From: a virus
Direction: 5' to 3' (one strand)
Length of the DNA stretch: 64,000 nucleotides
IMG/VR virus record: IMGVR_UViG_3300010397_000002
Span: 1 to 64,000 of that record
Made by a program: the position numbers and the translations under genes. This document shows positions 1 to 64,000 of the stretch, in pieces; within the stretch, counting starts at the first letter, position 1, and each line of letters opens with the position of its first letter. The notes below the pieces were generated by a model that saw only the letters and a list, made by a program, of their open reading frames with translations, had not been told where the DNA came from and did no database searches.

Positions 1-1433
1 ACGGCCCAATCTGGCGGCTTTACTGCGGCATCTATTTTAAAATTAAAAGCAAGAATTCTTTGGATAGCAACATCTGTAGCTGTGAACTGAAATACATCTG
101 TTGTAACACCTAAGCTTCTCCATCCTTTTGCCTCAAAATACTGAATACAAACTTTATACTTAGCTCTGGATTTAAATGTGAATTGACTAAGTGAATTCTT
201 CCTTAACAAATCATCTCTTTGAGGCGCAGTTAATGAAGCAAAATCGCCTGGTATGTCACTTCTCCAATCATTAGTAGGATCGGTAACAACAGCAATATCT
301 GTGATATTAAGGTCGGTAGGTATAACCTGTTCATTCAAACAGTCTCCATACACAAATCTATTGTCAATAGCCTCAACCGTTCCAGCTTTAAATGGCACGG
401 TGTCAAAAGGCTGATCAAAATCTTCTTGCGGAATAATCGTATTGTCTGCATCCCCATTATAATATTGCAACCTGGTAAATGAAGCAACTGGTATAGTCTT
501 CCATATTTTCCATAAATCAAGTTCTCCTTCTCGGTAAGCCAGCACAATACTATCTACGGCCATTGCAAATTTAACATTTGAATGGTCAAAATAATTGTAA
601 GACACATTAGCCCCTGGAACATCAAGAATCATCCCCGGAATATCTACCTCAATTGAGGTTATGAATCCTGGCGTATAAACACCAGCAATATTTCTTACAC
701 CTCCCCTTGCTGTAACAGCGGCTTTACTAATCGGGCTAAATCTAGATTTTAATTTACCTTTATAAATATATTGATAAGCAAATTGATAAGCTTTGTTCTT
801 TAGAATTTCAAAATTGTTATGTGTACCATCATCATAAACACGTGGTATTGGGGGCATGATCGGAGACCACTTATGGTGTGATAAATGGAACTCTCTAAAA
901 TTAGAAGCACCATACGTCACAAACATAGCAGCTATTGAATTGACATCAATAAGCCTTGGGTTATTATTCCTGTCGGTGAAGGCCATCCAATTATCAAGCT
1001 TTGCAGCTTTAACAAAATAGGTTGATTCCCAGCCCAAGTCTAACCTTAGTAATTCATAAATGGTATTTGTCGCTACATCCCATTTAGTGATCGTATCGTT
1101 ATTGTTTGAATTCCAATTGAACATGTAAATGCACTGGAATTCATAATCTTCATATCTGCCGATTGTCTTATTTGTTCCCGCAGGAGGAGATCCAGATGTA
1201 ATGCCATCAGGAAGAATGTATGCTGTTATTTGAGTGGTACCTTTTAAATTCTCAAGATCACCAAAATTATCGCCACGGCTAGAACCAATCCTAGCATTCA
1301 AAGCATAACGATAATCTCCTAATTCAAAAGGGGATTTAATACCTGCGGGAGTCGGTAAAGGAGTAACAATGCTGTCGTCTTGATTGAGACTGCCGAACGG
1401 GACAAATACAGATTGTTTATTATTAGTAGCCAT
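1..1433 (-). CDS. Large tail structural protein, partial (runs off left edge)
   Basis: An open frame begins at the ATG at 1433 and reads without a stop to the window edge, giving about 477 visible residues. It starts MATNNKQSVFVPFGSL and then shows beta-rich sequence with many aromatic residues and turns (for example DRNNNPRLIDV). No catalytic motif is visible. It is the last gene seen of the late block, after three small ring/tube candidates. In crAss-like phages this position is held by the large distal tail (muzzle-type) protein, so a tail-tip role is likely. The assignment is by position and character only; the C-terminus is missing. Confidence 0.6.
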   Translation of the reverse strand, partial: MATNNKQSVFVPFGSLNQDDSIVTPLPTPAGIKSPFELGDYRYALNARIGSSRGDNFGDLENLKGTTQITAYILPDGITSGSPPAGTNKTIGRYEDYEFQCIYMFNWNSNNNDTITKWDVATNTIYELLRLDLGWESTYFVKAAKLDNWMAFTDRNNNPRLIDVNSIAAMFVTYGASNFREFHLSHHKWSPIMPPIPRVYDDGTHNNFEILKNKAYQFAYQYIYKGKLKSRFSPISKAAVTARGGVRNIAGVYTPGFITSIEVDIPGMILDVPGANVSYNYFDHSNVKFAMAVDSIVLAYREGELDLWKIWKTIPVASFTRLQYYNGDADNTIIPQEDFDQPFDTVPFKAGTVEAIDNRFVYGDCLNEQVIPTDLNITDIAVVTDPTNDWRSDIPGDFASLTAPQRDDLLRKNSLSQFTFKSRAKYKVCIQYFEAKGWRSLGVTTDVFQFTATDVAIQRILAFNFKIDAAVKPPDWA

Positions 1434-1652
1434 TTATTCTTTTTCATCCACTTCTTCTTCAAGAGGATTTGTTTCGCGATAAGTCTTCTCACAGCAATAT
1501 TTACCAGATTTGTCATAGTATGATTTCTCTAAAATAAAACCATTACTGATCGGCTCAACCGTATATCTTGGCTTTTGAGACATATCTCCGCCTTCAGGTT
1601 TATTGCTTTTAACCTGAGATTTGGCTGAAGACTTGTTAGATTTTATTTTCAT
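1434..1652 (-). CDS. Small late-operon protein, unknown
   Basis: This 72-residue protein ends directly before the ATG of the large tail protein and begins a few bases after its upstream neighbour, so it is part of the late operon. The first 23 residues are Lys/Ser-rich; a second Met (at 1583) begins the better structured part, which has a CC pair and an acidic tail. Function is unknown; a small virion or assembly protein is the simplest guess. Confidence 0.6.
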   Translation of the reverse strand: MKIKSNKSSAKSQVKSNKPEGGDMSQKPRYTVEPISNGFILEKSYYDKSGKYCCEKTYRETNPLEEEVDEKE

Positions 1653-1658
1653 AAACTT

Positions 1659-2429
1659 TTAAAGTTTTGTTGTCATTCTTGCTTGTGATCTGCTCAATGA
1701 AATTAATGTCTTTGGATCTAGATCGTTGTATCTAGCGCGCAACTTTCTTCCTTCGTCAAACAAATCTTTCCCGGCTTCATCCTTTGTGTAATTCGTTGCT
1801 TTTGGATTATTCTTTCTTTCGTAACGATATTCCATATAAGCAAAAATATAATCCTGTTCATAAGGATGGATGATAGTTTCGCCACAAGGATCAATGCCAT
1901 CTGAAATATATTCTAAGTAAACTTGAGGATATGGATAGTCGTAGTCTAAGAATAATTCCTTGCAATTTCCGTTATCAATAACCTTAAAAAATCCTTTACT
2001 TGGCAGTCCACCACCGAATGACATGAAGTTTGATCCATTGAAATTATTGAAGTAATAACCTCCGTACTGATTAAAATCAGTTCCGTTCGGCATATGTTGG
2101 CTAAGAAGTCCTGCGATTGTATTATCTCCAACATGACGTTCAGCGGAAGATAGATCATCGTTCAGCGCGAGGGTAATTACGTACTGACCTCTTTTAATTC
2201 CGATCTTCAGCCAATCAACGAAATCAGCAGGTAGCACTACTGTTTTCCGTTCTGTTACCGTTAATAGTTTTGTGCATGGTTGCTGGAAGATGTCGAAACG
2301 AATTTCTTTAACAGCTTTAATAGCCCACTTCAATGACTTCTGATAGAATGATGAATGTAACTCGTTTTCATCAAGAAAATCGTCGCAAATTGCGGACAGA
2401 GAATAGTAGCGTGATTTATCTAAACTCAT
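1659..2429 (-). CDS. Ring/tail-tube candidate protein
   Basis: This 256-residue protein overlaps the stop of the upstream gene (ATGA type) and is translated in the late operon. An N-terminal helical half is followed by a beta segment (VVLPADFVDWLKIGI), a Gly/Asn/Phe-rich loop near residues 120-145 and a helical C-terminus with SRSQAR. Size, order and this mixed pattern fit the ring or tail-tubular proteins below the portal of podovirus-type tails, as in crAss-like phages. No enzymatic motif is seen. A collar or adaptor protein is equally possible. Confidence 0.6.
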   Translation of the reverse strand: MSLDKSRYYSLSAICDDFLDENELHSSFYQKSLKWAIKAVKEIRFDIFQQPCTKLLTVTERKTVVLPADFVDWLKIGIKRGQYVITLALNDDLSSAERHVGDNTIAGLLSQHMPNGTDFNQYGGYYFNNFNGSNFMSFGGGLPSKGFFKVIDNGNCKELFLDYDYPYPQVYLEYISDGIDPCGETIIHPYEQDYIFAYMEYRYERKNNPKATNYTKDEAGKDLFDEGRKLRARYNDLDPKTLISLSRSQARMTTKL

Positions 2430-3076
2430 GCGGCCACATCTTTAGCATCCCTAACCTGATCAGTTTGACCAGTTCGTTTCATTACAAAGTATTTTATCGC
2501 AAGAGCGATCACTTCTCCTTCTTTGTTTGCCGGCACTGGATATGCAGCCGTATCAGTTATATCAGCAGCACTTCTTATAACAAGCCTCAACCCAACATTT
2601 CCGTATTTCTTTTTAACACCACATGAGGTAAAGTAAAATCTTGTTCCTTGTGGATACCCACCAAGTCTACCTTGTAATCCACCGGCCTGTTGACTTTTAA
2701 ATCTTCTGTACTCCTGATGAGTCATAATTATCACAGAATGATCATCGCTATTTTGTCTAAATTTAAGCGGCCAAATTTCATCTATACCTCTATTCTTTGG
2801 TAACTCAACATAATTAGAAGGAAAATCAAAATAACTTGGTAGTTCATTATCTTGATCTGTAACAACTACCTCTGGCCAAGTTGTAACAAAATGTTCAGCT
2901 ACATGCTGCCCAGTAAATTTCCAATTATCAAAATAATCAGCCTCAGCCATCCTATTCACAATATCATCCACAACAGGAAAAACTTCCCGTTCCTGAATCT
3001 TAAAGTCAAGGTTCGGGTAATCATCTTGAAGTCCAAGAATCACTCGTTGCGCATAATATAGTTTCGTTTTTATCAT
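2426..3076 (-). CDS. Ring/tail-adaptor candidate protein
   Basis: A 216-residue protein whose start overlaps the stop of the upstream gene and whose stop overlaps the next start, so it is translationally coupled on both sides. It contains FDFPSNYVELPKNRGIDEIWPL in pattern similar to its neighbour (a proline-flanked beta stretch after a helical N-terminus) and a hydrophobic C-terminal helix. It is one of three consecutive proteins of similar size (214, 216, 256 aa) which together look like stacked ring proteins of a short tail. Function is inferred from position only. Confidence 0.6.
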   Translation of the reverse strand: MIKTKLYYAQRVILGLQDDYPNLDFKIQEREVFPVVDDIVNRMAEADYFDNWKFTGQHVAEHFVTTWPEVVVTDQDNELPSYFDFPSNYVELPKNRGIDEIWPLKFRQNSDDHSVIIMTHQEYRRFKSQQAGGLQGRLGGYPQGTRFYFTSCGVKKKYGNVGLRLVIRSAADITDTAAYPVPANKEGEVIALAIKYFVMKRTGQTDQVRDAKDVAA

Positions 3077-3717
3077 GTGCCCTGAGCTTGTTTGGTTTGT
3101 GAGTACTGCAATATCATCTCCTTATTAAGGTTGATGCCTACCTTCTCAAGTATCATTGCGGTAATATCCATCATACTGATTAATCCTAGTGTGAAATCTG
3201 TCGATGTTGCTGCATTATACACAGGCACATCATTCACTACGTTGTATCCCCAAATTGGGTCATTCGGATATTTGATATACTGAAGCTTGAACGATCCAAT
3301 TGAATAAGGATCAATGAAGCCATATGGATTATTAAAAATGATGTATGGATACGCTTCCGTTGGCGGCAGAATAACATTCTTTTTAATGAATGGATATTCA
3401 TCGCTTTGTATCTCAACAATAGAAGAAAAATCATTCTTCTGCCAGGAGTCAGGCCACATAAATCCTGATGGGTAAACAAAGTCACCATTCGCGTTTATTG
3501 GGATGGTAATTGGCCCATAAAGAAATGGTCTCAAATCAACATCGGTTCTCCTGTTTGATTTATAAGCTGGTGATGGCTGGCGAAGATTACCAAGTCTTGT
3601 TGTAACAAATTCTAATTGACAGTTTTTAGCCAATAAATTAAATTGGGCAGGAGGTAAATATCCCCTGCCGTTTTTATCTGAAATGTAATTTACAAGTTGG
3701 TAAACCTCGTCTATCAT
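3073..3717 (-). CDS. Ring/tail-adaptor candidate protein
   Basis: A 214-residue late protein, the first of three coupled ring-sized genes. The N-terminus (IDEVYQLVNYISDKNGRGY) is helical, followed by a Pro/Tyr-rich beta region with YPYIIFNNPYGFIDPYS and a helical C-terminus. This arrangement of N-terminal helix and beta core recurs in the next two genes, which suggests a shared fold. No catalytic residues are evident. It probably forms part of the portal-proximal tail. Confidence 0.6.
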   Translation of the reverse strand: MIDEVYQLVNYISDKNGRGYLPPAQFNLLAKNCQLEFVTTRLGNLRQPSPAYKSNRRTDVDLRPFLYGPITIPINANGDFVYPSGFMWPDSWQKNDFSSIVEIQSDEYPFIKKNVILPPTEAYPYIIFNNPYGFIDPYSIGSFKLQYIKYPNDPIWGYNVVNDVPVYNAATSTDFTLGLISMMDITAMILEKVGINLNKEMILQYSQTKQAQGT

Positions 3718-3720
3718 TTT

Positions 3721-4170
3721 TTAGTCAGGTTTAATAGCTTGAGGATCAAGTTTTGACTCTGATAATGCTGGATCATTCTTTTCATCAAGAACAATTCCAT
3801 TAAAGTATTGGTACCACATTGCCTCTAAGAATGGCGGCAATTCAGTAGCGAAGTGAGTCTCGATCTCAATTTCTTTTCTGCCTAGTTCACGTAAACTCTT
3901 TTGCAACTCTTTTGCTTTAGCAGGATCAATTACGTATGATCGCTTATCTTCACCAAGAGCAAAAGTTTTTGTCTTTTCATCAATCAGTGCACAATCTACC
4001 CGCACTTCATTTTCTGCATCTGCGTAATCCTCAAATAATGCTGTCGTTTTCTTTAAAGTTTTTTCTAACGCATAATGCAATTTTGTTCTGTCTGGATTTC
4101 GGTTGATGTAGTTTTGAGCTGCATTTCTGAAATCAAGAAGTTCAGTGTTTGTAATTTTTTTGGTTGCCAT
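3721..4170 (-). CDS. Late-operon protein, unknown (149 aa)
   Basis: A highly charged, mostly helical protein (MATKKITNTELLDFRN) with a long amphipathic middle rich in Lys and Glu and a C-terminus containing ALSESKLDPQAIKPD. It lies between the tailspike and the ring candidates and is separated from the next gene by only three bases. The charge pattern suits a small assembly or chaperone-type protein, but I recognise no family. Confidence 0.55.
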   Translation of the reverse strand: MATKKITNTELLDFRNAAQNYINRNPDRTKLHYALEKTLKKTTALFEDYADAENEVRVDCALIDEKTKTFALGEDKRSYVIDPAKAKELQKSLRELGRKEIEIETHFATELPPFLEAMWYQYFNGIVLDEKNDPALSESKLDPQAIKPD

Positions 4171-4200
4171 AATTATTTGTTTTAATTTATTTTATTTTGA

Positions 4201-6948
4201 TTAAGGTGTAGGCTGAACGATAAACCAGTTAAATGTACTTGTGTCAGCCGCGTTCGTGCTTGTTACAGTAAAAGAGGTTCCTGAACTTATTGTGTAAGAA
4301 AGAAATCCCTGAGTTCCTCCAGGTGTTGATACAGTTACAAATATTCTAGACCCAGTTATAGCTTTAGTGGTATTTACCGTCAATGTTCCAGCTACCAATG
4401 TTCCAACTCCTAACGTAGCATTAGTGCCCTCTTTAACAAAGAGGCCATTGCCAGCAGTTACCATTGCTATGCTACCATCTGTACCTATTGCGTAGTTATT
4501 AGTTAATGCGCCATTAGTCCCTGCGGCAGCGTCCTCTACATAAAGTCCATAAGGATTAGTAACAGTACGAGTACCTGATGTACCAGCATAAGTAACCCTC
4601 TTTATCCAAAAATTCCTTTGTGTTGCAGTTGTTCCGCTAGCTGCTGTTTGGATTGCTCCATCAAATCTAAAGTTTGGAAACTCTGTGGCGGTTGTCATGC
4701 CAGTACTTGCCCCAGGAGTTGCTATTAAAGTAGGTATCCAAGACACAGTTAAAACTGGTTGAGTAAGGTTAAGTAATGCAGTAGGTGAAGTCGCTAATGT
4801 GCCTGATCCCCCAATTATAGTATTCACCCCTAAGTTAAACCTAGTTCCAGCAGTCTGCCAAATATTAACCAATGATCCAGCATTCAAAACGTATCTATAA
4901 TTTAAGCTGCTATTCGTGGCGCCATTGGTTGTAGTTATATCTAATAACATTCTTCTTTCACTTGAACCTGTGCCAAGGGATGAATTTAAAACCTGGAAAG
5001 AGCCAACCGCATTAGCTGTACCTGTTTGATTAGTTATCAAACTAAGCCCGGCTTGTTTAGTATCATTAGATGTGGTCAATCCAGTGCTAATCTGGAAATC
5101 AGCATTAACATTATTCGCTGCACTAAATCCAGCGGCATTAACATAACCACCAGCTGTATTTGAATTATTAGCTATATATCTATCTGATGGAAGTAAATAA
5201 AGATTTGCTCCACCTGTATATGTAGATGCCAATGTACTAAGAGCGGTATTTGTAAATCTAAGTACACCAGTTGCAAGATTACTGGCGTCTGTAAAAAGAG
5301 TATTTGAGTCAAACCATTTTCCCCTTGCGTCATTTTCTACATGCATTGTAATATTAACAGGGACATTTTTAAGAGAACTACCATCAAAAATTATTTGAGT
5401 ATGTCCCGCATGTGATAGTATTTCCCCATCAGTTGAAAATGAAGATCCCCAAATTACATAATTATTATAGTTCCCAATCGCATAAGGTAAGTCAAGTCTT
5501 GTATGTTCGCCAATATTCCACCCATATTCAAATCCTGAAGCACATCCTCTACTTACAATGTTTGGACCATCATTTAATATCGTTGACACGTAAAAACCAT
5601 ATGTATTAGATCCTAAAGCAGTTGTCGAATTATCAAGCGGAACATCTATGTATGCAGTACAGTTATATATTGATATTGTTGCAAAGTTCTTACCAGAAAA
5701 CCCACTTATGTAGGGTGCGTGAGCGCCATTGTTAGTATAACAACGAATACCAAAATCTTGTAATACAATCTCATTAAACCCAAAAGCCTGATAACTTCCT
5801 GTAGGTCCTATCCCTCCAAAAACTCCAGATATTGCTCCTGATGTTGCGATCCTTGTTGAATAAAATAATGTTCCAGACCACGATATTTTAGTGTATCCAG
5901 GCAAAACTGATCCTTCGCCCTTTAAATTAATAGCAATTCTGTTCGAATTTGCATCAGATGTTTGAGGAAAATATATCTGACAATTAGGATTTGCACCTCC
6001 TACGCTAGATTGTAATGCCCCATCTATAATATAGATCCCCAATGGGGCAAATACCGTTCCTCCATTATTTGCAGAACATGCATTCAAAGCCGCTTGTATT
6101 GCCGCTGTATCGTCAGTGCCCCAAACTATATTTGAAGTTGTTACAGAAGTAGAAGCATTTGCAGCCAATGTTACTTGTGTTGGAGATGTATATGTTAAGA
6201 TAGTGGTTTTCAATGGTGCACCTGCTGCACCTGCACCAGACACAAGAATGATTTTGCCAACATCAGTGGACGCAAAAACGGCTCCGGCAGCACTAGTTAA
6301 AATTGCCGTTCCGCTTGTTATCGTGCCATCATTAACAGTGCTTACCTTACCATCATGGACAGCACCAAAATATTCTACATTAAAAATTTTTTCAACGCTT
6401 CTCTCTAAAGCTTCGTCAGATTCAGTCACATACCATACCGAATTGCTTGCTTTATATTGAAAATTTAATGTTCTCCCAAGCCTAGTGAGAGTAGTTGAAG
6501 TAGGCCCTGTTGTTCTATTGATATGATCACTACCACCCAGTGCTACAGTTATTGTGAAAGATGTAGCATTTGAAGGCTTAACTAACTTAACACCTACTCT
6601 AGTCCCATCAGCAGGAGCAGTTGGAATTGTTACTGTGAATGCTGAAATTGTCCCATCACATAAAACCAGATCGCCTGCAACTGCTATATAATTTGCTGTC
6701 TTTTCAGTAGTAGGTGTCAGTTTAGTTCCAGATGATGACCATGTTAATCCACCAGATCCATCATTAGTTAATACTCCAGAACTATTAGTTGGCCATCCAA
6801 CAATTCCGGTTACTGGTGGCAATCCAGTGGCATTTGTTAAAACTAATCCAGTTCCATTTAGAGCATTATATAATTCTGTAAAATTTCCATTTATCTTGCC
6901 CCTTGCCGAAGCTCCAGAATCTCCATTATTAACAATTTGCTGTGCCAT
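4201..6948 (-). CDS. Tailspike/tail fibre with beta-helix (pectate-lyase-3-like) domain
   Basis: A 915-residue late protein. The N-terminus (VNNGDSGASARGKINGNF) is a common phage tail-fibre attachment motif. Around residues 190-310 lies a typical pectate_lyase_3/GH28-type entry, with FNVEYFGAVHDG, then GTDDTAAIQAALNAC and GGTVFAPLGIYII, leading into a long right-handed beta-helix region rich in Asn, Thr and Gly. The C-terminal third is repetitive and Thr/Gly/Ala-rich. The protein likely binds and may cleave a host surface polysaccharide; the catalytic residues cannot be fixed from sequence alone. It sits between the second fibre gene and the ring candidates. Confidence 0.8.
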   Translation of the reverse strand: MAQQIVNNGDSGASARGKINGNFTELYNALNGTGLVLTNATGLPPVTGIVGWPTNSSGVLTNDGSGGLTWSSSGTKLTPTTEKTANYIAVAGDLVLCDGTISAFTVTIPTAPADGTRVGVKLVKPSNATSFTITVALGGSDHINRTTGPTSTTLTRLGRTLNFQYKASNSVWYVTESDEALERSVEKIFNVEYFGAVHDGKVSTVNDGTITSGTAILTSAAGAVFASTDVGKIILVSGAGAAGAPLKTTILTYTSPTQVTLAANASTSVTTSNIVWGTDDTAAIQAALNACSANNGGTVFAPLGIYIIDGALQSSVGGANPNCQIYFPQTSDANSNRIAINLKGEGSVLPGYTKISWSGTLFYSTRIATSGAISGVFGGIGPTGSYQAFGFNEIVLQDFGIRCYTNNGAHAPYISGFSGKNFATISIYNCTAYIDVPLDNSTTALGSNTYGFYVSTILNDGPNIVSRGCASGFEYGWNIGEHTRLDLPYAIGNYNNYVIWGSSFSTDGEILSHAGHTQIIFDGSSLKNVPVNITMHVENDARGKWFDSNTLFTDASNLATGVLRFTNTALSTLASTYTGGANLYLLPSDRYIANNSNTAGGYVNAAGFSAANNVNADFQISTGLTTSNDTKQAGLSLITNQTGTANAVGSFQVLNSSLGTGSSERRMLLDITTTNGATNSSLNYRYVLNAGSLVNIWQTAGTRFNLGVNTIIGGSGTLATSPTALLNLTQPVLTVSWIPTLIATPGASTGMTTATEFPNFRFDGAIQTAASGTTATQRNFWIKRVTYAGTSGTRTVTNPYGLYVEDAAAGTNGALTNNYAIGTDGSIAMVTAGNGLFVKEGTNATLGVGTLVAGTLTVNTTKAITGSRIFVTVSTPGGTQGFLSYTISSGTSFTVTSTNAADTSTFNWFIVQPTP

Positions 6949-6966
6949 TATATCTTCAGTTAAAGA

Positions 6967-7107
6967 TTAGTCAATCCAAAAATCTTCATCATGCCAACTG
7001 CCAGAATCGTCCCAAAATCCAGTCCTTAATATCCAGTCATCTCCTGGAGTTGAGCCTGATCCAGCACCACTCTCTAAAATTACAATTGTAATAACTGGTG
7101 AAAACAT
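6967..7107 (-). CDS. Very small late protein, Trp/Asp-rich (46 aa)
   Basis: ATG at 7107, stop TAA at 6967-6969. The protein starts with a short hydrophobic beta-like segment (MFSPVITIVILESG), then a Gly/Ser linker and a Trp/Asp-rich end with repeated FWDDSGSWHDEDFW. It lies 18 bases before the tailspike start, in the same direction. It may be a small fibre-associated virion protein; function is not known. Confidence 0.5.
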   Translation of the reverse strand: MFSPVITIVILESGAGSGSTPGDDWILRTGFWDDSGSWHDEDFWID

Positions 7108-7165
7108 CTGATTATGGCTTATAAATCATGAAATTAAGAAGAATCCATAATTATTTCTAACCTTA

Positions 7166-7197
7166 TTTTGGATGTTACGTATATGTCTGTATATTCG
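7166..7197 (+). promoter_or_regulatory. Bacteroidota-type promoter for the plus-strand insert
   Basis: TTTG at 7167-7170, 19 bases, then TATATTCG at 7190-7197, one mismatch from TAnnTTTG. Transcription would start close to 7201-7205, at the ATG of the next gene, so the mRNA may be leaderless. Confidence 0.5.
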
Positions 7198-7204
7198 TAA
7201 TACT

Positions 7205-7393
7205 ATGCGCATAATCAGAGTTTTATTAAAGAATGGGACAGAGAAATTTTACTCTTCACTAGATGTGGCCTTGTCATGGTTGCCTGGACACAAGAGAGCA
7301 ACTGTCGACTACCATCTTCAAAGGAAAAAAAAACCTTATAAAACTGATGAACTGACTTTGACAAGAATAAACGTAACCAATAAAAAAAAATGA
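7205..7393 (+). CDS. Small basic protein, unknown (62 aa)
   Basis: The start at 7205 (MRIIRVLLKNGTEKF) was preferred over an ATG at 7172 because a good promoter lies between them. The protein is basic, with GHKRATVDYHLQRKKK, and ends by overlapping the ATG of the metalloprotease gene (ATGA), so the two are coupled. It lies on the strand opposite the late genes, like a moron. The function is unknown; nucleic-acid binding is possible from the charge. Confidence 0.5.
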   Translation: MRIIRVLLKNGTEKFYSSLDVALSWLPGHKRATVDYHLQRKKKPYKTDELTLTRINVTNKKK

Positions 7394-7875
7394 AAACTAC
7401 AATTCTCTCTATTTTGATTTTAGTAATGATGAGTTCGTGTGCTGATTTTGTGGATGATGATTATACGATAATTCCAAAATGGACTCGCCCACATATTCAT
7501 GAATTCTTCAGAATAGCAAAAAGTAAAAACTTAAATATTGATTCTGTTGGATTAAAGATTTTTTATAAAAAATTTAGTGGCACTATACTTGCAAACTCAA
7601 CACCTGATGATAAGATTATTAGAATAGACACAACTACATTAAGTTGGAAACTTTATCGAGAAGCTTTAATATTCCATGAGTTAGGTCATGTTTATCTTCA
7701 TCGCGGGCATAGAGATGACTTTTTTGTTAGCGGAAGGCCAAAATCCATAATGAATTCAATTCAATTACCAATATATACAGACAGCACTTCTCTATCAACA
7801 AATCCTGATTATAGAAAATATTATATCAATGAATTATTTAATGAGAATGAACCGACTCCATATTGGGATAAATGA
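7390..7875 (+). CDS. Predicted zinc-metalloprotease lipoprotein
   Basis: A 161-residue protein with a hydrophobic N-terminal segment (residues 3-15) and lipobox MSSC, so it should be lipidated and anchored in a membrane. The HELGHVYLHRGH motif near residue 97 is a zincin active-site pattern (HExxH with a further His). It is likely expressed from infected or lysogenised cells rather than packed, since it lies on the strand opposite the tail genes. Possible roles are cleavage of a surface protein, superinfection exclusion or help with lysis. Family beyond zincin is not recognised. Confidence 0.65.
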   Translation: MKTTILSILILVMMSSCADFVDDDYTIIPKWTRPHIHEFFRIAKSKNLNIDSVGLKIFYKKFSGTILANSTPDDKIIRIDTTTLSWKLYREALIFHELGHVYLHRGHRDDFFVSGRPKSIMNSIQLPIYTDSTSLSTNPDYRKYYINELFNENEPTPYWDK

Positions 7876-7880
7876 TGTAT

Positions 7881-9860
7881 TTAAATTCTTACTGTAACAT
7901 TAAGGCATATATTAATACCTGATCCAGATATAAAAGTAAATGTTCCATAAGGAGTAAAAACAAGTCTTGTGTTGGCATTATCAACAGATACTATGCATGG
8001 TATATTTTGCCCAGTAGGAACGTTAACTGCGGCTCCGATCATTATTCCGTCAGTTCCATACTCGTTGTTTAGATATGTGCTCAATGTAGGTGGTATAGTA
8101 ATTTTAACTACTCCTGGTGTTGCGGCAAAAGCTATACCGATAACTTGTATCGCAACTATAACTTCCCTGTTTGATACTCTATACCTAACAAAATTTGCTC
8201 CAGTTATGGCTGTGGAGGCTGTACCAGCTTGATTTACAACATCACTAGTAAGGACATTATTTGAGGTATAAGCAGAATCAACTGCATTTAATAAAGTTTG
8301 AATGGCGCTTGATAACTTAGCCAGAGTCGTGCCTCCATCTTTAAGTCGCAAGGAATCTGAAGATATTTCTATAGTAGACCCATCAACATTAACATCAAAT
8401 GTTCTATTCGCGCTTAAATCACCACCGCCAGAAAGTGCATTGCCAGCCGATAATGAAATTGTCTTGTCGGCTTTACCTGATATATCTGTAGATAATGAAG
8501 CTGCTGTCCTATATTTTATTTGACCAGTGGAAGAGTCTCTAACTAAAACCTGTGTTAACGCATTGTCATTCGCTGGTGTAGTTAAAATATTGAAATTAGG
8601 TACATAAATCTGACTTGGATCAGCGGCCCTAGCTGATAGCCCATCACCACCAAGTATACCACTAAACGGAGAGTCTGATGGGATATGTTGATTTCTTCCT
8701 CCTAATATGAATGAATAATTCGCCAGAGCCCCATGACCTACTGTTTGAGAGTTATTATTTGAACTAAAATTAAATGAATGAATTCCAGCGGCAAGTACTC
8801 TTTGAGTAGGGGCTGGCGTTATTGCATGGCCAGCATCATCTTGATGTCCATATGCCCACGAAGCATATCCAGATGCCTCTGTCCACTCACCTCCAACTGT
8901 TGCTGACCTAGATGATGTTAATATATTATGGTTGCCACCAAGCATGGTGCCCTGTGTAGCATCTGTCGAAACATTATCATATCCACCAAGAATGACAGTC
9001 TCAAATATACCGGAGAATGGGTTTGAATCTGTAAGTAATATCCTGTTTTGAAATCCTGAAAGAATAGCATTATCACCGATACCATTACTATTAGATCCGC
9101 TTTTTGTCATATGGTTATCTTCACCAAATACAAAATTCCATGCGCCTTGATCAATACTACAATTCAATCCTAAGACAAAATTATAACTCAATTGATTGTT
9201 TGTATTACCAGTACCTATTGTTAACCGATTATTTACGTTGTCCCATAAAAAATTTGTGGTGTACGCAGGAAGTCCTGATTGTACTTGTAAGAAAGTGTTA
9301 TTTGATCCAATTGCTCTCCTACTTAATACATTTGTAGCAGACCCATAAAGTATGTCGCCTGTAGATATAGCATTTAGCCCAGTGCCTCCTGATGTAACTG
9401 ACAAAGGAGTAGTTAAACTTAAGGCCCCTGATATAGTAACATTTCCTCCAACCGAAATATTTTGAACGACAGATAGTGAGCCTGTCATTGAAATGTTATT
9501 GATCCCAGAGATATTATTATTTATAATAATTATACTTCCTGAATTTTGATAGGTAGAAACAAATGTCTGTATCGGATTAGGTATAACTGGAAATGAAGTG
9601 AGTTGGGCTGATCTCTTTAACTGTAAAAGAAGACGATTTAATGCCGCATCATTTTGCCCTATAGTATGGTCAATTGCTGTACCACCTGTATTTAAAACAA
9701 TAAATTTCATCAACAGGTTAAACAGTTGTCTAACACGAACCAATTGTCTTATTGTTTTTGGCTGCTTAGGAGTTCCTTCCTGATCAATGATGTCACTCCC
9801 TAAAGAGGCGATCTTTAAATTTGATTCTGATAAAATACTAAATGCATCAGGTATTAGCAT
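7881..9860 (-). CDS. Tail fibre protein with YadA-like head repeats
   Basis: A 659-residue late protein. The N-terminal 120 residues are helical with an Asn/Ile-rich beta segment (IIIINNNISGINNISM). Next comes a phage-fibre module (TPLSVTSGGTGLNAIS, GDILYGSATNVL), then repeats near 220-400 of the type found in trimeric adhesin heads (ILGGYDNVS, MLGGNHNILT, TVGGEWTEASGYASWAYG). The C-terminus is a beta-rich knob. It is expected to form a trimeric receptor-binding fibre. Its start overlaps the upstream structural gene by seven bases. Confidence 0.75.
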   Translation of the reverse strand: MLIPDAFSILSESNLKIASLGSDIIDQEGTPKQPKTIRQLVRVRQLFNLLMKFIVLNTGGTAIDHTIGQNDAALNRLLLQLKRSAQLTSFPVIPNPIQTFVSTYQNSGSIIIINNNISGINNISMTGSLSVVQNISVGGNVTISGALSLTTPLSVTSGGTGLNAISTGDILYGSATNVLSRRAIGSNNTFLQVQSGLPAYTTNFLWDNVNNRLTIGTGNTNNQLSYNFVLGLNCSIDQGAWNFVFGEDNHMTKSGSNSNGIGDNAILSGFQNRILLTDSNPFSGIFETVILGGYDNVSTDATQGTMLGGNHNILTSSRSATVGGEWTEASGYASWAYGHQDDAGHAITPAPTQRVLAAGIHSFNFSSNNNSQTVGHGALANYSFILGGRNQHIPSDSPFSGILGGDGLSARAADPSQIYVPNFNILTTPANDNALTQVLVRDSSTGQIKYRTAASLSTDISGKADKTISLSAGNALSGGGDLSANRTFDVNVDGSTIEISSDSLRLKDGGTTLAKLSSAIQTLLNAVDSAYTSNNVLTSDVVNQAGTASTAITGANFVRYRVSNREVIVAIQVIGIAFAATPGVVKITIPPTLSTYLNNEYGTDGIMIGAAVNVPTGQNIPCIVSVDNANTRLVFTPYGTFTFISGSGINICLNVTVRI

Positions 9861-10489
9861 TGTGTACAGGTATCTTCAAGTTCTCTGATTATTTTCTCCA
9901 TGATCTCCGGATTGCCATTGGCAAAATTAGTATCCGCAGATTGCTTCTTTGCATAAAGCATATCAATATAAGTATCATCCTTATTCGCGCATCCACAGTT
10001 AGCATCATCCTTATCGCGAATGCATACATTAGTTCTGTACTCACTGTAAAAATTCTGGTAGTATGTCTCAATGCTTGCGTTACCAATGATGGTAGTCAAG
10101 TCAGTTACCTCAGTGAAATATATTGGATTGGTTGGTAGTTGTCCGGTAGATGATCCGATAGCAATATAATACTTACCGTTCGTGGTATAGTAAAAAACAT
10201 TTCCAGCAACATAAGCGGTAAGCGCACTGTAAAATTGTATGCGTAATCTGATTAATTCAAACCATCCATCTACCAGTGTTGATACTGAGTAAGAAAGATT
10301 AGTTAAAACATCACCTTGCTCAGGATTGGTAAACGTTCTTACAGCATTCACATCAGTCTTGGACCAAAGCACATATTCTGCAGCTTGATTTCGATCTTGA
10401 TTTGGACTTCCATAAACTGTTGTGTTTGTGGCAATGGCTGTGAGCCCGCCATCTTGCTGAGTAATTGGAAATATCGGAACTAAAGCCAT
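9854..10489 (-). CDS. Late structural protein, unknown
   Basis: About 211 residues from MALVPIFPITQQDGG; an upstream ATG at 10504 adds five residues and lies before a hairpin and T-run. The middle is beta-rich with Tyr-rich stretches (VFYYTTNGKYYIAIG), and the C-terminal third has several Cys (NVCIRDKDDANCGCANKDD and a final CTQC), unusual in a virion protein. Position between capsid genes and fibre suggests a fibre-attachment, head-completion or connector role. No family recognised. Confidence 0.6.
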   Translation of the reverse strand: MALVPIFPITQQDGGLTAIATNTTVYGSPNQDRNQAAEYVLWSKTDVNAVRTFTNPEQGDVLTNLSYSVSTLVDGWFELIRLRIQFYSALTAYVAGNVFYYTTNGKYYIAIGSSTGQLPTNPIYFTEVTDLTTIIGNASIETYYQNFYSEYRTNVCIRDKDDANCGCANKDDTYIDMLYAKKQSADTNFANGNPEIMEKIIRELEDTCTQC

Positions 10490-10515
10490 AAAAAAAGGAG
10501 TCAATTACGACCCCT
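10490..10515 (-). terminator. Hairpin plus T-run directly before a start codon
   Basis: On the minus strand GGGGTC, a six-base loop and GACTCC (one wobble pair) are followed by TTTTTTT and the ATG at 10489. It can act as a weak terminator of the upstream late transcript or as a translation/attenuation element. The stem is short. Confidence 0.35.
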
Positions 10516-10541
10516 AAGTTACAAACTTTCTTAATAGTTTA

Positions 10542-11660
10542 TTATTCCCAATAATTTAGTTCCTCTTGGATGCGTTCGTACTTCTCACGATAGTCTGCTT
10601 TTTGAAGCATTTTAACAAGTGCCTCCATTGGATCTTCTCCTGGTAAATGCTGGCAAACAAGGTCACCATCGGTAGAAAAAACCCACTGACGTTTATCCAC
10701 TTCGTACTCAATGGTGCCAATATCATCAGCTTCCATAACGGCCATTTTTATAGCCATTGACTCATTTTTATTCAGCATGAAGAACTCGCGAGGGTTCTGT
10801 CTGGCAAATCTACGCAGATCAATTTTCACTGAATTGTCACCACTTTCTAGCATCCGGCCGGCAGTAGGAATGCCAATAGCGGTTGCGTATTGAACGATCT
10901 TTTCACGGGTTCTCATATTCACAACGGCAGTCTCAGCTTCAAAAGCCAAGTCCATTCCAGCGATAGTATCAGCCCAATTCCTACGGTTACCAACATCAAT
11001 TCTGCGGAAGGCTGGCGCTTGTGATCTATCCCGGCGTTTATTAGATTCGTTCAAAGGATGCAACTCCAGAAGAACATACTCCAAATAATTACGGTCGATT
11101 GGTACATTTTTGAATCCATCGATGAAAATAAGGTCTTCCACAACTTCTTCAACCATCTCTTTTCCATCGCGAACAACCTTTTCAGATCGAGTCACATTTT
11201 TCAATAACCTATGTCTGGCCAGCACATCTGATTGATATGGGTCGTAAATCACATATCTGCCTGGGATAATAAGTGGAGGAGCAATGACGGCCTCTTTTGT
11301 AAGAGGGTCAATCTGATCCTTACCCAATACCTCATATACAGCCACCTTTCGTTTTGTTATCGGAGGAAGCATGCTTGAACTTAATCCTTGACACTCAATA
11401 GGCATTCTTTTCTTGTAAACGCCATCTTCTCTTTTTATTCGAACAGATGTTTTATCACCCATTTCTTGAAGATGTTTTATTGATCGGGTGCGATGCGGAC
11501 CTTTTTCTACTTCGATTTTATCATCACCTTCTTCCTCTTCTTCTTCATCGGGTCCAAGATTTTCTGGTCCTTGTGGCTCGTCTAATACATCGCTCATAAA
11601 ATTCTTCTCGATATCCTCAATGCTTGGCAGTGGCGACATTTCTTTCTTTGTTTTTGACAT
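10542..11660 (-). CDS. Head-region structural protein with acidic N-terminus
   Basis: A 372-residue protein encoded directly after the major capsid gene. Residues 40-50 hold a strongly acidic run (DEEEEEEGDD), followed by a beta-rich middle with KRKVAVYEVLGKDQIDP and a helical C-terminus with Met-rich stretches. Genes at this position in crAss-like phages encode auxiliary capsid or portal-associated proteins. There is no visible enzyme motif. Function inferred from position only. Confidence 0.6.
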   Translation of the reverse strand: MSKTKKEMSPLPSIEDIEKNFMSDVLDEPQGPENLGPDEEEEEEGDDKIEVEKGPHRTRSIKHLQEMGDKTSVRIKREDGVYKKRMPIECQGLSSSMLPPITKRKVAVYEVLGKDQIDPLTKEAVIAPPLIIPGRYVIYDPYQSDVLARHRLLKNVTRSEKVVRDGKEMVEEVVEDLIFIDGFKNVPIDRNYLEYVLLELHPLNESNKRRDRSQAPAFRRIDVGNRRNWADTIAGMDLAFEAETAVVNMRTREKIVQYATAIGIPTAGRMLESGDNSVKIDLRRFARQNPREFFMLNKNESMAIKMAVMEADDIGTIEYEVDKRQWVFSTDGDLVCQHLPGEDPMEALVKMLQKADYREKYERIQEELNYWE

Positions 11661-11713
11661 ATATTGTTGTTTTTAAAATTGATAATATGTTTAACTATTT
11701 TAGATATAAATAA

Positions 11714-11741
11714 AAGGCCAGGGGTTTTACTCCCTGAGCCT
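11714..11741 (-). terminator. Terminator downstream of major capsid gene
   Basis: On the minus strand AGGCTCAGGG, a seven-base loop, CCCCTGGCCT, then TTTTATTT. The stem is GC-rich and lies between the capsid gene and the next late gene, a position where partial termination would raise capsid mRNA relative to downstream genes. Confidence 0.6.
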
Positions 11742-11770
11742 CTCTTACACAACGTTTAGTTATGGCAACT

Positions 11771-13231
11771 TTACGCAGCCGGTTGTAAACGCTGACCTAA
11801 GATAAACTTAGATGCAGCAACCACCCGGGTGCCTTTGCTTGAGCGAATATGGATACGTCTCACGTTCTGATCATCCGTAGGAGTATCAGCCATGGCTCCA
11901 GTAGTGAACATTTGATAATGTCCGCGTGAACCACCTCCGATAGATTTCTTCCACATGATAGTGAATGCATCTTTCATGATACCTGTTTTCGCATCTTTTG
12001 TTTTATCCATAGGAGCGATAATGAAGTACCAAGGATAGTTAAATCCAGGAAGTGCGGTAATATCAGGATGGTTCAGGATCATAAGTTCCTTCACATTGAA
12101 TGTGAATCCACCAATTTTTACTTGGTCAATATTCAAATCAACTGTAGACCGGTTGTACACCAAGCTACCATTAACTCCGAATTGAGAGATAATGTCCTTT
12201 GCTTTCAAAAGGAATTCATAACCGCATTGCAATAAACATTCACGGCCTTGGTTCAATTTCCGGCGAAGACGGATAATTTGTTCGAACAATGCCATCGTTG
12301 GATTGTTGTCATAGTACAGTTTAGGCGCATTCAACTCCAAGTTAGGCATGTAACCTTGAGTGGTAGAGATTGTAACAGCCAAGCCGTTTTTATCAAAACC
12401 AGGGATTGCAGTACCAAAAGGAGTGAGGAAAAGACCAGCTTGTTCCATGAATGCAAAGCGCATTTCAGTATCAGAGAATCCACGTGGATAAACGAAATTG
12501 ATTTCCTTTCCTTGATACACAAAAGGATAAGTTTCGTTGGTCGCTTCTATGTCGGTTTGATCATAGTAATCCGCAAAACGTTGGATGTAATTGGTGAACG
12601 TTTTGCTGGTTGGAGAGATACCTTTTTGCATTCCATAAGACGCCTCCTCGAAAGCAGAGCCTATTACTGCAAATTGATCACCACCATAAACACCAGCGGC
12701 ATTGGTAATTGTATTGGTAAGAGAAGGGAATGAAGACACAACCTTCACTAAATACAACCTATGAGCGCCTGCAATTGACTCTCTTTTACCGCTGATACGC
12801 CACACACCTTTATTTTTGAATTGGATCAATTGACCAGTTCTAGGGTATGAGTATTTAAGAGCAAGAGCTCCTGTTTGTGGACTATGGCTTATGGAGGCAA
12901 GTTGAACGTAGTCCAAACCTACATAAAGCGCATCATCTCCATTAACCAAGGATGCTGTCCCGAACACGTTGGCCTGGGTAGAATCAGTGTTGATGTAAGG
13001 AGCATCAAATCTCTTATTGGCTTCATGATGGATAATTTCTTCACCCTTCACTTCTTCCATAAGACCCATTTTGAACATTTCTCCGATATCTGTTTCCAGC
13101 GGATTGACGTCAAACATCGTTGGTCCAACTTGAGGTTTATGGATAAAACTCATTTGGGATATAAGCGGATTTTCTTCACGTGCTGCGACGGAGAAGTCCT
13201 GCCAGGTATTTACTTCTGTGAATAATGCCAT
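11771..13231 (-). CDS. Major capsid protein
   Basis: A 486-residue protein with no signal peptide or enzyme motif, starting MALFTEVNTWQDFSVAAREE. Length, location two genes after the portal and directly after an acidic scaffold-like protein, and its own terminator all fit a HK97-fold capsid subunit. The sequence (FDAPYINTDSTQANVFGT, FVYPRGFSDTEMRFAFMEQAG) resembles capsid proteins of crAss-like phages as I remember them, which are about this length. No protease is seen in the window, so maturation by cleavage is not supported. Confidence 0.75.
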   Translation of the reverse strand: MALFTEVNTWQDFSVAAREENPLISQMSFIHKPQVGPTMFDVNPLETDIGEMFKMGLMEEVKGEEIIHHEANKRFDAPYINTDSTQANVFGTASLVNGDDALYVGLDYVQLASISHSPQTGALALKYSYPRTGQLIQFKNKGVWRISGKRESIAGAHRLYLVKVVSSFPSLTNTITNAAGVYGGDQFAVIGSAFEEASYGMQKGISPTSKTFTNYIQRFADYYDQTDIEATNETYPFVYQGKEINFVYPRGFSDTEMRFAFMEQAGLFLTPFGTAIPGFDKNGLAVTISTTQGYMPNLELNAPKLYYDNNPTMALFEQIIRLRRKLNQGRECLLQCGYEFLLKAKDIISQFGVNGSLVYNRSTVDLNIDQVKIGGFTFNVKELMILNHPDITALPGFNYPWYFIIAPMDKTKDAKTGIMKDAFTIMWKKSIGGGSRGHYQMFTTGAMADTPTDDQNVRRIHIRSSKGTRVVAASKFILGQRLQPAA

Positions 13232-13299
13232 TGTTTTCGGTAGTTAAAGATTTTTATCCTCAACCTCCGATGTTGCACAATATTAAGTAACAAGAGATT

Positions 13300-14565
13300 T
13301 TATCTCCTTGCCGCTTCTCTCTCTGCCTTTTTCTTTGCCATCATTCTATCAGTTTGGGCATCTATGCTCTCATCCTGAATATCACCACTTGATTTTGGTT
13401 TTCTGTCCGGTTTCTTTTTTCCGATGTCCTCGGCTTTAAGTATGTGTGCGCGACTCCGTGCGGATTTAAGCGCCTCTTCTACCATTTCTGCACCGAACAG
13501 TGCGAATGCGGCTTGTTGAAATTTTTGTTCCGGATCAAATCCACCCACTAAATTACCTTTCTCATCATAAGACCTTGGGTTGCTTAAATAGCCTTCTGCG
13601 ACCACTTTAATTTTACCTAATTTGTCTTTGTTGAATTTGTAGATAAATGGATTCTTTGGATCATCATCCAGTTCAAATACTAAATTATCTAATCCGTCAA
13701 GGTGCTCGTTGAATGATTTTGTATTGCTTGCGATACTTGAAACCACTTCTTGAGGAACCTCTTCTGGTTTAGGTTTTTCTTCTTCACTTATAGTTTTAAA
13801 TTCTTGTTGTTTCTCTTCAATGAACTTCTTGGCCTTTGAAGCATCGATTTTAAGATCGCTCTCTAAATCTTCTTTCTTGTCCTTATATGCTTCTATAGAC
13901 TCGAAGTCTTCTTCTTTAACAATGTACTTACTCTCAAATCTCCGGTTGAATTTTCTCCTGGACTCATCGATGCTGAGTTCTGGATGCTGCATGATGAATT
14001 CCTGTTCAAGTATTAGTTTAGGATCTGTTTTATTAACATCTATGCTAATAAGTGAGGCCATCATTTGAAGACCATCCTGAAGTCTGGCTGGATCGTAGTC
14101 CTTTAATGCTTCATAAACTAATTTTTGTTGTTCACTTTTGAAGACTGGTTCTTTCGGAGCGGCCTTTTCTAATTCAGCAACTTTTTTAATGAGGACTGTA
14201 TTTTCATCCAAAAGTTCTGCAGCGCGGTCAATTACCTCAATGAACTCCTCTTCGTTTTTGATTCCGTATTTATCGGAAAAATTATCGGCAATGAAGTTAT
14301 CAATTTCGGCAGGCTGATCTTCTTCTTTCTCCTCTTCATTTTCTACTTCTTCTTCAGGCTTATCGTCATCCTTAGACTCTTTTTCTTCAGACTCTTCCTC
14401 TTTCTTATCGGCATCAACTTCTTCATTCTCTTCTTCGGTTTCCTGTTCTTCCTCCTCTGTTTCAACCTTGTCTTTCGGAGCCTCTTTTTCAATTTTTGTA
14501 TCTGCGGGTTTGTCCTCTACGGTAACCATTTTGTCTTCATCGAACGAATAAATTTCTCTTGCCAT
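13300..14565 (-). CDS. Acidic scaffold-like protein
   Basis: A 421-residue protein. Residues 20-95 are almost entirely Glu/Asp/Lys (TEEEEQETEEENEEVDAD), followed by long helical, coiled-coil-prone stretches and a basic C-terminus (RMMAKKKAEREAARR). Such an acidic, helical, low-complexity protein between portal and capsid genes is the usual profile of a scaffolding protein, which organises procapsid assembly and is then removed. The basic C-terminal end would suit capsid binding. Confidence 0.65.
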   Translation of the reverse strand: MAREIYSFDEDKMVTVEDKPADTKIEKEAPKDKVETEEEEQETEEENEEVDADKKEEESEEKESKDDDKPEEEVENEEEKEEDQPAEIDNFIADNFSDKYGIKNEEEFIEVIDRAAELLDENTVLIKKVAELEKAAPKEPVFKSEQQKLVYEALKDYDPARLQDGLQMMASLISIDVNKTDPKLILEQEFIMQHPELSIDESRRKFNRRFESKYIVKEEDFESIEAYKDKKEDLESDLKIDASKAKKFIEEKQQEFKTISEEEKPKPEEVPQEVVSSIASNTKSFNEHLDGLDNLVFELDDDPKNPFIYKFNKDKLGKIKVVAEGYLSNPRSYDEKGNLVGGFDPEQKFQQAAFALFGAEMVEEALKSARSRAHILKAEDIGKKKPDRKPKSSGDIQDESIDAQTDRMMAKKKAEREAARR

Positions 14566-14610
14566 AACTTATTTATTTCTATAAAGTTCAGAATACTTTA
14601 TCAGAAAAGC

Positions 14611-14638
14611 AAAAAGCCACTTTTTAGGGTGGCTTTTT
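14611..14638 (-). terminator. Rho-independent terminator, bidirectional
   Basis: AAAAAGCCAC and GTGGCTTTTT form a perfect ten-base stem with an eight-base loop and T-runs on both strands. It follows the 101-aa gene and precedes the scaffold gene on the minus strand. Confidence 0.75.
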
Positions 14639-14658
14639 GGGAGGTTTAGGTTAATGAA

Positions 14659-14964
14659 TTATTTCGTGTAGACTTCATCAATAAACTTGAAATGGTATCC
14701 TGCTGGATTTGCTGATTGATGAACAACGGATGTTCGATCTTGCATTGGCCCGCAGTCAGGAATAATTTTAATATTAACACATATTGGGCTCCATACTCTT
14801 GTTACAATTGCTGGAATATCATCATCATTGTGATTTGATTTAGCAATTGAATCATCTGGATTTGGTGTAAAAAGGACTATCTCGCCTATTTTTGGAGTTC
14901 GTCCTTGAACGAGAGTTATTGTCGTTCCTTCTGAAGTGGTACCGGTGTAAGTTTCATTTTTCAT
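14659..14964 (-). CDS. Small beta-rich protein, unknown (101 aa)
   Basis: The protein is mostly beta-strand with a motif PKIGEIVLFTPNPDD near residue 24, which looks like a small barrel (SH3-like) as found in several small phage proteins. It lies between portal and scaffold genes with its own terminator just downstream. It may be a head decoration or a regulator of the late block; no family assigned. Confidence 0.55.
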   Translation of the reverse strand: MKNETYTGTTSEGTTITLVQGRTPKIGEIVLFTPNPDDSIAKSNHNDDDIPAIVTRVWSPICVNIKIIPDCGPMQDRTSVVHQSANPAGYHFKFIDEVYTK

Positions 14965-15007
14965 AATTGTAAAATTGTTTAGTTTTAAAGATATTCAAAG
15001 ATATAAA

Positions 15008-17449
15008 TTATTTTTCTTTCGATTTACTCATTGCTTTCTTCGCGTCATTATCGGCCTTTTTTGAATCGTTTTCAGCTTTCTTTGCGTCACCTTCTGCCCT
15101 CACCTGAGCCATGGCATACTTCGGTTTATTCTCAACAGCCTTCTTAATGATCTCATCAACACTGGTTTGTTTGGCAATTTGCTTTTTAACCTGATCAGAT
15201 TTGTCAGCAATAACTCCTTCGAGTTCTTTAGTTCTATTGAGTATATCCACGTCAATTTTAGCCTTCAATTTCATCATCTCTTCCTCGGCCATTGCTTTGG
15301 CTTGAATAACTGCAATTTCTCCATCTGTCTTATCAGAAGCAGCTTGACGATTTGCATCCATAGCAGCCTGTTGGTTGGCGACATTAGCTTGCCCTGCCTT
15401 CCGTTCATTGATCTTAATACGGATACCAAGTATCTGACGTGCCTTCTTGAGATTTTTTATCTCGCGGATAAAAGCTACATCCAAATGAGTAAGCGTTCCT
15501 TTATCCAGACCAATTGCTAAATCTTGGAAGAAAGCTGCCCATTCTTGTGCCGATGGAGCCCGCACTAAAAATAATCCATAATCGCATAAAGCGATACTAT
15601 CCGGGATGGTAAAGTGACGTCCCATGGCAGGAATGAATCCTTCAATACCAACCCCATCTCGTTTAGCCTGCTGAACGAGCAGTAATAGTTGATTGGTCGC
15701 TGCCCGATACATATAGGTGTAAGAATTGAAAAGATACTCCATATCTAGATCACCAGTAGCTTGCGATTGCTCCATAACACGAACAGCCAATCTATCTGGT
15801 GTTTCTGTAGATTCGGCCACAGTGGTTCCAGTCATTTGCTCAAGCATATTTATCCCAGTAGTGAACATATTCAGATAATCAGCCATCATTAATCCAGATG
15901 GATTGTTACCTACCGCGCTGCTGGAATATCGCTGGTCATACTTATTTATCGGAGATCTTTTTACCAAGGTACCAGTTTGAAGGAAATGCTTGTAAACCTC
16001 GCGCGGAGTCCAAGACTTTCCTCCCTTGCCAAAAGCTACAGCTTCCAGTTGGGTAAAATCAATTTCTCTGGCGCCCATGAATCCTTGAGCAAGGATTTGT
16101 TTCATTTTATTCCAAGCCACATTGATCATAAATAAAGGCTCGATCATCTGTGCAGCAAAGCTCACAGTCCTTCCTTCTTTATAATTTGGGGCAAAGGTTA
16201 TGATCGGTAATACGCTATTTACCAAATTTAACCGTGGATATTCTTTACGGCCGTAACCATAAACTACGTGGCTATCCAATACCCAAGTGCCACCGTACAC
16301 ACTGGTATATGAGTTTTTAATAATATCATACTCTTGATCATCAGCGAATTTTGGATCATCTTGTCTTGGCTTCCAGTTCAGACCGCGTTCCATTATTGTC
16401 TTATTGCCAGCTTTGTTCTTTCTGGTAATGAATACTCGATCATCTTGGCTTAAATAGTAAAATCGCATCACTGGGATATAATTCAATCCATCAAATTTCT
16501 GGTTAAATCGGTTGATGGCGTAAGTTGCCGGAATGCTATTTTGATTAGCGTATTGCTGTATTACTCTTTCGATTTCATCTTCGGTTAAATAAGCTGAAGA
16601 TTCTTTACGGAACTGATTAACGGTGGGGAAGTCAAGATATCCTGCATATTCCTGGTTTTGGAAGTTCTCATCCTCAACATAAGATCCAATGTAATACTTA
16701 GGGTTTATCCGGTCGCATCTTGGGATCCCGTTTTCATCACGGTAACAATGCATATGTCCACGACCAATAACAACTTTGTCATTGGCAACCATCCGCATTT
16801 TCTGATTGAAATCATTGATTTGATGGATCAGTGCAATAGACAATTCACCATCAATAGCCTTTTGCAGCTTAGGGTTGGTGAGCATCTCATACATTAATTC
16901 ATCTGGATATTCAGGTAAAACATCCACATCTAAGTCGGGAAAGAAATCCCGGGGATTCATTTTTATGTCAGTTATCCACTTCCTGAACTCGTAGTATGTC
17001 TGAATATTGGCCTCATATGTCTTTTTCTCATGAACGGAGACAGGATCAATAGCCTCCAATTGTACCTCATATTGCAGGTTCATCATCTTAGCCACCGCAC
17101 GATTTATGTACTTTGGCGCCAGATTTAATACCTGAATATCCAGATAAGCCAAGCTTGAGGAACCATCGTCTGCCGCATCATTGTGAACATCCTTAAAAAA
17201 ACCGAACATATTTCTAAGGTTGTCTACGCTCTGTCTTCCTTGAGAAACCTCGATCAATGCCTGGTATTCGCTATCGTTCCAAAACCGAGATCCTCCGAAA
17301 CGCCCGCTCGAATAGTACATAGCCTTCGCGTATTGGAGTCCATATTCCGGCAGTTCCTTTATATTCGGACTTACAAATTCGTTTGGAAATACCGATCCTT
17401 TGACAGCAAAGTCAGAATCTACTAATCGTGTTTCTTCTGCAGAATCCAT
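15008..17449 (-). CDS. Portal protein
   Basis: An 813-residue protein starting at 17449 (MDSAEETRLVDSDFAVKG), which overlaps the stop of the upstream gene; an in-frame ATG at 17548 lies inside that gene and is less likely. The length, the position directly after TerL and the alternating helix/beta body with a long C-terminal helical tail suggest a portal of the crAss-like size class. The last 60 residues carry Lys/Ala/Asp repeats (KKAENDSKKADNDAKKA). It would form the dodecameric DNA channel at the capsid vertex. Confidence 0.75.
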   Translation of the reverse strand: MDSAEETRLVDSDFAVKGSVFPNEFVSPNIKELPEYGLQYAKAMYYSSGRFGGSRFWNDSEYQALIEVSQGRQSVDNLRNMFGFFKDVHNDAADDGSSSLAYLDIQVLNLAPKYINRAVAKMMNLQYEVQLEAIDPVSVHEKKTYEANIQTYYEFRKWITDIKMNPRDFFPDLDVDVLPEYPDELMYEMLTNPKLQKAIDGELSIALIHQINDFNQKMRMVANDKVVIGRGHMHCYRDENGIPRCDRINPKYYIGSYVEDENFQNQEYAGYLDFPTVNQFRKESSAYLTEDEIERVIQQYANQNSIPATYAINRFNQKFDGLNYIPVMRFYYLSQDDRVFITRKNKAGNKTIMERGLNWKPRQDDPKFADDQEYDIIKNSYTSVYGGTWVLDSHVVYGYGRKEYPRLNLVNSVLPIITFAPNYKEGRTVSFAAQMIEPLFMINVAWNKMKQILAQGFMGAREIDFTQLEAVAFGKGGKSWTPREVYKHFLQTGTLVKRSPINKYDQRYSSSAVGNNPSGLMMADYLNMFTTGINMLEQMTGTTVAESTETPDRLAVRVMEQSQATGDLDMEYLFNSYTYMYRAATNQLLLLVQQAKRDGVGIEGFIPAMGRHFTIPDSIALCDYGLFLVRAPSAQEWAAFFQDLAIGLDKGTLTHLDVAFIREIKNLKKARQILGIRIKINERKAGQANVANQQAAMDANRQAASDKTDGEIAVIQAKAMAEEEMMKLKAKIDVDILNRTKELEGVIADKSDQVKKQIAKQTSVDEIIKKAVENKPKYAMAQVRAEGDAKKAENDSKKADNDAKKAMSKSKEK

Positions 17450-17450
17450 T

Positions 17451-17768
17451 TTAGAATAGACGTTTAAAAAGTTTATACGGTAAGGCCATTTTATTATTTC
17501 CGGAGTCAACAAAAAGGTAATCCCCTTTCCGTCCGATCTCAAAGTCATTATCCATTTGCCGATATTTTATAGACTTCGGAGAGGAGATGGCCGCTTCAAT
17601 ATTGAAGAAGGCCCGCTTCTCTAAAGCCAAATCACGCTTGATGGTCTTGAATGGTTCGGCTGATTTACAAAAATGCCAGTCATTAACATGGTCAGGATTT
17701 AATTCCGCAACGCTAACATCTTCCTCCAAAATCTGCTCCATTGTCTTTCGGTCGTTATCTTTTGCCAT
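17451..17768 (-). CDS. Small protein between TerL and portal
   Basis: A 105-residue protein (MAKDNDRKTMEQILEEDV) located between terminase and portal and coupled to the portal start. It has an acidic helical N-terminus and a beta-rich C-terminal half (KIYRQ-like, DYLFVDSGNNKMALPYKLF). Function unknown; a packaging or portal-assembly factor is plausible by position. Confidence 0.55.
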   Translation of the reverse strand: MAKDNDRKTMEQILEEDVSVAELNPDHVNDWHFCKSAEPFKTIKRDLALEKRAFFNIEAAISSPKSIKYRQMDNDFEIGRKGDYLFVDSGNNKMALPYKLFKRLF

Positions 17769-17799
17769 AAAAGTTGTGTTAATTAATCAAATTTAGCGA

Positions 17800-19941
17800 T
17801 TACCTGTTAACATTCCCATATTCATCAAATCCTGGCATAATATCATAGATGTCCATGGGTGGTAAAGTATATGTTTTAGGCTGAATTTTACCTCCAAGTT
17901 CAGTGAACCCTGCCGCTACCGAATAGTCATATTCAGTGGTTTTCTTAGGATTGAATACCAATAAATCTTCCACCAAATCAATGAAAGGAATGGTATGCCC
18001 CCAATACTCAATATACGTTGCAAGGGCACTTGTATACTCCTGAATGATCTGCCCGCTGGCCGGGGTACCGTCTGCGTACACATTTTTCCTTGTTCCTGAC
18101 TCAGCTATGTATTTCTGCAAAATAAAATCTCCGCACCCATGTTCAATGAAATAATTCATGATCCCTGGCTTTTGAGACTCAGCATGCAGTGAGCACCCGA
18201 AATACCACATCATCATCAGTGCCCGTTCAAAAAACACATTTGGATCATTCGGGCGAACGTCCATCATCGCGATGTATCGATTGGTCTTATACTGATACTT
18301 CTCTTTGGCGCGTTGCTCCAAAATATCCTGCGTCAATATCCCATCAATTGATGAATCGTATTTACGTTTTACGAAAAGGACTGGCTTTGACCGGCGAGTG
18401 CTGATATATTCTTCATCTCCTCCTTTACCTTCCACGACAACTCCGTGATCTACCGGATCGACTCCTGAAATAAATTTAGCATCATTGAGCGGAGCAAAGT
18501 TGGGTCTATCTCCTCCTAATTTTCTTTGTACTAGATTTGTTTCTTTTGCATCATTAATGAGTGAGTGTACCCATGCCCATCCGGTGTATTGATTTGGTCT
18601 GAACCTGACTTCTGTAAATCTCTTATTGTCTACCCAATAAAATTCTCCTTTAACAAGTATTGACTCTGCGATAGATTCAAGTTCTGATTTACGGTCTTGG
18701 AGGACAGTGGCGTTGAATTCGCAGCGGTCTGTGTTGATGTAAAAAATTTCTTTTAAGTATAATGGATACCTTCTTATAACACCAGACAATTCTTTTGGGC
18801 TATCCTTATAAGATTCTCTTTCAAGTAATATCCATTCTTTAGCTTCCTTCCTTAATGGATGACCCCATTGATCTAAAAAACTTTCGTGAGCGCAATCACC
18901 TGGAAGGAAACAAACATATAGTCCACTCTTCGTTCTTCCATCTGGTTGACGTTGATCGAAGTCACTTTCATAAAACATTTTTTTGTATGCTCTACCACCC
19001 TTACCAGTAGAATCCATAAATTCAACGGTGGTCCCTATGAAGCATTTTCCTCGTAACTCTTTACCTCTTCTTAAACAAGGCTTTACAACGGCCCATCTAT
19101 CGTTTACATTACAATTTAAAATTTTACCGGCCTCCTCCATTAAATAAGTGTGAAGGATGCTACCATCATACTCACTTACTCCACTTGATCTATAATCAAG
19201 TTTTGATTCTAAATCTATTGAGTCATCATAATCACCAATGACCATTGACTTACTCCTAGCTGCTGGCTGTTCAAATTTTATATCCGATGTTAAGGCTGAT
19301 GTTGTGTCGTACGTTGGTGTAAAATAATATGGAAGCTTCTTGAATGGAGACTTGATCATTTGAGTGTAAAACAATCCTGCTTTATGATCATTTTCTCCTT
19401 GGCAGCCTGTATAATGATTTCTATTTCGTGTCGTTCTGTATATTGCCCATCCTCCCATTAATGATGACTTACCATAACGACGAACAGTGTTGAATAATAA
19501 TCCATAAGAGTTTGGATCTTCTTCACAATACTTTAATAAATATGTAAGTTCTTTATCTGTCTCTCGATATGTTGGGAATCCGAATGTTGTTTGCCATGCT
19601 GTTAAGTACCAATAGTAAAACCCAGTGATGTAAGTTGGTGTGCCGTTATTCCAAAACCAAAATCCTTCTTCAGATCGATCCCACTCTTGATCTGCCCATC
19701 TATTTATTTCTGATTGAAGTGGGTGAATATAATTAGGATCAAGCTGAACTCTTTTCGCGTATTCCCTAATTGCTTTTTTAATTGTTTCGGTTGGGGATGG
19801 GCGGGTCCATTTTTGTTCATTGAAGAAATGTATTTTTTTATCAGATGGGACTTGTGGCAAATAAACACACGGAATGCCTTGTCCGGTTATCGCGGTGATT
19901 AAATATTTTAGTTGATATGGATTTTTAGTCTCCTGAAACAT
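17800..19941 (-). CDS. terL: Terminase large subunit
   Basis: A 713-residue packaging motor. The ATPase part has a P-loop variant RRYGKSS (residues 154-160), preceded by an aromatic stretch FYYWYLTAWQTTFGFP typical of crAss-like TerL. An acidic Walker-B-like strand is YLMEEAGK (266-273). The nuclease part has conserved acidic residues in SGVDPVDHG (Asp495) and MMDVRPNDP (Asp561) and a late Asp in EYDYSVAAGF. It uses ATP to push DNA through the portal and cuts concatemers. Its start overlaps the end of the upstream gene by one base. Confidence 0.9.
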   Translation of the reverse strand: MFQETKNPYQLKYLITAITGQGIPCVYLPQVPSDKKIHFFNEQKWTRPSPTETIKKAIREYAKRVQLDPNYIHPLQSEINRWADQEWDRSEEGFWFWNNGTPTYITGFYYWYLTAWQTTFGFPTYRETDKELTYLLKYCEEDPNSYGLLFNTVRRYGKSSLMGGWAIYRTTRNRNHYTGCQGENDHKAGLFYTQMIKSPFKKLPYYFTPTYDTTSALTSDIKFEQPAARSKSMVIGDYDDSIDLESKLDYRSSGVSEYDGSILHTYLMEEAGKILNCNVNDRWAVVKPCLRRGKELRGKCFIGTTVEFMDSTGKGGRAYKKMFYESDFDQRQPDGRTKSGLYVCFLPGDCAHESFLDQWGHPLRKEAKEWILLERESYKDSPKELSGVIRRYPLYLKEIFYINTDRCEFNATVLQDRKSELESIAESILVKGEFYWVDNKRFTEVRFRPNQYTGWAWVHSLINDAKETNLVQRKLGGDRPNFAPLNDAKFISGVDPVDHGVVVEGKGGDEEYISTRRSKPVLFVKRKYDSSIDGILTQDILEQRAKEKYQYKTNRYIAMMDVRPNDPNVFFERALMMMWYFGCSLHAESQKPGIMNYFIEHGCGDFILQKYIAESGTRKNVYADGTPASGQIIQEYTSALATYIEYWGHTIPFIDLVEDLLVFNPKKTTEYDYSVAAGFTELGGKIQPKTYTLPPMDIYDIMPGFDEYGNVNR

Positions 19942-20471
19942 TACGAAACATCTCTCATTTTAATCCTCTGCTCAGGTCTCAACATTTGCACAACATGATT
20001 AACGGCCATGTCTTTTACATCCTCTTGCGCATATATTTCAGAGTAAAGCCTATTTATCCGGGTCAATAATTCGTCGCTTGTCTTCGAAAGTTCTCCCCTG
20101 GCTTTATACTTTTTCATCAACTCCTCCTCATCGGTGGTGGCCGCAGGACTCATCAAAATACTCTGAATGTCCCAAAAAAGCTGCTGATCGGAGCATAGCT
20201 TGTGATATGCATTGCTATTCTGATAAGTAGATAAAAACGCGAAAATGAGCTTATTTACAGCTTCGTCCTTTAAATCCATGATATTTATAACATCCGGATC
20301 GCTTAAATTAAGTTTAGCTTGTTGGGCTGCTTCCCGTTTTCTCTCGGATAAATTTTGGGTATTATTAAGCGGAGAGTCCTTTGAATATAAAAGCTCGATG
20401 TATTTGCACAACTTTAATTTATCTTTGCCTACGAACCGCTGGCACACGTCCATGTCGGAGAACTTAATCAT
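19941..20471 (-). CDS. Terminase small subunit candidate
   Basis: About 176 residues from MIKFSDMDVCQRFVGKD; a longer in-frame start at 20543 would run back through the promoter and the divergent gene. The protein is mostly helical with a charged C-terminus. It is the first gene of the late operon and touches TerL, the usual place of TerS. No HTH is clear, so the role rests on position. Confidence 0.5.
   Translation of the reverse strand: MIKFSDMDVCQRFVGKDKLKLCKYIELLYSKDSPLNNTQNLSERKREAAQQAKLNLSDPDVINIMDLKDEAVNKLIFAFLSTYQNSNAYHKLCSDQQLFWDIQSILMSPAATTDEEELMKKYKARGELSKTSDELLTRINRLYSEIYAQEDVKDMAVNHVVQMLRPEQRIKMRDVS
20420..20427 (+). promoter_or_regulatory. -7 box for plus-strand gene at 20493
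   Basis: TATCTTTG matches TAnnTTTG exactly and lies within the start of the divergent gene. A TTTG at 20403-20406 is too close (13 bases) to be an ideal -33 box, so strength is uncertain. Confidence 0.4.
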
Positions 20472-20485
20472 ATTTAACCTTTTAA

Positions 20486-20493
20486 CAAAGATA
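20486..20493 (-). promoter_or_regulatory. -7 box of the late (terminase-capsid-tail) operon
   Basis: On the minus strand TATCTTTG matches TAnnTTTG and predicts a start near 20480, eight or nine bases before the ATG at 20471. A TTTG lies 16 bases upstream, shorter than the usual 19, which could make the promoter dependent on an activator as expected for late genes. Confidence 0.45.
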
Positions 20494-20966
20494 TGAAAAC
20501 ATACAGCAACAAAGCCATCGACCCACCAAAGAAGAAAGTGCAATCAAATGTTACGCTCGGGTTTCAGAAGGGATCAGAGAAAAAAGAATATACTCCAACC
20601 AGGGTATTATCGGGCCATCCGGAATATGGAAAAGAAAGTTCTTCTAATAAAGACGCAAAGTTTATTGAAGATGCCAGGGCTAAAAAAGAGGATATTGCTT
20701 ATAAAGATGGCAAGCCTTATCGCGCTGGTACTACCACTGTTACCAAGACTCCAGATAAATTCACTACGAATGTGACGGTGGATAAGCCTAATTTCAAGCC
20801 TGTTTCAAAGCCTGCTATGGAAGAAAAGAAGAAACCAGAGGCAAACAATACTGGTAAAAAGATGGCTAAACTTAAGCCGATGGCCATGACTTATGGTACT
20901 GACAGCCCGACTAAGGGCGGAGGAACGATGTATAAGAAGAAGGTAAGATCGTTATTGGGCCGATAA
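20493..20966 (+). CDS. Basic, disordered protein (157 aa)
   Basis: The protein is rich in Lys, Pro, Thr and Ser with little hydrophobic core and ends KKKVRSLLGR. It is divergent from the terminase operon and followed by a lipoprotein gene. The composition suggests a DNA-binding internal virion protein or a disordered scaffold, but no family is recognised. Confidence 0.55.
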   Translation: MKTYSNKAIDPPKKKVQSNVTLGFQKGSEKKEYTPTRVLSGHPEYGKESSSNKDAKFIEDARAKKEDIAYKDGKPYRAGTTTVTKTPDKFTTNVTVDKPNFKPVSKPAMEEKKKPEANNTGKKMAKLKPMAMTYGTDSPTKGGGTMYKKKVRSLLGR

Positions 20967-20992
20967 TTTTAACAATCTAAAAAATAAGACAT

Positions 20993-21334
20993 ATGAAAAA
21001 GCTATTATTAATTGCACTCACATTCACGGTACTTGCATGCTCTACTGGTTCGTCAACTGACAATATTTCAAGTCCTTTTACGAAGGCTTCTTATGTGTTA
21101 CCGGTTGTTAACCGAAGCATACACCTAAGAGTTACTACTCTCAATGGTCAGAATTTAGTTAATGATAGTGAATTAAATGTCATAAACAGTGGGATAGTCT
21201 CTATTTCTAGAGATGGCTTAACTACTGATCCTAATATCTGGATACGAGATATGGGTTCTGATGTGATGGAAATAACGATTAAGATTGACGCGGTTAATCT
21301 AGAGAAGTTGATTCAATGTGCTAACACACAATAA
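20993..21334 (+). CDS. Predicted lipoprotein, unknown
   Basis: A 113-residue protein with signal peptide MKKLLLIALTFTVLAC: lipobox LAC with Cys16. The mature part is beta-rich and Ser/Thr/Asn-rich (HLRVTTLNGQNLVNDS). It is expected at the outer membrane of infected cells, where phage lipoproteins often block superinfection; that role is an inference. Confidence 0.6.
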   Translation: MKKLLLIALTFTVLACSTGSSTDNISSPFTKASYVLPVVNRSIHLRVTTLNGQNLVNDSELNVINSGIVSISRDGLTTDPNIWIRDMGSDVMEITIKIDAVNLEKLIQCANTQ

Positions 21335-21345
21335 TATTTGTCTCT

Positions 21346-21729
21346 TCAATCAGATAGCCTCGCGCAGGCTATCTCTCCTTTTCTTACAAATCCTATTCTC
21401 CGGGCCTTCCTGTTTAAAATTAACTTTCTGTGCGGAATATGCCTTAACCATATCTCCAGATCAGAACCTTTCGCTAATACTTCGGCTTTAAAATGATGGC
21501 CTTTTGTAGGAGTTACATCACCATGCCTTAATCCTCCGTGGTAAACAGAAATAATTTTATCTATTCTGGCAGAGGCTTCTTTCTCCAGCACAGTATCAAT
21601 TTCAAGTTCTCTTAGTAAATGACTTCTACGGTACTCATTCAGCTTAACATAAAAATCCTGAGCACCAACTTGCGCTGATGTCAGGACTGCTATTGCCATA
21701 GCTAAAAAAGTCTTAATGATAACTACCAT
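21346..21729 (-). CDS. Secreted CAP/SCP-domain-like protein
   Basis: A 127-residue protein with a signal peptide (hydrophobic residues 3-20, likely cut after VGAQ). The mature part starts with YVKLNEYRRSHLLREL, the N-terminal signature of CAP-superfamily domains, and has later GGLRHGDV where the family often has His. It would be exported to the periplasm or outside. CAP proteins in bacteria have been linked to proteolysis or sterol/lipid binding; the role here is unknown. The domain is short. Confidence 0.5.
   Translation of the reverse strand: MVVIIKTFLAMAIAVLTSAQVGAQDFYVKLNEYRRSHLLRELEIDTVLEKEASARIDKIISVYHGGLRHGDVTPTKGHHFKAEVLAKGSDLEIWLRHIPHRKLILNRKARRIGFVRKGEIACARLSD
21353..21373. terminator. 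Bidirectional terminator between convergent genes
   Basis: GATAGCCT, loop cgcgc, AGGCTATC is a perfect eight-base stem between a plus gene and a minus gene, overlapping the 3' end of the latter. A pyrimidine-rich run follows on the plus strand. Confidence 0.65.
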
Positions 21730-21980
21730 GAATCGCTAGATCCTCCACCTCCAAAATCACCACCTCCACCGAAGTCTGAACTACCACTATCCGAAGAGGA
21801 TGATGAATAATCAATAGATGAACTACTATCGTTCATCATCATGTCAGCAATTAAAACTCCGGTCAATACATCAATAATGGAGTCATTACTTCCGCTTCGA
21901 CTACCAGAACATGAATGTCTGTTGGCTTCTGATTTACTATCAAAAGTCCGACCGCAAGAATTGCACTTGAATTTACTCAT
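21723..21980 (-). CDS. C2H2 zinc-finger protein with Ser/Gly tail
   Basis: From the ATG at 21980 (MSKFKCNSCGRTFDSK) this is an 85-residue protein. The first 25 residues form a classical C2H2-like finger (CxxC, then F, then RHSC). The rest is low-complexity Ser, Asp and Gly (SSDSGSSDFGGGGDFGGGG). It overlaps the previous small Cys protein and the following CAP gene. C2H2 fingers are uncommon in bacteria; DNA or protein binding is likely, the target unknown. Confidence 0.55.
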   Translation of the reverse strand: MSKFKCNSCGRTFDSKSEANRHSCSGSRSGSNDSIIDVLTGVLIADMMMNDSSSSIDYSSSSSDSGSSDFGGGGDFGGGGSSDSW

Positions 21981-22116
21981 ATATTTGTTTTTTAAAACAC
22001 TCTTCACATTGGATCAGTCCTTTTTGTTTATTGTGATTTTCATCATGAATTGGATATGACTTTCCAATAAAGTTAAGTCCGCATGAATCACATAATTTTT
22101 TGATTATTTTTTTCAT
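21973..22116 (-). CDS. Zinc-ribbon-like micro-protein (47 aa)
   Basis: ATG at 22116 overlaps the stop of the membrane gene upstream (ATGA), and its TAA overlaps the ATG of the C2H2 gene, so it is coupled on both sides. It has two CxxC pairs (KLCDSCGLNF and LIQCEECFKKQ) about 28 residues apart, a metal-binding ribbon pattern. Function unknown. Confidence 0.6.
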   Translation of the reverse strand: MKKIIKKLCDSCGLNFIGKSYPIHDENHNKQKGLIQCEECFKKQIYE

Positions 22117-22577
22117 AACACAATCAACCAAACCCCAACAAATAAGAACACCAAGTAAACAATAGCTCTACCTCCCCATCCGAATGATCTCCACCACTTC
22201 TCTTTATCAGGCCATGCTCTGTCACTTAAATGCTTCACTACATGATTGAGAATCTCTGGCATAGTTAAGTACCTAAATCCATAACGGTGTGATTTTGGAA
22301 TGCCAGCGTATGTAGTAACGTTATTCTTTAAATGAATATAGTTTATCCAGTAAGGGAATAATGCTGCAAATAAGAATGTGGCTGCTGTGGTGAATCTAAT
22401 GAGATTAAGAATATAGTTTGTGTCATACATTAAAAAGGAGATGATACAAGCAACAATAAAGCAAGTTATACCTCTTATCCTCCAATCATAATTCGGATGC
22501 ACGTCTCCATATTTATCTCGGTATACTTCGAAAAGTGTTGGTAGGATGAGGATTACTATTGTCATGAATGTTTTCAT
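22113..22577 (-). CDS. Membrane protein, four predicted TM segments
   Basis: A 154-residue protein with hydrophobic segments near residues 1-18, 33-52, 57-77 and 135-154. A charged, Trp-rich stretch (DKEKWWRSFGWGG) precedes the last. It lies in a cluster of small membrane and secreted proteins. It may be involved in lysis timing or superinfection exclusion; no family is recognised. Confidence 0.55.
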   Translation of the reverse strand: MKTFMTIVILILPTLFEVYRDKYGDVHPNYDWRIRGITCFIVACIISFLMYDTNYILNLIRFTTAATFLFAALFPYWINYIHLKNNVTTYAGIPKSHRYGFRYLTMPEILNHVVKHLSDRAWPDKEKWWRSFGWGGRAIVYLVFLFVGVWLIVL

Positions 22578-22582
22578 AAGTA

Positions 22583-22768
22583 TTATTTGTTTTTGAGTAG
22601 TCCAATAACCTCAATAATAATTTCAAAAGCGAATGTGGCTAAAAATAAAATGGACGCTATCTTACCAATTATCCAAAGATGTTGATAATCACTTGCTCCT
22701 GTAACCACTACATTAATGACCATTACGATGGCTAGAAATATTTGAAAATAAAATGCTGTCCTTATCAT
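22583..22768 (-). CDS. Small membrane protein, two TM segments
   Basis: A 61-residue protein with hydrophobic helices at about 5-25 and 33-55 joined by a short polar loop. Its start overlaps the end of the upstream gene. A two-helix layout is compatible with a holin-type protein, but nothing specific supports it. Confidence 0.5.
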   Translation of the reverse strand: MIRTAFYFQIFLAIVMVINVVVTGASDYQHLWIIGKIASILFLATFAFEIIIEVIGLLKNK

Positions 22769-22959
22769 GGTTTTATTTCTAATTTTATAACTCTAATCTC
22801 TGATACGTTATGCTTTTTCATGTAGTCTACTCCATAAAATAAAGCAGAACTAATACATGTATAAGTTTTAGAGATGCCGGTTCCATTTTTGTAGTATACA
22901 TAAAGTCTATGTGTTGGAACTTTACTTTTAACTCCCATACAGAAATTTTTAAAGAACAT
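22765..22959 (-). CDS. Small protein, unknown
   Basis: A 64-residue protein with possible starts at 22959 or at an internal Met (22938, MGVKSKVPTHRLYVYYKNG). It is the first gene after a repeated promoter/operator element and a structured leader. The predicted beta-hairpin and helix (ISSALFYGVDYMKKHNV) resemble many small phage proteins of unknown role. Confidence 0.5.
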   Translation of the reverse strand: MFFKNFCMGVKSKVPTHRLYVYYKNGTGISKTYTCISSALFYGVDYMKKHNVSEIRVIKLEIKP

Positions 22960-22978
22960 TTTGTCTCATCGACCAAGA

Positions 22979-23048
22979 TCCCTCGCCACCAATCTAGCGA
23001 GGGACGACTCTGTTTTAAACCAATAAACTGCGGAACTCTCAAAACCGC
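22979..23048 (-). promoter_or_regulatory. Structured leader with two hairpins
   Basis: Between the promoter element at 23062 and the gene at 22959, the transcript would form TGCGG/CCGCA (23030-23048 region) and a perfect eight-base hairpin TCCCTCGC/GCGAGGGA (22979-23004) with a ten-base loop. No U-run follows, so it is not a standard terminator. It could control translation or mRNA stability. Confidence 0.4.
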
Positions 23049-23061
23049 AATCGCATATACA

Positions 23062-23081
23062 ATAGTAATATATATCACTAT
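23062..23081 (-). promoter_or_regulatory. Copy of the 20-bp palindromic promoter/operator
   Basis: ATAGTAATATATATCACTAT, directly after the stop of the VRR-NUC gene and upstream of the gene at 22959. The -7 box at the usual offset is TATTGTAT on the minus strand, a poor TAnnTTTG match. Confidence 0.5.
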
Positions 23082-23351
23082 CTAATCCAAATTTAATAAC
23101 AAGAATTTTTCCCATGTGTCGATAGTATATACTTCTCCACCATGTTTGCGAATCTGTGAATGGACGTATTTTTGTAATTTTTCTGCATCTTTTTCTGGTT
23201 TTTTTACTTCAATTCTAATGGTTCTACCATTTTTTATAGCTTCTAAATCAGGCCATCCACTCTTTGAAACGATGATATGTTTAACGGCATACCATCCTCT
23301 TTTCTTTAAATGACTTCTTATCTTCGATTGAAGTTTTGATTCTAGAGCCAT
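23082..23351 (-). CDS. VRR-NUC domain nuclease
   Basis: An 89-residue protein that is just the compact VRR-NUC (PD-D/ExK) domain: helical start, then GWPDLEAI (catalytic Asp) and RIEVKKPEKDAEKLQ (catalytic Glu-x-Lys), then a C-terminal helix and strand. Stand-alone VRR-NUC proteins are common in phages and cut branched DNA. It lies two bases after the SF2 helicase gene, and the pair is conserved in many phages, suggesting a helicase-nuclease unit in replication or recombination. Confidence 0.85.
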   Translation of the reverse strand: MALESKLQSKIRSHLKKRGWYAVKHIIVSKSGWPDLEAIKNGRTIRIEVKKPEKDAEKLQKYVHSQIRKHGGEVYTIDTWEKFLLLNLD

Positions 23352-23352
23352 T

Positions 23353-24633
23353 CTATCTTAATCCAAAATCTTTTCTGAAATAATTTAATGTGTAATCTAA
23401 CTTCTTCGAAACTGCTTTATACACATATTTTTCAATACCATTCTTACTGAATATCCAATATAACTTGCTTGCAATAGTTCTGGTTTGAGATTGCATTCGG
23501 GCTCGGAATTGGAAATAGGTTGTTGCCGAAAAGGCGATATTGTATGCCACTAGCGCATCAGCAGTACTTAAATTAACTCCCATTCTTCCACTTACAAATT
23601 GACACACAAATGTGATGTTTGCGTTCTCGTTGAATATCTCTGGATTATCGGTACTCAATGGAAATACCTTTCTTAAAATATTACCTTCTTCAATGAAGTT
23701 ATAAAAAATTGCTATTTTTTTACCTGCGAATTTTGATTTAATAAACCATGCCTTGCTCTCATCTAAAGTCTGTCTTTTTTCTTCGTCAGAGATGATGGTG
23801 CCAGAAGAAATTTGATGGAATGCGCTTTGCATTTTAGCTGGCGTATCACATACGATATGACCACCATTTTTTAACTTATAAATTCTATCTTTCTTAAGCA
23901 CATCCATTAATTGATATAATCTTTTATCAATATCAACCCATAGAATTTCTTCTTCAACATGAGAAGTAAATCCAGCCTCTTCTTGACTAAGTGTCACCAT
24001 GTAATGCTTGGTCACTTCTTTTATCTTTTCTTCAAGTCCTTCTGAATAATCATTCAATTGTAATCTATGCAAATACTTCTGTTTTACTTGTCTCTTTATT
24101 ACCTTGCCACTTCCATCTCTTACATCGTAATGCTTTACATAATCTTTTGCCCACGCATAGAAATTTCGGTAAATAGAGAATGGGCTATAATAACATACTG
24201 AGAATTGATGGAATATTTGGCTTGGAGATTCTGGAGTTGGACTACCTGACATTAATATGACTGGAGTCTTTCCTGCAAGTTCTTTTACTTTTTGACAATA
24301 GACTCCAGGCTTAGGAAAAGCTGAAAGAAAAGTTGCCTCATCACATATTATAAGATCGTACTCTTGAATTAAATTGCCGACCTGTTGGTAATTAGTGATT
24401 GTTATTTTATTGAATGTATGTCCAAGCTTTAAATAATCACTCTTTATACTTGATATGGCTTTTTTTACCGTTAAGAATAAAATTCTTTTGAATCCAAGTT
24501 CTTTGGCAATTGTCATGGACATGATTGTTTTTCCACAACGAACTTGAGCCGCTAAGTATAATAAATTATATCTTTTTAGTATAGCTACACTTTTAGCAAC
24601 TGTTTTCAGTTGGTCTTCTCTTAAAATAATCAT
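23353..24633 (-). CDS. SF2 (SNF2-like) DNA helicase
   Basis: A 426-residue helicase. Walker A is AAQVRCGKTIMSM near residue 30; the DExx box is LIICDEATFL near 95; motif III is MSGSPTP near 130; the motif VI arginines are in FRARMQSQTR near 385. Its closest type is the short SNF2-like helicase paired with VRR-NUC in phages. It likely remodels replication or recombination intermediates. The start overlaps the homing endonuclease upstream (ATGA). Confidence 0.85.
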   Translation of the reverse strand: MIILREDQLKTVAKSVAILKRYNLLYLAAQVRCGKTIMSMTIAKELGFKRILFLTVKKAISSIKSDYLKLGHTFNKITITNYQQVGNLIQEYDLIICDEATFLSAFPKPGVYCQKVKELAGKTPVILMSGSPTPESPSQIFHQFSVCYYSPFSIYRNFYAWAKDYVKHYDVRDGSGKVIKRQVKQKYLHRLQLNDYSEGLEEKIKEVTKHYMVTLSQEEAGFTSHVEEEILWVDIDKRLYQLMDVLKKDRIYKLKNGGHIVCDTPAKMQSAFHQISSGTIISDEEKRQTLDESKAWFIKSKFAGKKIAIFYNFIEEGNILRKVFPLSTDNPEIFNENANITFVCQFVSGRMGVNLSTADALVAYNIAFSATTYFQFRARMQSQTRTIASKLYWIFSKNGIEKYVYKAVSKKLDYTLNYFRKDFGLR

Positions 24634-25151
24634 ACAATAATAATGTCTGTAGTATTAATTGTCTTTTTAACAACTCTTTGAAGAGTATGAACTTTAATAT
24701 TTTTAGCTATTGCTGCTTGGGCTATTGAATCATAATAAATTCCGGTCTGTAAATCTAAAACCATTTTAGCTTCTGGTGATGTCTTGCCTAAAAATCTATG
24801 AGAGTGTTTTTCGTTTTGTGATGGTGTGCACCACTCTAAATTAGAAACATAATTATCAGTTTTGACTCCATTTTTATGGTTAACATGTGGAAGATTGCTT
24901 GGATTAGGGATGAAGGAAATAGCTACAAGACGATGGACTATAAATCTTTTTGTTTTATTATTAAGACAAAGAGTTATTCTTAAATAACCACCATTTATTA
25001 TATCTGATTTTAATATTTTTTCATGTATTTTATACACGCCACCACCAAAAGCCTTTGTGTCGGTATACCTGCCTACACTTTTAACTCTACCTAAATTACT
25101 AACTTGATAAGAACCATTATAACCATCTATGTCTTTCCACTCTTCAATCAT
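24630..25151 (-). CDS. HNH homing endonuclease (NUMOD4 type)
   Basis: A 173-residue free-standing mobile endonuclease. The NUMOD4 motif is EEWKDIDGYNGSYQVSNLGR at the N-terminus. The HNH core is RLVAISFIPNPSNL, HVNHKNGVKTDNYVSNLEW, and the C-terminus carries a repeat-type DNA-binding element (SIAQAAIAKNIKVHTLQRVV). It is inserted between two operon genes with overlapping starts and stops. Such genes spread by cutting related phages that lack them. Confidence 0.85.
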   Translation of the reverse strand: MIEEWKDIDGYNGSYQVSNLGRVKSVGRYTDTKAFGGGVYKIHEKILKSDIINGGYLRITLCLNNKTKRFIVHRLVAISFIPNPSNLPHVNHKNGVKTDNYVSNLEWCTPSQNEKHSHRFLGKTSPEAKMVLDLQTGIYYDSIAQAAIAKNIKVHTLQRVVKKTINTTDIIIV

Positions 25152-25366
25152 ACCTTACCACTTTTATACAGTTCTAAATGTAACTCCCATTTTTTAATCA
25201 GCATCTCCATGTGTTGCTTAATGTCTTGCGGCATTTTATCAATACCTATTGTCAATAAATGTTTGTAGTGGTCGATCATGTACTCAAGACCATCTTTGGT
25301 ATGTCCAATCTTTTCACTACCAATCTGAATTTGATTTTCAAGGTATATTTCTTTTGGCCGATTCAT
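25148..25366 (-). CDS. Small helical protein, unknown (72 aa)
   Basis: A charged, helical protein (GLEYMIDHYKHLLTIGID, QHMEMLIKKWELHLELYKSG) coupled to the HAD phosphatase gene upstream and to the endonuclease gene downstream by short overlaps. No motif recognised. Confidence 0.5.
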   Translation of the reverse strand: MNRPKEIYLENQIQIGSEKIGHTKDGLEYMIDHYKHLLTIGIDKMPQDIKQHMEMLIKKWELHLELYKSGKV

Positions 25367-25755
25367 AGATATCCTTTTTCTTCAAGTAACATCTCGACTT
25401 TTTTCCAATCAACAAAAGGCTTTGGATGAATCTCTGGATCATAGATCAATTTTATCCCGATATTTTTGTCATCTATGAGAGCCCCGCAAAAAATTTTACG
25501 CGAACCGGTTTCAAATTCAGGATTACAGTTCAAATACTTCATTTCAATACCATGATTCCGTAATAATTCTTCCGCGTCATCAAGAAGATGATTCTCTCTC
25601 ATTGTTATAAGAATAAGAGTATGGCCCGCATCTTGTAATTTTTTTATAGTCTCAATGGCACCTGGAATTGGCTCTCCGATATATGGGTATTCATTGTAAC
25701 AAATCGTAGAGTCAAAATCTATTCCTATTGATGTAACTTTAATTTCCTTCTTCAT
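25363..25755 (-). CDS. HAD-family phosphatase
   Basis: A 130-residue compact HAD hydrolase. Motif I is GIDFDSTIC (Asp13 nucleophile, Asp15), motif II LILITMRE (Thr), and motif IV ALIDDKNIG near residue 100. There is no large cap domain, so small sugar phosphates or similar could be the substrate. It lies in the same operon as the heptose kinase and nucleotidyltransferase, so it is the best candidate for the bisphosphate phosphatase (GmhB) step, although it lacks the exact GmhB signature. Nucleotide phosphatase is the alternative. Confidence 0.7.
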   Translation of the reverse strand: MKKEIKVTSIGIDFDSTICYNEYPYIGEPIPGAIETIKKLQDAGHTLILITMRENHLLDDAEELLRNHGIEMKYLNCNPEFETGSRKIFCGALIDDKNIGIKLIYDPEIHPKPFVDWKKVEMLLEEKGYL

Positions 25756-25961
25756 AAGCTGTGCCTTTTAATATACAAATCCAACGAATCATTAATATCT
25801 CTTAACACTGTAACAAGAGACTTACTTTTTCCTTTTTTATATTCCTTCATCGCCTCCTCCATCCGCTCTTTACTGATGCGCTTAATAGGCACCTTCAACT
25901 TTGGCCGCATTTGGTTGTAGTCGAAAAGAGAAAATTGATGGTGAACTCGGATGAATTTCAT
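25752..25961 (-). CDS. Small basic protein, unknown (69 aa)
   Basis: A Lys/Arg-rich helical protein (KRISKERMEEAMKEYKKG) between the HAD phosphatase and the next gene, overlapping both by four bases. Function unknown. Confidence 0.5.
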   Translation of the reverse strand: MKFIRVHHQFSLFDYNQMRPKLKVPIKRISKERMEEAMKEYKKGKSKSLVTVLRDINDSLDLYIKRHSL

Positions 25962-26251
25962 TTTATTAACTCGTATATTCTTTCAGGTTCAAAATCTGCA
26001 AGCATCCTATTCATATCATCATCCGACTCAACACCTTTTGGTCTTGGATAAATTAACGTTGGTGGCTTATCTTTTTCATGTAATCCAAAAACAATTTCGT
26101 GTCCATCTTTTAAATATCGAATATCCAATTTACCTGGACTATATGTAGAGAAGTAATCATCCACTGATGGAGCGTACGTCTTTACACCGTCTACATAATC
26201 AACACGAAAGGTAGAATATCCGATACTCAATAAATATTTTTGAAAACTCAT
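25958..26251 (-). CDS. Small protein, unknown (97 aa)
   Basis: The protein (MSFQKYLLSIGYSTFR) has a beta-rich middle and an acidic end with SDDDMNRMLADFEPERIYELI. It is coupled by overlaps to the heptose kinase gene upstream. A role with the heptose enzymes is possible only by position. Confidence 0.5.
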   Translation of the reverse strand: MSFQKYLLSIGYSTFRVDYVDGVKTYAPSVDDYFSTYSPGKLDIRYLKDGHEIVFGLHEKDKPPTLIYPRPKGVESDDDMNRMLADFEPERIYELIK

Positions 26252-27120
26252 AGCTTTAATAAATCCTCACTCTTAATCGCATACACTCCAGCATGCTTAC
26301 AAGTCTCTGCGGCAGCTTTATTCGCCAGTTCAAGCGAATCATCAATCAGCATTCCGCAAGCATAACACAATGCAATGATAGCAGTTATAGTATCGCCTGC
26401 ACCGCATACATCAACCACACCAACTTCTTCTCCTGGTAAGTGATCTCTTCCTGAAGATGAATACAGATACAATCCTAACTCCCCAATTGTGACCACAAAA
26501 TAATTTATCTTAAGCGTGGTCCTGATGGAGTCTATATCTAATCCTTTAGCTTCGTGCTTATTGCATTTTACAATGTTTGCCCATTTATATTTATGAAAAT
26601 CTTTTTTAGCATCCACAATAACAGGGACATGATTGTCGTTACATAAGTTTATTATTATCTGCGCAATACTAAGGCTAATGGTGCCCTTATGATAATCGGA
26701 GAATATAACTGCATCCAGCGATGGTAACAATTTCTCGAAATCTTCTCTCCAATGGACATCATCATAAGTTATATCTTCTTGGTTGGCATCTTCTTCATCA
26801 ATACGGAGAAGATGATGGTTGGACGACATGATCCTTGTTTTAACAGGAGTTACACCTGCATGGACAAAGACTGTGTGTGCTTTTTTAGCAGATGAACAGC
26901 GTGTGAATAGATAAGCATCAACACCAAGATTCAATAAATTCAAAAGAACATTTCCGGCACCGCCTAGATAAGAAGTTTCTGATGTCTTCATTACCACAAC
27001 AACAGGAGCCTCTGGAGACACTCGTTCAACATCACCAAAGATGTATCGGTCTTCGATAAGATCACCGATGATGGCAATTTTAAGTTTGGATGCTTTTTCT
27101 AGGAGTTCTTGGATATTCAT
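26248..27120 (-). CDS. rfaE1: Heptose-7-phosphate 1-kinase (HldE N-domain type)
   Basis: A 290-residue PfkB-family sugar kinase. Residues 19-39 (GDLIEDRYIFGDVERVSPEA) are a very characteristic HldE/RfaE kinase start, followed by SYLGGAGNVLLNLLNLG. The PfkB C-terminal motif DVCGAGDT (237-244) holds the catalytic Asp. It should phosphorylate D-glycero-D-manno-heptose 7-phosphate at C1 in ADP-heptose synthesis. In most bacteria this domain is fused to the nucleotidyltransferase; here they are separate genes 200 bases apart. Other PfkB substrates cannot be fully excluded. Confidence 0.85.
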   Translation of the reverse strand: MNIQELLEKASKLKIAIIGDLIEDRYIFGDVERVSPEAPVVVVMKTSETSYLGGAGNVLLNLLNLGVDAYLFTRCSSAKKAHTVFVHAGVTPVKTRIMSSNHHLLRIDEEDANQEDITYDDVHWREDFEKLLPSLDAVIFSDYHKGTISLSIAQIIINLCNDNHVPVIVDAKKDFHKYKWANIVKCNKHEAKGLDIDSIRTTLKINYFVVTIGELGLYLYSSSGRDHLPGEEVGVVDVCGAGDTITAIIALCYACGMLIDDSLELANKAAAETCKHAGVYAIKSEDLLKL

Positions 27121-27143
27121 TTTAAACTATTTTGTAATTTTTT

Positions 27144-27353
27144 CTAATAAAAATATACTCCAGATTCATTGTAAACTTCTTCTCGCCTACGCTTATATTC
27201 AGTTTTTATGATAATCTTAGGTATTTCAATCCCCCTTAATGCCATAATTTTACACGCTGCTTCTACCCAAGTATTTGGCCAGTATTTACTAGCTTCCTTT
27301 TTACCATCATTAACTATATGATAAATTAATTTTTGTAGTGTTGTCTCCTGCAT
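27144..27353 (-). CDS. Small protein, unknown (69 aa)
   Basis: A protein with helical N-terminus (TTLQKLIYHIVNDGKKEA) and a basic C-terminus (KTEYKRRREEVYNESG), between the two heptose enzyme genes and overlapping the nucleotidyltransferase end by 28 bases. Function unknown. Confidence 0.45.
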   Translation of the reverse strand: MQETTLQKLIYHIVNDGKKEASKYWPNTWVEAACKIMALRGIEIPKIIIKTEYKRRREEVYNESGVYFY

Positions 27354-27754
27354 GCCTCAATAATTTTAGTTGATGAAAATCTCTTGTCTCTTTCAAAGAA
27401 GATTACTTTTGCATGTTCGCTGCCGACTACATATTTGTCTTTGTAGTCGGAGCCTACTACGATGTAGTCAGGTTTCATTATTGATATCCTCTCTTCAAGA
27501 AGATTATTATCATCATGAGAGTCAATTGCTGAAACTACTTGATTTCCATAACAAGTTAATGAAGCGATAGCATCATGCCGTTCTGAAAATTTAAATATTG
27601 GTCGATTTATACCTTTATCTATTGTTATTTTTTTATCAGAATCAAGGCTTACGATAACAGTGCCGTTTACTCCTGCTATTTGTCGACAGAATAAAAGTAG
27701 GTTGATGTGTGCAACTGTTAGGACATCATATGTCCCATTTGTAAATATCTTCAT
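27326..27754 (-). CDS. rfaE2: Heptose-1-phosphate adenylyltransferase (HldE C-domain type)
   Basis: A 142-residue cytidylyltransferase-like enzyme. The nucleotide-binding motif is TNGTYDVLTVAHINLL (residues 5-20), an HxGH-type motif with Val-Ala in place of the usual Leu-His/Gly spacing (T-V-A-H). The C-terminal signature is RFSSTKIIEACR. This matches the RfaE domain II family, which joins heptose 1-phosphate to AMP. It lies in one operon with the kinase, so the substrate call is strong; glycerol-3-phosphate cytidylyltransferase is the alternative. Confidence 0.75.
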   Translation of the reverse strand: MKIFTNGTYDVLTVAHINLLLFCRQIAGVNGTVIVSLDSDKKITIDKGINRPIFKFSERHDAIASLTCYGNQVVSAIDSHDDNNLLEERISIMKPDYIVVGSDYKDKYVVGSEHAKVIFFERDKRFSSTKIIEACRRQHYKN

Positions 27755-27757
27755 AAA

Positions 27758-28039
27758 TTAAAATGGAATGTCATCCGTATTAACATTACTATCTCCAGCG
27801 GGACTCGCATAAGTATCACCACTATTTGGTCTTGTGGGACCAATGATCTTACCGTTGCCGAGGATATTTCCTTTCTTTCCGGCATCACGTTCTTCTTTCG
27901 AAATTTGCTGGATAGCCATGTAATCATTACCATAGGCTTGTTTGTCAATAAGAACAATATCCAAGTACATGGCCCCATCCTTGCCAGGAAACAATCTTGT
28001 CTTATCTATTTTTTTAACATTTATCTTAATCGTGATCAT
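27758..28039 (-). CDS. SSB-like single-stranded DNA-binding protein
   Basis: A 93-residue protein starting with a beta-rich OB-like segment (ITIKINVKKIDKTRLFPGKD, YLDIVLIDKQ) and ending with a disordered Ser/Asn-rich tail and acidic TDDIPF. An acidic tail ending in D-I-P-F is the classic partner-binding tip of SSB proteins. It lies beside exonuclease and RecT genes, which fits protection of ssDNA during replication and recombination. The OB fold is shorter than usual. Confidence 0.65.
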   Translation of the reverse strand: MITIKINVKKIDKTRLFPGKDGAMYLDIVLIDKQAYGNDYMAIQQISKEERDAGKKGNILGNGKIIGPTRPNSGDTYASPAGDSNVNTDDIPF

Positions 28040-28040
28040 A

Positions 28041-28283
28041 CTATTCGTTTTTAATCTTGTTAAACTCTTCCATATTCACAACATAAAGTATGGCGACATA
28101 TTCACCATTTCCAGTAGCCATTGAACTCATTAATTTTTGACCGGTTATTTTATCTATTCCCATGGTTACCTTACAACCTGTCTTTACTGTATCACAAGAT
28201 ACAATGGTGGTACTACATGCGATGTCTCCATTTCTTTTAGACATCTCGCTCATAACTTCAAAATCACCTTTACTTTTTGCCAT
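28041..28283 (-). CDS. Small conserved-looking protein, unknown
   Basis: The start at 28283 (MAKSKGDFEVMSEMSKR) overlaps the end of the upstream gene and is preferred over the in-frame start at 28310. The 80-residue protein has three Cys and the stretch MGIDKITGQKLMSSMATG. It stands between SSB-like and exonuclease genes; function unknown. Confidence 0.55.
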   Translation of the reverse strand: MAKSKGDFEVMSEMSKRNGDIACSTTIVSCDTVKTGCKVTMGIDKITGQKLMSSMATGNGEYVAILYVVNMEEFNKIKNE

Positions 28284-28285
28284 AA

Positions 28286-28882
28286 CTATACAAATCCAAA
28301 TTGTTTCCAAACACCAATTGCTCTCTCTATTTTAACCTGACCACTTTTATAATACTCATGGTCTTTTGTTAAGAGCCTTTTAAATAATCGTCTAGGGTCT
28401 TTCTTCGACACGCCAACGATAAGATAATTTTCATAGCCAACAACATTCAAATAAAAGTAACAGGATGCATCATAGTCGTGATTTATGATGGCATTGTCAA
28501 ATCCATTCTCTGTTGTTATCGCAAGTCCTTTATATTCAAAGATGGTGGATAGCACTCTGCTGTCCCCATCTGTCTTACACCTAACTCCCTTGAGTCCGAA
28601 TCTATCAGTCCGGTACCATTCACGCTCACGCCTGAAGTCATGCATCATAATTAACTTCCTGCACAACTCATCTTTCAAAACTGTCTCTGCCATCATCTTA
28701 GCTAAATTATAACCGCTATGTGTTTTATCAGCTTTGTATGGCTCAAGTAGAGCATTATGGTTTAAAGTTCCTGCTTCAAAAATTTCGTTCAAGTTCTCCG
28801 GCGCTTCTCGCTTGGGAGCAATTTTATTTACGATCGATTTAAGATCAGAGTTTGATACAAAGTCGTGATCAAAATATCCCAT
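28286..28882 (-). CDS. PD-(D/E)XK exonuclease, RecE/ExoVIII-like
   Basis: A 198-residue nuclease. It starts with HDFVSNSDLKSIV, then has FEAGTLNHNALLEPYKAD, as in phage ExoVIII-type (PDDEXK_12) proteins. The active site appears as VRCKTDGDSRVL (Asp), TIFEYKGLA (Glu-x-Lys), followed by YDASCYFYLNVV, the helix that usually carries YDxQxAFY. With the RecT-like protein it would form a two-component recombination system that resects DNA ends for annealing. Confidence 0.75.
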   Translation of the reverse strand: MGYFDHDFVSNSDLKSIVNKIAPKREAPENLNEIFEAGTLNHNALLEPYKADKTHSGYNLAKMMAETVLKDELCRKLIMMHDFRREREWYRTDRFGLKGVRCKTDGDSRVLSTIFEYKGLAITTENGFDNAIINHDYDASCYFYLNVVGYENYLIVGVSKKDPRRLFKRLLTKDHEYYKSGQVKIERAIGVWKQFGFV

Positions 28883-29444
28883 TCTCTTTCATCTTTAAAA
28901 AACAAGCCATTGTAGCCTGACAATCACTCAATGCATCATGAGCTCCAATAAAGTCCATCCCGAATAAATGTTTATGAAGTTCTTCTAATTTAGGCCACTT
29001 AAATGATTTCCCATATTGTCCAGGGATTTGACAAATGTCAGTGCCTATCTTCATCGTGCAAATTTTATCAGTCTTAGCAGTTGCCCTTGCTTTATACCGA
29101 ATCATTTCAGCACCTAACACATTGTAATCAAAATCTACATTATGCGCGATCATGTACTTTGATCGGTTGATGTCTTTAACAAGCATCTCAAGAACCATTT
29201 TCATTGGCATGCCTTCGGCTTCGCATCGTGCTGTATTGTATCCTTTATTAGTCCAAAAGTCTTCTTTCGGAACTACCCATCCATCTGGCTTGATGAAGAA
29301 TTTATTTTCTGATTTAGTTTTTAAATCTTCCGATAAGAATATCCAACCAAGCTGGATTACACGCGGCCAGTTATCAACATTGAACATAGATGCTTTGTAA
29401 TCTTTAGGAAGTCCGTTGGTTTCAGTATCGAAGAATGTGTACAT
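28869..29444 (-). CDS. DEDDh 3'-5' exonuclease (DnaQ-like)
   Basis: A 191-residue exonuclease with ExoI FFDTETNG (residues 4-11), ExoII AHNVDFDYNVL near 100 and ExoIII GAHDALSDCQAT near 165 with the general-base His. It probably works as a proofreading subunit or RNA/DNA end trimmer in the replication module. The gene overlaps its neighbours by a few bases. No polymerase is present in this window. Confidence 0.85.
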   Translation of the reverse strand: MYTFFDTETNGLPKDYKASMFNVDNWPRVIQLGWIFLSEDLKTKSENKFFIKPDGWVVPKEDFWTNKGYNTARCEAEGMPMKMVLEMLVKDINRSKYMIAHNVDFDYNVLGAEMIRYKARATAKTDKICTMKIGTDICQIPGQYGKSFKWPKLEELHKHLFGMDFIGAHDALSDCQATMACFLKMKENGIF

Positions 29445-30655
29445 TATTTTCTGATTATTACCTTCGAAATTTCTTTGACTTCGAGCCCTTGAATATTCAC
29501 ATCACAATTCTTTAAAAAGAAACTAAGCAATGAGTCAACCCAGTCAACATAAACCGGGAATCCGTTCTCATCCATCTTAGGCTGCTTAGTCTTACTATCG
29601 ACTTTAATAATATTCGGAAACTTATCATTCATGAAGCAATGATACATGATCTCGGTCAATGGCTTCAAAGGCTTATCATCCTTAAATTTAGCGATCAGTT
29701 TTATAGCACCTACTTCTCCTAATTGTTGTGTAACTGCTTGCTCACGAAAGTCATTTTGCACCTTGTCAATCTCTGCCTCCCGATTAATGTTCTCATCGCT
29801 TTCCTTCTGCATATTGGCCAATTCTTTCTGATGAGCAGCCTCTTCTTCTGCGGCTTTACGCTTCTGTTCCTCTTGTAAGATTTTTTTAGCCTCAGCATCA
29901 TTCTCTGAATTTTTAAGATCAATCAAATTCTGTTTAATCTCTCCAATCTTTCCTCTCCACTCATTTATAACAGGGATAATTTTATCAGAAACAGCGGCAT
30001 CCCATTTAATGTAATTCTCTTCTATACCAATCAGAGCAAGTAGTTCTTCGAATTCTTCTTTGGTAATAAGGTTGTTGTTATATGATACTGAAAAACATTT
30101 GTTGTACATCTCTGTTTTAAGAGTAACCTTAAAAGACATAAATGTTTTTTCTCTGGCATCCCACGTTTCAAGCGTAGTATCATCCCAAAATTTCTTACTG
30201 CCTTCATGCACTTCCTTAACCCGAGTGATAACCAGATCAGCAAGATTCTTTTTTATCCTGGCAGTGATGTCAACTTTATGATTTTCTTTCTCCTTTTGCT
30301 TTTGGGCCTTAGCCTCTTCTTTCCGTTTTTCTTCAAGCTTCACCTGGTTATGAGCGCCAACTAAAGAACGTAACCGTACAGCTTCTTCATTCACATCTTT
30401 CTCATACTGCATAAGAAGTTTTTTCAGTGAATCAAACTCCTCAGTAATAGGCTTGCGTAGATTCTGCATGGCAGTGCCTGTGTTCTCTGTGGCGATGATG
30501 GTGGCACTAACATAAGCAAGAGACTCATCGTCTACAGAAGTAATTGCCTGTGTGGCTAGTAACGTCTTCTCACGTCCTTTTTGCATGCGGGGCACGATCT
30601 CCTGCATTTGCTTTACTATCGGCTCTAATTTGATTGGTACCAATTCTTCTGCCAT
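29444..30655 (-). CDS. Coiled-coil protein of the recombination operon
   Basis: A 403-residue protein, helical throughout, with coiled-coil-prone Lys/Glu/Gln stretches at about 105-130 (LEEKRKEEAKAQKQKEKE) and 245-290. The N-terminal third has a Thr/Ala pattern (LATQAITSVDDESLAYVSAT) similar to phage proteins near RecT genes. It could be a structural partner in recombination. I do not recognise a family. Confidence 0.5.
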   Translation of the reverse strand: MAEELVPIKLEPIVKQMQEIVPRMQKGREKTLLATQAITSVDDESLAYVSATIIATENTGTAMQNLRKPITEEFDSLKKLLMQYEKDVNEEAVRLRSLVGAHNQVKLEEKRKEEAKAQKQKEKENHKVDITARIKKNLADLVITRVKEVHEGSKKFWDDTTLETWDAREKTFMSFKVTLKTEMYNKCFSVSYNNNLITKEEFEELLALIGIEENYIKWDAAVSDKIIPVINEWRGKIGEIKQNLIDLKNSENDAEAKKILQEEQKRKAAEEEAAHQKELANMQKESDENINREAEIDKVQNDFREQAVTQQLGEVGAIKLIAKFKDDKPLKPLTEIMYHCFMNDKFPNIIKVDSKTKQPKMDENGFPVYVDWVDSLLSFFLKNCDVNIQGLEVKEISKVIIRK

Positions 30656-30669
30656 GATGTTAGTCTTTT

Positions 30670-30912
30670 TTAGCCCAGCAATAATTTCTCAACGATGTTC
30701 ACGATATCACTAACCGTTTTAATATTATCTTCAACATCTGCATCCGGGATGCGAATGGAGAATTTTTTCTCGATCATGATGACAACCTCAATTTCGTCCA
30801 GACTATCCATGCCAAGGTCATCACGTAGATTTTCTTTTTCCTCAACGTGATCATGGTTTGTCACTACGCACAAGATGTTGGATACTGACTTTAAAATTTC
30901 TTCTCTGCTCAT
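30670..30912 (-). CDS. acpP: Acyl carrier protein
   Basis: An 80-residue four-helix carrier protein. The phosphopantetheine attachment site is [12 protein letters not shown] (Ser37), followed by the recognition helix [16 protein letters not shown], exactly as in bacterial AcpP. It should be loaded by host holo-ACP synthase and carry acyl groups. It is unusual in a phage replication/recombination operon and has no fatty-acid enzymes beside it. It could redirect host ACP partners or serve lipid or LPS modification. Confidence 0.85.
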
Positions 30913-31130
30913 TAGCTTACTTTTTTATATGGATATTGTAGTTTGATATGTTCGTTTACGAACTTGCCGATTGATTTCACTTCAAGTGCCATGTCAAATA
31001 CGTGACGTGGTACATTAGCATAATCATATACCTTACCTGTAATGTAAGTGATGGTTAAAACTTTAGTTTTATCATCGTACTTAATGGCACGGACTGTGCT
31101 GGAATCGACGAATACTTTTTCGTTTGACAT
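30912..31130 (-). CDS. KTSC domain protein
   Basis: A 72-residue protein that is a single KTSC-like domain: [38 protein letters not shown], and [11 protein letters not shown]. The domain occurs as a small stand-alone phage protein or fused to lysyl-tRNA synthetase, and is thought to bind nucleic acids. It overlaps the ACP start by one base. Confidence 0.75.
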
Positions 31131-31132
31131 AA

Positions 31133-31337
31133 TTATATTGCTTCAAGGCAAGATTTCATTTTTAAAATAATTTCATCAATGGTTGCACCTTCAAATTTTT
31201 GTTCTGCTACTGTATTCCCATTTTTAAATTTAATGGTACCGCTGGCACTCCATTTATCATCGAAAAAACTTTTATTGAAATGGGTCTTTAATCACACTAG
31301 GCATTTTTTCGTTTCCAAAACCGATTAATAAATCCAT
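31133..31337 (-). pseudogene. Small gene split by a +1 frame change
   Basis: The ATG at 31337 overlaps the stop of the upstream gene (TAATG), but the frame (MDLLIGFGNEKMPSVIKDPFQ) stops after 21 codons. A second frame, offset by +1, continues with KSFFDDKWSASGTIKFKNG and runs to TAA at 31133, just before the KTSC gene. Dropping the T of the stop CAA-TAA joins both into a protein of about 67 residues without gaps in coverage. It may be a real mutation, a sequence error or programmed frameshifting. Confidence 0.5.
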
Positions 31338-31522
31338 TAGAATAATTTTGGTTGAGTTTTTTCTTGTTCGTATTTCTCTATGAAAGCATCAACTTGTCTT
31401 TCTAAACTTTTACTGTCCGTGATAAGGATTCCGGTCATAAGGCTATCGTTCCTTTTCCTGGCTGTAAAATAGTTCTTCTGCGTCTCGCGCATTTTTTTGA
31501 CAAGTTTGATAAAGTCTTCCAT
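31337..31522 (-). CDS. Small helical protein, unknown (61 aa)
   Basis: A basic helical protein (MEDFIKLVKKMRETQKNYFT) directly downstream of the RecT-like gene with no gap. It ends in EKTQPKLF. Similar small helical proteins accompany many phage recombinases, but no family is recognised. Confidence 0.55.
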   Translation of the reverse strand: MEDFIKLVKKMRETQKNYFTARKRNDSLMTGILITDSKSLERQVDAFIEKYEQEKTQPKLF

Positions 31523-32383
31523 TTACATGAAACTTTTAGGTGTCTCCTCTTTTACATTTGGAAGAGGATTAACTTCTCCAGATTCGGTATCAACAGTTTC
31601 TCCTTCTGCTGTAGTGTATACCGGAGCATCAGGCATATCACCAACCTCTGTATATCCGGTATCCTCAGTGTCTTCTACTGGAGGACCATACAGAACAACA
31701 TTGTCTGGGTATTTATGGTACAGACGGAAAGCGCGATTGGTCGCTGTTTTCTTTGCCATCTCCACTGGCCACGTATTCCATGGAGAGTCATCACTTTTGG
31801 TTTTAGACTTGGTTTTCGCTTTCAAAAGATCATCCTGATAAACAACGGTGTCTACAATAGATCCGTCTTTATAAAAGAGTCTTTGATACACTGCGCGCAC
31901 ATTATCCAGTACATTTTTCTCAACAGTCTTATCGGTTGAATAATGCTCTTTAACTACGAAGTTTGCCTTATCATGAATAAAGTGATCTCCTTTATAAACG
32001 ATAACAGCTTCGGGTGCCTTCTTAACATCCGGCATCATCTCAAACATTTCGCGTTTACCAGCGGGTGAAGATTGTACTTTAAGTCCTCCTCTGCCGTTGG
32101 GATAAACGTAGAGTTTACTGTCGCGGAAACTTAGGCCTGTTGTACCGGCATAAACAAGACTCGCAACATGGTAAAAATTGTCAATTTTCTGCAGATCTGG
32201 CTTATCGGCAATAATTTGAAGATACGCGAATCGTTCTTGCTCCAACCTATTCTCTCCGTCTTTACGTCCAGTCACAGATTCGTAGTTCTTAATGAATCGT
32301 TCCCTTACATCCGGTATCTGGAATAATTCCTTAACACTTTTTGCTTCTTTAATAGATTGCTCAAATTTTTGTAGTTGTCCCAT
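31523..32383 (-). CDS. recT: RecT-like single-strand annealing protein
   Basis: A 286-residue protein with a RecT-type core: NYESVTGRKDGENRLEQERFAYLQ, then HVASLVYAGTTGLSFRDSKL, and SPWNTWPVEMAKKTATNRAF near residue 205, the helix with conserved MA-KT-xR. The C-terminal 60 residues are acidic and disordered. It would bind ssDNA and anneal homologous strands, with the ExoVIII-like nuclease three kilobases downstream in the same operon. Phages use this pair for repair and mosaic exchange. Confidence 0.8.
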   Translation of the reverse strand: MGQLQKFEQSIKEAKSVKELFQIPDVRERFIKNYESVTGRKDGENRLEQERFAYLQIIADKPDLQKIDNFYHVASLVYAGTTGLSFRDSKLYVYPNGRGGLKVQSSPAGKREMFEMMPDVKKAPEAVIVYKGDHFIHDKANFVVKEHYSTDKTVEKNVLDNVRAVYQRLFYKDGSIVDTVVYQDDLLKAKTKSKTKSDDSPWNTWPVEMAKKTATNRAFRLYHKYPDNVVLYGPPVEDTEDTGYTEVGDMPDAPVYTTAEGETVDTESGEVNPLPNVKEETPKSFM

Positions 32384-32386
32384 TTT

Positions 32387-32881
32387 TTAAATTATATTTA
32401 ATTTTGCGAATTCACCATGATATTTTAAAGCGGCATTATTATAAGCTTTTGCGGCTTCGGTTAATGAACGAAATTCACCTAAACTGATTCTTTTTTTATT
32501 AACCCCTATTCTAGATTTAAATTTTCCTTTATACCCTATAGTAACCCCTTTAAATCCTGTAGTATTTATTGTAGAAAGTCCTCTATTCATGGAACTTTGT
32601 GATGGATTTACAATTCTTAAATTAATCCTCCTATTATCAAGTCCATTCCCATTCTTATGATCCACAATTTCTTTGTTTTTTGCATTTAATATTAATCTAT
32701 GCATAGATATAGTTTCCCTTTCCGATCTAGACTTACTTATATCAGAACACGCATAAAAATTATTTGTCTTATGAATAATTTTTAAACACCAAGTATATTT
32801 AGATACTAAATCAAAATCAATAGGATCTATTTTTACTACTTTTTTGCCGTGTTTTTTACTATTGATAATAATTTGCCTCAT
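32387..32881 (-). CDS. HNH-AP2 homing endonuclease
   Basis: A 164-residue free-standing endonuclease with HNH core MHRLILNAKNKEIVDHKNGN and GLDNRRINLRIVNPSQSSMN, then an AP2-type DNA-binding domain GFKGVTIGYKGKFKSRIG with GEFRSLTEAAKAYNNAALKYHGEFA. It is the outermost gene of the minus operon and separates the RecT gene from its likely promoter. It is related to the gene at 55352 in the same window. Confidence 0.85.
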   Translation of the reverse strand: MRQIIINSKKHGKKVVKIDPIDFDLVSKYTWCLKIIHKTNNFYACSDISKSRSERETISMHRLILNAKNKEIVDHKNGNGLDNRRINLRIVNPSQSSMNRGLSTINTTGFKGVTIGYKGKFKSRIGVNKKRISLGEFRSLTEAAKAYNNAALKYHGEFAKLNII

Positions 32882-32920
32882 GATGTATCAAAACAACAAT
32901 AAAATATTTTAACATCAAAA

Positions 32921-32951
32921 TTTTGAGTCTGAAATTTTTATTGTATGTTTG
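32921..32951 (+). promoter_or_regulatory. Bacteroidota-type promoter of the plus operon at 33 kb
   Basis: TTTTG at 32921-32925 and TATGTTTG at 32944-32951, an exact TAnnTTTG, 18 bases apart. The start of transcription would be near 32957, about ten bases before the ATG at 32968. Confidence 0.6.
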
Positions 32952-32967
32952 TTGAAACGAAAGGAAT

Positions 32968-33162
32968 ATGTCAATTTATAACATTTCAGCAATAAAAAAT
33001 TTAATTCCTGGCGGCAATCATTATTCCTACACCAGAATAAAGAATTTGCTTATGGGGTTAAAAGGTAATTCTTCAAAAAAAGATATACAACAAGTTAGAA
33101 AACTTCTAAAACAAGAATGGGTTGAAGTTGATAATACACTTGAAAAACTTGAAAATCAATAG
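32968..33162 (+). CDS. Small basic protein, unknown (64 aa)
   Basis: The protein (MSIYNISAIKNLIPGGNHYS) is basic in its centre (LKGNSSKKDIQQVRKLLKQ) and follows a strong promoter within 20 bases. First gene of the plus early operon. It may be an early regulator; no HTH is clear. Confidence 0.5.
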   Translation: MSIYNISAIKNLIPGGNHYSYTRIKNLLMGLKGNSSKKDIQQVRKLLKQEWVEVDNTLEKLENQ

Positions 33163-33190
33163 TAAAAATTAACTTAAAATAATACTTAAA

Positions 33191-33733
33191 ATGCTACATC
33201 CCTGTTTACCTTCAACATTTACTCCAGAAAAATTAGCTGGATGGATTACTGATAATGCCATTGAGGTTCTTGATCATATTGAAAAGATAGAACTAGAAAC
33301 CGAACAGATTCACGAACTTGAAAGCAAATCATCCTTAGCTTCTAGAGCTATCGATAGATTGGAAAAAATAAAAAAAGATTTTATGGATATCTTAACAGAA
33401 GGAACGCCTGATGAAGAGAATCCTGTCGATATTATAATCTATCCGACTAAAGGTTTTAAAATCCTTAAAGCCAATCGGGCCTTCGCAGACAAGCAATTAG
33501 AACAAGGATTCCAAGAAGAAGTTATTCCTCTTTACATCATCCCATATCCTGAAGATTCACAAATGGTTGCTGTGGATATTGTTGGCAACGAATGGCCAGA
33601 GTTTACAAAGGATATGACTTCAGAGCAAATCAATCAACACAAGCCGATGTTGAAGAAGGATAAAAAAGTAAAGAAACAAACATCATTTTTAGATCAAGAA
33701 GATGATGATGAACAATCTACTCTGGATCTTTAA
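33191..33733 (+). CDS. Early protein, unknown (180 aa)
   Basis: A protein with a helical first half (coiled-coil-like IEKIELETEQIHELESKSS), a beta-rich middle (VDIIIYPTKGFKILKANRAF) and an acidic disordered tail QEDDDEQSTLDL. It converges on the HTH gene at 33717 with a 17-base overlap. The acidic tail suggests a protein-interaction role in replication; family unknown. Confidence 0.55.
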   Translation: MLHPCLPSTFTPEKLAGWITDNAIEVLDHIEKIELETEQIHELESKSSLASRAIDRLEKIKKDFMDILTEGTPDEENPVDIIIYPTKGFKILKANRAFADKQLEQGFQEEVIPLYIIPYPEDSQMVAVDIVGNEWPEFTKDMTSEQINQHKPMLKKDKKVKKQTSFLDQEDDDEQSTLDL

Positions 33734-33950
33734 TACGCGCAACTTTAATATAATACCCTAGCTCAGTAATGAAGGGATTTATCGCATCATACAAAGCATT
33801 TACAAGTTTACTTTTCTCTAGTGCGTTCAAAGAAGTATAAGTGCCTTTGAGATTAGAGTAAACTTTATGATGAGCTACACCAGATTCTTTACAAAGGGCT
33901 AGTAAAGAGATAACGGAAGGTTTTTTTTTCTTTCTTTTAGTTTTTGCCAT
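33717..33950 (-). CDS. HTH regulator candidate
   Basis: From MAKTKRKKKKPSVISLLALC (ATG at 33950) this is a 77-residue protein with a very basic N-terminus and a likely helix-turn-helix (LALCKESGVAHHKVYSNLKG). An ATG at 33956 overlaps the -7 box and is less likely. It is alone on the minus strand, divergent from the plus operon at 34 kb, with a copy of the 20-bp palindromic element in the shared promoter region. It is the best candidate in the window to bind that element and repress itself and the plus operon. Confidence 0.6.
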   Translation of the reverse strand: MAKTKRKKKKPSVISLLALCKESGVAHHKVYSNLKGTYTSLNALEKSKLVNALYDAINPFITELGYYIKVARIKDPE

Positions 33951-33953
33951 ACC

Positions 33954-33985
33954 CAAAATTAGTATAATATATCAATAATGACAAA
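33954..33985 (-). promoter_or_regulatory. Promoter of the HTH gene
   Basis: On the minus strand TTTG (33985-33982), 20 bases, then TAATTTTG (33961-33954), an exact TAnnTTTG. The start should fall at or next to the ATG at 33950, giving a leaderless mRNA. Confidence 0.6.
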
Positions 33986-33999
33986 TATCACTATTTTAT
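33975..33999 (+). promoter_or_regulatory. Operator/promoter copy between HTH gene and plus operon
   Basis: ATAATGACAAATATCACTAT matches 17 of 20 bases of the palindrome consensus, with an intact right half, and overlaps the -33 box of the divergent HTH gene. The plus -7 box at the fixed offset is TATTTTAT, two mismatches from TAnnTTTG. Confidence 0.5.
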
Positions 34000-34240
34000 G
34001 AGTAAAAGTCCAATGGAGTGGCGCTATTCAGTTATTGAATATCAGCAAAAAAAGTCTGAAATAATTTTAATCGGACAATATAATGCACCGGTGAAATCGG
34101 TTTGGAATATCCTATTTTCGGCTCCTTATGATCCGATGGGTAATGATGAAATTATTGCATTTGAGGCGTGTCAGATGTGGCTTGAGCAAAATAGAGTTGA
34201 GGGTAGTAATTATATCATCACTGAATTGTTTTTCGCATGA
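33998..34240 (+). CDS. Small protein, unknown (80 aa)
   Basis: First gene of the second plus operon. The ATG at 33998 lies inside the predicted -7 box, so translation may start at the internal Met at 34013 (MEWRYSVIEYQQKKSEI). It overlaps the next gene by four bases. Alpha/beta with an aromatic stretch (VWNILFSAPYDPMGNDE). Function unknown. Confidence 0.5.
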   Translation: MSKSPMEWRYSVIEYQQKKSEIILIGQYNAPVKSVWNILFSAPYDPMGNDEIIAFEACQMWLEQNRVEGSNYIITELFFA

Positions 34241-34779
34241 ATAACGACATTACAAAAAAGCTTGAGGCTTACACTGCCGCCAATAGTAACTTCGAAACGT
34301 CAAGAAGTTACATCTCCATGTCCCACGCCTCCTCAACGGTAGAAGAAATTATCAATTCATGGAAGAATGGGTTTGAAGATTCTCTGCAGATCAGACTACG
34401 ATGCTACAAAGGATACCAAATGGAAAAAGATTTGGTTGGTAGAATTCTTAACACATTCCCGGCTGAGGCTAAAAAGCATCATGAACTAACGGCCTTTGGT
34501 GGATTAGTGAAAGGACATCCTGATTTTGCTTTTTATAATTATCCTGCCGATGTTAAGGCTGTTCCTTTAGAGGAACATCTCCCAGGATTTAAGTTGCCGC
34601 GTAGGGTTTATGCGCAGATGCAGTCGTATATGCTTTACGGTAATAAGAACAAAGCACTTGTGGTATATGAGGCGCGTGATTCCGGTAAGATCCAACATTA
34701 CTGGATTGACGCCAACCATAAAATTCAGCAAGATATTGATCAGAAGTTTAGGACTGTGATTAAAGAATTGGGGTTATGA
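34237..34779 (+). CDS. PD-(D/E)XK nuclease, Cas4/RecB-like
   Basis: A 180-residue protein with HHELTAFGGLVKGHPDFAFY (catalytic Asp), YPADVKAVPLEEH (Asp/Glu-x-Lys) and the following helix RRVYAQMQSYMLYGNK with the conserved Q-xxx-Y. This is the order of motifs in RecB/Cas4-type exonucleases, though there is no Fe-S Cys cluster. It likely processes phage DNA ends early in infection. It is coupled to the next gene. Confidence 0.7.
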   Translation: MNNDITKKLEAYTAANSNFETSRSYISMSHASSTVEEIINSWKNGFEDSLQIRLRCYKGYQMEKDLVGRILNTFPAEAKKHHELTAFGGLVKGHPDFAFYNYPADVKAVPLEEHLPGFKLPRRVYAQMQSYMLYGNKNKALVVYEARDSGKIQHYWIDANHKIQQDIDQKFRTVIKELGL

Positions 34780-35219
34780 AAGTAAATATCAAAAATTATA
34801 CTTCCACTGTTGCTGCATCCAAATCGGTTGCTCGTATTGAAGAGGTACTTGTCTCTATTGGTGCTGATCATATCAATAAAAATTACAAAGATGGACAGTT
34901 GGTCTCCATCTCATTCATGGTAGTCGTTAACGGCAATACCATTCCATTTAAACTACCAGCAAAAGTTGATAATGTTTATCAGGCATTAAAAAAGTCTTAC
35001 AAAAGATTGTCAACACCTGCACTTAAAAATTTAACTGAGCAATCTGCGCGTACCGCATGGAAAATATGTTGTGATTGGGTAGAAATTCAAGCCACGTTAA
35101 TTCGTCTTGAGCAGGCTGAGTTTATTGAAGTGTTCTTACCTTATGTTTATAAAATTGATACTGATCAAACGTTTTTTGAGTCGTTGAAGCAGAAGAATTA
35201 TAAGGCGTTGTTGGAATAA
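34776..35219 (+). CDS. Conserved-looking early protein, unknown (147 aa)
   Basis: A protein with alpha/beta composition: VAASKSVARIEEVLVSIGAD and SISFMVVVNGNTIPFKLPAK, then a helical C-terminus. I remember similar small proteins in many phages beside nucleases and replication genes, but I cannot name a function. Coupled to the nuclease gene by a four-base overlap. Confidence 0.6.
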   Translation: MKVNIKNYTSTVAASKSVARIEEVLVSIGADHINKNYKDGQLVSISFMVVVNGNTIPFKLPAKVDNVYQALKKSYKRLSTPALKNLTEQSARTAWKICCDWVEIQATLIRLEQAEFIEVFLPYVYKIDTDQTFFESLKQKNYKALLE

Positions 35220-35245
35220 AAGATATTTTTAAAAGGCAAAAGGAT

Positions 35246-35449
35246 ATGAATGAAACAGAAATAAAAATGCTTGAACTTTTATTAGGCAAGCTTCAAATGG
35301 ATCTAAAGCATAACATTTGCATTACAACAGGATTTGTACAAGATGGGTTTCATATAGGTGTTTACCATGATAAAACAGGAGAAGTTATTATAAAAGAATG
35401 CGGTCACGATTTAATGACAGCTATAAATAACTGTAAGTTAAAGCTATGA
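35246..35449 (+). CDS. Small protein, unknown (67 aa)
   Basis: A protein with helical N-terminus (TEIKMLELLLGKLQMDLK) and a beta-hairpin-like centre (GFHIGVYHDKTGEVIIKECG). It overlaps the start of the next gene. Function unknown. Confidence 0.55.
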   Translation: MNETEIKMLELLLGKLQMDLKHNICITTGFVQDGFHIGVYHDKTGEVIIKECGHDLMTAINNCKLKL

Positions 35450-36027
35450 ATAAAATCATATACCACACAAAGCCGGGAACGACAGGGTTCTTTTTGATGA
35501 ACGTGCCTGAAGAACCTGTTTATTTACCACTTAATTGTGCATGTAATGCTTGTAGAACAGATTATAGTAGGAAATTTCAGAAGTACACCGCAGACCTACA
35601 ATCCTGCAAAGAAGAAGCCATTAAGAATGGAGAAATAACAAACCCTGAAATAATTTATATCATTGAGTTACGAAATGATCATCCAATATCTACTTACTGG
35701 AAATACAAAGACACTTTAAATATAATCCGTGATGGTGATACATTTGACTTACCAAAGGGATTGAAGGTTGAGGAAGTAAAGCTTTACAGTGATTGTCAGG
35801 ACATTCCTATTATATGGTCAGAAGTTGATGACGATGATTGTATTCAGTCAAAAACAGTTATTTGTCTAGTACCTTCCGATAAGGAAGAGAAAGAACCGGT
35901 TGAAAGTCAAGATGAGTTATTTGATTCGCTTGGTAAGATACTGCACCATGATATTACTTCAAATGGGTGGGAGTATGATAAGCATACAGCTATGAGTTTA
36001 TTCACCATAACCCGTAAAGAGAAATGA
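35446..36027 (+). CDS. Early protein with Cys pairs, unknown (193 aa)
   Basis: The N-terminal part has CACNACRTDYSRKFQKY, a possible metal site with three Cys, followed by a beta-rich region and an acidic C-terminus (DDDDCIQSK, KEEKEPVESQDEL). It is coupled to both neighbours. Family not recognised. Confidence 0.55.
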   Translation: MNKIIYHTKPGTTGFFLMNVPEEPVYLPLNCACNACRTDYSRKFQKYTADLQSCKEEAIKNGEITNPEIIYIIELRNDHPISTYWKYKDTLNIIRDGDTFDLPKGLKVEEVKLYSDCQDIPIIWSEVDDDDCIQSKTVICLVPSDKEEKEPVESQDELFDSLGKILHHDITSNGWEYDKHTAMSLFTITRKEK

Positions 36028-36260
36028 GAAAGTTAAAAACACCTGAGGAGATAATCCTAGCAGCTTCCACTCAACGTGGATATGATACACCGGAAGATGC
36101 TTACAAAGCTTTGATCATAACCGCTCAACGTGATGCTTTAGAGTGTGCTGCTGAAAGTGCCAAAATAACATCCAAATTAGATGATTCAGAATATCATCGT
36201 GGTTACATAACGGTAGTGGATAAGTCTAGTATTTTGAACCTAATGCCTAAAGAGAAATGA
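36024..36260 (+). CDS. Small paralogous protein A (78 aa)
   Basis: A protein with a helix containing ALECAAESAKITSKLDDSE and an end VDKSSILNLMPKEK. The same order, a Cys-containing ECxx-S-A helix followed by xDKSSI, occurs in the next gene, so the two are likely paralogues. Function unknown. Confidence 0.55.
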   Translation: MRKLKTPEEIILAASTQRGYDTPEDAYKALIITAQRDALECAAESAKITSKLDDSEYHRGYITVVDKSSILNLMPKEK

Positions 36261-36556
36261 GCATCGAAGAAATAAAGGATCAGGTTGCTAAAGAATTATT
36301 GTTTAGAAACGCTCAACATCTATACGATTCGGGGAGCGATCATGAAATAAATAATTTATTAGAGCAAACATGCAAACGTTACGCAACCGAGTGCTGTAAG
36401 GCATCGCTTGAAAAGGCAAGTATATACGCACATTTTAATGTAACGTGTGAAGGTAAATCTCACGTACTTCAAAGTCAACTTGCAACGAAAGACAACTTTA
36501 CTTACAAGTTAGATAAATCCTCAATAACAGACGAATCAAACATTACACTTTTATGA
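36257..36556 (+). CDS. Small paralogous protein B (99 aa)
   Basis: A protein with YATECCKASLEKASIYAHF and LDKSSITDESNITLL, matching the pattern of the gene before it. Overlaps its neighbours by four bases on each side. Function unknown. Confidence 0.55.
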   Translation: MSIEEIKDQVAKELLFRNAQHLYDSGSDHEINNLLEQTCKRYATECCKASLEKASIYAHFNVTCEGKSHVLQSQLATKDNFTYKLDKSSITDESNITLL

Positions 36557-36894
36557 CCGATCAGGACAAAGAACCCAAAAGTGAGGACAAAGAACGAATA
36601 GAGAAGGCTGAAATTTTAGAAGTTTCAACAGGAGCAAATCCTATATTTTTGTATAACTCAGAACTAAATTCACTATTCAATATCTGTGAGTTTAAGCCAT
36701 ATATGATGCATTTGGAGAAAGAAATAATTCAACCGATTATAAGAGAATCATACGATAAAGGTAAAATAGAAGGATTCAATGAGGGGATAGAGGCTTTAGA
36801 AAAAAGTTTAATTGCCCGTGGCTTCAATAAAGAAGATTACAATGGAGTTATAATATTTGAAGAAATTGAAAAACTAAAAACCCATTCTAAGTAA
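36553..36894 (+). CDS. Small charged protein, unknown (113 aa)
   Basis: An acidic, helical protein (MTDQDKEPKSEDKERIEKAE) with a short hydrophobic middle and ending EEIEKLKTHSK. Like the two preceding genes it has a helix that leads from an Arg/Glu-rich segment into a Gly-Phe loop (DKGKIEGFNEGIEALEKS). Function unknown. Confidence 0.5.
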   Translation: MTDQDKEPKSEDKERIEKAEILEVSTGANPIFLYNSELNSLFNICEFKPYMMHLEKEIIQPIIRESYDKGKIEGFNEGIEALEKSLIARGFNKEDYNGVIIFEEIEKLKTHSK

Positions 36895-36921
36895 GCTATG
36901 CTGATAAGACCGAAACACAAC

Positions 36922-36955
36922 GTTGATCTTAAATGTTCTAAAAGCTAAGATCAAC
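36922..36955. terminator. Perfect inverted repeat after an operon, terminator-like
   Basis: GTTGATCTTA and TAAGATCAAC form a ten-base perfect stem with a 14-base loop, followed by AATTTTAT. It lies in the 160-base gap before the lipoprotein gene. The stem is AT-rich and the U-run imperfect, so it may also be a protein site. Confidence 0.5.
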
Positions 36956-37056
36956 AATTTTATAATCGTATTCTTTTCAATTGGGGTTGTTGGGGTACGA
37001 GGAAGTTAAATGTGGGATAACGGTTGCTTAGAATTGGGTTTTTTAAATGAAAAATT

Positions 37057-37311
37057 ATGAAATACATACTAATGATCTTTGCTGTATTAACATTCTCATG
37101 TAGTAAAAATACAGATTCTGTACAGAGTCAGGGAAAAATAAGAATTATAAATATACCAAAGGGCTATAGATTAATGAGTGCTTCGTGGGAGCATACTACA
37201 CTTTGGTATCTTATTGAACCTATGCCAAAAGGATACGAGTCTAAAGAAAAAATTTTCTGCGACAATGATAAAGTTAATCAATCTAAAATTGTATTTAAAG
37301 AAACAAAATGA
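37057..37311 (+). CDS. Predicted small lipoprotein (84 aa)
   Basis: The signal peptide MKYILMIFAVLTFSCSKN has a lipobox-like FSC at Cys15. The mature part is beta-rich (KIRIINIPKGYRLMSASW) with a second Cys near the end. It is probably anchored to a membrane of the infected cell; role unknown. Overlaps the next start. Confidence 0.55.
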   Translation: MKYILMIFAVLTFSCSKNTDSVQSQGKIRIINIPKGYRLMSASWEHTTLWYLIEPMPKGYESKEKIFCDNDKVNQSKIVFKETK

Positions 37312-37490
37312 ACTCCAGCGACTACATCGACAAACGCGTCACAATAAAGTCTTCTGAAGCAGAAGGCACAATCAAAGAAGTAATCCCAAAGCGCGGCGCC
37401 GATGGAAGCCTTGGTGCCAGGTTCATCGTGATCGATGATGATGATAAAAAGTATGAGTTGAGACCGGATGAAATAAAGATACATGTATGA
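37308..37490 (+). CDS. Small KOW/SH3-like protein (60 aa)
   Basis: A protein with a small-barrel pattern: YIDKRVTIKSSEAEGTIKEV, then GARFIVIDDDDKKYELRPDE. The layout suggests a small SH3-like barrel. Coupled to both neighbours. Function unknown. Confidence 0.55.
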   Translation: MNSSDYIDKRVTIKSSEAEGTIKEVIPKRGADGSLGARFIVIDDDDKKYELRPDEIKIHV

Positions 37491-37724
37491 AGTGGAGAAA
37501 CATGAGTGTTTGTTTTGAATGTGAACATCCGTTAAATTCTCATGAGGAATGCTACGAGGGGAGTCTGCCCACATTGTGGCTATGATAGTGGTAGCACGAT
37601 CTGCAAAACGAAAAAGTTAATTTATACAATTGTAAATGAAGGCACTTTCTTCTTTCGTAAAATAAAGTATATAGGTAAAGATGAGTTTTTAAAGCAATGG
37701 ATTGAAAAATATAACAAATCATGA
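37487..37724 (+). pseudogene. Zinc-ribbon protein split by +1 frame change
   Basis: The first frame (MKWRNMSVCFECEHPLNSHE) ends at TGA 37586-37588 with LPTLWL. The second frame, +1, reads GVCPHCGYDSGSTICKTKKL to a stop at 37724. Removing one G from GGGG at 37558-37561 joins them into about 78 residues with CxxC, C, CxxC and C, a plausible metal-binding protein. The second half alone can start at an ATG at 37542. This may be a sequence error, a mutation or programmed shifting. Confidence 0.5.
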
Positions 37725-37978
37725 AAGGACTTACACTAGAAATATTTGAGCATACACCTCAAACCAGATCTTTAAGTGATGCTGGTCTTAATTTTGAATA
37801 TGAAGATTGCGATATTATAAATATGACTTTCTATCACATAAATGCTGTGTCGGAAGAAAAGTATGGCGATAAAATTTATTCTGGTATTTTTTCAAATGGA
37901 TCAGTTTTCATGAGTCCGTTAAAAATAAAGGAAGTTCGGAGATCAATTAATTTGGCTTATGAAAATGGATTGCTATGA
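37721..37978 (+). CDS. Small protein, unknown (85 aa)
   Basis: A protein with FEHTPQTRSLSDAGLNFEYE and an alpha/beta ending KIKEVRRSINLAYENGLL. Coupled on both sides. Function unknown. Confidence 0.55.
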   Translation: MKGLTLEIFEHTPQTRSLSDAGLNFEYEDCDIINMTFYHINAVSEEKYGDKIYSGIFSNGSVFMSPLKIKEVRRSINLAYENGLL

Positions 37979-38502
37979 GTCGCGTAATAACTTTTAGTAC
38001 TACATTTCCTTCTTATCATCCTCGTAAAGGCGAGCCAACTAGGTTTATTGAAAAGATCTACGCATCACTTGCTGATACGGTCGAAGGATTTAAAATACCA
38101 AACGATGCAAATGAGTATTGGGACTGGCATGAATATTATAACTGCAGGCATCCAAAACATCACACCGTCCGCGCAGGTCATCGCTTTAAAGTCGGAGATT
38201 GGTTCAGTCCTCGTATCTGGTCTGGCATACCTTATAGATCACCTCAGATCGTCATTGGACCAGACATCCAAATAAAAAATATCTGGGATTTTGAAATTAA
38301 GAAAGCATGGAAAGAGTTGCCGCTTGATTACGATACCGATATAATTATAAATCATATGTTTTATCATTCCGATGATGAAATAATAACATTACTAGCTAAA
38401 AATGATGGGCTTACATTACCAGAACTATTACAATGGTTTAAGTATCCAAAGCCTTTTGATGGCCAAATAATATGTTGGGGCCAAAATATTAACTACTCAT
38501 AG
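37975..38502 (+). CDS. ASCH-superfamily-like protein
   Basis: A 175-residue protein with ITFSTTFPSYHPRKGEPT at the start and KHHTVRAGHRFKVGDWFSPR, GIPYRSPQIVIGPDIQI in the middle. The H-T-x-R-x-G-x-R-F/W-K-V-G-D pattern is typical of ASCH/PUA-like beta-barrels, which bind RNA or modified bases. It is the last gene before the helicase operon. The exact target is unknown. Confidence 0.6.
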   Translation: MSRVITFSTTFPSYHPRKGEPTRFIEKIYASLADTVEGFKIPNDANEYWDWHEYYNCRHPKHHTVRAGHRFKVGDWFSPRIWSGIPYRSPQIVIGPDIQIKNIWDFEIKKAWKELPLDYDTDIIINHMFYHSDDEIITLLAKNDGLTLPELLQWFKYPKPFDGQIICWGQNINYS

Positions 38503-38518
38503 TGATATATATTACAAA
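38499..38518. promoter_or_regulatory. Degenerate copy of the 20-bp palindrome
   Basis: ATAGTGATATATATTACAAA overlaps the stop of the ASCH-like gene, upstream of the helicase. The left half is intact, the right half lost, and no good -7 box lies at the usual offset, so it may be only an operator. Confidence 0.4.
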
Positions 38519-38584
38519 ACTTTTTTACCTTCAATCCCTCTAGTCAAGTTTTATCCCGAGTGCAACGTATGATTTACCCGATTT

Positions 38585-38614
38585 TTTGGTCAAAATTCCC
38601 ATCCTTTAATTTTT
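38585..38614 (+). promoter_or_regulatory. Promoter of the DnaB-like helicase gene
   Basis: TTTG at 38585-38588, 18 bases, TAATTTTT at 38607-38614 (one mismatch from TAnnTTTG). The start of transcription would be at or next to the ATG at 38622. Confidence 0.5.
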
Positions 38615-38621
38615 AACATCT

Positions 38622-40196
38622 ATGGATGAGAAGAAAAAATATGATAAAAAATCGACCAGCTTAAGGCTAATCCCTCGCGATATTAGTGAATCGTTAGGAA
38701 AGCTGCCACCACAAGACATTGCTCTGGAAGAGTCTGTCCTTGGTGCCATCATGCTGGAGAAGCCCGCAATAGATACGGTTAATAAGTTTTTAACGCCTGA
38801 ACACTTTTACTCAGAGGCTCATAAAGAAATTTATACTGCTATCCTGGCTTTAAAGACAAACAATGATCCCATCGACATGCGGACCGTTGTTGACATCTTG
38901 CGAAAGACCGGGAAAATAGAGTTGGTTGGAGGGGCTTATTATATCGCCGAACTAACATCTAAAGTTTCTTCCGCTGCTAATATTGATTATCACGCTCGAA
39001 TCATTGTGGAGATGTCGATCAAGAGATCGATGATTGAACTGGCCAGCCGAATACATGAACAGGCTTATGGTGATACGGACTGTTTTGAATTATTGGAGGA
39101 TGGGATTAAGAAACTGCAGCATCTTCATGACTCATCTACTTTAGAGAATACTGAAGCCAAAATAAAAGAGCTATGGAAAGAACGCCAACTCACCATAGAA
39201 CCGCCTGCCGAAATCCCTCTCATCACAATCAATGGTGTCACAGTATGTACCGCTGAAAACCATTCTCTCATCATCGGGAAGAAAAAAAGCCGTAAGACTT
39301 TGTTTATCACATGGCTCATCCATCAGTTTTTTCTCCAAAACAAAGGTAATGAAAATGATATTCTTCTTTTTGATACCGAGCAGGGCAAGTCCCACGTATG
39401 GAAAGTCCGTAAAAAAATAAAAAAATTGACTGGCTTTGAACTCCCAATATTTTACATGCGCGGCATGTCTCCAAAAGAACGCCGGGATTTTGTTGCCAAT
39501 ACCGTGAAGTACTGGCCGAAGAAACCAAGGATTATTGTTATCGATGGTGTGCGAGACATGATGAGTAACATTAATGACGCAGATGAAAGCACTGAACTTA
39601 TCGTTTGGCTTGAACAAATTATTCTCACCTACAATCTTCACATCGTTGAGGTCCTCCATCAAAACAAAACGGATAATAATGCCCGTGGGCATATCGGCTC
39701 TGAGTTGCTGAACAAAGCTCAAGTTACTATTGAACTGGAACTCGATGAAAAGTCTGGTGTTACGATTGTGAAGTGTGAGAGCTCTCGCGAACGCGACTTT
39801 GAAACATTCTCCTTCACCCATGGTGCCGATGATTTGCCAGAAATTGTGGGAATGCCAATTCAAGGAAAAATTATACCGAATGATACTCGCAGGGCAATGC
39901 TAGTTGAAATATTTGATGATGGCCCAATGAAGTATAAAGAACTGATCAAAGAAATGATGACCACATTCGGAGTATCAAAAAATAAATGTGAGTTTATGGC
40001 TAAGGAGTTTAATCGTATGGGATGGGTTATCAAGTCAGGAAAGCGCGGTGACCCGACTTCGTTGTGGAAGCTTGCGATATCGGAGAATGGGCACTCACAA
40101 GAGCACGGAAATTTAATACCGTTCGCTGAAGCTGTGAAGCAGGCTGAGTTGTTTGATAATGGGCAAGATGATAAGCCAGAAGATATGCCTTTTTAA
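38622..40196 (+). CDS. Replicative helicase: DnaB N-domain, RecA-type ATPase, winged helix
   Basis: A 524-residue protein. Residues 28-165 are a DnaB N-terminal domain (LPPQDIALEESVLGAIMLEK, YYIAELTSKVSSAANIDYHA). From about 200 a RecA-like ATPase begins; the P-loop GKKKSRKT (219-226) has Arg in place of the second Gly. A Walker B strand PRIIVIDGVRDM follows near 305. The last 90 residues look like a winged helix (MKYKELIKEMMTTFGVSKNK). The ATPase resembles RepA/AAA_25 helicases more than DnaB, so the protein is a domain mix. It should unwind the replication fork. Confidence 0.75.
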   Translation: MDEKKKYDKKSTSLRLIPRDISESLGKLPPQDIALEESVLGAIMLEKPAIDTVNKFLTPEHFYSEAHKEIYTAILALKTNNDPIDMRTVVDILRKTGKIELVGGAYYIAELTSKVSSAANIDYHARIIVEMSIKRSMIELASRIHEQAYGDTDCFELLEDGIKKLQHLHDSSTLENTEAKIKELWKERQLTIEPPAEIPLITINGVTVCTAENHSLIIGKKKSRKTLFITWLIHQFFLQNKGNENDILLFDTEQGKSHVWKVRKKIKKLTGFELPIFYMRGMSPKERRDFVANTVKYWPKKPRIIVIDGVRDMMSNINDADESTELIVWLEQIILTYNLHIVEVLHQNKTDNNARGHIGSELLNKAQVTIELELDEKSGVTIVKCESSRERDFETFSFTHGADDLPEIVGMPIQGKIIPNDTRRAMLVEIFDDGPMKYKELIKEMMTTFGVSKNKCEFMAKEFNRMGWVIKSGKRGDPTSLWKLAISENGHSQEHGNLIPFAEAVKQAELFDNGQDDKPEDMPF

Positions 40197-40213
40197 AATT
40201 AAAATTTAATTGT

Positions 40214-40912
40214 ATGAATAGAAAAGAACATTTATTAGACATCGCACAAGAAGAATGTGCGGAAGTAGCACAACGCATAAGCAAGGCGTTAAGATTTAGT
40301 TTGGAGGAAATTCAGCCTGGGCAATCGCTAAATAATGCAGATAGAATCATGAAAGAATATTACGACTTAAAGGCCATGATTAAAATTTTACAAAAAGAAG
40401 GACATCTTCCTGAATGGTCTGAAGAAAGAAGTTCATTTCAAATGAATGCTAAAATAATTCAGATTGAAAAATATATTTTACATAGTAAGTCAGTGGGCAC
40501 TTTAACAGAAGACATCTGCAAAATTGAGGTTCCCACTGAGCCTGTGGCACTAGAGAGACATGTGTGTATTTCGCAAGACCATGACCACTATGAATACGAT
40601 AGTTACACAACAGGCCGTAAACAGGACTACGGGCATCACACTCTCAATACAGAAAATGGTTGGGATTGCTACAGCTGGGATCGTGACGAATACACCGAAA
40701 CAATGTACATGAAGCGTCCAAAGGAAGGTAAAGGATGGAAGTCATTCAGGGTTATCACGTATACATCAACTTTTGAAGATTTCCTATCTGAAGTCATGGC
40801 TAGAGCCTACTATGAATCGGTACCAAATTTTGGGTACAAATCCATTGTTGAAGTCGATACGGTATCTGGACAACAGGTTAAGATACTTGAACAGTCTATG
40901 CCGGGTGAGTGA
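40214..40912 (+). CDS. MazG-like protein with extra C-terminal domain
   Basis: A 232-residue protein. Residues 5-65 (LLDIAQEECAEVAQRISKAL, then ADRIMKEYYDLKAMIKIL) show the EExxE and ExxxD pattern of MazG-type nucleotide pyrophosphohydrolases, which hydrolyse NTPs or alarmones. The C-terminal half is aromatic and beta-rich (HYEYDSYTTGRKQDYGHHTL) and unrecognised. It follows the helicase by 17 bases, so it belongs to replication or nucleotide control. Confidence 0.65.
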   Translation: MNRKEHLLDIAQEECAEVAQRISKALRFSLEEIQPGQSLNNADRIMKEYYDLKAMIKILQKEGHLPEWSEERSSFQMNAKIIQIEKYILHSKSVGTLTEDICKIEVPTEPVALERHVCISQDHDHYEYDSYTTGRKQDYGHHTLNTENGWDCYSWDRDEYTETMYMKRPKEGKGWKSFRVITYTSTFEDFLSEVMARAYYESVPNFGYKSIVEVDTVSGQQVKILEQSMPGE

Positions 40913-40933
40913 ACTACATAATCATACTGATAT

Positions 40934-41117
40934 ATGATCACCTACCACATCTACCCGGAAAATGATTCATCTCCACATAAACTTGATGGATACCAATGCT
41001 CTTGTGAGCCCAAGGCTGGAGTATGATGAGAATAATGAAACGGTACTCGTTGTCCATAATTCTTTCGATGGTAGAGAATTGGTGGAAGAGGCTAATAGGA
41101 TTTTAAAAGAAAAATAA
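40934..41117 (+). pseudogene. Small gene split by a +1 frame change
   Basis: Frame one starts at ATG 40934 (MITYHIYPENDSSPHKLDGY, QCSCEPKAGV) and stops at TGA. The +1 frame carries on with DENNETVLVVHNSFDGRELV to TAA 41115-41117, which overlaps the ATG at 41117. The composite matches a small phage protein pattern I recall (CxCxP, then VVHNSFDGRE). The second frame alone could start at ATG 40962 or 40986. Skipping the T of the stop GTA-TGA restores the frame. Confidence 0.5.
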
Positions 41118-42136
41118 TGTGGATAATACCAAGAAATCACCCAGAGTTATCTCGTTTTGCTCAGGAATCCGTGGAATCGAAAGAGGAATTGAGCAAGTTA
41201 TTGGTCCATTACGAATCGTGGCCCATGTGGAGATCGAAGCCATCATCATTGAAAACATGGTGTGTGAGATGGAAGCGGGTGCCGTGGCTCCAGCGCCTAT
41301 TTGGACGAATGCTCGAACCTTCCCATCGCATCTCTTTCGAGGCTGTGTTGACTGGATTGTGGGTGGATACCCCTGCCAGGGAGAATCACTTGCCGGAAAA
41401 AGAGAACTCGAAAATTATGCTGGATACCTTTGGCCGGCTATACGAGAAAGTATTCGCACAATTAAACCTATGGGATGTTTCTTCGAAAATGTCGACGACC
41501 ACCTCACAGGAACTTTCAAATACGTACTTGATGACTTACACCAAATGGGTTACTCAGTTGAGGCAGGAGTATTCTCAGCGGAAGAAGTTGGCGCGCCACA
41601 TGAGAGACAGCGAATATTCATCCTCGCTGTTCACAACTCCAGTCGCCACCGATTCAGTGAGGTTACAAGTAAAATGGGCGACTCCAACAACCAACAGATC
41701 AACTCGAGCAAGCGAAGGATATGGACAGAATTTAATCCAACAAGTAAAGTGGTCAACTCCTCAAAACAGAGATTATCGGTCTCCCGATTTGAATGGATCA
41801 GGCAACATGGAAAGGAAAAGATTACAGGGATGGACCGAGGACTTGAACAGTCAAGTAGTGAATTTGGGAACACCAACAACCCGGGATTGGAAGGACGGAA
41901 CGGCCCAGTCTGTAAAAAATGTACCACACAATGGACTACTCGGGAGAATGGACCATTCTCCCGAGTTCGTAAATGGCCAGCAACCGCAGGGCAAAATCAG
42001 TTTAAATGGGAACATCCAAGAACTATCTCGCGAGAGGCTGAATCCACTGTGGGTTTGTCAGCTAATGGGTTTCGATTTCGAGAAGACTTTCTTCGTGCAC
42101 TTGGAAATGCCTGTGTTCCCGATCAAGCCGAGTTAG
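41117..42136 (+). CDS. Full-length ORF overlapping the methyltransferase in another frame
   Basis: A 339-codon frame with ATG at 41117, two bases before the GTG of the methyltransferase, and open to 42136, nearly the full length of that gene. In AT-rich DNA such an opening is unlikely by chance. It contains repeated W/xTP motifs (KWATPTTNRS, KWSTPQNRDY, LGTPTTRDWKDG) and LNPLWVCQLMGF near residue 308. I remember proteins of this kind annotated on their own in phages and prophages. Function unknown; a dual-coding gene pair is likely. Confidence 0.55.
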   Translation: MWIIPRNHPELSRFAQESVESKEELSKLLVHYESWPMWRSKPSSLKTWCVRWKRVPWLQRLFGRMLEPSHRISFEAVLTGLWVDTPARENHLPEKENSKIMLDTFGRLYEKVFAQLNLWDVSSKMSTTTSQELSNTYLMTYTKWVTQLRQEYSQRKKLARHMRDSEYSSSLFTTPVATDSVRLQVKWATPTTNRSTRASEGYGQNLIQQVKWSTPQNRDYRSPDLNGSGNMERKRLQGWTEDLNSQVVNLGTPTTRDWKDGTAQSVKNVPHNGLLGRMDHSPEFVNGQQPQGKISLNGNIQELSRERLNPLWVCQLMGFDFEKTFFVHLEMPVFPIKPS

Positions 42137-42165
42137 CGTTTAGAACTTTGGTACAGAAATTTTAA
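41119..42165 (+). CDS. DNA (cytosine-5) methyltransferase
   Basis: A 348-residue enzyme starting with GTG. Motif I VISFCSGIRGIERG binds SAM; motif IV VGGYPCQGES holds the catalytic Cys86; motif VI is FFENVDD (123-125); motif VIII ERQRIFILA; and the C-terminal motif X is RALGNACVPDQAELAF. Between VIII and X lies a repetitive linker (GDSNNQQINSS, GNTNNPGLEGR) instead of a clear target-recognition domain. It probably protects phage DNA from host restriction. No partner nuclease is seen. The stop overlaps the convergent membrane gene. Confidence 0.9.
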   Translation: MDNTKKSPRVISFCSGIRGIERGIEQVIGPLRIVAHVEIEAIIIENMVCEMEAGAVAPAPIWTNARTFPSHLFRGCVDWIVGGYPCQGESLAGKRELENYAGYLWPAIRESIRTIKPMGCFFENVDDHLTGTFKYVLDDLHQMGYSVEAGVFSAEEVGAPHERQRIFILAVHNSSRHRFSEVTSKMGDSNNQQINSSKRRIWTEFNPTSKVVNSSKQRLSVSRFEWIRQHGKEKITGMDRGLEQSSSEFGNTNNPGLEGRNGPVCKKCTTQWTTRENGPFSRVRKWPATAGQNQFKWEHPRTISREAESTVGLSANGFRFREDFLRALGNACVPDQAELAFRTLVQKF

Positions 42166-42347
42166 ACATTCACTTTCCCAAAATACCCGAAAGCACCAAC
42201 TGCCTTCAGCAACCATATCACCACCGCAACAATAACCACGATGTTTAATATCTGCTTTATTTTCCCATCCATCGGAATAAAGCTATTGATGCAGTACAAG
42301 ATCAGGCCCACTACGACCAGCACGATAACAATGGTAAGTAAGCTCAT
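42162..42347 (-). CDS. Small membrane protein (Thivi_2564-like)
   Basis: A 61-residue protein with two hydrophobic helices (residues 3-22 and 33-54) joined by NSFIPMDGKIKQILNI. The sequence is very like a widespread family of small bacterial membrane proteins (Thivi_2564 family) of unknown role. It is convergent with the methyltransferase gene and may have its own promoter (TTTG, then TACTTTTTG, near 42450). Confidence 0.65.
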   Translation of the reverse strand: MSLLTIVIVLVVVGLILYCINSFIPMDGKIKQILNIVVIVAVVIWLLKAVGAFGYFGKVNV

Positions 42348-42464
42348 ATAATTTTCGTTTGTGGATATGAGCTAAATTATCGTGCCGATGGAATAATTTT
42401 AGAATAAAAAGTGGAATATTTTGACTGCAAAAAGTAACTAAGACTCACAAATCTGTACCATTTT

Positions 42465-42501
42465 AGTGTCCTGATAGTGTCCTGACCAAGCTTAGGACAC
42501 T
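42465..42501. repeat. AGTGTCCTGA repeats downstream of the 42.5-kb gene
   Basis: AGTGTCCTGA at 42465-42474 and 42476-42485, and the inverted AGGACACT at 42494-42501 touching the stop codon of the minus gene. The same unit recurs in the array at 43134-43308, so the repeats flank this gene. Confidence 0.75.
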
Positions 42502-42957
42502 TTAATTGTTTATTTCTGGCTTGTTCTTGCGGTATTTTGCTTTAATCTGATTATACAGATCAAGCCTCTCCTGCTTTTCTTCATCAGTAAGTCTTCTTCG
42601 GGTTCCCTTACTTATGGTCTGATAAAGTTTGATCATAAGTTTAGCTAATTCTTTATCCCTCTCAAGTTCATCTATAACCAGTTCAAGAAGCATTATTGCG
42701 CGCCGGTCCTGAGTATCATGCCAATAATAAAGTTTACCATCTTTCTCTTGAACTGACCTTGCTCCACCAAACATTTCGTACATAAAATCAACTTCCTCTT
42801 CATCCTCCGTCCTAATACGAACGAAAAACTTATACCCAACATATTCCCCAACAAACTTCTGTGAAGAGCCTATAAAAGCATAAGTTTCGACAATATCAGC
42901 AGCTTTTGAAATAGTAAAATCATCTACATCATTGAAAATAATTTTGATTTTTTTCAT
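42502..42957 (-). CDS. Repeat-flanked protein, unknown (151 aa)
   Basis: The start at 42957 (MKKIKIIFNDVDDFTISKAA) follows a hairpin and T-run; a longer in-frame start at 43113 would include the hairpin and the promoter and is unlikely. The N-terminal half is alpha/beta, the C-terminal half helical and basic (KGTRRRLTDEEKQERLDLYN, KAKYRKNKPEINN). Repeats of TCAGGACACT on both sides suggest it binds them and controls itself or a replication/partition site. No family recognised. Confidence 0.55.
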   Translation of the reverse strand: MKKIKIIFNDVDDFTISKAADIVETYAFIGSSQKFVGEYVGYKFFVRIRTEDEEEVDFMYEMFGGARSVQEKDGKLYYWHDTQDRRAIMLLELVIDELERDKELAKLMIKLYQTISKGTRRRLTDEEKQERLDLYNQIKAKYRKNKPEINN

Positions 42958-42969
42958 AAAAACAAAAAA

Positions 42970-43000
42970 CCCATGCAGTCTAGTAAGTACCTGCACGGGC
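42970..43000 (-). terminator. Terminator/attenuator just upstream of the gene at 42957
   Basis: On the minus strand GCCCGTGCAG, loop, CTGCATGGGTTTTTTGTTTTT and the ATG. A good rho-independent terminator placed between the promoter (-7 box at 43108-43101) and the start codon; this looks like an attenuator. Confidence 0.6.
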
Positions 43001-43100
43001 TTTAAAGATGGATATGGAGACCCGATCTTGATACCCCGCTTACTAGTTCGAAATAGCAAAATCATTACCGCATCAAAGGTAAAAAGATTATTAGATTTAC

Positions 43101-43108
43101 CAAATTTA
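43101..43108 (-). promoter_or_regulatory. -7 box of the repeat-flanked gene
   Basis: TAAATTTG on the minus strand matches TAnnTTTG exactly. The repeat units at 43134-43143 and beyond lie where the -33 region and upstream sites would be, so they can block or recruit polymerase. Confidence 0.5.
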
Positions 43109-43133
43109 AACACTCATTTATGGTAGTATCCTG

Positions 43134-43308
43134 AGTGTCCTGATAGTGTCCTGAAGTGTCCTAGGACACTCAAAATACAAGGTCTCTCTCTAGTGTCCTG
43201 CTTGTCCTAGTAGGTATAGGAATACCCTAGGACAGCAGGACACTAGGAGTATGCGGGTAGTAGGACGCTTAAAAAAAATAATATATTTTACTATTTGGTC
43301 AGGACACT
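43134..43308. repeat. Array of TCAGGACACT/AGTGTCCTGA repeats with large palindrome
   Basis: Units at 43134-43143, 43145-43154, a perfect 16-bp palindrome AGTGTCCTAGGACACT at 43155-43170, a unit at 43192-43199, its inverse at 43237-43244 and one at 43301-43308. Positions 43192-43244 form a long hairpin with 18-19-base arms (AGTGTCCTGC, TGTCCTAG) and an inner GGTAT/ATACC. The array lies between divergent genes. Iteron origin, partition site or operator are all possible. Confidence 0.75.
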
Positions 43309-43329
43309 AGAATGCTATATTTTCGTTCC

Positions 43330-43599
43330 ATGCTAAACGAATCACAACTCAGAATCCTAAACCTACCTAACGTCCAAGAACTCATCAAGGCCCTGGACTG
43401 TGAAGTCCACGACTCAGGGGTTGAAACCAGAAGGAAAGTATCAAACCGTGTCGAAGATATTCTTGGTAAAATTCAGAAGTCAGAAACCAAACCCCGGATT
43501 CTATCGGAAGATGCTCCGGTAAACGACCCGTTCTCAGACAAAGCAGCATGGGTAGAAGCTCAGAAGTCCATTCACGGTGAAGGATGGTCCCCGTTTTAG
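43330..43599 (+). CDS. Small protein next to the repeat array (89 aa)
   Basis: The start MLNESQLRILNLPNVQELIK at 43330 is preferred; an in-frame ATG at 43312 adds MLYFRS. A helical protein with basic patches (VSNRVEDILGKIQKSETK) ending HGEGWSPF. It lies 20 bases from the last repeat. It may belong to the same replication or control locus. Confidence 0.5.
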   Translation: MLNESQLRILNLPNVQELIKALDCEVHDSGVETRRKVSNRVEDILGKIQKSETKPRILSEDAPVNDPFSDKAAWVEAQKSIHGEGWSPF

Positions 43600-43919
43600 G
43601 AGATCGTTGCTCTAATGGGCTGTATTGAAGCCGAAATATTCTGTAAGGATGGGCGCTTGCGCCACCCGGTACCCCAGGCCCCGGTCGATCGATCATTGGG
43701 CAAGTCGGTTTTTCAGACCCGGGGGCCTCGAAAAAGAAAAAATATTTTTGCAAGCATTATGCTTATTGCTATATTTGAGCGGAAACAAAGCGTTTCTGTT
43801 GTTAGAGAGTAAAACAAACTCTAGTTTAATTGACAACGAGTGCAACAATAGAAAATTTGGCGGTATATGTCTCAAAATCAACACATTATTCCCATTCTGG
43901 TTCTATTTAACATAAGGTA
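43600..43919. other. Non-coding stretch with GC-rich island
   Basis: No convincing gene. From about 43645 to 43735 the sequence is much more GC-rich than its surroundings, with GGCGCTTGCGCC and an imperfect inverted repeat AGGCCCCGGTC / GACCCGGGGGCCT. Short overlapping frames here have odd composition. The rest (43740-43919) is AT-rich. A structured RNA or origin element is possible. Confidence 0.35.
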
Positions 43920-44432
43920 ATGGCGCGCCGCGTCGTTAAGCCGATTGGACCATCAAATAATCGCTTAGAGGATTTCTTTTCAAAGAGTACAAGCGAAGTT
44001 CGTATAGCATTAGGTTTAATCTCAAGTATTCGCTTTCGCGATTCTATCTACCAACAATTTAAAATTAATCGGTCTGAGGTTTGGGCGCTTACTTCCTTAG
44101 AATCTTACCTTGCGGTTAACGATAAGGTTATAGTAAGTCAGCAAATGTTTATTGACCATTGTTCTGGCAACTTTCAGCAAAAGCGTAAGATTATGGGTTT
44201 TATGTCTGGTTTGCTGAAGAAAGGTTGTTTAGGCTCTTTCGAGTATGTTAATACCAAGGGTTCATTCTCCGTTGGCATTACAGATTTTGGTTTTACGGTC
44301 ATTAATGCGTATTACAATGATGTTAATGCATTGTTTGGCCGATACATTAAGATGCCAAAGATTAACAATCAAAGATCCATTGATATTACGACCAATATAC
44401 CGATTCGTTACCGCTCTTTAATGTGTGCATAA
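43920..44432 (+). CDS. Winged-helix (MarR-like) DNA-binding protein candidate
   Basis: A 170-residue protein, basic at the N-terminus (MARRVVKPIGPSNNRL). The middle (EVWALTSLESYLAVNDKVIV, then KRKIMGFMSGLLKKGCLGSF and SFSVGITDFGF) follows the winged-helix layout: helices, recognition helix, beta-wing and x-T-x-x-G. It may be a transcription regulator of the small-gene region or a replication initiator, given the nearby repeat array. Confidence 0.5.
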   Translation: MARRVVKPIGPSNNRLEDFFSKSTSEVRIALGLISSIRFRDSIYQQFKINRSEVWALTSLESYLAVNDKVIVSQQMFIDHCSGNFQQKRKIMGFMSGLLKKGCLGSFEYVNTKGSFSVGITDFGFTVINAYYNDVNALFGRYIKMPKINNQRSIDITTNIPIRYRSLMCA

Positions 44433-44532
44433 TTTTGCTATTTTGTTCTTAAATAGTTAGTAAACACCATTCCATTCTCAAAAACTTTCTAACTCATTAT
44501 CAGCAACTTACATCTTTTTTCTTTAACAGCTA

Positions 44533-44562
44533 TTGACATAGTAATATATATCACTATGTTTA
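44533..44562 (+). promoter_or_regulatory. Promoter with 20-bp palindromic element
   Basis: TTGACA at 44533, ATAGTAATATATATCACTAT at 44538-44557, -7 box TATGTTTA at 44555-44562 (one mismatch from TAnnTTTG). It precedes the small-gene operon starting at 44594. Confidence 0.65.
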
Positions 44563-44593
44563 CATAACAATTCGAAACAAAACGACTAAAGTT

Positions 44594-44815
44594 ATGCGAA
44601 CCTTAGATAAAATAATTACAAAAGTGAGCACTAAATATGGCGCTCCAATGGGTCGGGTAAATGTTGGTTCATTTCCTGATGATGTAAAAGTATTTGATTC
44701 AGCGGTGCCAATGCGTGGAACTTATGACAAAGGCGGCGCTTATTGGGGTTTAGGTACTCAGTTAAGAGTATCGTACACTAAAGACCTTTCATACATCAAT
44801 TTTTACAGGAAATGA
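44594..44815 (+). CDS. Small protein, unknown (73 aa)
   Basis: First gene after the promoter at 44.5 kb, with an AACGACTAAA box four bases before its start. Gly-rich beta protein (GAPMGRVNVGSFPDDVKVFD, KGGAYWGLGTQLRVSY). Overlaps the next gene. Function unknown. Confidence 0.55.
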   Translation: MRTLDKIITKVSTKYGAPMGRVNVGSFPDDVKVFDSAVPMRGTYDKGGAYWGLGTQLRVSYTKDLSYINFYRK

Positions 44816-44925
44816 AAAAAGCCACCCTTTTAATAATCGGCATATTGACTGTAATAGTTGCGGTTGCTTTATGCCCAAGGCCAATTGCGATGCGATCTTT
44901 AAATGTATTTAAAACGACTAAATAA
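44812..44925 (+). CDS. Single-TM micro-protein (37 aa)
   Basis: The ATG overlaps the upstream stop (ATGA). The protein MKKATLLIIGILTVIVAVAL has one hydrophobic helix and a short basic tail. The stop lies inside an AACGACTAAA box that precedes the next gene. A small membrane toxin or regulator is possible. Confidence 0.5.
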   Translation: MKKATLLIIGILTVIVAVALCPRPIAMRSLNVFKTTK

Positions 44926-44933
44926 TAACGACT

Positions 44934-45269
44934 ATGAAAACATTAACAAAAGACATGGTAAACTTTTCAATCAATTGTTTATCAGAATACGAGCCAATTA
45001 CTAAGTCTCTTTCATTTGAGACAACCGGTGCAGATCACTCTGAATACATACAAAAAGTACAACTTGACAACGGCGAAAACCCTTGGTTATGGTGTGCGGT
45101 TGAAGTGATTGCAGAGTTCAAAGGTATTCGTGGCGCGGCTTATTTAGGTGGCTGTGCATATGAAGATGAGCAAGGGTTTAAAGTTGGCGGCTATTATGAG
45201 CAAATGATTGATGAGGCTTTCGAGGAATTGAAGTCTAAAGTAGACGAAATAGTTAACGCCTTAAATTAA
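44934..45269 (+). CDS. Small protein, unknown (111 aa)
   Basis: A protein with Trp/Cys-containing core (ENPWLWCAVEVIAEFKGI) and GGCAYEDEQGFKVGGYYEQM, ending in a helix. An AACGACT box directly abuts the ATG. Function unknown. Confidence 0.55.
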   Translation: MKTLTKDMVNFSINCLSEYEPITKSLSFETTGADHSEYIQKVQLDNGENPWLWCAVEVIAEFKGIRGAAYLGGCAYEDEQGFKVGGYYEQMIDEAFEELKSKVDEIVNALN

Positions 45270-45275
45270 AAATTT

Positions 45276-45404
45276 ATGATAACCTTTAAACAAATGCCAT
45301 TATGCCCGAAATGTGGGTGTGCTATGGTAGGAGGTGCGCCTCATGGGCCTTGGCCTGTGCAGTATGAATGCCATTCATGCGGTCATATACTGATACCTAA
45401 ATAA
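45276..45404 (+). CDS. Zinc-ribbon micro-protein (42 aa)
   Basis: MITFKQMPLCPKCGCAMVGG and YECHSCGHILIPK: two CxxC knuckles about 17 residues apart with Gly/Pro between, a clear zinc ribbon. Lies seven bases after the previous gene. Probably nucleic-acid or protein binding. Confidence 0.65.
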   Translation: MITFKQMPLCPKCGCAMVGGAPHGPWPVQYECHSCGHILIPK

Positions 45405-45412
45405 TCAAGATC

Positions 45413-45529
45413 ATGAAACCCACCGAACAAATCTTATTCTTAACCAAAGACGCTGACATAATTTACGTGCCCTTCATTGGAGCGATTAAAAGCGTACTTG
45501 TTTTTGAGTATGTGAGTGTTAACAATTAA
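45413..45529 (+). CDS. Micro-protein, unknown (38 aa)
   Basis: A hydrophobic beta-like protein (MKPTEQILFLTKDADIIYVP, FIGAIKSVLVFEYVSVNN) nine bases after the zinc-ribbon gene. The stop overlaps the AACGACTAAA box of the next gene. Coding is plausible but only supported by spacing. Confidence 0.4.
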   Translation: MKPTEQILFLTKDADIIYVPFIGAIKSVLVFEYVSVNN

Positions 45530-45542
45530 ACGACTAAATATT

Positions 45543-45776
45543 ATGGAGATAACAACGGTAATTTTTTATAAAGAAGATGATGGGAGCATATTAGCGGTAT
45601 TCCCATACGAGCACAAAAGGATTCATGAAGTTGAATGTTATTCTTTTATCGGTCAGCATTCCAGTGCGGGTACTGAGTATTGCAACAAACTAAAGAAGGC
45701 AACTAAAAAAGAGTATGCTTCACTTAAAACAGAACTTGAAAGTAAGCCATATAATTACAAATTGAATGTTATTTAA
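45543..45776 (+). CDS. Small protein, unknown (77 aa)
   Basis: The start MEITTVIFYKEDDGSILAVF (ATG 45543) follows an AACGACTAAA box by four bases and is preferred to an upstream GTG. Beta-rich N-terminus with Cys (VECYSFIGQHSSAGTEYC) and Lys-rich C-terminus. Similar small proteins are common in Bacteroidetes phages; function unknown. Confidence 0.6.
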   Translation: MEITTVIFYKEDDGSILAVFPYEHKRIHEVECYSFIGQHSSAGTEYCNKLKKATKKEYASLKTELESKPYNYKLNVI

Positions 45777-45792
45777 AACATCTTAAAAGATC

Positions 45793-45918
45793 ATGGAACT
45801 AAAAAAAGAAATAACTAGGCTTGCGAAACTAAAAGGCTATCCGCACATAAAATTGTCAGCGTTACAATATCTCGACATTCTTACTCAGGCGCATAAAAAT
45901 ATTTATAAAACCTCTTAA
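45793..45918 (+). CDS. Micro-protein, unknown (41 aa)
   Basis: MELKKEITRLAKLKGYPHIK, a basic helical protein filling the gap between two genes; its stop overlaps the AACGACTA box of the next gene. Function unknown. Confidence 0.45.
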   Translation: MELKKEITRLAKLKGYPHIKLSALQYLDILTQAHKNIYKTS

Positions 45919-45930
45919 ACGACTACTAAA

Positions 45931-46506
45931 ATGAAAACGACTATTAAAAAATCAATCACAATCAAGCAAGCTTTGAAAACTGCAAATGACGGCAAGAATC
46001 AAAGTATCAAACAAAAGTTTGTAGGTCAACATGTTTATTGCAATGTGGGTTCTCTCTGTGAATATGTTGTTAATAAGGGCTTTGAAGATCCAAACGCGCC
46101 TTTTACGTTGGATGATATTGAGAACTATTATTCTTATCCTGAATACAACGGAATTTCCGCAAGCTTTGACGGTGGCAGTGAAGATCAAAGAAATGAAGAA
46201 ATTGAACGTCTACGCGATTTAATTACAGATAATGATCATAAAAAAGAAATGTGTGATACAATTGAATCTGAAATTGAAGAACTTAAAAATCTCGAATCCG
46301 AACCGCAAGAAATATTTGAATGGTGGGCGGTATCTGAGTACTTATATGATAAGCTAAAAGATATGGGTCATTGTGTTGTAGACGCTGGAAGCTGTTACGT
46401 TTGGGGTAGATGCACAACCGGTCAAGCTATTTTACTAGATCATTGTATTAGTCAGATATGTGCTGACATGGGAATATTAGAGGGACAAGCTAACAGTTGG
46501 GCATAA
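45931..46506 (+). CDS. Conserved-looking protein, unknown (191 aa)
   Basis: A protein with helical middle (NEEIERLRDLITDNDHKKEM) and a distinctive C-terminus IFEWWAVSEYLYDKLKDMGH, CYVWGRCTTGQAILLDHCIS. The W-W-x-V-S and G-R-x-x-T-G-Q-A-I pattern occurs in plasmid and phage proteins often linked to anti-restriction regions, as I remember. Preceded by an AACGACTACTAAA box. Function unknown. Confidence 0.6.
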   Translation: MKTTIKKSITIKQALKTANDGKNQSIKQKFVGQHVYCNVGSLCEYVVNKGFEDPNAPFTLDDIENYYSYPEYNGISASFDGGSEDQRNEEIERLRDLITDNDHKKEMCDTIESEIEELKNLESEPQEIFEWWAVSEYLYDKLKDMGHCVVDAGSCYVWGRCTTGQAILLDHCISQICADMGILEGQANSWA

Positions 46507-46922
46507 TGAAACATCTATTTGTCCCCTACGAAATTGCAAGGCAATTAAAGGAAAAAGGATTTAATGAACCGTGTTTTTTAGTCTACCATGATAAAAAACT
46601 GGTTGCTATAAAAGATCATGTTTCGTCTAACTTTTTAATTCCAATAACAACAAATAAAGAGTTAGGTGTAAAAACATTTTGTGCCCCACTATACCAACAA
46701 GTAATAAATTGGTTTAGGGATACACACAAAATATACATGAGTATTTTCCCCGACTATAATTCTAAAGATGATTATAAAACATGTTGGGGGTTTAATATTG
46801 TCCAACTTGAATGGGGCGAAGATAAAGAACACCATCTAGCCAGTTATGACCGAGAATATGAGACCTTATACAACGAAGCACTAACCAAAGCAATCGAAGC
46901 AGCACTAAAACTCATCGCTTAA
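46506..46922 (+). CDS. Conserved-looking Bacteroidetes phage protein (138 aa)
   Basis: The start MKHLFVPYEIARQLKEKGFN at 46506 overlaps the upstream stop (TAATG). The sequence contains CAPLYQQVINWFRDTHKIYM and an alternating acidic/helical C-terminus ending ALTKAIEAALKLIA. This pattern (FVPYExAxxLKExGFxE ... PLYQQVxxWFR) is common in Bacteroides phages and conjugative elements. Function unknown. Ends at a terminator. Confidence 0.65.
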   Translation: MKHLFVPYEIARQLKEKGFNEPCFLVYHDKKLVAIKDHVSSNFLIPITTNKELGVKTFCAPLYQQVINWFRDTHKIYMSIFPDYNSKDDYKTCWGFNIVQLEWGEDKEHHLASYDREYETLYNEALTKAIEAALKLIA

Positions 46923-46936
46923 TTAACCTAAGCACT

Positions 46937-46977
46937 CCAGACCGGTTTTACTTAGTCGTTTGCCGGTCTGGTTTTAT
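46937..46977 (+). terminator. Rho-independent terminator
   Basis: CCAGACCGG (46937-46945), 17-base loop, CCGGTCTGG (46963-46971), then TTTTAT. Perfect nine-base GC-rich stem ending the operon that starts at 44.6 kb. Confidence 0.8.
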
Positions 46978-47010
46978 CTCAAATGACTTTATGCAAACTA
47001 AATTTGGATC

Positions 47011-47313
47011 ATGATACTGCATTACATAAATAACAAATTAATTGGAATTGCTAATGAAAATTTATTCTCGGTTAATCTTTTTGATTATCAGTTATTACAG
47101 CAAGACATCATACAAGAAATAGATAACTCTCGGTGGGTTGATAATCATATCTTAATTATAGATAACAAAAAACGATATGAGTTTACGCATAGAGAAGAAA
47201 AAATTTATCTAGGCGATGAACTTATAAGTAATGATTTTAGAGATTTATTTATATCTCTGATTAATCCTGAAATGTGTAGACTGAAAAACAGATTTAAAAC
47301 ATTTACGGATTAA
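47011..47313 (+). CDS. Small protein, unknown (100 aa)
   Basis: A beta-rich protein (MILHYINNKLIGIANENLFS, ILIIDNKKRYEFTHREEKIY) after the terminator; a GCAAACTAAA box lies 10-20 bases upstream of its ATG. Function unknown. Confidence 0.5.
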   Translation: MILHYINNKLIGIANENLFSVNLFDYQLLQQDIIQEIDNSRWVDNHILIIDNKKRYEFTHREEKIYLGDELISNDFRDLFISLINPEMCRLKNRFKTFTD

Positions 47314-47378
47314 CCATCTTCAAAACCTTTCGGTGTATAGGCCAACCGTTGATTTAACTGCAAACTAAATTTAAAACA

Positions 47379-47501
47379 ATGAAACCAACAACTAAAATCC
47401 TCAAAGTATTCACCACCTATTGGACTAAGCAAAGGTATGCACTAGTTCGTATCAATGGAGTTGGTGTATTTATTAAGCTAAACTTTTTAACTGCAAACTA
47501 A
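47379..47501 (+). CDS. Micro-protein, unknown (40 aa)
   Basis: MKPTTKILKVFTTYWTKQRY followed by ALVRINGVGVFIKLNF; two beta-hairpin-like halves. A GCAAACTAAA box precedes it and its own end contains the box for the next gene. Function unknown. Confidence 0.45.
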   Translation: MKPTTKILKVFTTYWTKQRYALVRINGVGVFIKLNFLTAN

Positions 47502-47503
47502 TT

Positions 47504-47857
47504 ATGAAAACAATAGACTTACATAAAAATTACATCCTCATTCATAAATTTCGTTATCCAGATGAGCCCATGAAGCAATGGGTTGTAGAAGATGAAACAT
47601 CAATCGGGCAGTATCACAATGATTGGAATGAGTTGATGGAAGTAGTTGATAAGATTGAATCATTAGGTTATGATTCTGGTATTTGTGGCGTAGTAATTAA
47701 AAACGAAAAACTGACAGAGATACTATTTGCCCCACAAGTCAAAAGTAATACCATAGAGGTTCATACCAGGACAAGAAAATCAAAAATAATGGCTACGTAT
47801 GAAGCTGTTGTTATGTGGATAGAATTACATGGAGAAGAAATCCTTAGAGCAAACTAA
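47504..47857 (+). CDS. Small protein, unknown (117 aa)
   Basis: A protein with YILIHKFRYPDEPMKQWVVE and a helical second half; spaced two bases after the previous stop with box GCAAACTAATT before the ATG. Function unknown. Confidence 0.55.
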   Translation: MKTIDLHKNYILIHKFRYPDEPMKQWVVEDETSIGQYHNDWNELMEVVDKIESLGYDSGICGVVIKNEKLTEILFAPQVKSNTIEVHTRTRKSKIMATYEAVVMWIELHGEEILRAN

Positions 47858-47859
47858 TT

Positions 47860-48117
47860 ATGAAAACTGAACAACAAGTTTTATTCGAAGCAAAAGCAAT
47901 TTTATTTGGCCTATTAGTTAATAAGTCTGATAGTGAATTAACACTTGTTGAAGCTGAGATTTTAGAGGCTATTTCCAGGGATCACCAAATCCAAGAGAAA
48001 CTTAATCTCCCCAAAGATCAAGCTGAAATTGATCGAAGACTGAAAGAGCGAAACACAATCACAAAGCACAATAGCGAATTTCCTTTACCGCCTTACGAAT
48101 CGTATGAAAAAGAATAG
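47860..48117 (+). CDS. Small helical protein, unknown (85 aa)
   Basis: An acidic helical protein (EQQVLFEAKAILFGLLVNKS, LTLVEAEILEAISRDHQIQ) with box GCAAACTAATT before its ATG. It overlaps the basic micro-gene at 48104. Function unknown. Confidence 0.55.
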   Translation: MKTEQQVLFEAKAILFGLLVNKSDSELTLVEAEILEAISRDHQIQEKLNLPKDQAEIDRRLKERNTITKHNSEFPLPPYESYEKE

Positions 48118-48205
48118 ACTCCCGCGCAAACTAAAAAAGAAAATTAAAAATCGTCCAAACTTTTTAATTAAGAAGCTGGCGAAAGAAAACGGGCATCTCA
48201 TTTAA
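48104..48205 (+). CDS. Very basic micro-protein (33 aa)
   Basis: MKKNRLPRKLKKKIKNRPNF, almost half Lys/Arg, overlaps the upstream gene end by 14 bases. Could bind nucleic acid. Coding support is the overlap with the operon and clean frame only. Confidence 0.35.
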   Translation: MKKNRLPRKLKKKIKNRPNFLIKKLAKENGHLI

Positions 48206-48237
48206 TCGACTCAAGAAAAATTATAAAGAACGGAAAG

Positions 48238-48426
48238 ATGACCAACACCGAAAAAATAGACACCTTCTTCCATAAGCTTACAGAGGATGAGAAACATGAG
48301 TTAGTATGTCGAAGTGCAAACAGCCAATGGAATTGGCAAACTAATACTGTGATTTTGGGTTGGAGCTCTATGAAGCATTTAGAAAAATACCAAGAAATGT
48401 TAATCACTAAATATTACAACAAATGA
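48238..48426 (+). CDS. Small protein, unknown (62 aa)
   Basis: A protein with EKIDTFFHKLTEDEKHELVC and WNWQTNTVILGWSSMKHLEK. The upstream GGAAAG looks like a Shine-Dalgarno site, rare in this window. It overlaps the start of the Thg1-like gene. Function unknown. Confidence 0.55.
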   Translation: MTNTEKIDTFFHKLTEDEKHELVCRSANSQWNWQTNTVILGWSSMKHLEKYQEMLITKYYNK

Positions 48427-49133
48427 AAGATGCAATTGGCGACCGAATGAAAAACTACTATGAAGATAGAACAAGATTCTCTCTCATTCGCAGATCATAC
48501 ACGATCATACGCATAGATGGCAAAGCATTTCACACCTACACAAAAGGACTGCAAAGACCTTTCGACGATCAGTTAATAAATGATATGGATCAAACCGCAT
48601 GCTTTCTTTGTAAAAACATTCAAGGTGCTAAGTTTGCATTTGTTCAGTCAGATGAGATTTCAATATTATTAACTGACTTTGAGGAATTAACTACTGATGC
48701 TTGGTTTGATGGTAACATTCAAAAAATGGTTAGTGTATCGGCCAGCTTGGCAACTGCAAGGTTTAATGAATTGCGACCTAGCAAACTAGCTTTTTTTGAT
48801 TCACGCGTATTTCAAATTCCAAGTAAAATTGAGGTAGAAAATTATTTCATTTGGCGCCAACAAGATACTGTTAGAAATAGCATTCAATCTACTGCTCAGT
48901 CAGTGTATTCACACAAAGAACTCGAAAATAAAACCACGGATCAGCAACAAGAGATGATCTTTCAGAAGGGTATAAACTGGAATGATTACGAACCAAAATA
49001 TAAAAGAGGGCGAATTATTCTTAAAGAAAATTATTTGAAAGAATATGCTATTAGAAGTCGTTGGATAAGTTCGGAGGCCCCCACATTCACCAAAGACAGG
49101 GAATTTTTATCAACTAAAATTCCTATCTTATGA
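48423..49133 (+). CDS. thg1: tRNA(His) guanylyltransferase-like (Thg1) enzyme
   Basis: A 236-residue enzyme with Thg1 motifs: YTIIRIDGKAFHTYTKGLQR (metal-binding Asp32), then CKNIQGAKFAFVQSDEISIL (Asp77, Glu78), and SVSASLATARFNE. Thg1 proteins add nucleotides in the 3'-5' direction to tRNA 5' ends; bacterial Thg1-like proteins repair truncated tRNAs. In a phage this could restore tRNAs damaged by host defence nucleases. It sits between a small gene and a serine recombinase with overlaps. The family call is firm, the role is inference. Confidence 0.88.
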   Translation: MKDAIGDRMKNYYEDRTRFSLIRRSYTIIRIDGKAFHTYTKGLQRPFDDQLINDMDQTACFLCKNIQGAKFAFVQSDEISILLTDFEELTTDAWFDGNIQKMVSVSASLATARFNELRPSKLAFFDSRVFQIPSKIEVENYFIWRQQDTVRNSIQSTAQSVYSHKELENKTTDQQQEMIFQKGINWNDYEPKYKRGRIILKENYLKEYAIRSRWISSEAPTFTKDREFLSTKIPIL

Positions 49134-49717
49134 TCCGAGGCTACGCCCGCGTTTCCACCCAACACCAAGACCTTGGCCGACAGATCCAAGACCTCAATCA
49201 ATACGGTTGTGAGATCATCTACCAAGAGAAGATTTCAGGCAAACTAAATAAGAGACCTGAGCTTGATAGGATGCTTGAAGAGATGCAAGCGGGTGACGTG
49301 ATTGTCATCCATAAGCTGGACCGACTAGGGCGCTCCCTTCAGCATTTGATTGAGCTTGTGAACACGTTCAAGGACCGAGGCGTTGACTTTATATCGCTCA
49401 AAGATAACTTCAACACCACCACCCCACAGGGCAAACTAATTTTCAATATCATGGGCTCCATCGCAGAGTTTGAGAGAGAGCTAATATTAGAGCGAGTGAA
49501 CAGTGGCATAAAGCACACTAAAATCCATGGCACTAAAACAGGACGGGCACATGGTAGGCCAGACAAAAGCAAGGACCCGAAAACTATTGAGGATGTTGTT
49601 AATTTATATCAATCTGATACAGCGATAACGGTTAAAGAAATTTCGGAAAAGATGAAGATTAGCAGACCAACTGTTTATAAAATTTTGAGGCAAAACACCG
49701 AATTAGTCATTCGTTAA
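49130..49717 (+). CDS. Serine recombinase (resolvase/invertase)
   Basis: A 195-residue enzyme of small resolvase size. The catalytic Ser9 lies in YARVSTQHQDLGRQ; the core continues with VIHKLDRLGRSLQHLIELV and GSIAEFERELILERV; the C-terminal HTH is VKEISEKMKISRPTVYKIL. It could resolve phage dimers, invert a segment or integrate. No clear inverted recombination sites were found beside it. Overlaps the Thg1-like gene by four bases. Confidence 0.88.
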   Translation: MIRGYARVSTQHQDLGRQIQDLNQYGCEIIYQEKISGKLNKRPELDRMLEEMQAGDVIVIHKLDRLGRSLQHLIELVNTFKDRGVDFISLKDNFNTTTPQGKLIFNIMGSIAEFERELILERVNSGIKHTKIHGTKTGRAHGRPDKSKDPKTIEDVVNLYQSDTAITVKEISEKMKISRPTVYKILRQNTELVIR

Positions 49718-49777
49718 ACAAAAACTTTATACCTAATAATCAGGTATTTAACTAATAATTGTTACATAGTGCATTAG

Positions 49778-49802
49778 ATAGTGATATATATTACTATATT
49801 TG
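49778..49802 (+). promoter_or_regulatory. Promoter with 20-bp palindromic element
   Basis: ATAGTGATATATATTACTAT at 49778-49797 and an exact -7 box TATATTTG at 49795-49802, the same 17-base offset as at 44.5 and 61.8 kb. It precedes a small split gene. Confidence 0.7.
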
Positions 49803-49826
49803 AACAAGCAAAACAAAAAACTCTTT

Positions 49827-49924
49827 ATGGAAACACATTGATTTGGAGCCAGGGACCTACGAATTTACGATTCAGAACGCATACAATCCTTTCAAGAAAG
49901 TATTTGAAAGAGTGATTGACTAAA
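49827..49924 (+). pseudogene. Micro-gene split by +1 frame change
   Basis: From ATG at 49827 the frame stops at once (ATG GAA ACA CAT TGA). The +1 frame then reads DLEPGTYEFTIQNAYNPFKK and VFERVID to TAA at 49922-49924. Skipping the T of CAT-TGA gives a 32-residue protein right behind a strong promoter and before a terminator. The pattern NNT-TGA is like the shift site of prfB, but no stimulatory element was identified. Confidence 0.45.
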
Positions 49925-49930
49925 AATACA

Positions 49931-49997
49931 AACTAAGCCCGGGCGCGAGAGTTTTTGAAGAGGGTCTTTTTCTCTCGTTGCCCGCTTAGTTTTTTAT
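49931..49997 (+). terminator. Strong rho-independent terminator
   Basis: AACTAAGC-GGGC-CGAGAG arms (49931-49951 and 49972-49991) form a stem of about 18 pairs with small bulges, followed by TTTTT. It ends the very short transcript from the promoter at 49.8 kb. Confidence 0.75.
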
Positions 49998-50016
49998 CAA
50001 CTAAAATCTAATAATT

Positions 50017-50172
50017 ATGAAAGTAGGCGACATCACCCGCACAGTAATCTCTACCTCTAAAAAACTAAGAGGAGAATCAGAGGTAGTATACAAAACATAC
50101 CTCGGCCAGCACAAAGGCAAGGCTCGGTATAGTTCGAAGACCAAGCATGAGAAGGTTAAAGCGAACTTATAG
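50017..50172 (+). CDS. Small basic protein, unknown (51 aa)
   Basis: MKVGDITRTVISTSKKLRGE with a basic second half (HKGKARYSSKTKHEKVKAN). Preceded by CAACTAAAATCTAATAATT, a variant of the leader box seen upstream. May bind nucleic acid; function unknown. Confidence 0.5.
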   Translation: MKVGDITRTVISTSKKLRGESEVVYKTYLGQHKGKARYSSKTKHEKVKANL

Positions 50173-50196
50173 TATTCTCATTAAATCGATAAATGA

Positions 50197-50448
50197 ATGC
50201 AAAAGACATCTTGGTTAGAATTCTATAATGAAATGATTGTGTTGGATGAAATGCCATATAATGGTATTTGTCCAAACCTATGGAAAAATTATTCACACGA
50301 AATGGAGACTGATCTGATACTTTATATGAAACCGGAAGATACTAGTTACTTTAACTATTGGGCTGACCCTGAATCTAACAAAAAAGAATTCTCGCCTCAG
50401 CGTCAAAACATAGTACTATTAATGGCGGCACTAAATAATGAATTATGA
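50197..50448 (+). CDS. Small acidic protein, unknown (83 aa)
   Basis: A protein with WLEFYNEMIVLDEMPYNGIC and a Tyr/Trp-rich acidic middle. It ends by overlapping the next micro-gene. Function unknown. Confidence 0.5.
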   Translation: MQKTSWLEFYNEMIVLDEMPYNGICPNLWKNYSHEMETDLILYMKPEDTSYFNYWADPESNKKEFSPQRQNIVLLMAALNNEL

Positions 50449-50582
50449 AACACAACATAATCAAAACCGATTCCATACACATTGCTCTTGACTTGATGCA
50501 AAGCGCAGAGGTTAATCTGTCTGTACATTGGAGTTGGAGATATTTTAAATTCATCTATCACATTGAGTTTCTGGCAGCTTAA
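50445..50582 (+). CDS. Micro-protein, unknown (45 aa)
   Basis: MKHNIIKTDSIHIALDLMQS, then VHWSWRYFKFIYHIEFLAA. The ATG overlaps the upstream stop (ATGA). Function unknown. Confidence 0.45.
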   Translation: MKHNIIKTDSIHIALDLMQSAEVNLSVHWSWRYFKFIYHIEFLAA

Positions 50583-50592
50583 ATATTTCATT

Positions 50593-51015
50593 ATGAAATT
50601 TAAAACTTTTATTAAAGAAACAATGCACTTAAGACGTAGTATGTCGGGTGTTTCCCTTGATTTTGGATGGGGTAATGGATATGTATGTATTCCGAACTGG
50701 CATCCATTTTATGGGCTTGGTTATGATGATATTCACGATATCGCAGAAATAAGCATAAATGGAGGGCTAACATTTTCATCTCACGCAAAAGATATTGCAA
50801 ATTGGCCAGAACTTCCTAAAGATTGTACAGATCATTGGGTCATTGGATTTGATACTGCACATTATCGTGATACCCTTTTGGAATGGCCAATTAATGCTGT
50901 GCAGTTAGCTGCGGATAATTTAGCATTGCAGATATCTTCTTTAAACATCATTGTTTTGTGGTACAGAAGAATCAAGTTGTTGTTTTTAAAATGGATACAT
51001 AATAAAACCGCATGA
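50593..51015 (+). CDS. Protein with aromatic beta-core, unknown (140 aa)
   Basis: The start MKFKTFIKETMHLRRSMSGV (ATG 50593) is preferred to an upstream TTG. The core LDFGWGNGYVCIPNWHPFYG and ITFS-like strands with WVIGFDTAHYRDT suggest a compact beta protein; a basic C-terminal helix follows (WYRRIKLLFLKWIHNK). Similar proteins with a conserved G-W-G-N-G-Y-V pattern occur in Bacteroidetes phages. Function unknown. Confidence 0.55.
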   Translation: MKFKTFIKETMHLRRSMSGVSLDFGWGNGYVCIPNWHPFYGLGYDDIHDIAEISINGGLTFSSHAKDIANWPELPKDCTDHWVIGFDTAHYRDTLLEWPINAVQLAADNLALQISSLNIIVLWYRRIKLLFLKWIHNKTA

Positions 51016-51239
51016 AAGCACAAACAATCATAACCGTTTTCTCTTGCGTCATTCTCCTTCTGATAGGATTCTTTATAGGCTTTGCCTGGGGTTCATATTC
51101 AAATTATCATCTGGTAGTAGAGCCAGATAAAGGTAGAACAGGATACACTGTGATTGATCATGATAGTGTGGAGTGGAGCGATGGGAAAAGAGAGAAGTAT
51201 AATTGGCATGTGCATACAAGGAAACATAAAGCAAAATAA
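51012..51239 (+). CDS. Single-TM protein (75 aa)
   Basis: One hydrophobic helix (residues 5-27, IITVFSCVILLLIGFFIGFA) followed by a basic soluble part with His/Trp. Topology suggests an inner-membrane protein with a periplasmic or cytoplasmic tail. Function unknown. Confidence 0.55.
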   Translation: MKAQTIITVFSCVILLLIGFFIGFAWGSYSNYHLVVEPDKGRTGYTVIDHDSVEWSDGKREKYNWHVHTRKHKAK

Positions 51240-51242
51240 ATT

Positions 51243-52181
51243 ATGAAAAAATTCAAATATCCTCTTGCTATTGAAGGCACAAAAGAACAGTTAGCCAATC
51301 TGGAACCATTGTTAATTTCTTTAGGATACATGATGGTAAATGAATGTAGGCAATATAAACATTCTTCTCCGTGGCTATTAACACGTTTTGGCGTACACCG
51401 TTACCACATAGGATATAATCAAACCCGAGCAAATCATTTAGTAGTCAATGCCTCCAATCCAGACCTTGTATTAGCATTGGCGGCAATGGTTGATGATGGT
51501 GAATTTTATGAAGGTGAGATTGTAAAATATATTGGTAATGATCATAGATGGTGTACGGCTGTTAGTGGAGGACAAGGGAATACATTCATAGTTGATAAAC
51601 AAACAGGCAGAAAGGAATATCTATATGTTAAACCACCTCCAAATGCGATTTGCAATACACCAAATACTTATATTCATCATTTCTGCAAGGCAACAAAAGA
51701 AGAAATTATACAACATTTCACTAAACATACTGATCCCACGGAAAAGAAAATTATTGGATATAAAGTCGTAACAAATATTTTACGATGGGATTACGGAACT
51801 GTCCTAGTAAAACAAAGTACAGGACAATGGGCACCTGAAGGAGCTAGGCCGGGACAAGAATGCGTTAGCAATAATCATTTATTACTTGAAAAAGATCTCT
51901 TTGATCCTGTGTACGAAGAAGAAATAAAGATTATAACTCTCCGTTGTGAAGGAGGAACATTTGAGATTGAGGTGAGTAAGAAAGGGATTTATTATAAACC
52001 GGAGGATGTTTACTTAAGTCTCATTCTATTGAGAAAAGCTATTGATAATAAAATTATGGTTAGTTCTACCAATAAAGACTATTCATTTGTGCCATCACAT
52101 ATAAACTCCGGTTGCAAAAAATCGGTTCCGGTATGTGATTGGGTTAAAGTTCTTGACGCTTACGATGATATAAGCAAATGA
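51243..52181 (+). CDS. Early/middle protein, unknown (312 aa)
   Basis: The largest unknown of this region. It has alpha/beta N-terminal sequence (YPLAIEGTKEQLANLEPLLI), a middle with YEGEIVKYIGNDHRWCTAVS resembling a small barrel, and HFCKATKEEIIQHF. I recall similar phage proteins with repeats of the type YxVVxxxxxW and KATxEEI, but no function. Overlaps the next gene by four bases. Confidence 0.5.
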   Translation: MKKFKYPLAIEGTKEQLANLEPLLISLGYMMVNECRQYKHSSPWLLTRFGVHRYHIGYNQTRANHLVVNASNPDLVLALAAMVDDGEFYEGEIVKYIGNDHRWCTAVSGGQGNTFIVDKQTGRKEYLYVKPPPNAICNTPNTYIHHFCKATKEEIIQHFTKHTDPTEKKIIGYKVVTNILRWDYGTVLVKQSTGQWAPEGARPGQECVSNNHLLLEKDLFDPVYEEEIKIITLRCEGGTFEIEVSKKGIYYKPEDVYLSLILLRKAIDNKIMVSSTNKDYSFVPSHINSGCKKSVPVCDWVKVLDAYDDISK

Positions 52182-52507
52182 TCAAACTCCCATCTCTATA
52201 CGCCCTAAAAAAACAACCTCCAACACAAGACATTGTGTATGTCAAAACGGTTAATAAACTTTACCGGTACATTGATGGTGAATGGATTGAGAGAGCATAT
52301 TATACCAATGCTGAGTGTGCGGATATACTAGGGATTAAAGTTGATCGGATGAACCGCATATTCAATAGACTTGGTGTGAATAAGAAATTATACAAGACCG
52401 TAAACTTAAATTACGAACAACTTATTTTGCTTGTGAAGATTTTGAAAATGAAGAAAGAAAATCCTCAGTTGAGGTATAAGGATATAAAACTAAAAATGAA
52501 GTTATAA
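52178..52507 (+). CDS. MerR-like HTH protein candidate
   Basis: A 109-residue protein with YYTNAECADILGIKVDRMNR, a MerR/excisionase-type helix-turn-helix pattern, followed by a second helical unit ending RYKDIKLKMKL. It may be an excisionase-like or regulatory DNA-binding protein. Coupled to the gene before it. Confidence 0.5.
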   Translation: MIKLPSLYALKKQPPTQDIVYVKTVNKLYRYIDGEWIERAYYTNAECADILGIKVDRMNRIFNRLGVNKKLYKTVNLNYEQLILLVKILKMKKENPQLRYKDIKLKMKL

Positions 52508-52509
52508 AT

Positions 52510-52935
52510 ATGTTCAACACGACCCACATCCATAATACAAAAGACAGACTAGTTCCTTATGAAAAGACAGTTACTGTTACTGAACATCGGGCGCCAACTG
52601 ATCATTCTGTAGAATTACTGAATGAATTCACTGAGAAGGCGAAGCAAAACATTATTGATACAATTCATATTAAGAACAACGTTATAGAATGCGTTGTTGT
52701 GTATTACTCAGATGATCTTTTGAAGGATAGAATTAATTTCTGGCTTAGATTCAAACTCAACGATAAAGAATATAAGTTAAATGGCGATATCGAAAAAACT
52801 GAATTAATGGAAGTTCACTCTGCGCATGGACTCAGAGTTCAAAAAGTTTTTGATCTTTTAGTAAAAAAGTATTCAGAGATAATAGCTATTGAAATACTCA
52901 AACAAACTCCACAATCACATCAAATATTCTCATGA
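52510..52935 (+). CDS. Small protein, unknown (141 aa)
   Basis: A protein with alpha/beta pattern (NNVIECVVVYYSDDLLKDRI, FWLRFKLNDKEYKLNGDIEK) directly upstream of gmhA and overlapping it by four bases. Function unknown. Confidence 0.5.
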   Translation: MFNTTHIHNTKDRLVPYEKTVTVTEHRAPTDHSVELLNEFTEKAKQNIIDTIHIKNNVIECVVVYYSDDLLKDRINFWLRFKLNDKEYKLNGDIEKTELMEVHSAHGLRVQKVFDLLVKKYSEIIAIEILKQTPQSHQIFS

Positions 52936-53510
52936 AAGACATCATCAAACAAGAACTCCAACAAGCCAGCGATGTGCTGAATAAATTCATGGCCGATGAA
53001 GTGAATATTCAAACCATTTGGAATGCCGCTGATGTTATGCGTCATGCTATCAAGTATGGAAAAAAAGTTATTTCATGTGGTAACGGAGGTTCTATGGCTG
53101 ATGCTATGCATTTCGCAAGTGAACTAACTGGCAGGTATCGACATACAAGACGACCATTTAAAGCAATGGCAATTAGCGATCCTTGCTACATTAGCTGCGT
53201 TGCAAATGACTTTGGGTATGAAAATATATTCCACAGATGGATTATGGCATTTGGCGAGCCAGGTGATGTTTTACTCGCCATTAGCACAAGTGGTCAATCA
53301 GAGAATATAATTAAGGCTATTCATGCTGCTCACGATAAGGATATGCATATAGTTTTCCTCACTGGTAAAGAAGGAGGATCAGTTAGGCCAATATTAGATA
53401 TTAATGATATTGAGATAAATGTAGACCATATTGGATATGCTGATCGCATCCAAGAATGTCATATCAAAATCATCCACATTTTAGTTCATTTAATCGAGCA
53501 AGGAATATGA
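52932..53510 (+). CDS. gmhA: Sedoheptulose-7-phosphate isomerase
   Basis: A 192-residue SIS-domain enzyme that matches GmhA along its length: SCGNGGSMADAMHFASELTG with His60 and Glu64, SGQSENIIKAIHAAH, and ADRIQECHIKIIHILVHL with Gln174 and His182 as the remaining metal ligands. The spacing agrees with the Zn site of E. coli GmhA. It converts sedoheptulose 7-phosphate to D-glycero-D-manno-heptose 7-phosphate, the first step to ADP-heptose. It lies alone on the plus strand, 25 kb from the other pathway genes. Confidence 0.88.
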   Translation: MKDIIKQELQQASDVLNKFMADEVNIQTIWNAADVMRHAIKYGKKVISCGNGGSMADAMHFASELTGRYRHTRRPFKAMAISDPCYISCVANDFGYENIFHRWIMAFGEPGDVLLAISTSGQSENIIKAIHAAHDKDMHIVFLTGKEGGSVRPILDINDIEINVDHIGYADRIQECHIKIIHILVHLIEQGI

Positions 53511-53755
53511 CAAACCATGACTTTAAACTCTTATCGAAACAGAACCAAATCCATCTCACCGTATTTGATGCAACTTATTTATGCTCCAGAGAAGTGAATG
53601 GATGTAGCGTATGCCTTTATTATTACGAAGGATTGTTCATCGAGGTATATCACATTAATTCAGAGCACGTAGATGTGATGCTTAACTCTTTTACAGGAAG
53701 CGTTCCTCTTGATTATTATTTGGATAGTATTGATTTGGAATTTTTAATGGATTAA
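53507..53755 (+). CDS. Small protein, unknown (82 aa)
   Basis: The start MTNHDFKLLSKQNQIHLTVF at 53507 overlaps the gmhA stop (ATGA) and is preferred over an upstream in-frame start inside gmhA. It has three Cys and a Tyr pair (VCLYYYEGLF). Function unknown. Confidence 0.55.
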   Translation: MTNHDFKLLSKQNQIHLTVFDATYLCSREVNGCSVCLYYYEGLFIEVYHINSEHVDVMLNSFTGSVPLDYYLDSIDLEFLMD

Positions 53756-53761
53756 ATCCTT

Positions 53762-54037
53762 ATGAGGCACGAAGATTACAAATTAATTCCGTTTAATGAT
53801 ATATCGGACGATGCGCGTAAAATTGCCGTGGATTGGTTTGAATATAAGCCAATGGGTTTTGATCTACACAATAGGCATAAACTTGCAAGTGATATTATGA
53901 ACTACTCAAATGTTCAGCTTGCAGAATATAAGACGAAACTTAAAAAAGCAATATCTAATTCAATTGATGGGACACTAGAAGCAAACACATTTTATCTACA
54001 CAAAGATTTTATTGAAACAATTATTGATGCCTTATGA
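53762..54037 (+). CDS. Small protein, unknown (91 aa)
   Basis: A helical, charged protein (MRHEDYKLIPFNDISDDARK, YSNVQLAEYKTKLKKAISN). It overlaps the next start. Function unknown. Confidence 0.5.
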   Translation: MRHEDYKLIPFNDISDDARKIAVDWFEYKPMGFDLHNRHKLASDIMNYSNVQLAEYKTKLKKAISNSIDGTLEANTFYLHKDFIETIIDAL

Positions 54038-54336
54038 AAAAACGATTCCATGACGGTGAAGAGGTTGTGTGCGTTGACAGAAATATGTTTCCGAACTCAA
54101 TTACTGGTATGTATGCGCCAGACTTATCGTATAAAGGAAAGTATATTATAGATCAATATGATAACTTCCGTGATGGTCATTGGTGGCTAAAAATAATAGG
54201 TATTCAAGATGGCGCTGTGTATTCAGAAAATAGTTTTTGTAAACTTACTGAAGCTACCGAACGATTTGAATCGCATATAAGAGAAGACTTATTTGTGCAA
54301 CACATGAAAACTTTACGCTATGAAAAGACAAGATAG
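54034..54336 (+). CDS. Small beta-rich protein, unknown (100 aa)
   Basis: A protein starting KKRFHDGEEVVCVDRN with strands GKYIIDQYDNFRDGHWWLKI, resembling a small SH3-like barrel, then a helix. Overlaps the next micro-gene. Function unknown. Confidence 0.5.
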   Translation: MKKRFHDGEEVVCVDRNMFPNSITGMYAPDLSYKGKYIIDQYDNFRDGHWWLKIIGIQDGAVYSENSFCKLTEATERFESHIREDLFVQHMKTLRYEKTR

Positions 54337-54448
54337 ATACTACGCAAAGAAAATGTTACAAAGACATGCTGGATGTAGAACAACTATGATTATTTTATTC
54401 GTATTAATAATGATGGCTATCGTTTCTTTTATTTGCAGTGTTGTTTAG
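54320..54448 (+). CDS. Single-TM micro-protein (42 aa)
   Basis: A basic N-terminus (MKRQDRYYAKKMLQRHAG) and a hydrophobic helix (MIILFVLIMMAIVSFICSVV). It overlaps the upstream gene by 17 bases and converges with the glycosyltransferase gene over 20 bases. Topology as a small inner-membrane protein. Confidence 0.45.
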   Translation: MKRQDRYYAKKMLQRHAGCRTTMIILFVLIMMAIVSFICSVV

Positions 54449-55349
54449 CCCATTGCCACCAAATAAGATTAGCCGTTTCAGTTACGGAAGCACGTATTAT
54501 ATTTTCATTTAAATTTCCTGTTCTGATTAAGAAGTCACAAGCAAGCTGTTCATCAGATGATTTAAAAGGATCAACCTCTCTTTCACTTGCCCATTGTTGA
54601 ATGAACTTAGGTAGCTTCTCTTGGATTGGTTCTACATCTGCTGGTGAGAATCCAAATTTCCAGCAATCAAAGCCATCAACACAATCATGTATTCTTTTGT
54701 CGGCTTCACCGAATAGGAATATGTCTTCTTGGATGTGTTTAATTTTTACGAGGTGTTTGTGTTTGTCGCGGACGAAGCCGGTATGATAAATACGGATATC
54801 ATTTAAAAAATCAGGCGAAGCTGATGGCATAAGTCCTAAGCTTTCAGCATCTCCTACACACCTGTATTTAGTTTTAGCAAGACGAATGACGTGTGTGCTT
54901 ACTGGTTTCCTTTCATTTGATACGTTAAGCACAGTATAGGAACTCGCCCAGCAATTCAATCTATGGCAAAAGAATGACTCCTCATCAGTTTCAATTGCTT
55001 GTCGTATGGCATTGGCGCAAGACTCATGAACGCACTCGTCTGATTGAACGTATAGGTTATAATCGGATGTTAAATTATCGATAGCTTTATTCGAGAAGTA
55101 AGAAAGCTTTTCTCTCCCTTGTTGTGAGGCCCATTCTTCTTCACTTATTGGATAAAGAAATATAGGCTTTAATGGAGATGGTAATGATCTTATCCAATTA
55201 TAAACTTCTTCGTTAGTTCCATCCGTACCCCCATAAGCAATGGATATCTGATCACATAGTTCGTAAATACAATTGAATGTTTCTATAAAGCTATAGTCTT
55301 GAGATATCCCATTATAAACGAAGCTGCTTCCACCTAAAGTTATGGCCAT
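54429..55349 (-). CDS. Glycosyltransferase, GT2-like
   Basis: A 306-residue protein with a Rossmann-like N-half (ISIAYGGTDGTNEEVYNWIR) and SNKAIDNLTSDYNLYVQSDE, where the D-E pair is at the position of a GT-A metal site. His and Trp in the middle (FCHRLNCWASSYTVLN) follow. The pattern fits GT2-type enzymes that act on lipid or protein glycans. It closes a 7-kb block with two further glycosyltransferases and methyltransferases. The donor is unknown. Confidence 0.55.
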   Translation of the reverse strand: MAITLGGSSFVYNGISQDYSFIETFNCIYELCDQISIAYGGTDGTNEEVYNWIRSLPSPLKPIFLYPISEEEWASQQGREKLSYFSNKAIDNLTSDYNLYVQSDECVHESCANAIRQAIETDEESFFCHRLNCWASSYTVLNVSNERKPVSTHVIRLAKTKYRCVGDAESLGLMPSASPDFLNDIRIYHTGFVRDKHKHLVKIKHIQEDIFLFGEADKRIHDCVDGFDCWKFGFSPADVEPIQEKLPKFIQQWASEREVDPFKSSDEQLACDFLIRTGNLNENIIRASVTETANLIWWQWAKQHCK

Positions 55350-55351
55350 AA

Positions 55352-55858
55352 TTACAATTGATTTATATTAGCAAATTCCCCATGATGCATAAGAGCCAAT
55401 TCATTATATTTTTTGGCAACATCTATAGCTGTTTCAAAATATCCTGCATGAATATGGATACGATTAACCTTAATTTGACATTGAAATTTTCTCTTATCAG
55501 GTCTCCATGAAACGCCTTTATATCCACTTTTATTCCATTTTTTCTTAGGCATATTATACATATTTTGAGAACCGTTTACGATTCTTAAATTCTGCCTAGT
55601 ATTATTTAATCCATTCATGTCTTTATGATCGATAGATTGAGAGGGGAATCCCATTATTAATCTATGCATTCTAAATTTTTTAGTATTTTTTCTACCACCA
55701 ATCTGAGTGGAGGCATATTTAATTGTTACTTCACCGCTATATCTTGATTTATAACAACTTAAAGTCCAAGTATACCCAGAAACCAATTCGTAATCTTCAT
55801 CATCAACCATCACCTCATGCCTCCCATACTTAGGAGAATTAATTACAATCACTTTCAT
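55352..55858 (-). CDS. HNH-AP2 homing endonuclease
   Basis: A 168-residue free-standing endonuclease with MHRLIMGFPSQSIDHKDMNG, NLRIVNGSQNMYNMPKKK, and an AP2 domain GYKGVSWRPDKRKFQCQIKV, ending in NELALMHHGEFANINQL. The same domain order and end motif (KYHGEFA) as in the gene at 32387 show they are paralogues. It is inserted in the glycosylation block. Confidence 0.85.
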   Translation of the reverse strand: MKVIVINSPKYGRHEVMVDDEDYELVSGYTWTLSCYKSRYSGEVTIKYASTQIGGRKNTKKFRMHRLIMGFPSQSIDHKDMNGLNNTRQNLRIVNGSQNMYNMPKKKWNKSGYKGVSWRPDKRKFQCQIKVNRIHIHAGYFETAIDVAKKYNELALMHHGEFANINQL

Positions 55859-56463
55859 GCCGCAGTATTTTTATAAAGGGCTATATTGCCCATAGTCTTC
55901 ACCTCTTCAAGCTGCGGATGCTTAGCAATGGCCGGTAATACACCGGGCCCAAACTGACTAAGAATATCATCAAAAGCGAACCACTTAATTTTCAGATCAA
56001 GCGCAAGTTTAATGTCGGCCATGACGTGGTGTTCGAGATGGCCCCCATCGATAAACGCGAGGTCATACTTACGATAACACACATCTGGAAATACCTGAGC
56101 GCTGTCTTTTATAACAACATGAATCCGAGTATTGAATTGTTCGAACAATAATTCAGCGGCCCGCATCGTTTCTGCCTTATCACTTATATCAACAGATACA
56201 AGTGTAGCATCAGTCAAATTAAGCCAAATAGATGCCGAGTACCCGAGGTTAAAACCAATTTCTAGAATTGACTTAGGTTTCACAATATCGACAATCTCCC
56301 GAAAGCATCTCACAGAGTGAGGTCCAACACCCCAAGGTATTCTTTCACCTTTAGCATCAAATCCAGTTCCACTAAATCCTTCTACACCAGGTAATCCAGC
56401 GGTGCATTTATGGAAGAAGGCAATATCCTCATTAGAGGCGTACATTAATTCTTGTTCGGTCAT
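55855..56463 (-). CDS. Class I SAM methyltransferase (Methyltransf_24-like)
   Basis: A 202-residue enzyme: motif I KSILEIGFNLGYSASIWL, acidic loop SVDISDKAE, and KYDLAFIDGGHLEHHVMADI as motif IV with Asp and His-rich metal-like residues. The family methylates sugars or small molecules; the neighbouring glycosyltransferases suggest a sugar. Overlaps the next gene by four bases. Confidence 0.7.
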   Translation of the reverse strand: MTEQELMYASNEDIAFFHKCTAGLPGVEGFSGTGFDAKGERIPWGVGPHSVRCFREIVDIVKPKSILEIGFNLGYSASIWLNLTDATLVSVDISDKAETMRAAELLFEQFNTRIHVVIKDSAQVFPDVCYRKYDLAFIDGGHLEHHVMADIKLALDLKIKWFAFDDILSQFGPGVLPAIAKHPQLEEVKTMGNIALYKNTAA

Positions 56464-56648
56464 TTTGAAAGTCTTATTAAGTTTTTTCTTAGTATTTGTA
56501 ATGTGGCAACATGGCCATCTCTTTGAATAAAATGTTCTGGAATAGGATTTTTACGCCACTTTCTATCAAATAAATACAGAGCACCTTTCTGAAAGGCAAT
56601 GCGCTTTTTCGTTTCCGCTATTTTTCTTTTGATGTAATTACAAGTCAT
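56460..56648 (-). CDS. Small basic protein, unknown (62 aa)
   Basis: A highly basic helical protein (NYIKRKIAETKKRIAFQKGA, KWRKNPIPEHF) between two methyltransferases, coupled to both by overlaps. Function unknown. Confidence 0.5.
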   Translation of the reverse strand: MTCNYIKRKIAETKKRIAFQKGALYLFDRKWRKNPIPEHFIQRDGHVATLQILRKNLIRLSK

Positions 56649-57193
56649 AATTTTCTTAGTATAACGAAGAAACTATAGCAATTAGGACGTAAATCCATTC
56701 CCGAATCAATTAATTCAAAAATCTTCGGCAAGTGATTTCCTTTGAAGTCTTTCCCTTCTCCGCAGAAGGCGCGTTTAATCCAAAACATGAATGGTTCATA
56801 TTTCATATCTACCATGTGTTCAGGATTCTCTTTATTGTCGTAGTGGTCTCCGTCTGGAAGATAGAGTATCATGTGTCCTCCTGGCTTCAACATCATTTCC
56901 CACATCTTAATAGTACCATGTTGATCAGGCATATGCTCCAAAAAATGACTAGAGTATATGGTGTCAAATACATTTATAAAATGATTATCTTTTCTATGCA
57001 TTCTAACCTTCTCCCAAATATCTTCATGTTCACACACAACATCAACACCGGGTAGTAATCTGCCATCAACCCCTGTGGCCTCTGGAGTAATCTTGTGATC
57101 ACCAGACCCAATATCTAAAATGTCTCCAGTAATATACTGCATCACTTGCGGTAGGTCTAGAACCTTATCTGTCTCCGATCTATAATCCCTCAT
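56645..57193 (-). CDS. Class I SAM methyltransferase (Methyltransf_11-like)
   Basis: A 182-residue enzyme: DILDIGSGDHKITPEATGVD as motif I, VFDTIYSSHFLEHMPDQHGT as motif IV with the typical H-x-L-E-H, and MMLKPGGHMILYLPDGD as the following strand. It could methylate a sugar or lipid-linked glycan; the substrate is inferred from the block. Confidence 0.75.
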   Translation of the reverse strand: MRDYRSETDKVLDLPQVMQYITGDILDIGSGDHKITPEATGVDGRLLPGVDVVCEHEDIWEKVRMHRKDNHFINVFDTIYSSHFLEHMPDQHGTIKMWEMMLKPGGHMILYLPDGDHYDNKENPEHMVDMKYEPFMFWIKRAFCGEGKDFKGNHLPKIFELIDSGMDLRPNCYSFFVILRKL

Positions 57194-57501
57194 TTTTCAT
57201 TTTCTTTACGTAATTCTATTCCCCTCTTAATTAAGAGTTCGCCTATTTGAATAGCTTGTACAGAGGTAAATCCTATCCAATGGACTTGTTTACCAAAATC
57301 AATAACTACAGTTCCGTTTGTCTTAGTAATACCTATTGCAATTTCGCCCTCATCATTAGCGTTTAGTTTGCCATTAGGAAAACTTCCTGTTGGTCCTAAT
57401 ACGTCAGATATAGTTCCCTCTTTTTGTTTTATGAATTGTTTCATAAAATCAGAATCAAAAGGTTCTTGCTTGTAAAATGGTTGGTCTCCGTGATGTGCCA
57501 T
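57190..57501 (-). CDS. Small protein, unknown (103 aa)
   Basis: A protein with disordered N-terminus (MAHHGDQPFYKQEPFDSDFM) and a beta-alpha C-terminus (GEIAIGITKTNGTVVIDFGK, AIQIGELLIKRGIELRK). Coupled to the methyltransferase gene. Function unknown. Confidence 0.5.
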   Translation of the reverse strand: MAHHGDQPFYKQEPFDSDFMKQFIKQKEGTISDVLGPTGSFPNGKLNANDEGEIAIGITKTNGTVVIDFGKQVHWIGFTSVQAIQIGELLIKRGIELRKENEK

Positions 57502-57506
57502 AACTT

Positions 57507-58898
57507 TTATTTTTTCCTGTTATATAAAATTACTTCTAATTTATTAATTACTGATTCAGTTGTATGCGTAATACAAGGAGGAGTTGCTTCCTGAACTTCA
57601 CATCCAACACCCTCAACACTGATCACGGAGTGATAGCACCCATCTTTTTTGATCGGGCATTCATTCTGGATGACATGGATGTTGCTTAGATCAGCATACC
57701 GTAGCTTAGCATCAACGCTGCCGAAGAAAATGATTGACTCTACGTTAAGACCAACTGATATTTGCGCCACGCCGCTATCAATACCGATGAAATAATCTGC
57801 ACCATTCAATAAATATAGCATTGAACTTTTATTATGTGCAACCCATCTCAGCCCTACTTTCTTTGATCCATTACCAACGCACAAAATATCATAACCATAA
57901 GCTTTAAACAAATTAGCCACCTCGTACCAATCCACCCCATGCACATTCCTATGATCCATCGCTGTGTCATCAATATGAAACACCACGTATTTCTCAAATA
58001 TTTTCGGCGCGGGGAAATTAAGCTTTGGATTTTTCAGTACACCATCAGTGATCCCGCACACTTCGTAATAAGACTTCAATACCAATTGCTTTGGATTAAC
58101 CTCATAGGCCATGTCCAGGTTAATGGTCTTAGCCTTAATGCCAGGATATTGCTGTACATGAAAGACAGGATAATGATGATGATCAAATAGACTGAAGAAC
58201 TCCGGCATCACGTCGATAATAACTCGATATCCATGATCGTTGAACCATGACATCACAGGCTCCATCATAATAATGTCACCCATGGCCGCTGTACGCTTCA
58301 GGATGATTGGTTCTTTGTAAGGAGGATGGAATTTACCGTGAAAGCCGAACGTGGGCTGCATGGGCTCATGGCATTCATAGGCGAATTGATGTGCAAGTTC
58401 CTCGGGAGCGAATTTTAATCCATCAAGCTCAAGAAGATTGCGATATAATCTACAAATTATTTCATCTTCAGGATGGTATGCCTCTGGTTCAGAAAGGACG
58501 TCGGACTGCATTAATCTTTTAGATCTCAAAGAGAACCCACCATTCCCAACATTCCTCCCATCCTTATAAAACCAAGGAGCGCCAATATAATCGTACTCTA
58601 AAAATTCATCCGTCCACACAGATCCATCGAGTACGTATCCATCGTTTTGAATTATAAGAACGTGAGATGTTATGATATATCTCCACAATTCCTTAACAAT
58701 AAATTTGGAATACTCCTCTTTAGAATTTATTCTTGGAATAACAATTGTTTCGAAGTTATCTGCTTTTAAAGGCTGATCGGTGAAGAAAATTACGCTATGC
58801 GGTGTTATTTGCTCAAGCGTTCGTGTGATTGCCATTATAGCTTCACCGTAGTTTACACAGTCGACGATGATGATGGTTACATTTGGAAGGTGCTTCAT
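57507..58898 (-). CDS. Fusion: DUF5672-like domain plus GT9 (heptosyltransferase-like) domain
   Basis: A 463-residue protein with two parts. Residues 5-185 match DUF5672-type glycosyltransferase-like domains: VTIIIVDCVNYGEAIMAITR, EYDYIGAPWFYKDGR and NVGNGGFSLRSKRL. Residues 210-460 look like GT9: TAAMGDIIMMEPVMSWFNDH (first Rossmann motif), YVVFHIDDTAMDHRNVHGVD and NGADYFIGIDSGVAQISVGL, the conserved D-S-G region of ADP-heptose heptosyltransferases. The phage also encodes ADP-heptose synthesis, so the donor is probably ADP-heptose. The acceptor is not known. Confidence 0.7.
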   Translation of the reverse strand: MKHLPNVTIIIVDCVNYGEAIMAITRTLEQITPHSVIFFTDQPLKADNFETIVIPRINSKEEYSKFIVKELWRYIITSHVLIIQNDGYVLDGSVWTDEFLEYDYIGAPWFYKDGRNVGNGGFSLRSKRLMQSDVLSEPEAYHPEDEIICRLYRNLLELDGLKFAPEELAHQFAYECHEPMQPTFGFHGKFHPPYKEPIILKRTAAMGDIIMMEPVMSWFNDHGYRVIIDVMPEFFSLFDHHHYPVFHVQQYPGIKAKTINLDMAYEVNPKQLVLKSYYEVCGITDGVLKNPKLNFPAPKIFEKYVVFHIDDTAMDHRNVHGVDWYEVANLFKAYGYDILCVGNGSKKVGLRWVAHNKSSMLYLLNGADYFIGIDSGVAQISVGLNVESIIFFGSVDAKLRYADLSNIHVIQNECPIKKDGCYHSVISVEGVGCEVQEATPPCITHTTESVINKLEVILYNRKK

Positions 58899-59113
58899 TT
58901 ATAAAGGATAGCTCGTGGAATATTATTTATATTAGAATATTTGACTTTTCTTCTTACAATTTTCCCCTCGATCATATCATCCTCCAAAATTTTCATATTC
59001 CCGCATTTACATATAAAAATTGTGTGTAATAAGAGATATGGACCATGATGATCTTGTGGAGATTTATTTGTTAATTTCCTGAAATGAATGCCTAATTTAC
59101 AAAGAATGCTCAT
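58895..59113 (-). CDS. Small Cys protein, unknown (72 aa)
   Basis: A protein starting MSILCKLGIHFRKLTNKSP with a later IFICKCGN; the C-x-C-G and early Cys/His could bind a metal. Coupled to the GT gene start. Function unknown. Confidence 0.5.
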   Translation of the reverse strand: MSILCKLGIHFRKLTNKSPQDHHGPYLLLHTIFICKCGNMKILEDDMIEGKIVRRKVKYSNINNIPRAILYK

Positions 59114-59115
59114 TT

Positions 59116-59421
59116 TTAATTATTCAAATGAGGGTAATAAAATCTTAATCTTTGATATTCGTCCATTTGATCTCCATCAAGTTTACTTAATTCTGGATAC
59201 ACATTTCCAGATATATATAATGAATAGCACACGTACAAAAACATCTCTAACTCTTCTTCCTTGATCATGACTTGACCTTCATCTAAAGTATAAGACTCAG
59301 AAACGCTTGTTAGATACCATTTTAAATCCTTACGATTTTGCACTCTAACCGATGTTGAAATAGTTATTTGTTGTCCCTCTTTATTAATCTTAAGTTTTGG
59401 GTATATGTAATTTTTATACAT
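59116..59421 (-). CDS. Small protein, unknown (101 aa)
   Basis: A beta-rich N-terminus (IYPKLKINKEGQQITISTSV) and a helical C-terminus (KEEELEMFLYVCYSLYIS). Function unknown. Confidence 0.5.
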   Translation of the reverse strand: MYKNYIYPKLKINKEGQQITISTSVRVQNRKDLKWYLTSVSESYTLDEGQVMIKEEELEMFLYVCYSLYISGNVYPELSKLDGDQMDEYQRLRFYYPHLNN

Positions 59422-59426
59422 GTTTT

Positions 59427-59810
59427 TTATTTTAATAGTTCTGGATTTTGATGGATGTTACCGATTACCTCTTTATTATTTACGTGAATCCATCCATTAG
59501 ATATACTTCCACATTCACGATCCGTTTTTAAATCAAATATCATAAATCTAGCTTCTGAATCAACCCATTTAACTATATGCCTACATGGTGATCCGTCTGA
59601 ATAAAGTGACTGTATAATATCTGAATCATAAATTTCTACTCGGTTTTTATCTTTAAGTCCGGTATACTGCATAAAAATAATATTGTCTTGCCAAGTGCGT
59701 TCAATAAGATGACTTCCATCATTAGGCTGTATGAATGTAGATATTTCTTGAAGGGTAAAAGTCTTATTCATCCCAGTGATGCCAAACGTTCTAAATTTTA
59801 ATTCCCTCAT
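59427..59810 (-). CDS. YopX-family protein
   Basis: A 127-residue protein beginning RELKFRTFGI and containing IIFMQYTGLKDKNRVEIYDS, SDIIQ and IVKWVDSEARFMI, ending EVIGNIHQNPELL. This is the YopX domain order (xxxKFRxW..MxYTGLxDKNGxxIYEGDI) widespread in phages. The function of YopX is unknown. It overlaps the GroES-like gene upstream. Confidence 0.85.
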   Translation of the reverse strand: MRELKFRTFGITGMNKTFTLQEISTFIQPNDGSHLIERTWQDNIIFMQYTGLKDKNRVEIYDSDIIQSLYSDGSPCRHIVKWVDSEARFMIFDLKTDRECGSISNGWIHVNNKEVIGNIHQNPELLK

Positions 59811-60241
59811 TTCACTTCCCCAAAACAGTCCGCAAATCTCATGATCAAATACTTTACCTCATCAATAGTGAAGTCAGTACCGGCGTAGCTGCCGTAAGCA
59901 ATCTTCTGTCCTATATGCAAAGGCAATGCCTTTTCTTTACCTGGGCCGAAAGCAACTACAGTTCCAATCTTTGGCTTCTCTTTATTAATCAGTTCTTCAG
60001 GCTTGTACAAGCCACCCTTTGTCATGGTCTCAACAGGATCAGGATAAACAAGAATGCGATCCTCGTAGGGAGCGAACTTCTCCGTCATGAAGTCTACAGC
60101 GTTTTTCTTTTCTGTACTTTCCTGATGCCTTTTTGATAAGAACTCAGTTTTGTCCTGCATTTCTTTCTGCGACATCTGCTTCACCGCTTCTCTTTCTTCG
60201 TCAGTGAGTTTTGTGCCGGGCATTAAATACGTTTTTTGCAT
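59807..60241 (-). CDS. GroES-like co-chaperonin
   Basis: A 144-residue protein. The first 55 residues are charged helix; the rest is a GroES fold: FAPYEDRILVYPDPVETMTK, GTVVAFGPGKEKALPLHIG, QKIAYGSYAGTDFTIDEVKY. The region after ETMTKGGLYKPEE is the likely mobile loop that meets GroEL. Phage GroES analogues (as T4 gp31) help fold capsid protein. It is larger than host GroES (about 95 aa). No GroEL in the window. Confidence 0.8.
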   Translation of the reverse strand: MQKTYLMPGTKLTDEEREAVKQMSQKEMQDKTEFLSKRHQESTEKKNAVDFMTEKFAPYEDRILVYPDPVETMTKGGLYKPEELINKEKPKIGTVVAFGPGKEKALPLHIGQKIAYGSYAGTDFTIDEVKYLIMRFADCFGEVK

Positions 60242-60244
60242 AGG

Positions 60245-60613
60245 TTATTTTTGATTGATTGTTAATTCTTCTCCAGTTAATGCGTAAAAAAGATTCTGTA
60301 ATTGATGCACATAATAAATTCGTTCTGCTATCAGGGCTTTTAATACATAATTGAACATTGTATAGCTACCGCTTAAGTCACGCCATTGAAGATTCATTCT
60401 TGCGTCTCCATTTGGATATTTTTCATAAGATTTACATTCCTCATTCCATATCCAGCCAAACTTTATCAACCATTCTTCATTTAATGGAATGGGTTTTGGT
60501 TTTAAATAATCTGCAACCTGTTCAATAATTTCAAAATCTACAGCACTAACTTGAAAAATATCACCTGATAGATATTGAATATAATTTCCGAGCATTAATT
60601 CTGAGGCTTTCAT
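60245..60613 (-). CDS. Conserved-looking Bacteroidetes phage protein (122 aa)
   Basis: A protein with MLGNYIQYLSGDIFQVSAVD, PKPIPLNEEWLIKFGWIWNE and a C-terminus RIYYVHQLQNLFYALTGEEL. This layout (xxGNYVxx, PIPLxEEWLLKFGF, YVHQLQNLYFALTGEEL) is very frequent in Bacteroidetes phages and prophages, and supports the host call. Function unknown. Confidence 0.75.
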   Translation of the reverse strand: MKASELMLGNYIQYLSGDIFQVSAVDFEIIEQVADYLKPKPIPLNEEWLIKFGWIWNEECKSYEKYPNGDARMNLQWRDLSGSYTMFNYVLKALIAERIYYVHQLQNLFYALTGEELTINQK

Positions 60614-61470
60614 TCTCCCATCAATTTATTAACCCAATACTCAAACAACTCCGTCACTCGAAAATAATAACCACCATCCCCACAAGGATGCACATTTGGA
60701 GCAAAGTCACAAACCTCTAATAATCTAGGTACTTTCATTGCCTCGGCAATCGCGAAGCACATGGATTGGTTGCCTATGAAAAGCTTACAGGAGTTGATGG
60801 CAACGGCCAGTTCATAAAAATCTTTTACTTCAAGTAGTGGTAATTCGAGGTTCCAGTCATGTTTGAAAGTCTCGTATTCCTCTTTAGTACCGGTAAATAT
60901 TAATTTCTCTTCGTATTTTTTGAGATGGAAATAATCGATCCAGTGGCATTGGTAACGTGAGGTACGGTTGATGAGAATTTTACCTCTAAGTTTTATTATT
61001 AATGGATTCTCGGGATAATAATCAGGATCAAGACTTGTAATATCTTTCCTTTCCAATTCAATCCAATGCTTCCAATACTCCGGCCTCATCTCAGCAAACA
61101 CCATTGGCAACCAAGTGACAATATTCCCATAAGGCATGTGAGACTTGACCTGGCGAAGCATATCCAAATCCACCATCACCTTCTCCCCTTTCCACTCATT
61201 AAAAGACTCTACATAAGGCTGCGCTTCGATCAGCGGCTTCAGCATATCAAAGGCGTACCGATTCATCATGCTATTACCATAAGGATGGTTAGCGCCATCG
61301 TACAGGCGCCCTTGCTGGTCCAGCCATTGGTAGATTACAGCCTTTTGGCCGTAGGTATCGCAGTAACTTTTAATGCCCGCAAGCGCATAAATAAGGTCTC
61401 CGGCAAAGCACCCGTGCTTAAATAGTAATTTATTCTCCAAATTTGTATCTTTAAACCTGTTAATTAACAA
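60610..61470 (-). CDS. GT9-like glycosyltransferase
   Basis: A 286-residue protein with HGCFAGDLIYALAGIKSYCD at the N-terminus (GT9-type first motif), and C-terminal FYELAVAINSCKLFIGNQSM with CFAIAEAMKVPRLLEVCDF, the donor-binding region in ADP-heptose transferases. No ATG fits the start; TTG at 61470 or TTG at 61440 is likely. First gene of the glycosylation block and divergent from the plus gene at 61487. It may transfer heptose made by the phage pathway. Confidence 0.6.
   Translation of the reverse strand: MLINRFKDTNLENKLLFKHGCFAGDLIYALAGIKSYCDTYGQKAVIYQWLDQQGRLYDGANHPYGNSMMNRYAFDMLKPLIEAQPYVESFNEWKGEKVMVDLDMLRQVKSHMPYGNIVTWLPMVFAEMRPEYWKHWIELERKDITSLDPDYYPENPLIIKLRGKILINRTSRYQCHWIDYFHLKKYEEKLIFTGTKEEYETFKHDWNLELPLLEVKDFYELAVAINSCKLFIGNQSMCFAIAEAMKVPRLLEVCDFAPNVHPCGDGGYYFRVTELFEYWVNKLMGE
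61446..61453 (+). promoter_or_regulatory. -7 box for gene at 61487
   Basis: TATCTTTA (one mismatch from TAnnTTTG) with a start expected near 61460. No -33 box is clear at the usual distance. Confidence 0.35.
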
Positions 61471-61486
61471 TTAAACTAATTATACC

Positions 61487-61726
61487 ATGGCTACCAACAT
61501 TTTAATCGACGTGTACGAATTCAGCACCGGTATGGAGTTGAACCAAAAATACACTCAACCATTTGTGGCTGCTGAGATTACGTATCAACCAGCCAGTATT
61601 TACAATTTCAAGAACGTTTATTTTACCGGCGTTCGGTCTAAAATCACGTCCAAATTTGGCGGCATTCTGAAAGACTACTATGTAGCTCAGACTCCAGCAC
61701 AGATCAAAACGCTCTTAGACGCCTAA
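61487..61726 (+). CDS. Small protein, unknown (79 aa)
   Basis: A beta-rich protein (ATNILIDVYEFSTGMELNQK, NVYFTGVRSKITSKFGGILK) with its own promoter-like box and a terminator directly after it. It seems to be a single-gene transcript, which would fit a strongly expressed small virion or regulatory protein. Function unknown. Confidence 0.55.
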   Translation: MATNILIDVYEFSTGMELNQKYTQPFVAAEITYQPASIYNFKNVYFTGVRSKITSKFGGILKDYYVAQTPAQIKTLLDA

Positions 61727-61730
61727 TTTA

Positions 61731-61758
61731 AAGCCCTTCGATTTACTTCGTTGGGCTT
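61731..61758 (+). terminator. Rho-independent terminator
   Basis: AAAGCCC (61731-61737), loop, GGGCTTT (61753-61759 region) followed by GCTTTGCC. A seven-base perfect stem right after the gene at 61487. Confidence 0.6.
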
Positions 61759-61799
61759 TGCTTTGCCTAAATATTTATCAAATATAACATTTTTTTTAA

Positions 61800-61824
61800 A
61801 TAGTCATATTTATCACTATTTTTG
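61800..61824 (+). promoter_or_regulatory. Promoter with 20-bp palindromic element (GroES tandem gene)
   Basis: ATAGTCATATTTATCACTAT at 61800-61819 and an exact -7 box TATTTTTG at 61817-61824, offset 17 as in other copies. The ATG at 61829 lies where transcription should start. Confidence 0.7.
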
Positions 61825-61828
61825 TTTT

Positions 61829-62623
61829 ATGATTTCCATCCTCCAAGACTATTTCACCGTATCCATCGAATCCCGTTACAACGAGACTAAATCCAAATCA
61901 GGCATTATCCTGGTAAATACTGCATGGATTGACGATACGGAGATGGACCGCAATGAACATAAAAGAATTTATGGTACTGTGCTGGCCGTACCTGAGGTGT
62001 TCTCTGATACTCCCTACCGTGCTATTGATGATGGAATGCCAGCGTATCACAAGTATGTAGGACATGACGATATTGTAGATAAGATCAACCGAGGATACAC
62101 AAACCACAACGACAAATCTTACTACCCGAGCACATTTGAGCGATACACCGTGGTGACCATGGAGGATATTGCCAAGAACATTGATATTAAAGTTGGCGAT
62201 AAGATTTATTTCTTACCTCAGTGTACAGAAGATGAGCACATGATGGAGAAGAAAAAAGGAGAGGAGATTTACCGGATTAATGTCAGTGAGATAATTTGTG
62301 TGGTTAGAACTATGATTCTTACTGATCGCACAAATAGCATTGAGGTTGGTTTTGAGAGAAGAATCATCATGCAAGGCGAATGGGTACTCATCAAACCAAA
62401 CACCGAATCATGGTCAGAGATCACCACCAAATCAGGCATTATTATGAAGCCACTACCAACGGCTAAATGGCTTGAGGGAATTGTGGCGCACAGCAGGCAT
62501 AAGCATTTAAAAGTTGGCGCTAAAATAGTTTATCTGCCTAATGCTGACTGTCCAGTGAAGATTGAGGATGAAGATTATTATGTGATGCCTGCGCAGGATA
62601 TAATTGGGGAATTAAAGTCATGA
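61829..62623 (+). CDS. Tandem GroES-like protein
   Basis: From ATG 61829 (MISILQDYFTVSIESRYNET) this is a 264-residue protein with two GroES-like barrels. The first has SKSGIILVNTAWIDDTEM, YGTVLAVPEVFSD and KVGDKIYFLPQ. The second, from about residue 170, has MQGEWVLIKPNTESWSEITT, KSGIIMKPLPTAKWLEGIVA and KVGAKIVYLPNADC. A start at 61751 would begin upstream of the promoter. It may act as a co-chaperonin ring with linked subunits, working with host GroEL. Confidence 0.7.
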   Translation: MISILQDYFTVSIESRYNETKSKSGIILVNTAWIDDTEMDRNEHKRIYGTVLAVPEVFSDTPYRAIDDGMPAYHKYVGHDDIVDKINRGYTNHNDKSYYPSTFERYTVVTMEDIAKNIDIKVGDKIYFLPQCTEDEHMMEKKKGEEIYRINVSEIICVVRTMILTDRTNSIEVGFERRIIMQGEWVLIKPNTESWSEITTKSGIIMKPLPTAKWLEGIVAHSRHKHLKVGAKIVYLPNADCPVKIEDEDYYVMPAQDIIGELKS

Positions 62624-62667
62624 GCGCGAGTCCATCCAATAAAAAAGCTTAACAAACAATAAAATAT

Positions 62668-63522
62668 ATGATAGGTATTTATCACAACCGTGATCTTGAC
62701 GGATTCGCATCTGGGGCGATAATAAAGAAAAAATATCCTGATGCGAAAATGATTGGATATGATTATGGGCAACCACTTCAATTAGAAGCTAATGGTGATT
62801 CCGTTATTATGGCTGACGTATCATTGCCCATGAAGACAATGTTAAAAATAGCCCAAATGGCTAATTATAATTTTACTTGGATCGATCATCATATCTCTGC
62901 AATGAATGATTATGAATTATTTGTTGGTAATGGTGAGTCTTTCTGTACGGCCATTTTGGATTCTAAAATATCAGCATGCGAAGGCACTTGGAAACACCTT
63001 TTCCCTAATGAAGGTATCCCAAAAGGAATCCAATTACTCGGTGAATACGATACATGGAGAAATGGTGATATAGAAAAGTGGAACAATGAAATTCTTCCAT
63101 TCCAGTTCGGCATCCGAATGTACTGCAATTCACTTGATACTTTCCCAGATAATGTATTTTGGAATGAGGACTGGATTAGAAAAGTGATAGAAAAAGGCAA
63201 AACAATTCTTCAATACCAAGCACAAGTAAACGAATCAGCATGCAATAAGTCTGCTTTTGAGTTTAATTTTGAAGGACTCAAGGCAATTTGCTTAAACGGT
63301 GGTGGATTTAATTCCGATGTTTTTAAATCTGTCTATAATGAAGAGATACATGATATTATGATGCCATTTGTTTTTAATGGTAAGTTCTGGGTAATTAGTC
63401 TGTACACAACAAAGGATATTGATTGCTCAAATATTGCTAAAAAACATGGTGGAGGAGGTCATAAAAAAGCTGCCGGATTCCAAGTTTATGATATTAAGAC
63501 CATATTCACAAACATGAAATAA
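62668..63522 (+). CDS. DHH-family phosphoesterase
   Basis: A 284-residue protein: GIYHNRDLDGFASGAIIKKK (motif I Asp cluster), VIMADVSLPMKTM, FTWIDHHISAMND (the DHH motif, in I-D-H-H form), and the DHHA1-type C-terminus AKKHGGGGHKKAAGFQVYD. Enzymes with this plan include NrnA nanoRNases and cyclic-dinucleotide phosphodiesterases. In a phage it could degrade short RNAs, recycle nucleotides or destroy a cyclic-nucleotide defence signal; the sequence does not decide. A terminator follows. Confidence 0.8.
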   Translation: MIGIYHNRDLDGFASGAIIKKKYPDAKMIGYDYGQPLQLEANGDSVIMADVSLPMKTMLKIAQMANYNFTWIDHHISAMNDYELFVGNGESFCTAILDSKISACEGTWKHLFPNEGIPKGIQLLGEYDTWRNGDIEKWNNEILPFQFGIRMYCNSLDTFPDNVFWNEDWIRKVIEKGKTILQYQAQVNESACNKSAFEFNFEGLKAICLNGGGFNSDVFKSVYNEEIHDIMMPFVFNGKFWVISLYTTKDIDCSNIAKKHGGGGHKKAAGFQVYDIKTIFTNMK

Positions 63523-63526
63523 AAAA

Positions 63527-63548
63527 CCCCAGGAATAAATCCCTGGGG
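63527..63548 (+). terminator. Terminator after the DHH gene
   Basis: CCCCAGG, an eight-base loop and CCTGGGG followed by AAAAAGG; the upstream side is A-rich. Perfect seven-base GC stem; it may serve both strands, as the minus side has a T-run. Confidence 0.7.
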
Positions 63549-63602
63549 AAAAAGGCTTCAATCTTCGGAGTGCAACGTCGGAAGACGGATTTGATTACAA
63601 AA

Positions 63603-63896
63603 CTAATCAGTTTTTTCAACTTTCTCCACTTTTGTCTTTTCAGTGGTAGTTGTCGATGAAGATACCTTACCAGCCCTGAAATCTATCACCTGTTGTAAGG
63701 TTATAATTCCCATGCATAATAATGCGAACAGCAGCCAAGCGATAATAACATCAACCAATATTTTTTCATCACAAAATCGGAACGTTGCAATCATCGCTAC
63801 CATTACGCCAGCGAAAGCACTGAGCTTCCTGGCAGAAAAACCTTCCGTCTTACTGTTGTTATTAAAACTATTGTAGATGTCATCAATAAGTTTCAT
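63603..63896 (-). CDS. Holin-like membrane protein
   Basis: A 97-residue protein with a soluble N-terminus, two hydrophobic helices (residues 25-42 AFAGVMVAMIATFRFC and 46-70 VIIAWLLFALLCMGIITL) and a charged C-terminus (TTTTEKTKVEKVEKTD). Two helices and a charged tail are the class II holin layout, and similar proteins are found beside lysis genes in Bacteroidetes phages. It overlaps the next partial gene (ATGA). Confidence 0.55.
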   Translation of the reverse strand: MKLIDDIYNSFNNNSKTEGFSARKLSAFAGVMVAMIATFRFCDEKILVDVIIAWLLFALLCMGIITLQQVIDFRAGKVSSSTTTTEKTKVEKVEKTD

Positions 63897-64000
63897 TTCT
63901 TATGCAGTCTATATCCTTCCTCAAACGCTATAGGAACGGCAATAATAAAGATCCATTTTAATATTTTCTGCTTCCTTCGGTCTTTCTCACAATCGGCAGT
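63893..64000 (-). CDS. Membrane protein, partial (runs off right edge)
   Basis: Only the C-terminal 35 residues are in the window: TADCEKDRRKQKILKWIFII, AVPIAFEEGYRLHKK and TGA at 63893-63895. One hydrophobic helix and basic flanks; a lysis or spanin-like small protein is possible. Confidence 0.45.
   Translation of the reverse strand, partial: TADCEKDRRKQKILKWIFIIAVPIAFEEGYRLHKK

What the first reader, a model, noticed from the sequence alone, without database searches (positions are those of the whole stretch)
42465..43308. TCAGGACACT repeat array flanking one gene: origin, partition site or operator
At least nine units of AGTGTCCT(GA) in both orientations lie on the two sides of the gene at 42502-42957. 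The array includes a perfect 16-bp palindrome (43155-43170) and a long hairpin (43192-43244). The flanked gene has an exact -7 box next to the array and an attenuator-like terminator before its start. Two genes diverge from the array. Such dense repeats are unlike the rest of the window and resemble iterons or parS-like centres.
Basis: partly seen in the sequence, partly recalled or inferred. Interest (0 to 1): 0.68.

Follow-up and report, generated by a model that had tools for sequence, protein, structure and literature searches.

The report
Phage operator array around LAGLIDADG-fold gene
Ten copies of a short DNA word surround one phage gene, and a related phage has ten copies of a different word in the same order and orientation; this points to a phage gene switch whose protein and binding sites changed together, the protein having the fold of a DNA-cutting enzyme that seems to have lost its cutting residue.

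Summary
The array is real. The whole 77.3-kb phage record has exactly ten AGTGTCCT, all at 42465-43308. A related phage (G001, 77.9 kb) has exactly ten ACTMTCCC, all in the syntenic 1.27-kb interval. Order and orientation are the same (++- | +++- | +- | -), with near-identical spacings in the promoter-side cluster. So the sites kept their layout while their word changed in all ten copies, as expected for sites of one sequence-specific DNA-binding protein. The flanked gene (42502-42957, minus) is predicted to have the LAGLIDADG (I-CreI-like) homing-endonuclease fold, but the catalytic acid of the motif is missing in it and in its relatives in G001. One site lies between the -33 and -7 boxes of the divergent gene's promoter; a cluster sits upstream of the LAGLIDADG gene's own consensus promoter, which is followed by a terminator-like leader with a covarying loop pairing. 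Best reading: an operator hub, arranged like a lambda immunity region, bound by a LAGLIDADG-derived regulator. Origin and partition readings are weaker: there is no skew turn, DnaA-box cluster or recognisable initiator here. No binding has been shown, and only two genomes carry the module.

The parts
42465..42501 (.). Array A: units 42465+, 42476+, 42494-; just downstream of the flanked gene
   Evidence: G001 counterpart L004 3640-3688
42502..42957 (-). P0001, 151 aa, predicted LAGLIDADG (I-CreI-like) fold lacking the motif's catalytic acid; proposed regulator
42970..42999 (-). Terminator-like hairpin in the P0001 leader (U-run follows)
   Evidence: conserved in G001
43039..43046 (-). Leader element CUAGUAAG, complementary to the terminator loop (CUUACUAG, 42980-42987); 7 of 8 pairs kept in G001, 3 by changes on both sides
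43074..43104 (-). P0001 promoter-like TTTG-N19-TACCTTTG, exact Bacteroidetes consensus
   Evidence: consensus from PMC7366714
43125..43170 (.). Array B: 43125+ (1 mismatch), 43134+, 43145+, 43155+, 43163-; 9-11 bp pitch ending in a 16-bp palindrome
   Evidence: same in G001 (ACTATCCCGGGAGAGT)
43190..43246 (.). Array C: long stem-loop with units 43192+ and 43237- plus two inner partial units
   Evidence: stem-loop at the same place in G001
43262..43269 (-). One-mismatch unit AGCGTCCT
43271..43297 (.). 27-bp tract of 7% GC next to the P0002 promoter
43294..43323 (+). P0002 promoter-like TTTG-N18-TATATTTT (7 of 8 in the -7 box)
43301..43308 (-). Site D: single unit inside the spacer of the P0002 promoter
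   Evidence: G001 counterpart L004 4899
43330..43599 (+). P0002, 89 aa, divergent gene, 51% identical in G001
43920..44432 (+). P0004, 170 aa, next rightward gene (34% identical in G001), no family match; preceded by TTTG-N19-TATATTTG at 43747

Best explanation
The array is an operator hub. A LAGLIDADG-fold protein (P0001) that has lost the nuclease's catalytic acid binds the ~8-10-bp units singly (D), as tandem and inverted sets (A, B) and on the stem-loop (C). It controls its own gene and represses the divergent gene P0002, and possibly leftward transcription past A. The layout resembles a lambda-type immunity region: operators on both sides of a regulator gene, facing a small divergent gene. 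Related phages carry different operator words and diverged regulators, as heteroimmune phages do. Shown here: the array, its exclusivity, its conserved layout with changed words, the fold prediction, the missing acid, and the promoter and leader signals. Inferred: that P0001 is the binder, the direction of regulation, and any immunity role.
For: Ten sites confined to one locus in each of two genomes, in identical order and orientation, with a different word (chance of the same orientation order about 1/210 by shuffling). The flanked gene is 33% identical between the phages while terminase is 83% and DnaB 62%. LAGLIDADG fold: the 50 best Foldseek hits shown are LAGLIDADG enzymes or variants engineered from them, best E 4e-5; VIA Z 15.0 to I-CreI; LAGLIDADG proteins fill the named top phage hits. 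phrog_5046 matches P0001 (2.5e-5), P0006 (1.1e-4) and Cyanophage PP gp36 (4e-44), which has a canonical AGLFDGEG motif. Unit D lies between -33 and -7 of the P0002 promoter and array B upstream of the P0001 promoter. In G001 a TTGG-N19-TATGTTTG leftward promoter abuts array A.
Against: No binding or expression data. Only two genomes carry the module, and no others were found. The AlphaFold model rests on two sequences; one of five models is confident (82.7, next 57.1). Direct units at a 10-11 bp pitch are unusual for a LAGLIDADG dimer, which reads ~22-bp pseudo-palindromes. No leftward promoter was found beside array A in G000. Whether the phage is temperate is unknown; no integrase was recognised among the proteins scanned.
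Confidence: 0.55

Rival explanations
1. The array is an operator hub, but its binder is another protein: P0002, P0004, or the serine recombinase at 49130-49717.
For: P0004 is only 34% identical in G001 and the recombinase 57%, so they too could have changed specificity; P0002 is the divergent neighbour.
Against: Only P0001 is enclosed by sites on both sides in both phages and has a recognised DNA-binding fold. The N-terminal half of P0002 is well conserved. The recombinase lies 6 kb away.
Confidence: 0.17
2. Iteron-type replication origin, with repeats on both sides of an initiator gene as in plasmids P1 and F.
For: Direct repeats at helical pitch, a 7% GC tract at 43271-43297, repeats on both sides of one gene; DnaB helicase gene 2.3 kb away.
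Against: Units are 8-10 bp at one-turn pitch, whereas classic iterons are about 20 bp (from memory). The gene product has a LAGLIDADG, not a winged-helix, fold. No DnaA-box cluster or skew turn. Units are placed at promoters.
Confidence: 0.14
3. Homing or mobile element: the repeats are target or end sequences of an active LAGLIDADG element.
For: LAGLIDADG fold; 15-bp perfect inverted repeat 42475-42489/43295-43309.
Against: Catalytic acid missing in P0001, P0006 and P0007; same locus and layout in two divergent phages; internal and promoter-linked units; self-cleavage would be harmful.
Confidence: 0.06
4. Partition centre (parS/parC-like) or serine-recombinase crossover array.
For: Clustered direct and inverted repeats; a small serine recombinase in both phages.
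Against: No ParA/ParM/TubZ gene was recognised nearby. Inverted-pair spacings differ between phages (18 versus 31 bp in A), unlike fixed resolvase dimer sites.
Confidence: 0.05

Closest known systems
Lambda/434 and mycobacteriophage L5/Bxb1 heteroimmunity regions (PMC6550527)
   Same: Related phages keep homologous regulatory circuits but carry different operator words matched to diverged repressors; in lambda operators lie on both sides of the repressor gene
   Different: Those repressors are not LAGLIDADG proteins; here no repression or lysogeny has been shown, and the sites form one ten-site hub
WhiA (PMC3781837)
   Same: Degenerate LAGLIDADG protein without catalytic residues acting as a transcription factor; short asymmetric motif GACAC, which also occurs in AGGACACT
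   Different: WhiA binds through an added C-terminal HTH and is bacterial; P0001 is a single LAGLIDADG domain. The shared GACAC is probably coincidence (G001 units lack it)
I-TevI autorepression in phage T4 (PMC2988022)
   Same: Phage homing endonuclease binding an operator over its own promoter; leader RNA structure adds control
   Different: I-TevI is an active GIY-YIG enzyme with one operator; here ten sites and no catalytic acid
I-CreI/I-MsoI; phage LAGLIDADG family phrog_5046 (Cyanophage PP gp36)
   Same: Predicted fold and profile match
   Different: Motif catalytic acid absent; gene conserved within an operator-like array

Membership tests
LAGLIDADG homing endonuclease | Alpha-beta-beta-alpha-beta-beta-alpha LAGLIDADG fold | tested here: met
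   AlphaFold model, Foldseek, VIA Z 15.0, viral library; prediction, not a solved structure
LAGLIDADG homing endonuclease | LAGLIDADG motif with its catalytic acid | tested here: not met
   I-CreI D20 / PP gp36 E align with non-acidic residues in P0001, P0006 and P0007
LAGLIDADG homing endonuclease | Site-specific cleavage and homing | not testable with these tools
   needs an enzyme assay
Phage immunity region (lambda/L5 type) | Operators on both sides of the regulator gene, overlapping divergent promoters | tested here: met
   A, B and D positions and promoter matches; promoters are consensus matches only, and no leftward promoter was found in G000
Phage immunity region (lambda/L5 type) | Related phages have different operator words and diverged regulators | tested here: met
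   two phages only
Phage immunity region (lambda/L5 type) | Regulator binds operators, represses lytic genes, gives superinfection immunity | not testable with these tools
   needs binding and infection assays
WhiA | C-terminal HTH after the LAGLIDADG domain | tested here: not met
   P0001 is one LAGLIDADG-sized domain (residues 7-149)
Iteron replication origin | Initiator gene, DnaA boxes and AT-rich unwinding element beside iterons | tested here: inconclusive
   AT-rich tract present; no DnaA-box cluster, no recognised initiator
Partition centre | Adjacent partition NTPase | tested here: inconclusive
   No ParA/ParM/TubZ match among the neighbouring genes scanned; not every small ORF was scanned

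The most novel reading that the evidence does not exclude
A family of phage repressors made from a bare, cleavage-dead LAGLIDADG domain governs a lambda-like genetic switch in Bacteroidetes phages, and has evolved heteroimmune specificities by co-changing its ten operators.
Probability: 0.3. Interest if true: 0.75.

Novelty: new variant of a known kind. Interest (0 to 1): 0.56.

Why it matters
If true, a selfish nuclease fold has become a phage's gene switch without an added DNA-binding domain. The two phages would then give a natural pair for asking how a DNA-binding protein and ten separate operators change specificity together, which is a poorly understood step in the evolution of phage immunity (PMC6550527).

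Tried and rejected
Rfam gave nothing at gathering threshold; weak hits to the leader (trpB, SprX) are far below cut-off. No tRNAs in the window. Searches for P0001, P0002, P0004 and DnaB relatives in phages, plasmids, viral contigs and genomes found only G001 with the module. phrog_5046 is labelled 'HNH endonuclease', but its member Cyanophage PP gp36 has a LAGLIDADG motif, so the HNH reading was dropped. P0002's model was too poor to use (pTM 0.26). An invertible segment was considered because inverted units flank the gene and the phage has a serine recombinase; the units also repeat directly and sit at promoters in both phages, so it was set aside. Repeat arrays in other relatives: none alike in the pieces held of an elemovirus, phi38:1 and G004; MW202828 has a different, dispersed palindrome. 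Terminator-like region 43600-43745 is not unusually stable in G000 (z 0.08).

Full report
The window is part of a 77,300-bp IMG/VR virus record. Its first and last ~120 bases are the same, so the genome looks complete. Terminase relatives are Flavobacterium and Cellulophaga phages at about 26% identity, which points to a Bacteroidetes phage.

The array is real. The record has exactly ten AGTGTCCT, all between 42465 and 43308. Shuffled windows never reached ten, and simulated genomes reached at most five copies of any 8-mer in a comparable stretch. Two further units differ by one base (43125+, 43262-). The sites fall into four groups: A (++-), downstream of the gene at 42502-42957; B (+++-, preceded by the one-mismatch unit), ending in the 16-bp palindrome; C, the stem-loop; and D, a single site.

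The decisive comparison is with G001 (IMGVR_UViG_3300033475_000013), which shares terminase at 83% and DnaB at 62%. Its syntenic interval holds ten ACTMTCCC, the only ten in its 77.9 kb, in the same order and orientation. Successive spacings in window order (G000/G001) are 11/10 and 18/31 in A, and 11/10, 10/10, 8/8, 29/28, 45/58 and 64/62 from B to D. The same sites therefore persist while positions 2, 4 and 8 of the word changed in all of them. That is what a set of binding sites for one protein would do when its specificity shifts; it is not expected of chance repeats.

The flanked gene is the likeliest source of that protein. It is enclosed in both phages and is the most diverged of the proteins compared (33%). 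AlphaFold predicts a LAGLIDADG fold, and the only phage family profile it matches well, phrog_5046, also contains Cyanophage PP gp36, whose motif AGLFDGEG is canonical. In P0001 and its G001 counterpart P0006 no acid aligns with the catalytic one in the hhalign, MAFFT or structural-offset registers. G001 has a second gene between its arrays, P0007, with local similarity to gp36 (E 4e-5) and F at the catalytic position in LAYIYDYFGYAVI. Caution: the model rests on two sequences and only one of five models is confident.

Promoter and leader signals fit regulation. The Bacteroidetes consensus is TTTG / TAnnTTTG (PMC7366714). An exact TTTG-N19-TACCTTTG lies at 43104-43074 on the minus strand, upstream of P0001, with array B just upstream of it. 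TTTG-N18-TATATTTT at 43294-43323 faces P0002, with site D inside the spacer. A consensus leftward promoter abuts array A in G001, but none was found in G000. The P0001 leader ends in a terminator hairpin whose loop can pair with an upstream element: eight pairs in G000, of which seven are kept in G001, three through changes on both sides (with two sequences this is weak as statistics). An eight-base match has chance 0.007 in simulated leaders. This suggests attenuation or antitermination and is untested.

The whole therefore works most like a phage operator hub with a lambda-like layout, in which related phages differ in operator word and regulator. Membership of the homing endonuclease family holds for the fold, not for the catalytic motif. 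Membership of the immunity-region kind holds for layout and heterospecificity; binding and immunity are untested. Origin and partition remain possible but have weaker support.

Noticed in passing
window:43600-43745; L004:5217-5325: GC-rich structured region after P0002 in both phages (shared ACCCGGGGGCCTC stem): terminator or small RNA; significant fold in G001 (z -2.31), not in G000 (z 0.08).
   Followed up: partly
window:44913-45936 and 46993-48126: Five same-strand AACGACTA and five GCAAACTA words, a set of phage leader or promoter-like signals.
   Followed up: no
L004:3057-3457: G001 has four tRNA genes (Leu, His, Gln, Pro) between the methyltransferase and array A; G000 has none there.
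   Followed up: no
L123 (MW202828.1 about 43.7-55.2 kb): At least 14 copies of the perfect palindrome GTGTCGTTAACGACAC dispersed through one gene block: a candidate phage-wide operator set.
   Followed up: partly
L004:8684-9015: 23 copies of ATTCGGGC, from a coding NSGN/DxNSG repeat protein in G001.
   Followed up: no
window:48423-49717: A tRNA-His guanylyltransferase (Thg1) gene overlaps the start of a small serine recombinase gene.
   Followed up: no
phrog_5046 (PHROGs v4): Family labelled HNH endonuclease appears to be a LAGLIDADG family.
   Followed up: partly
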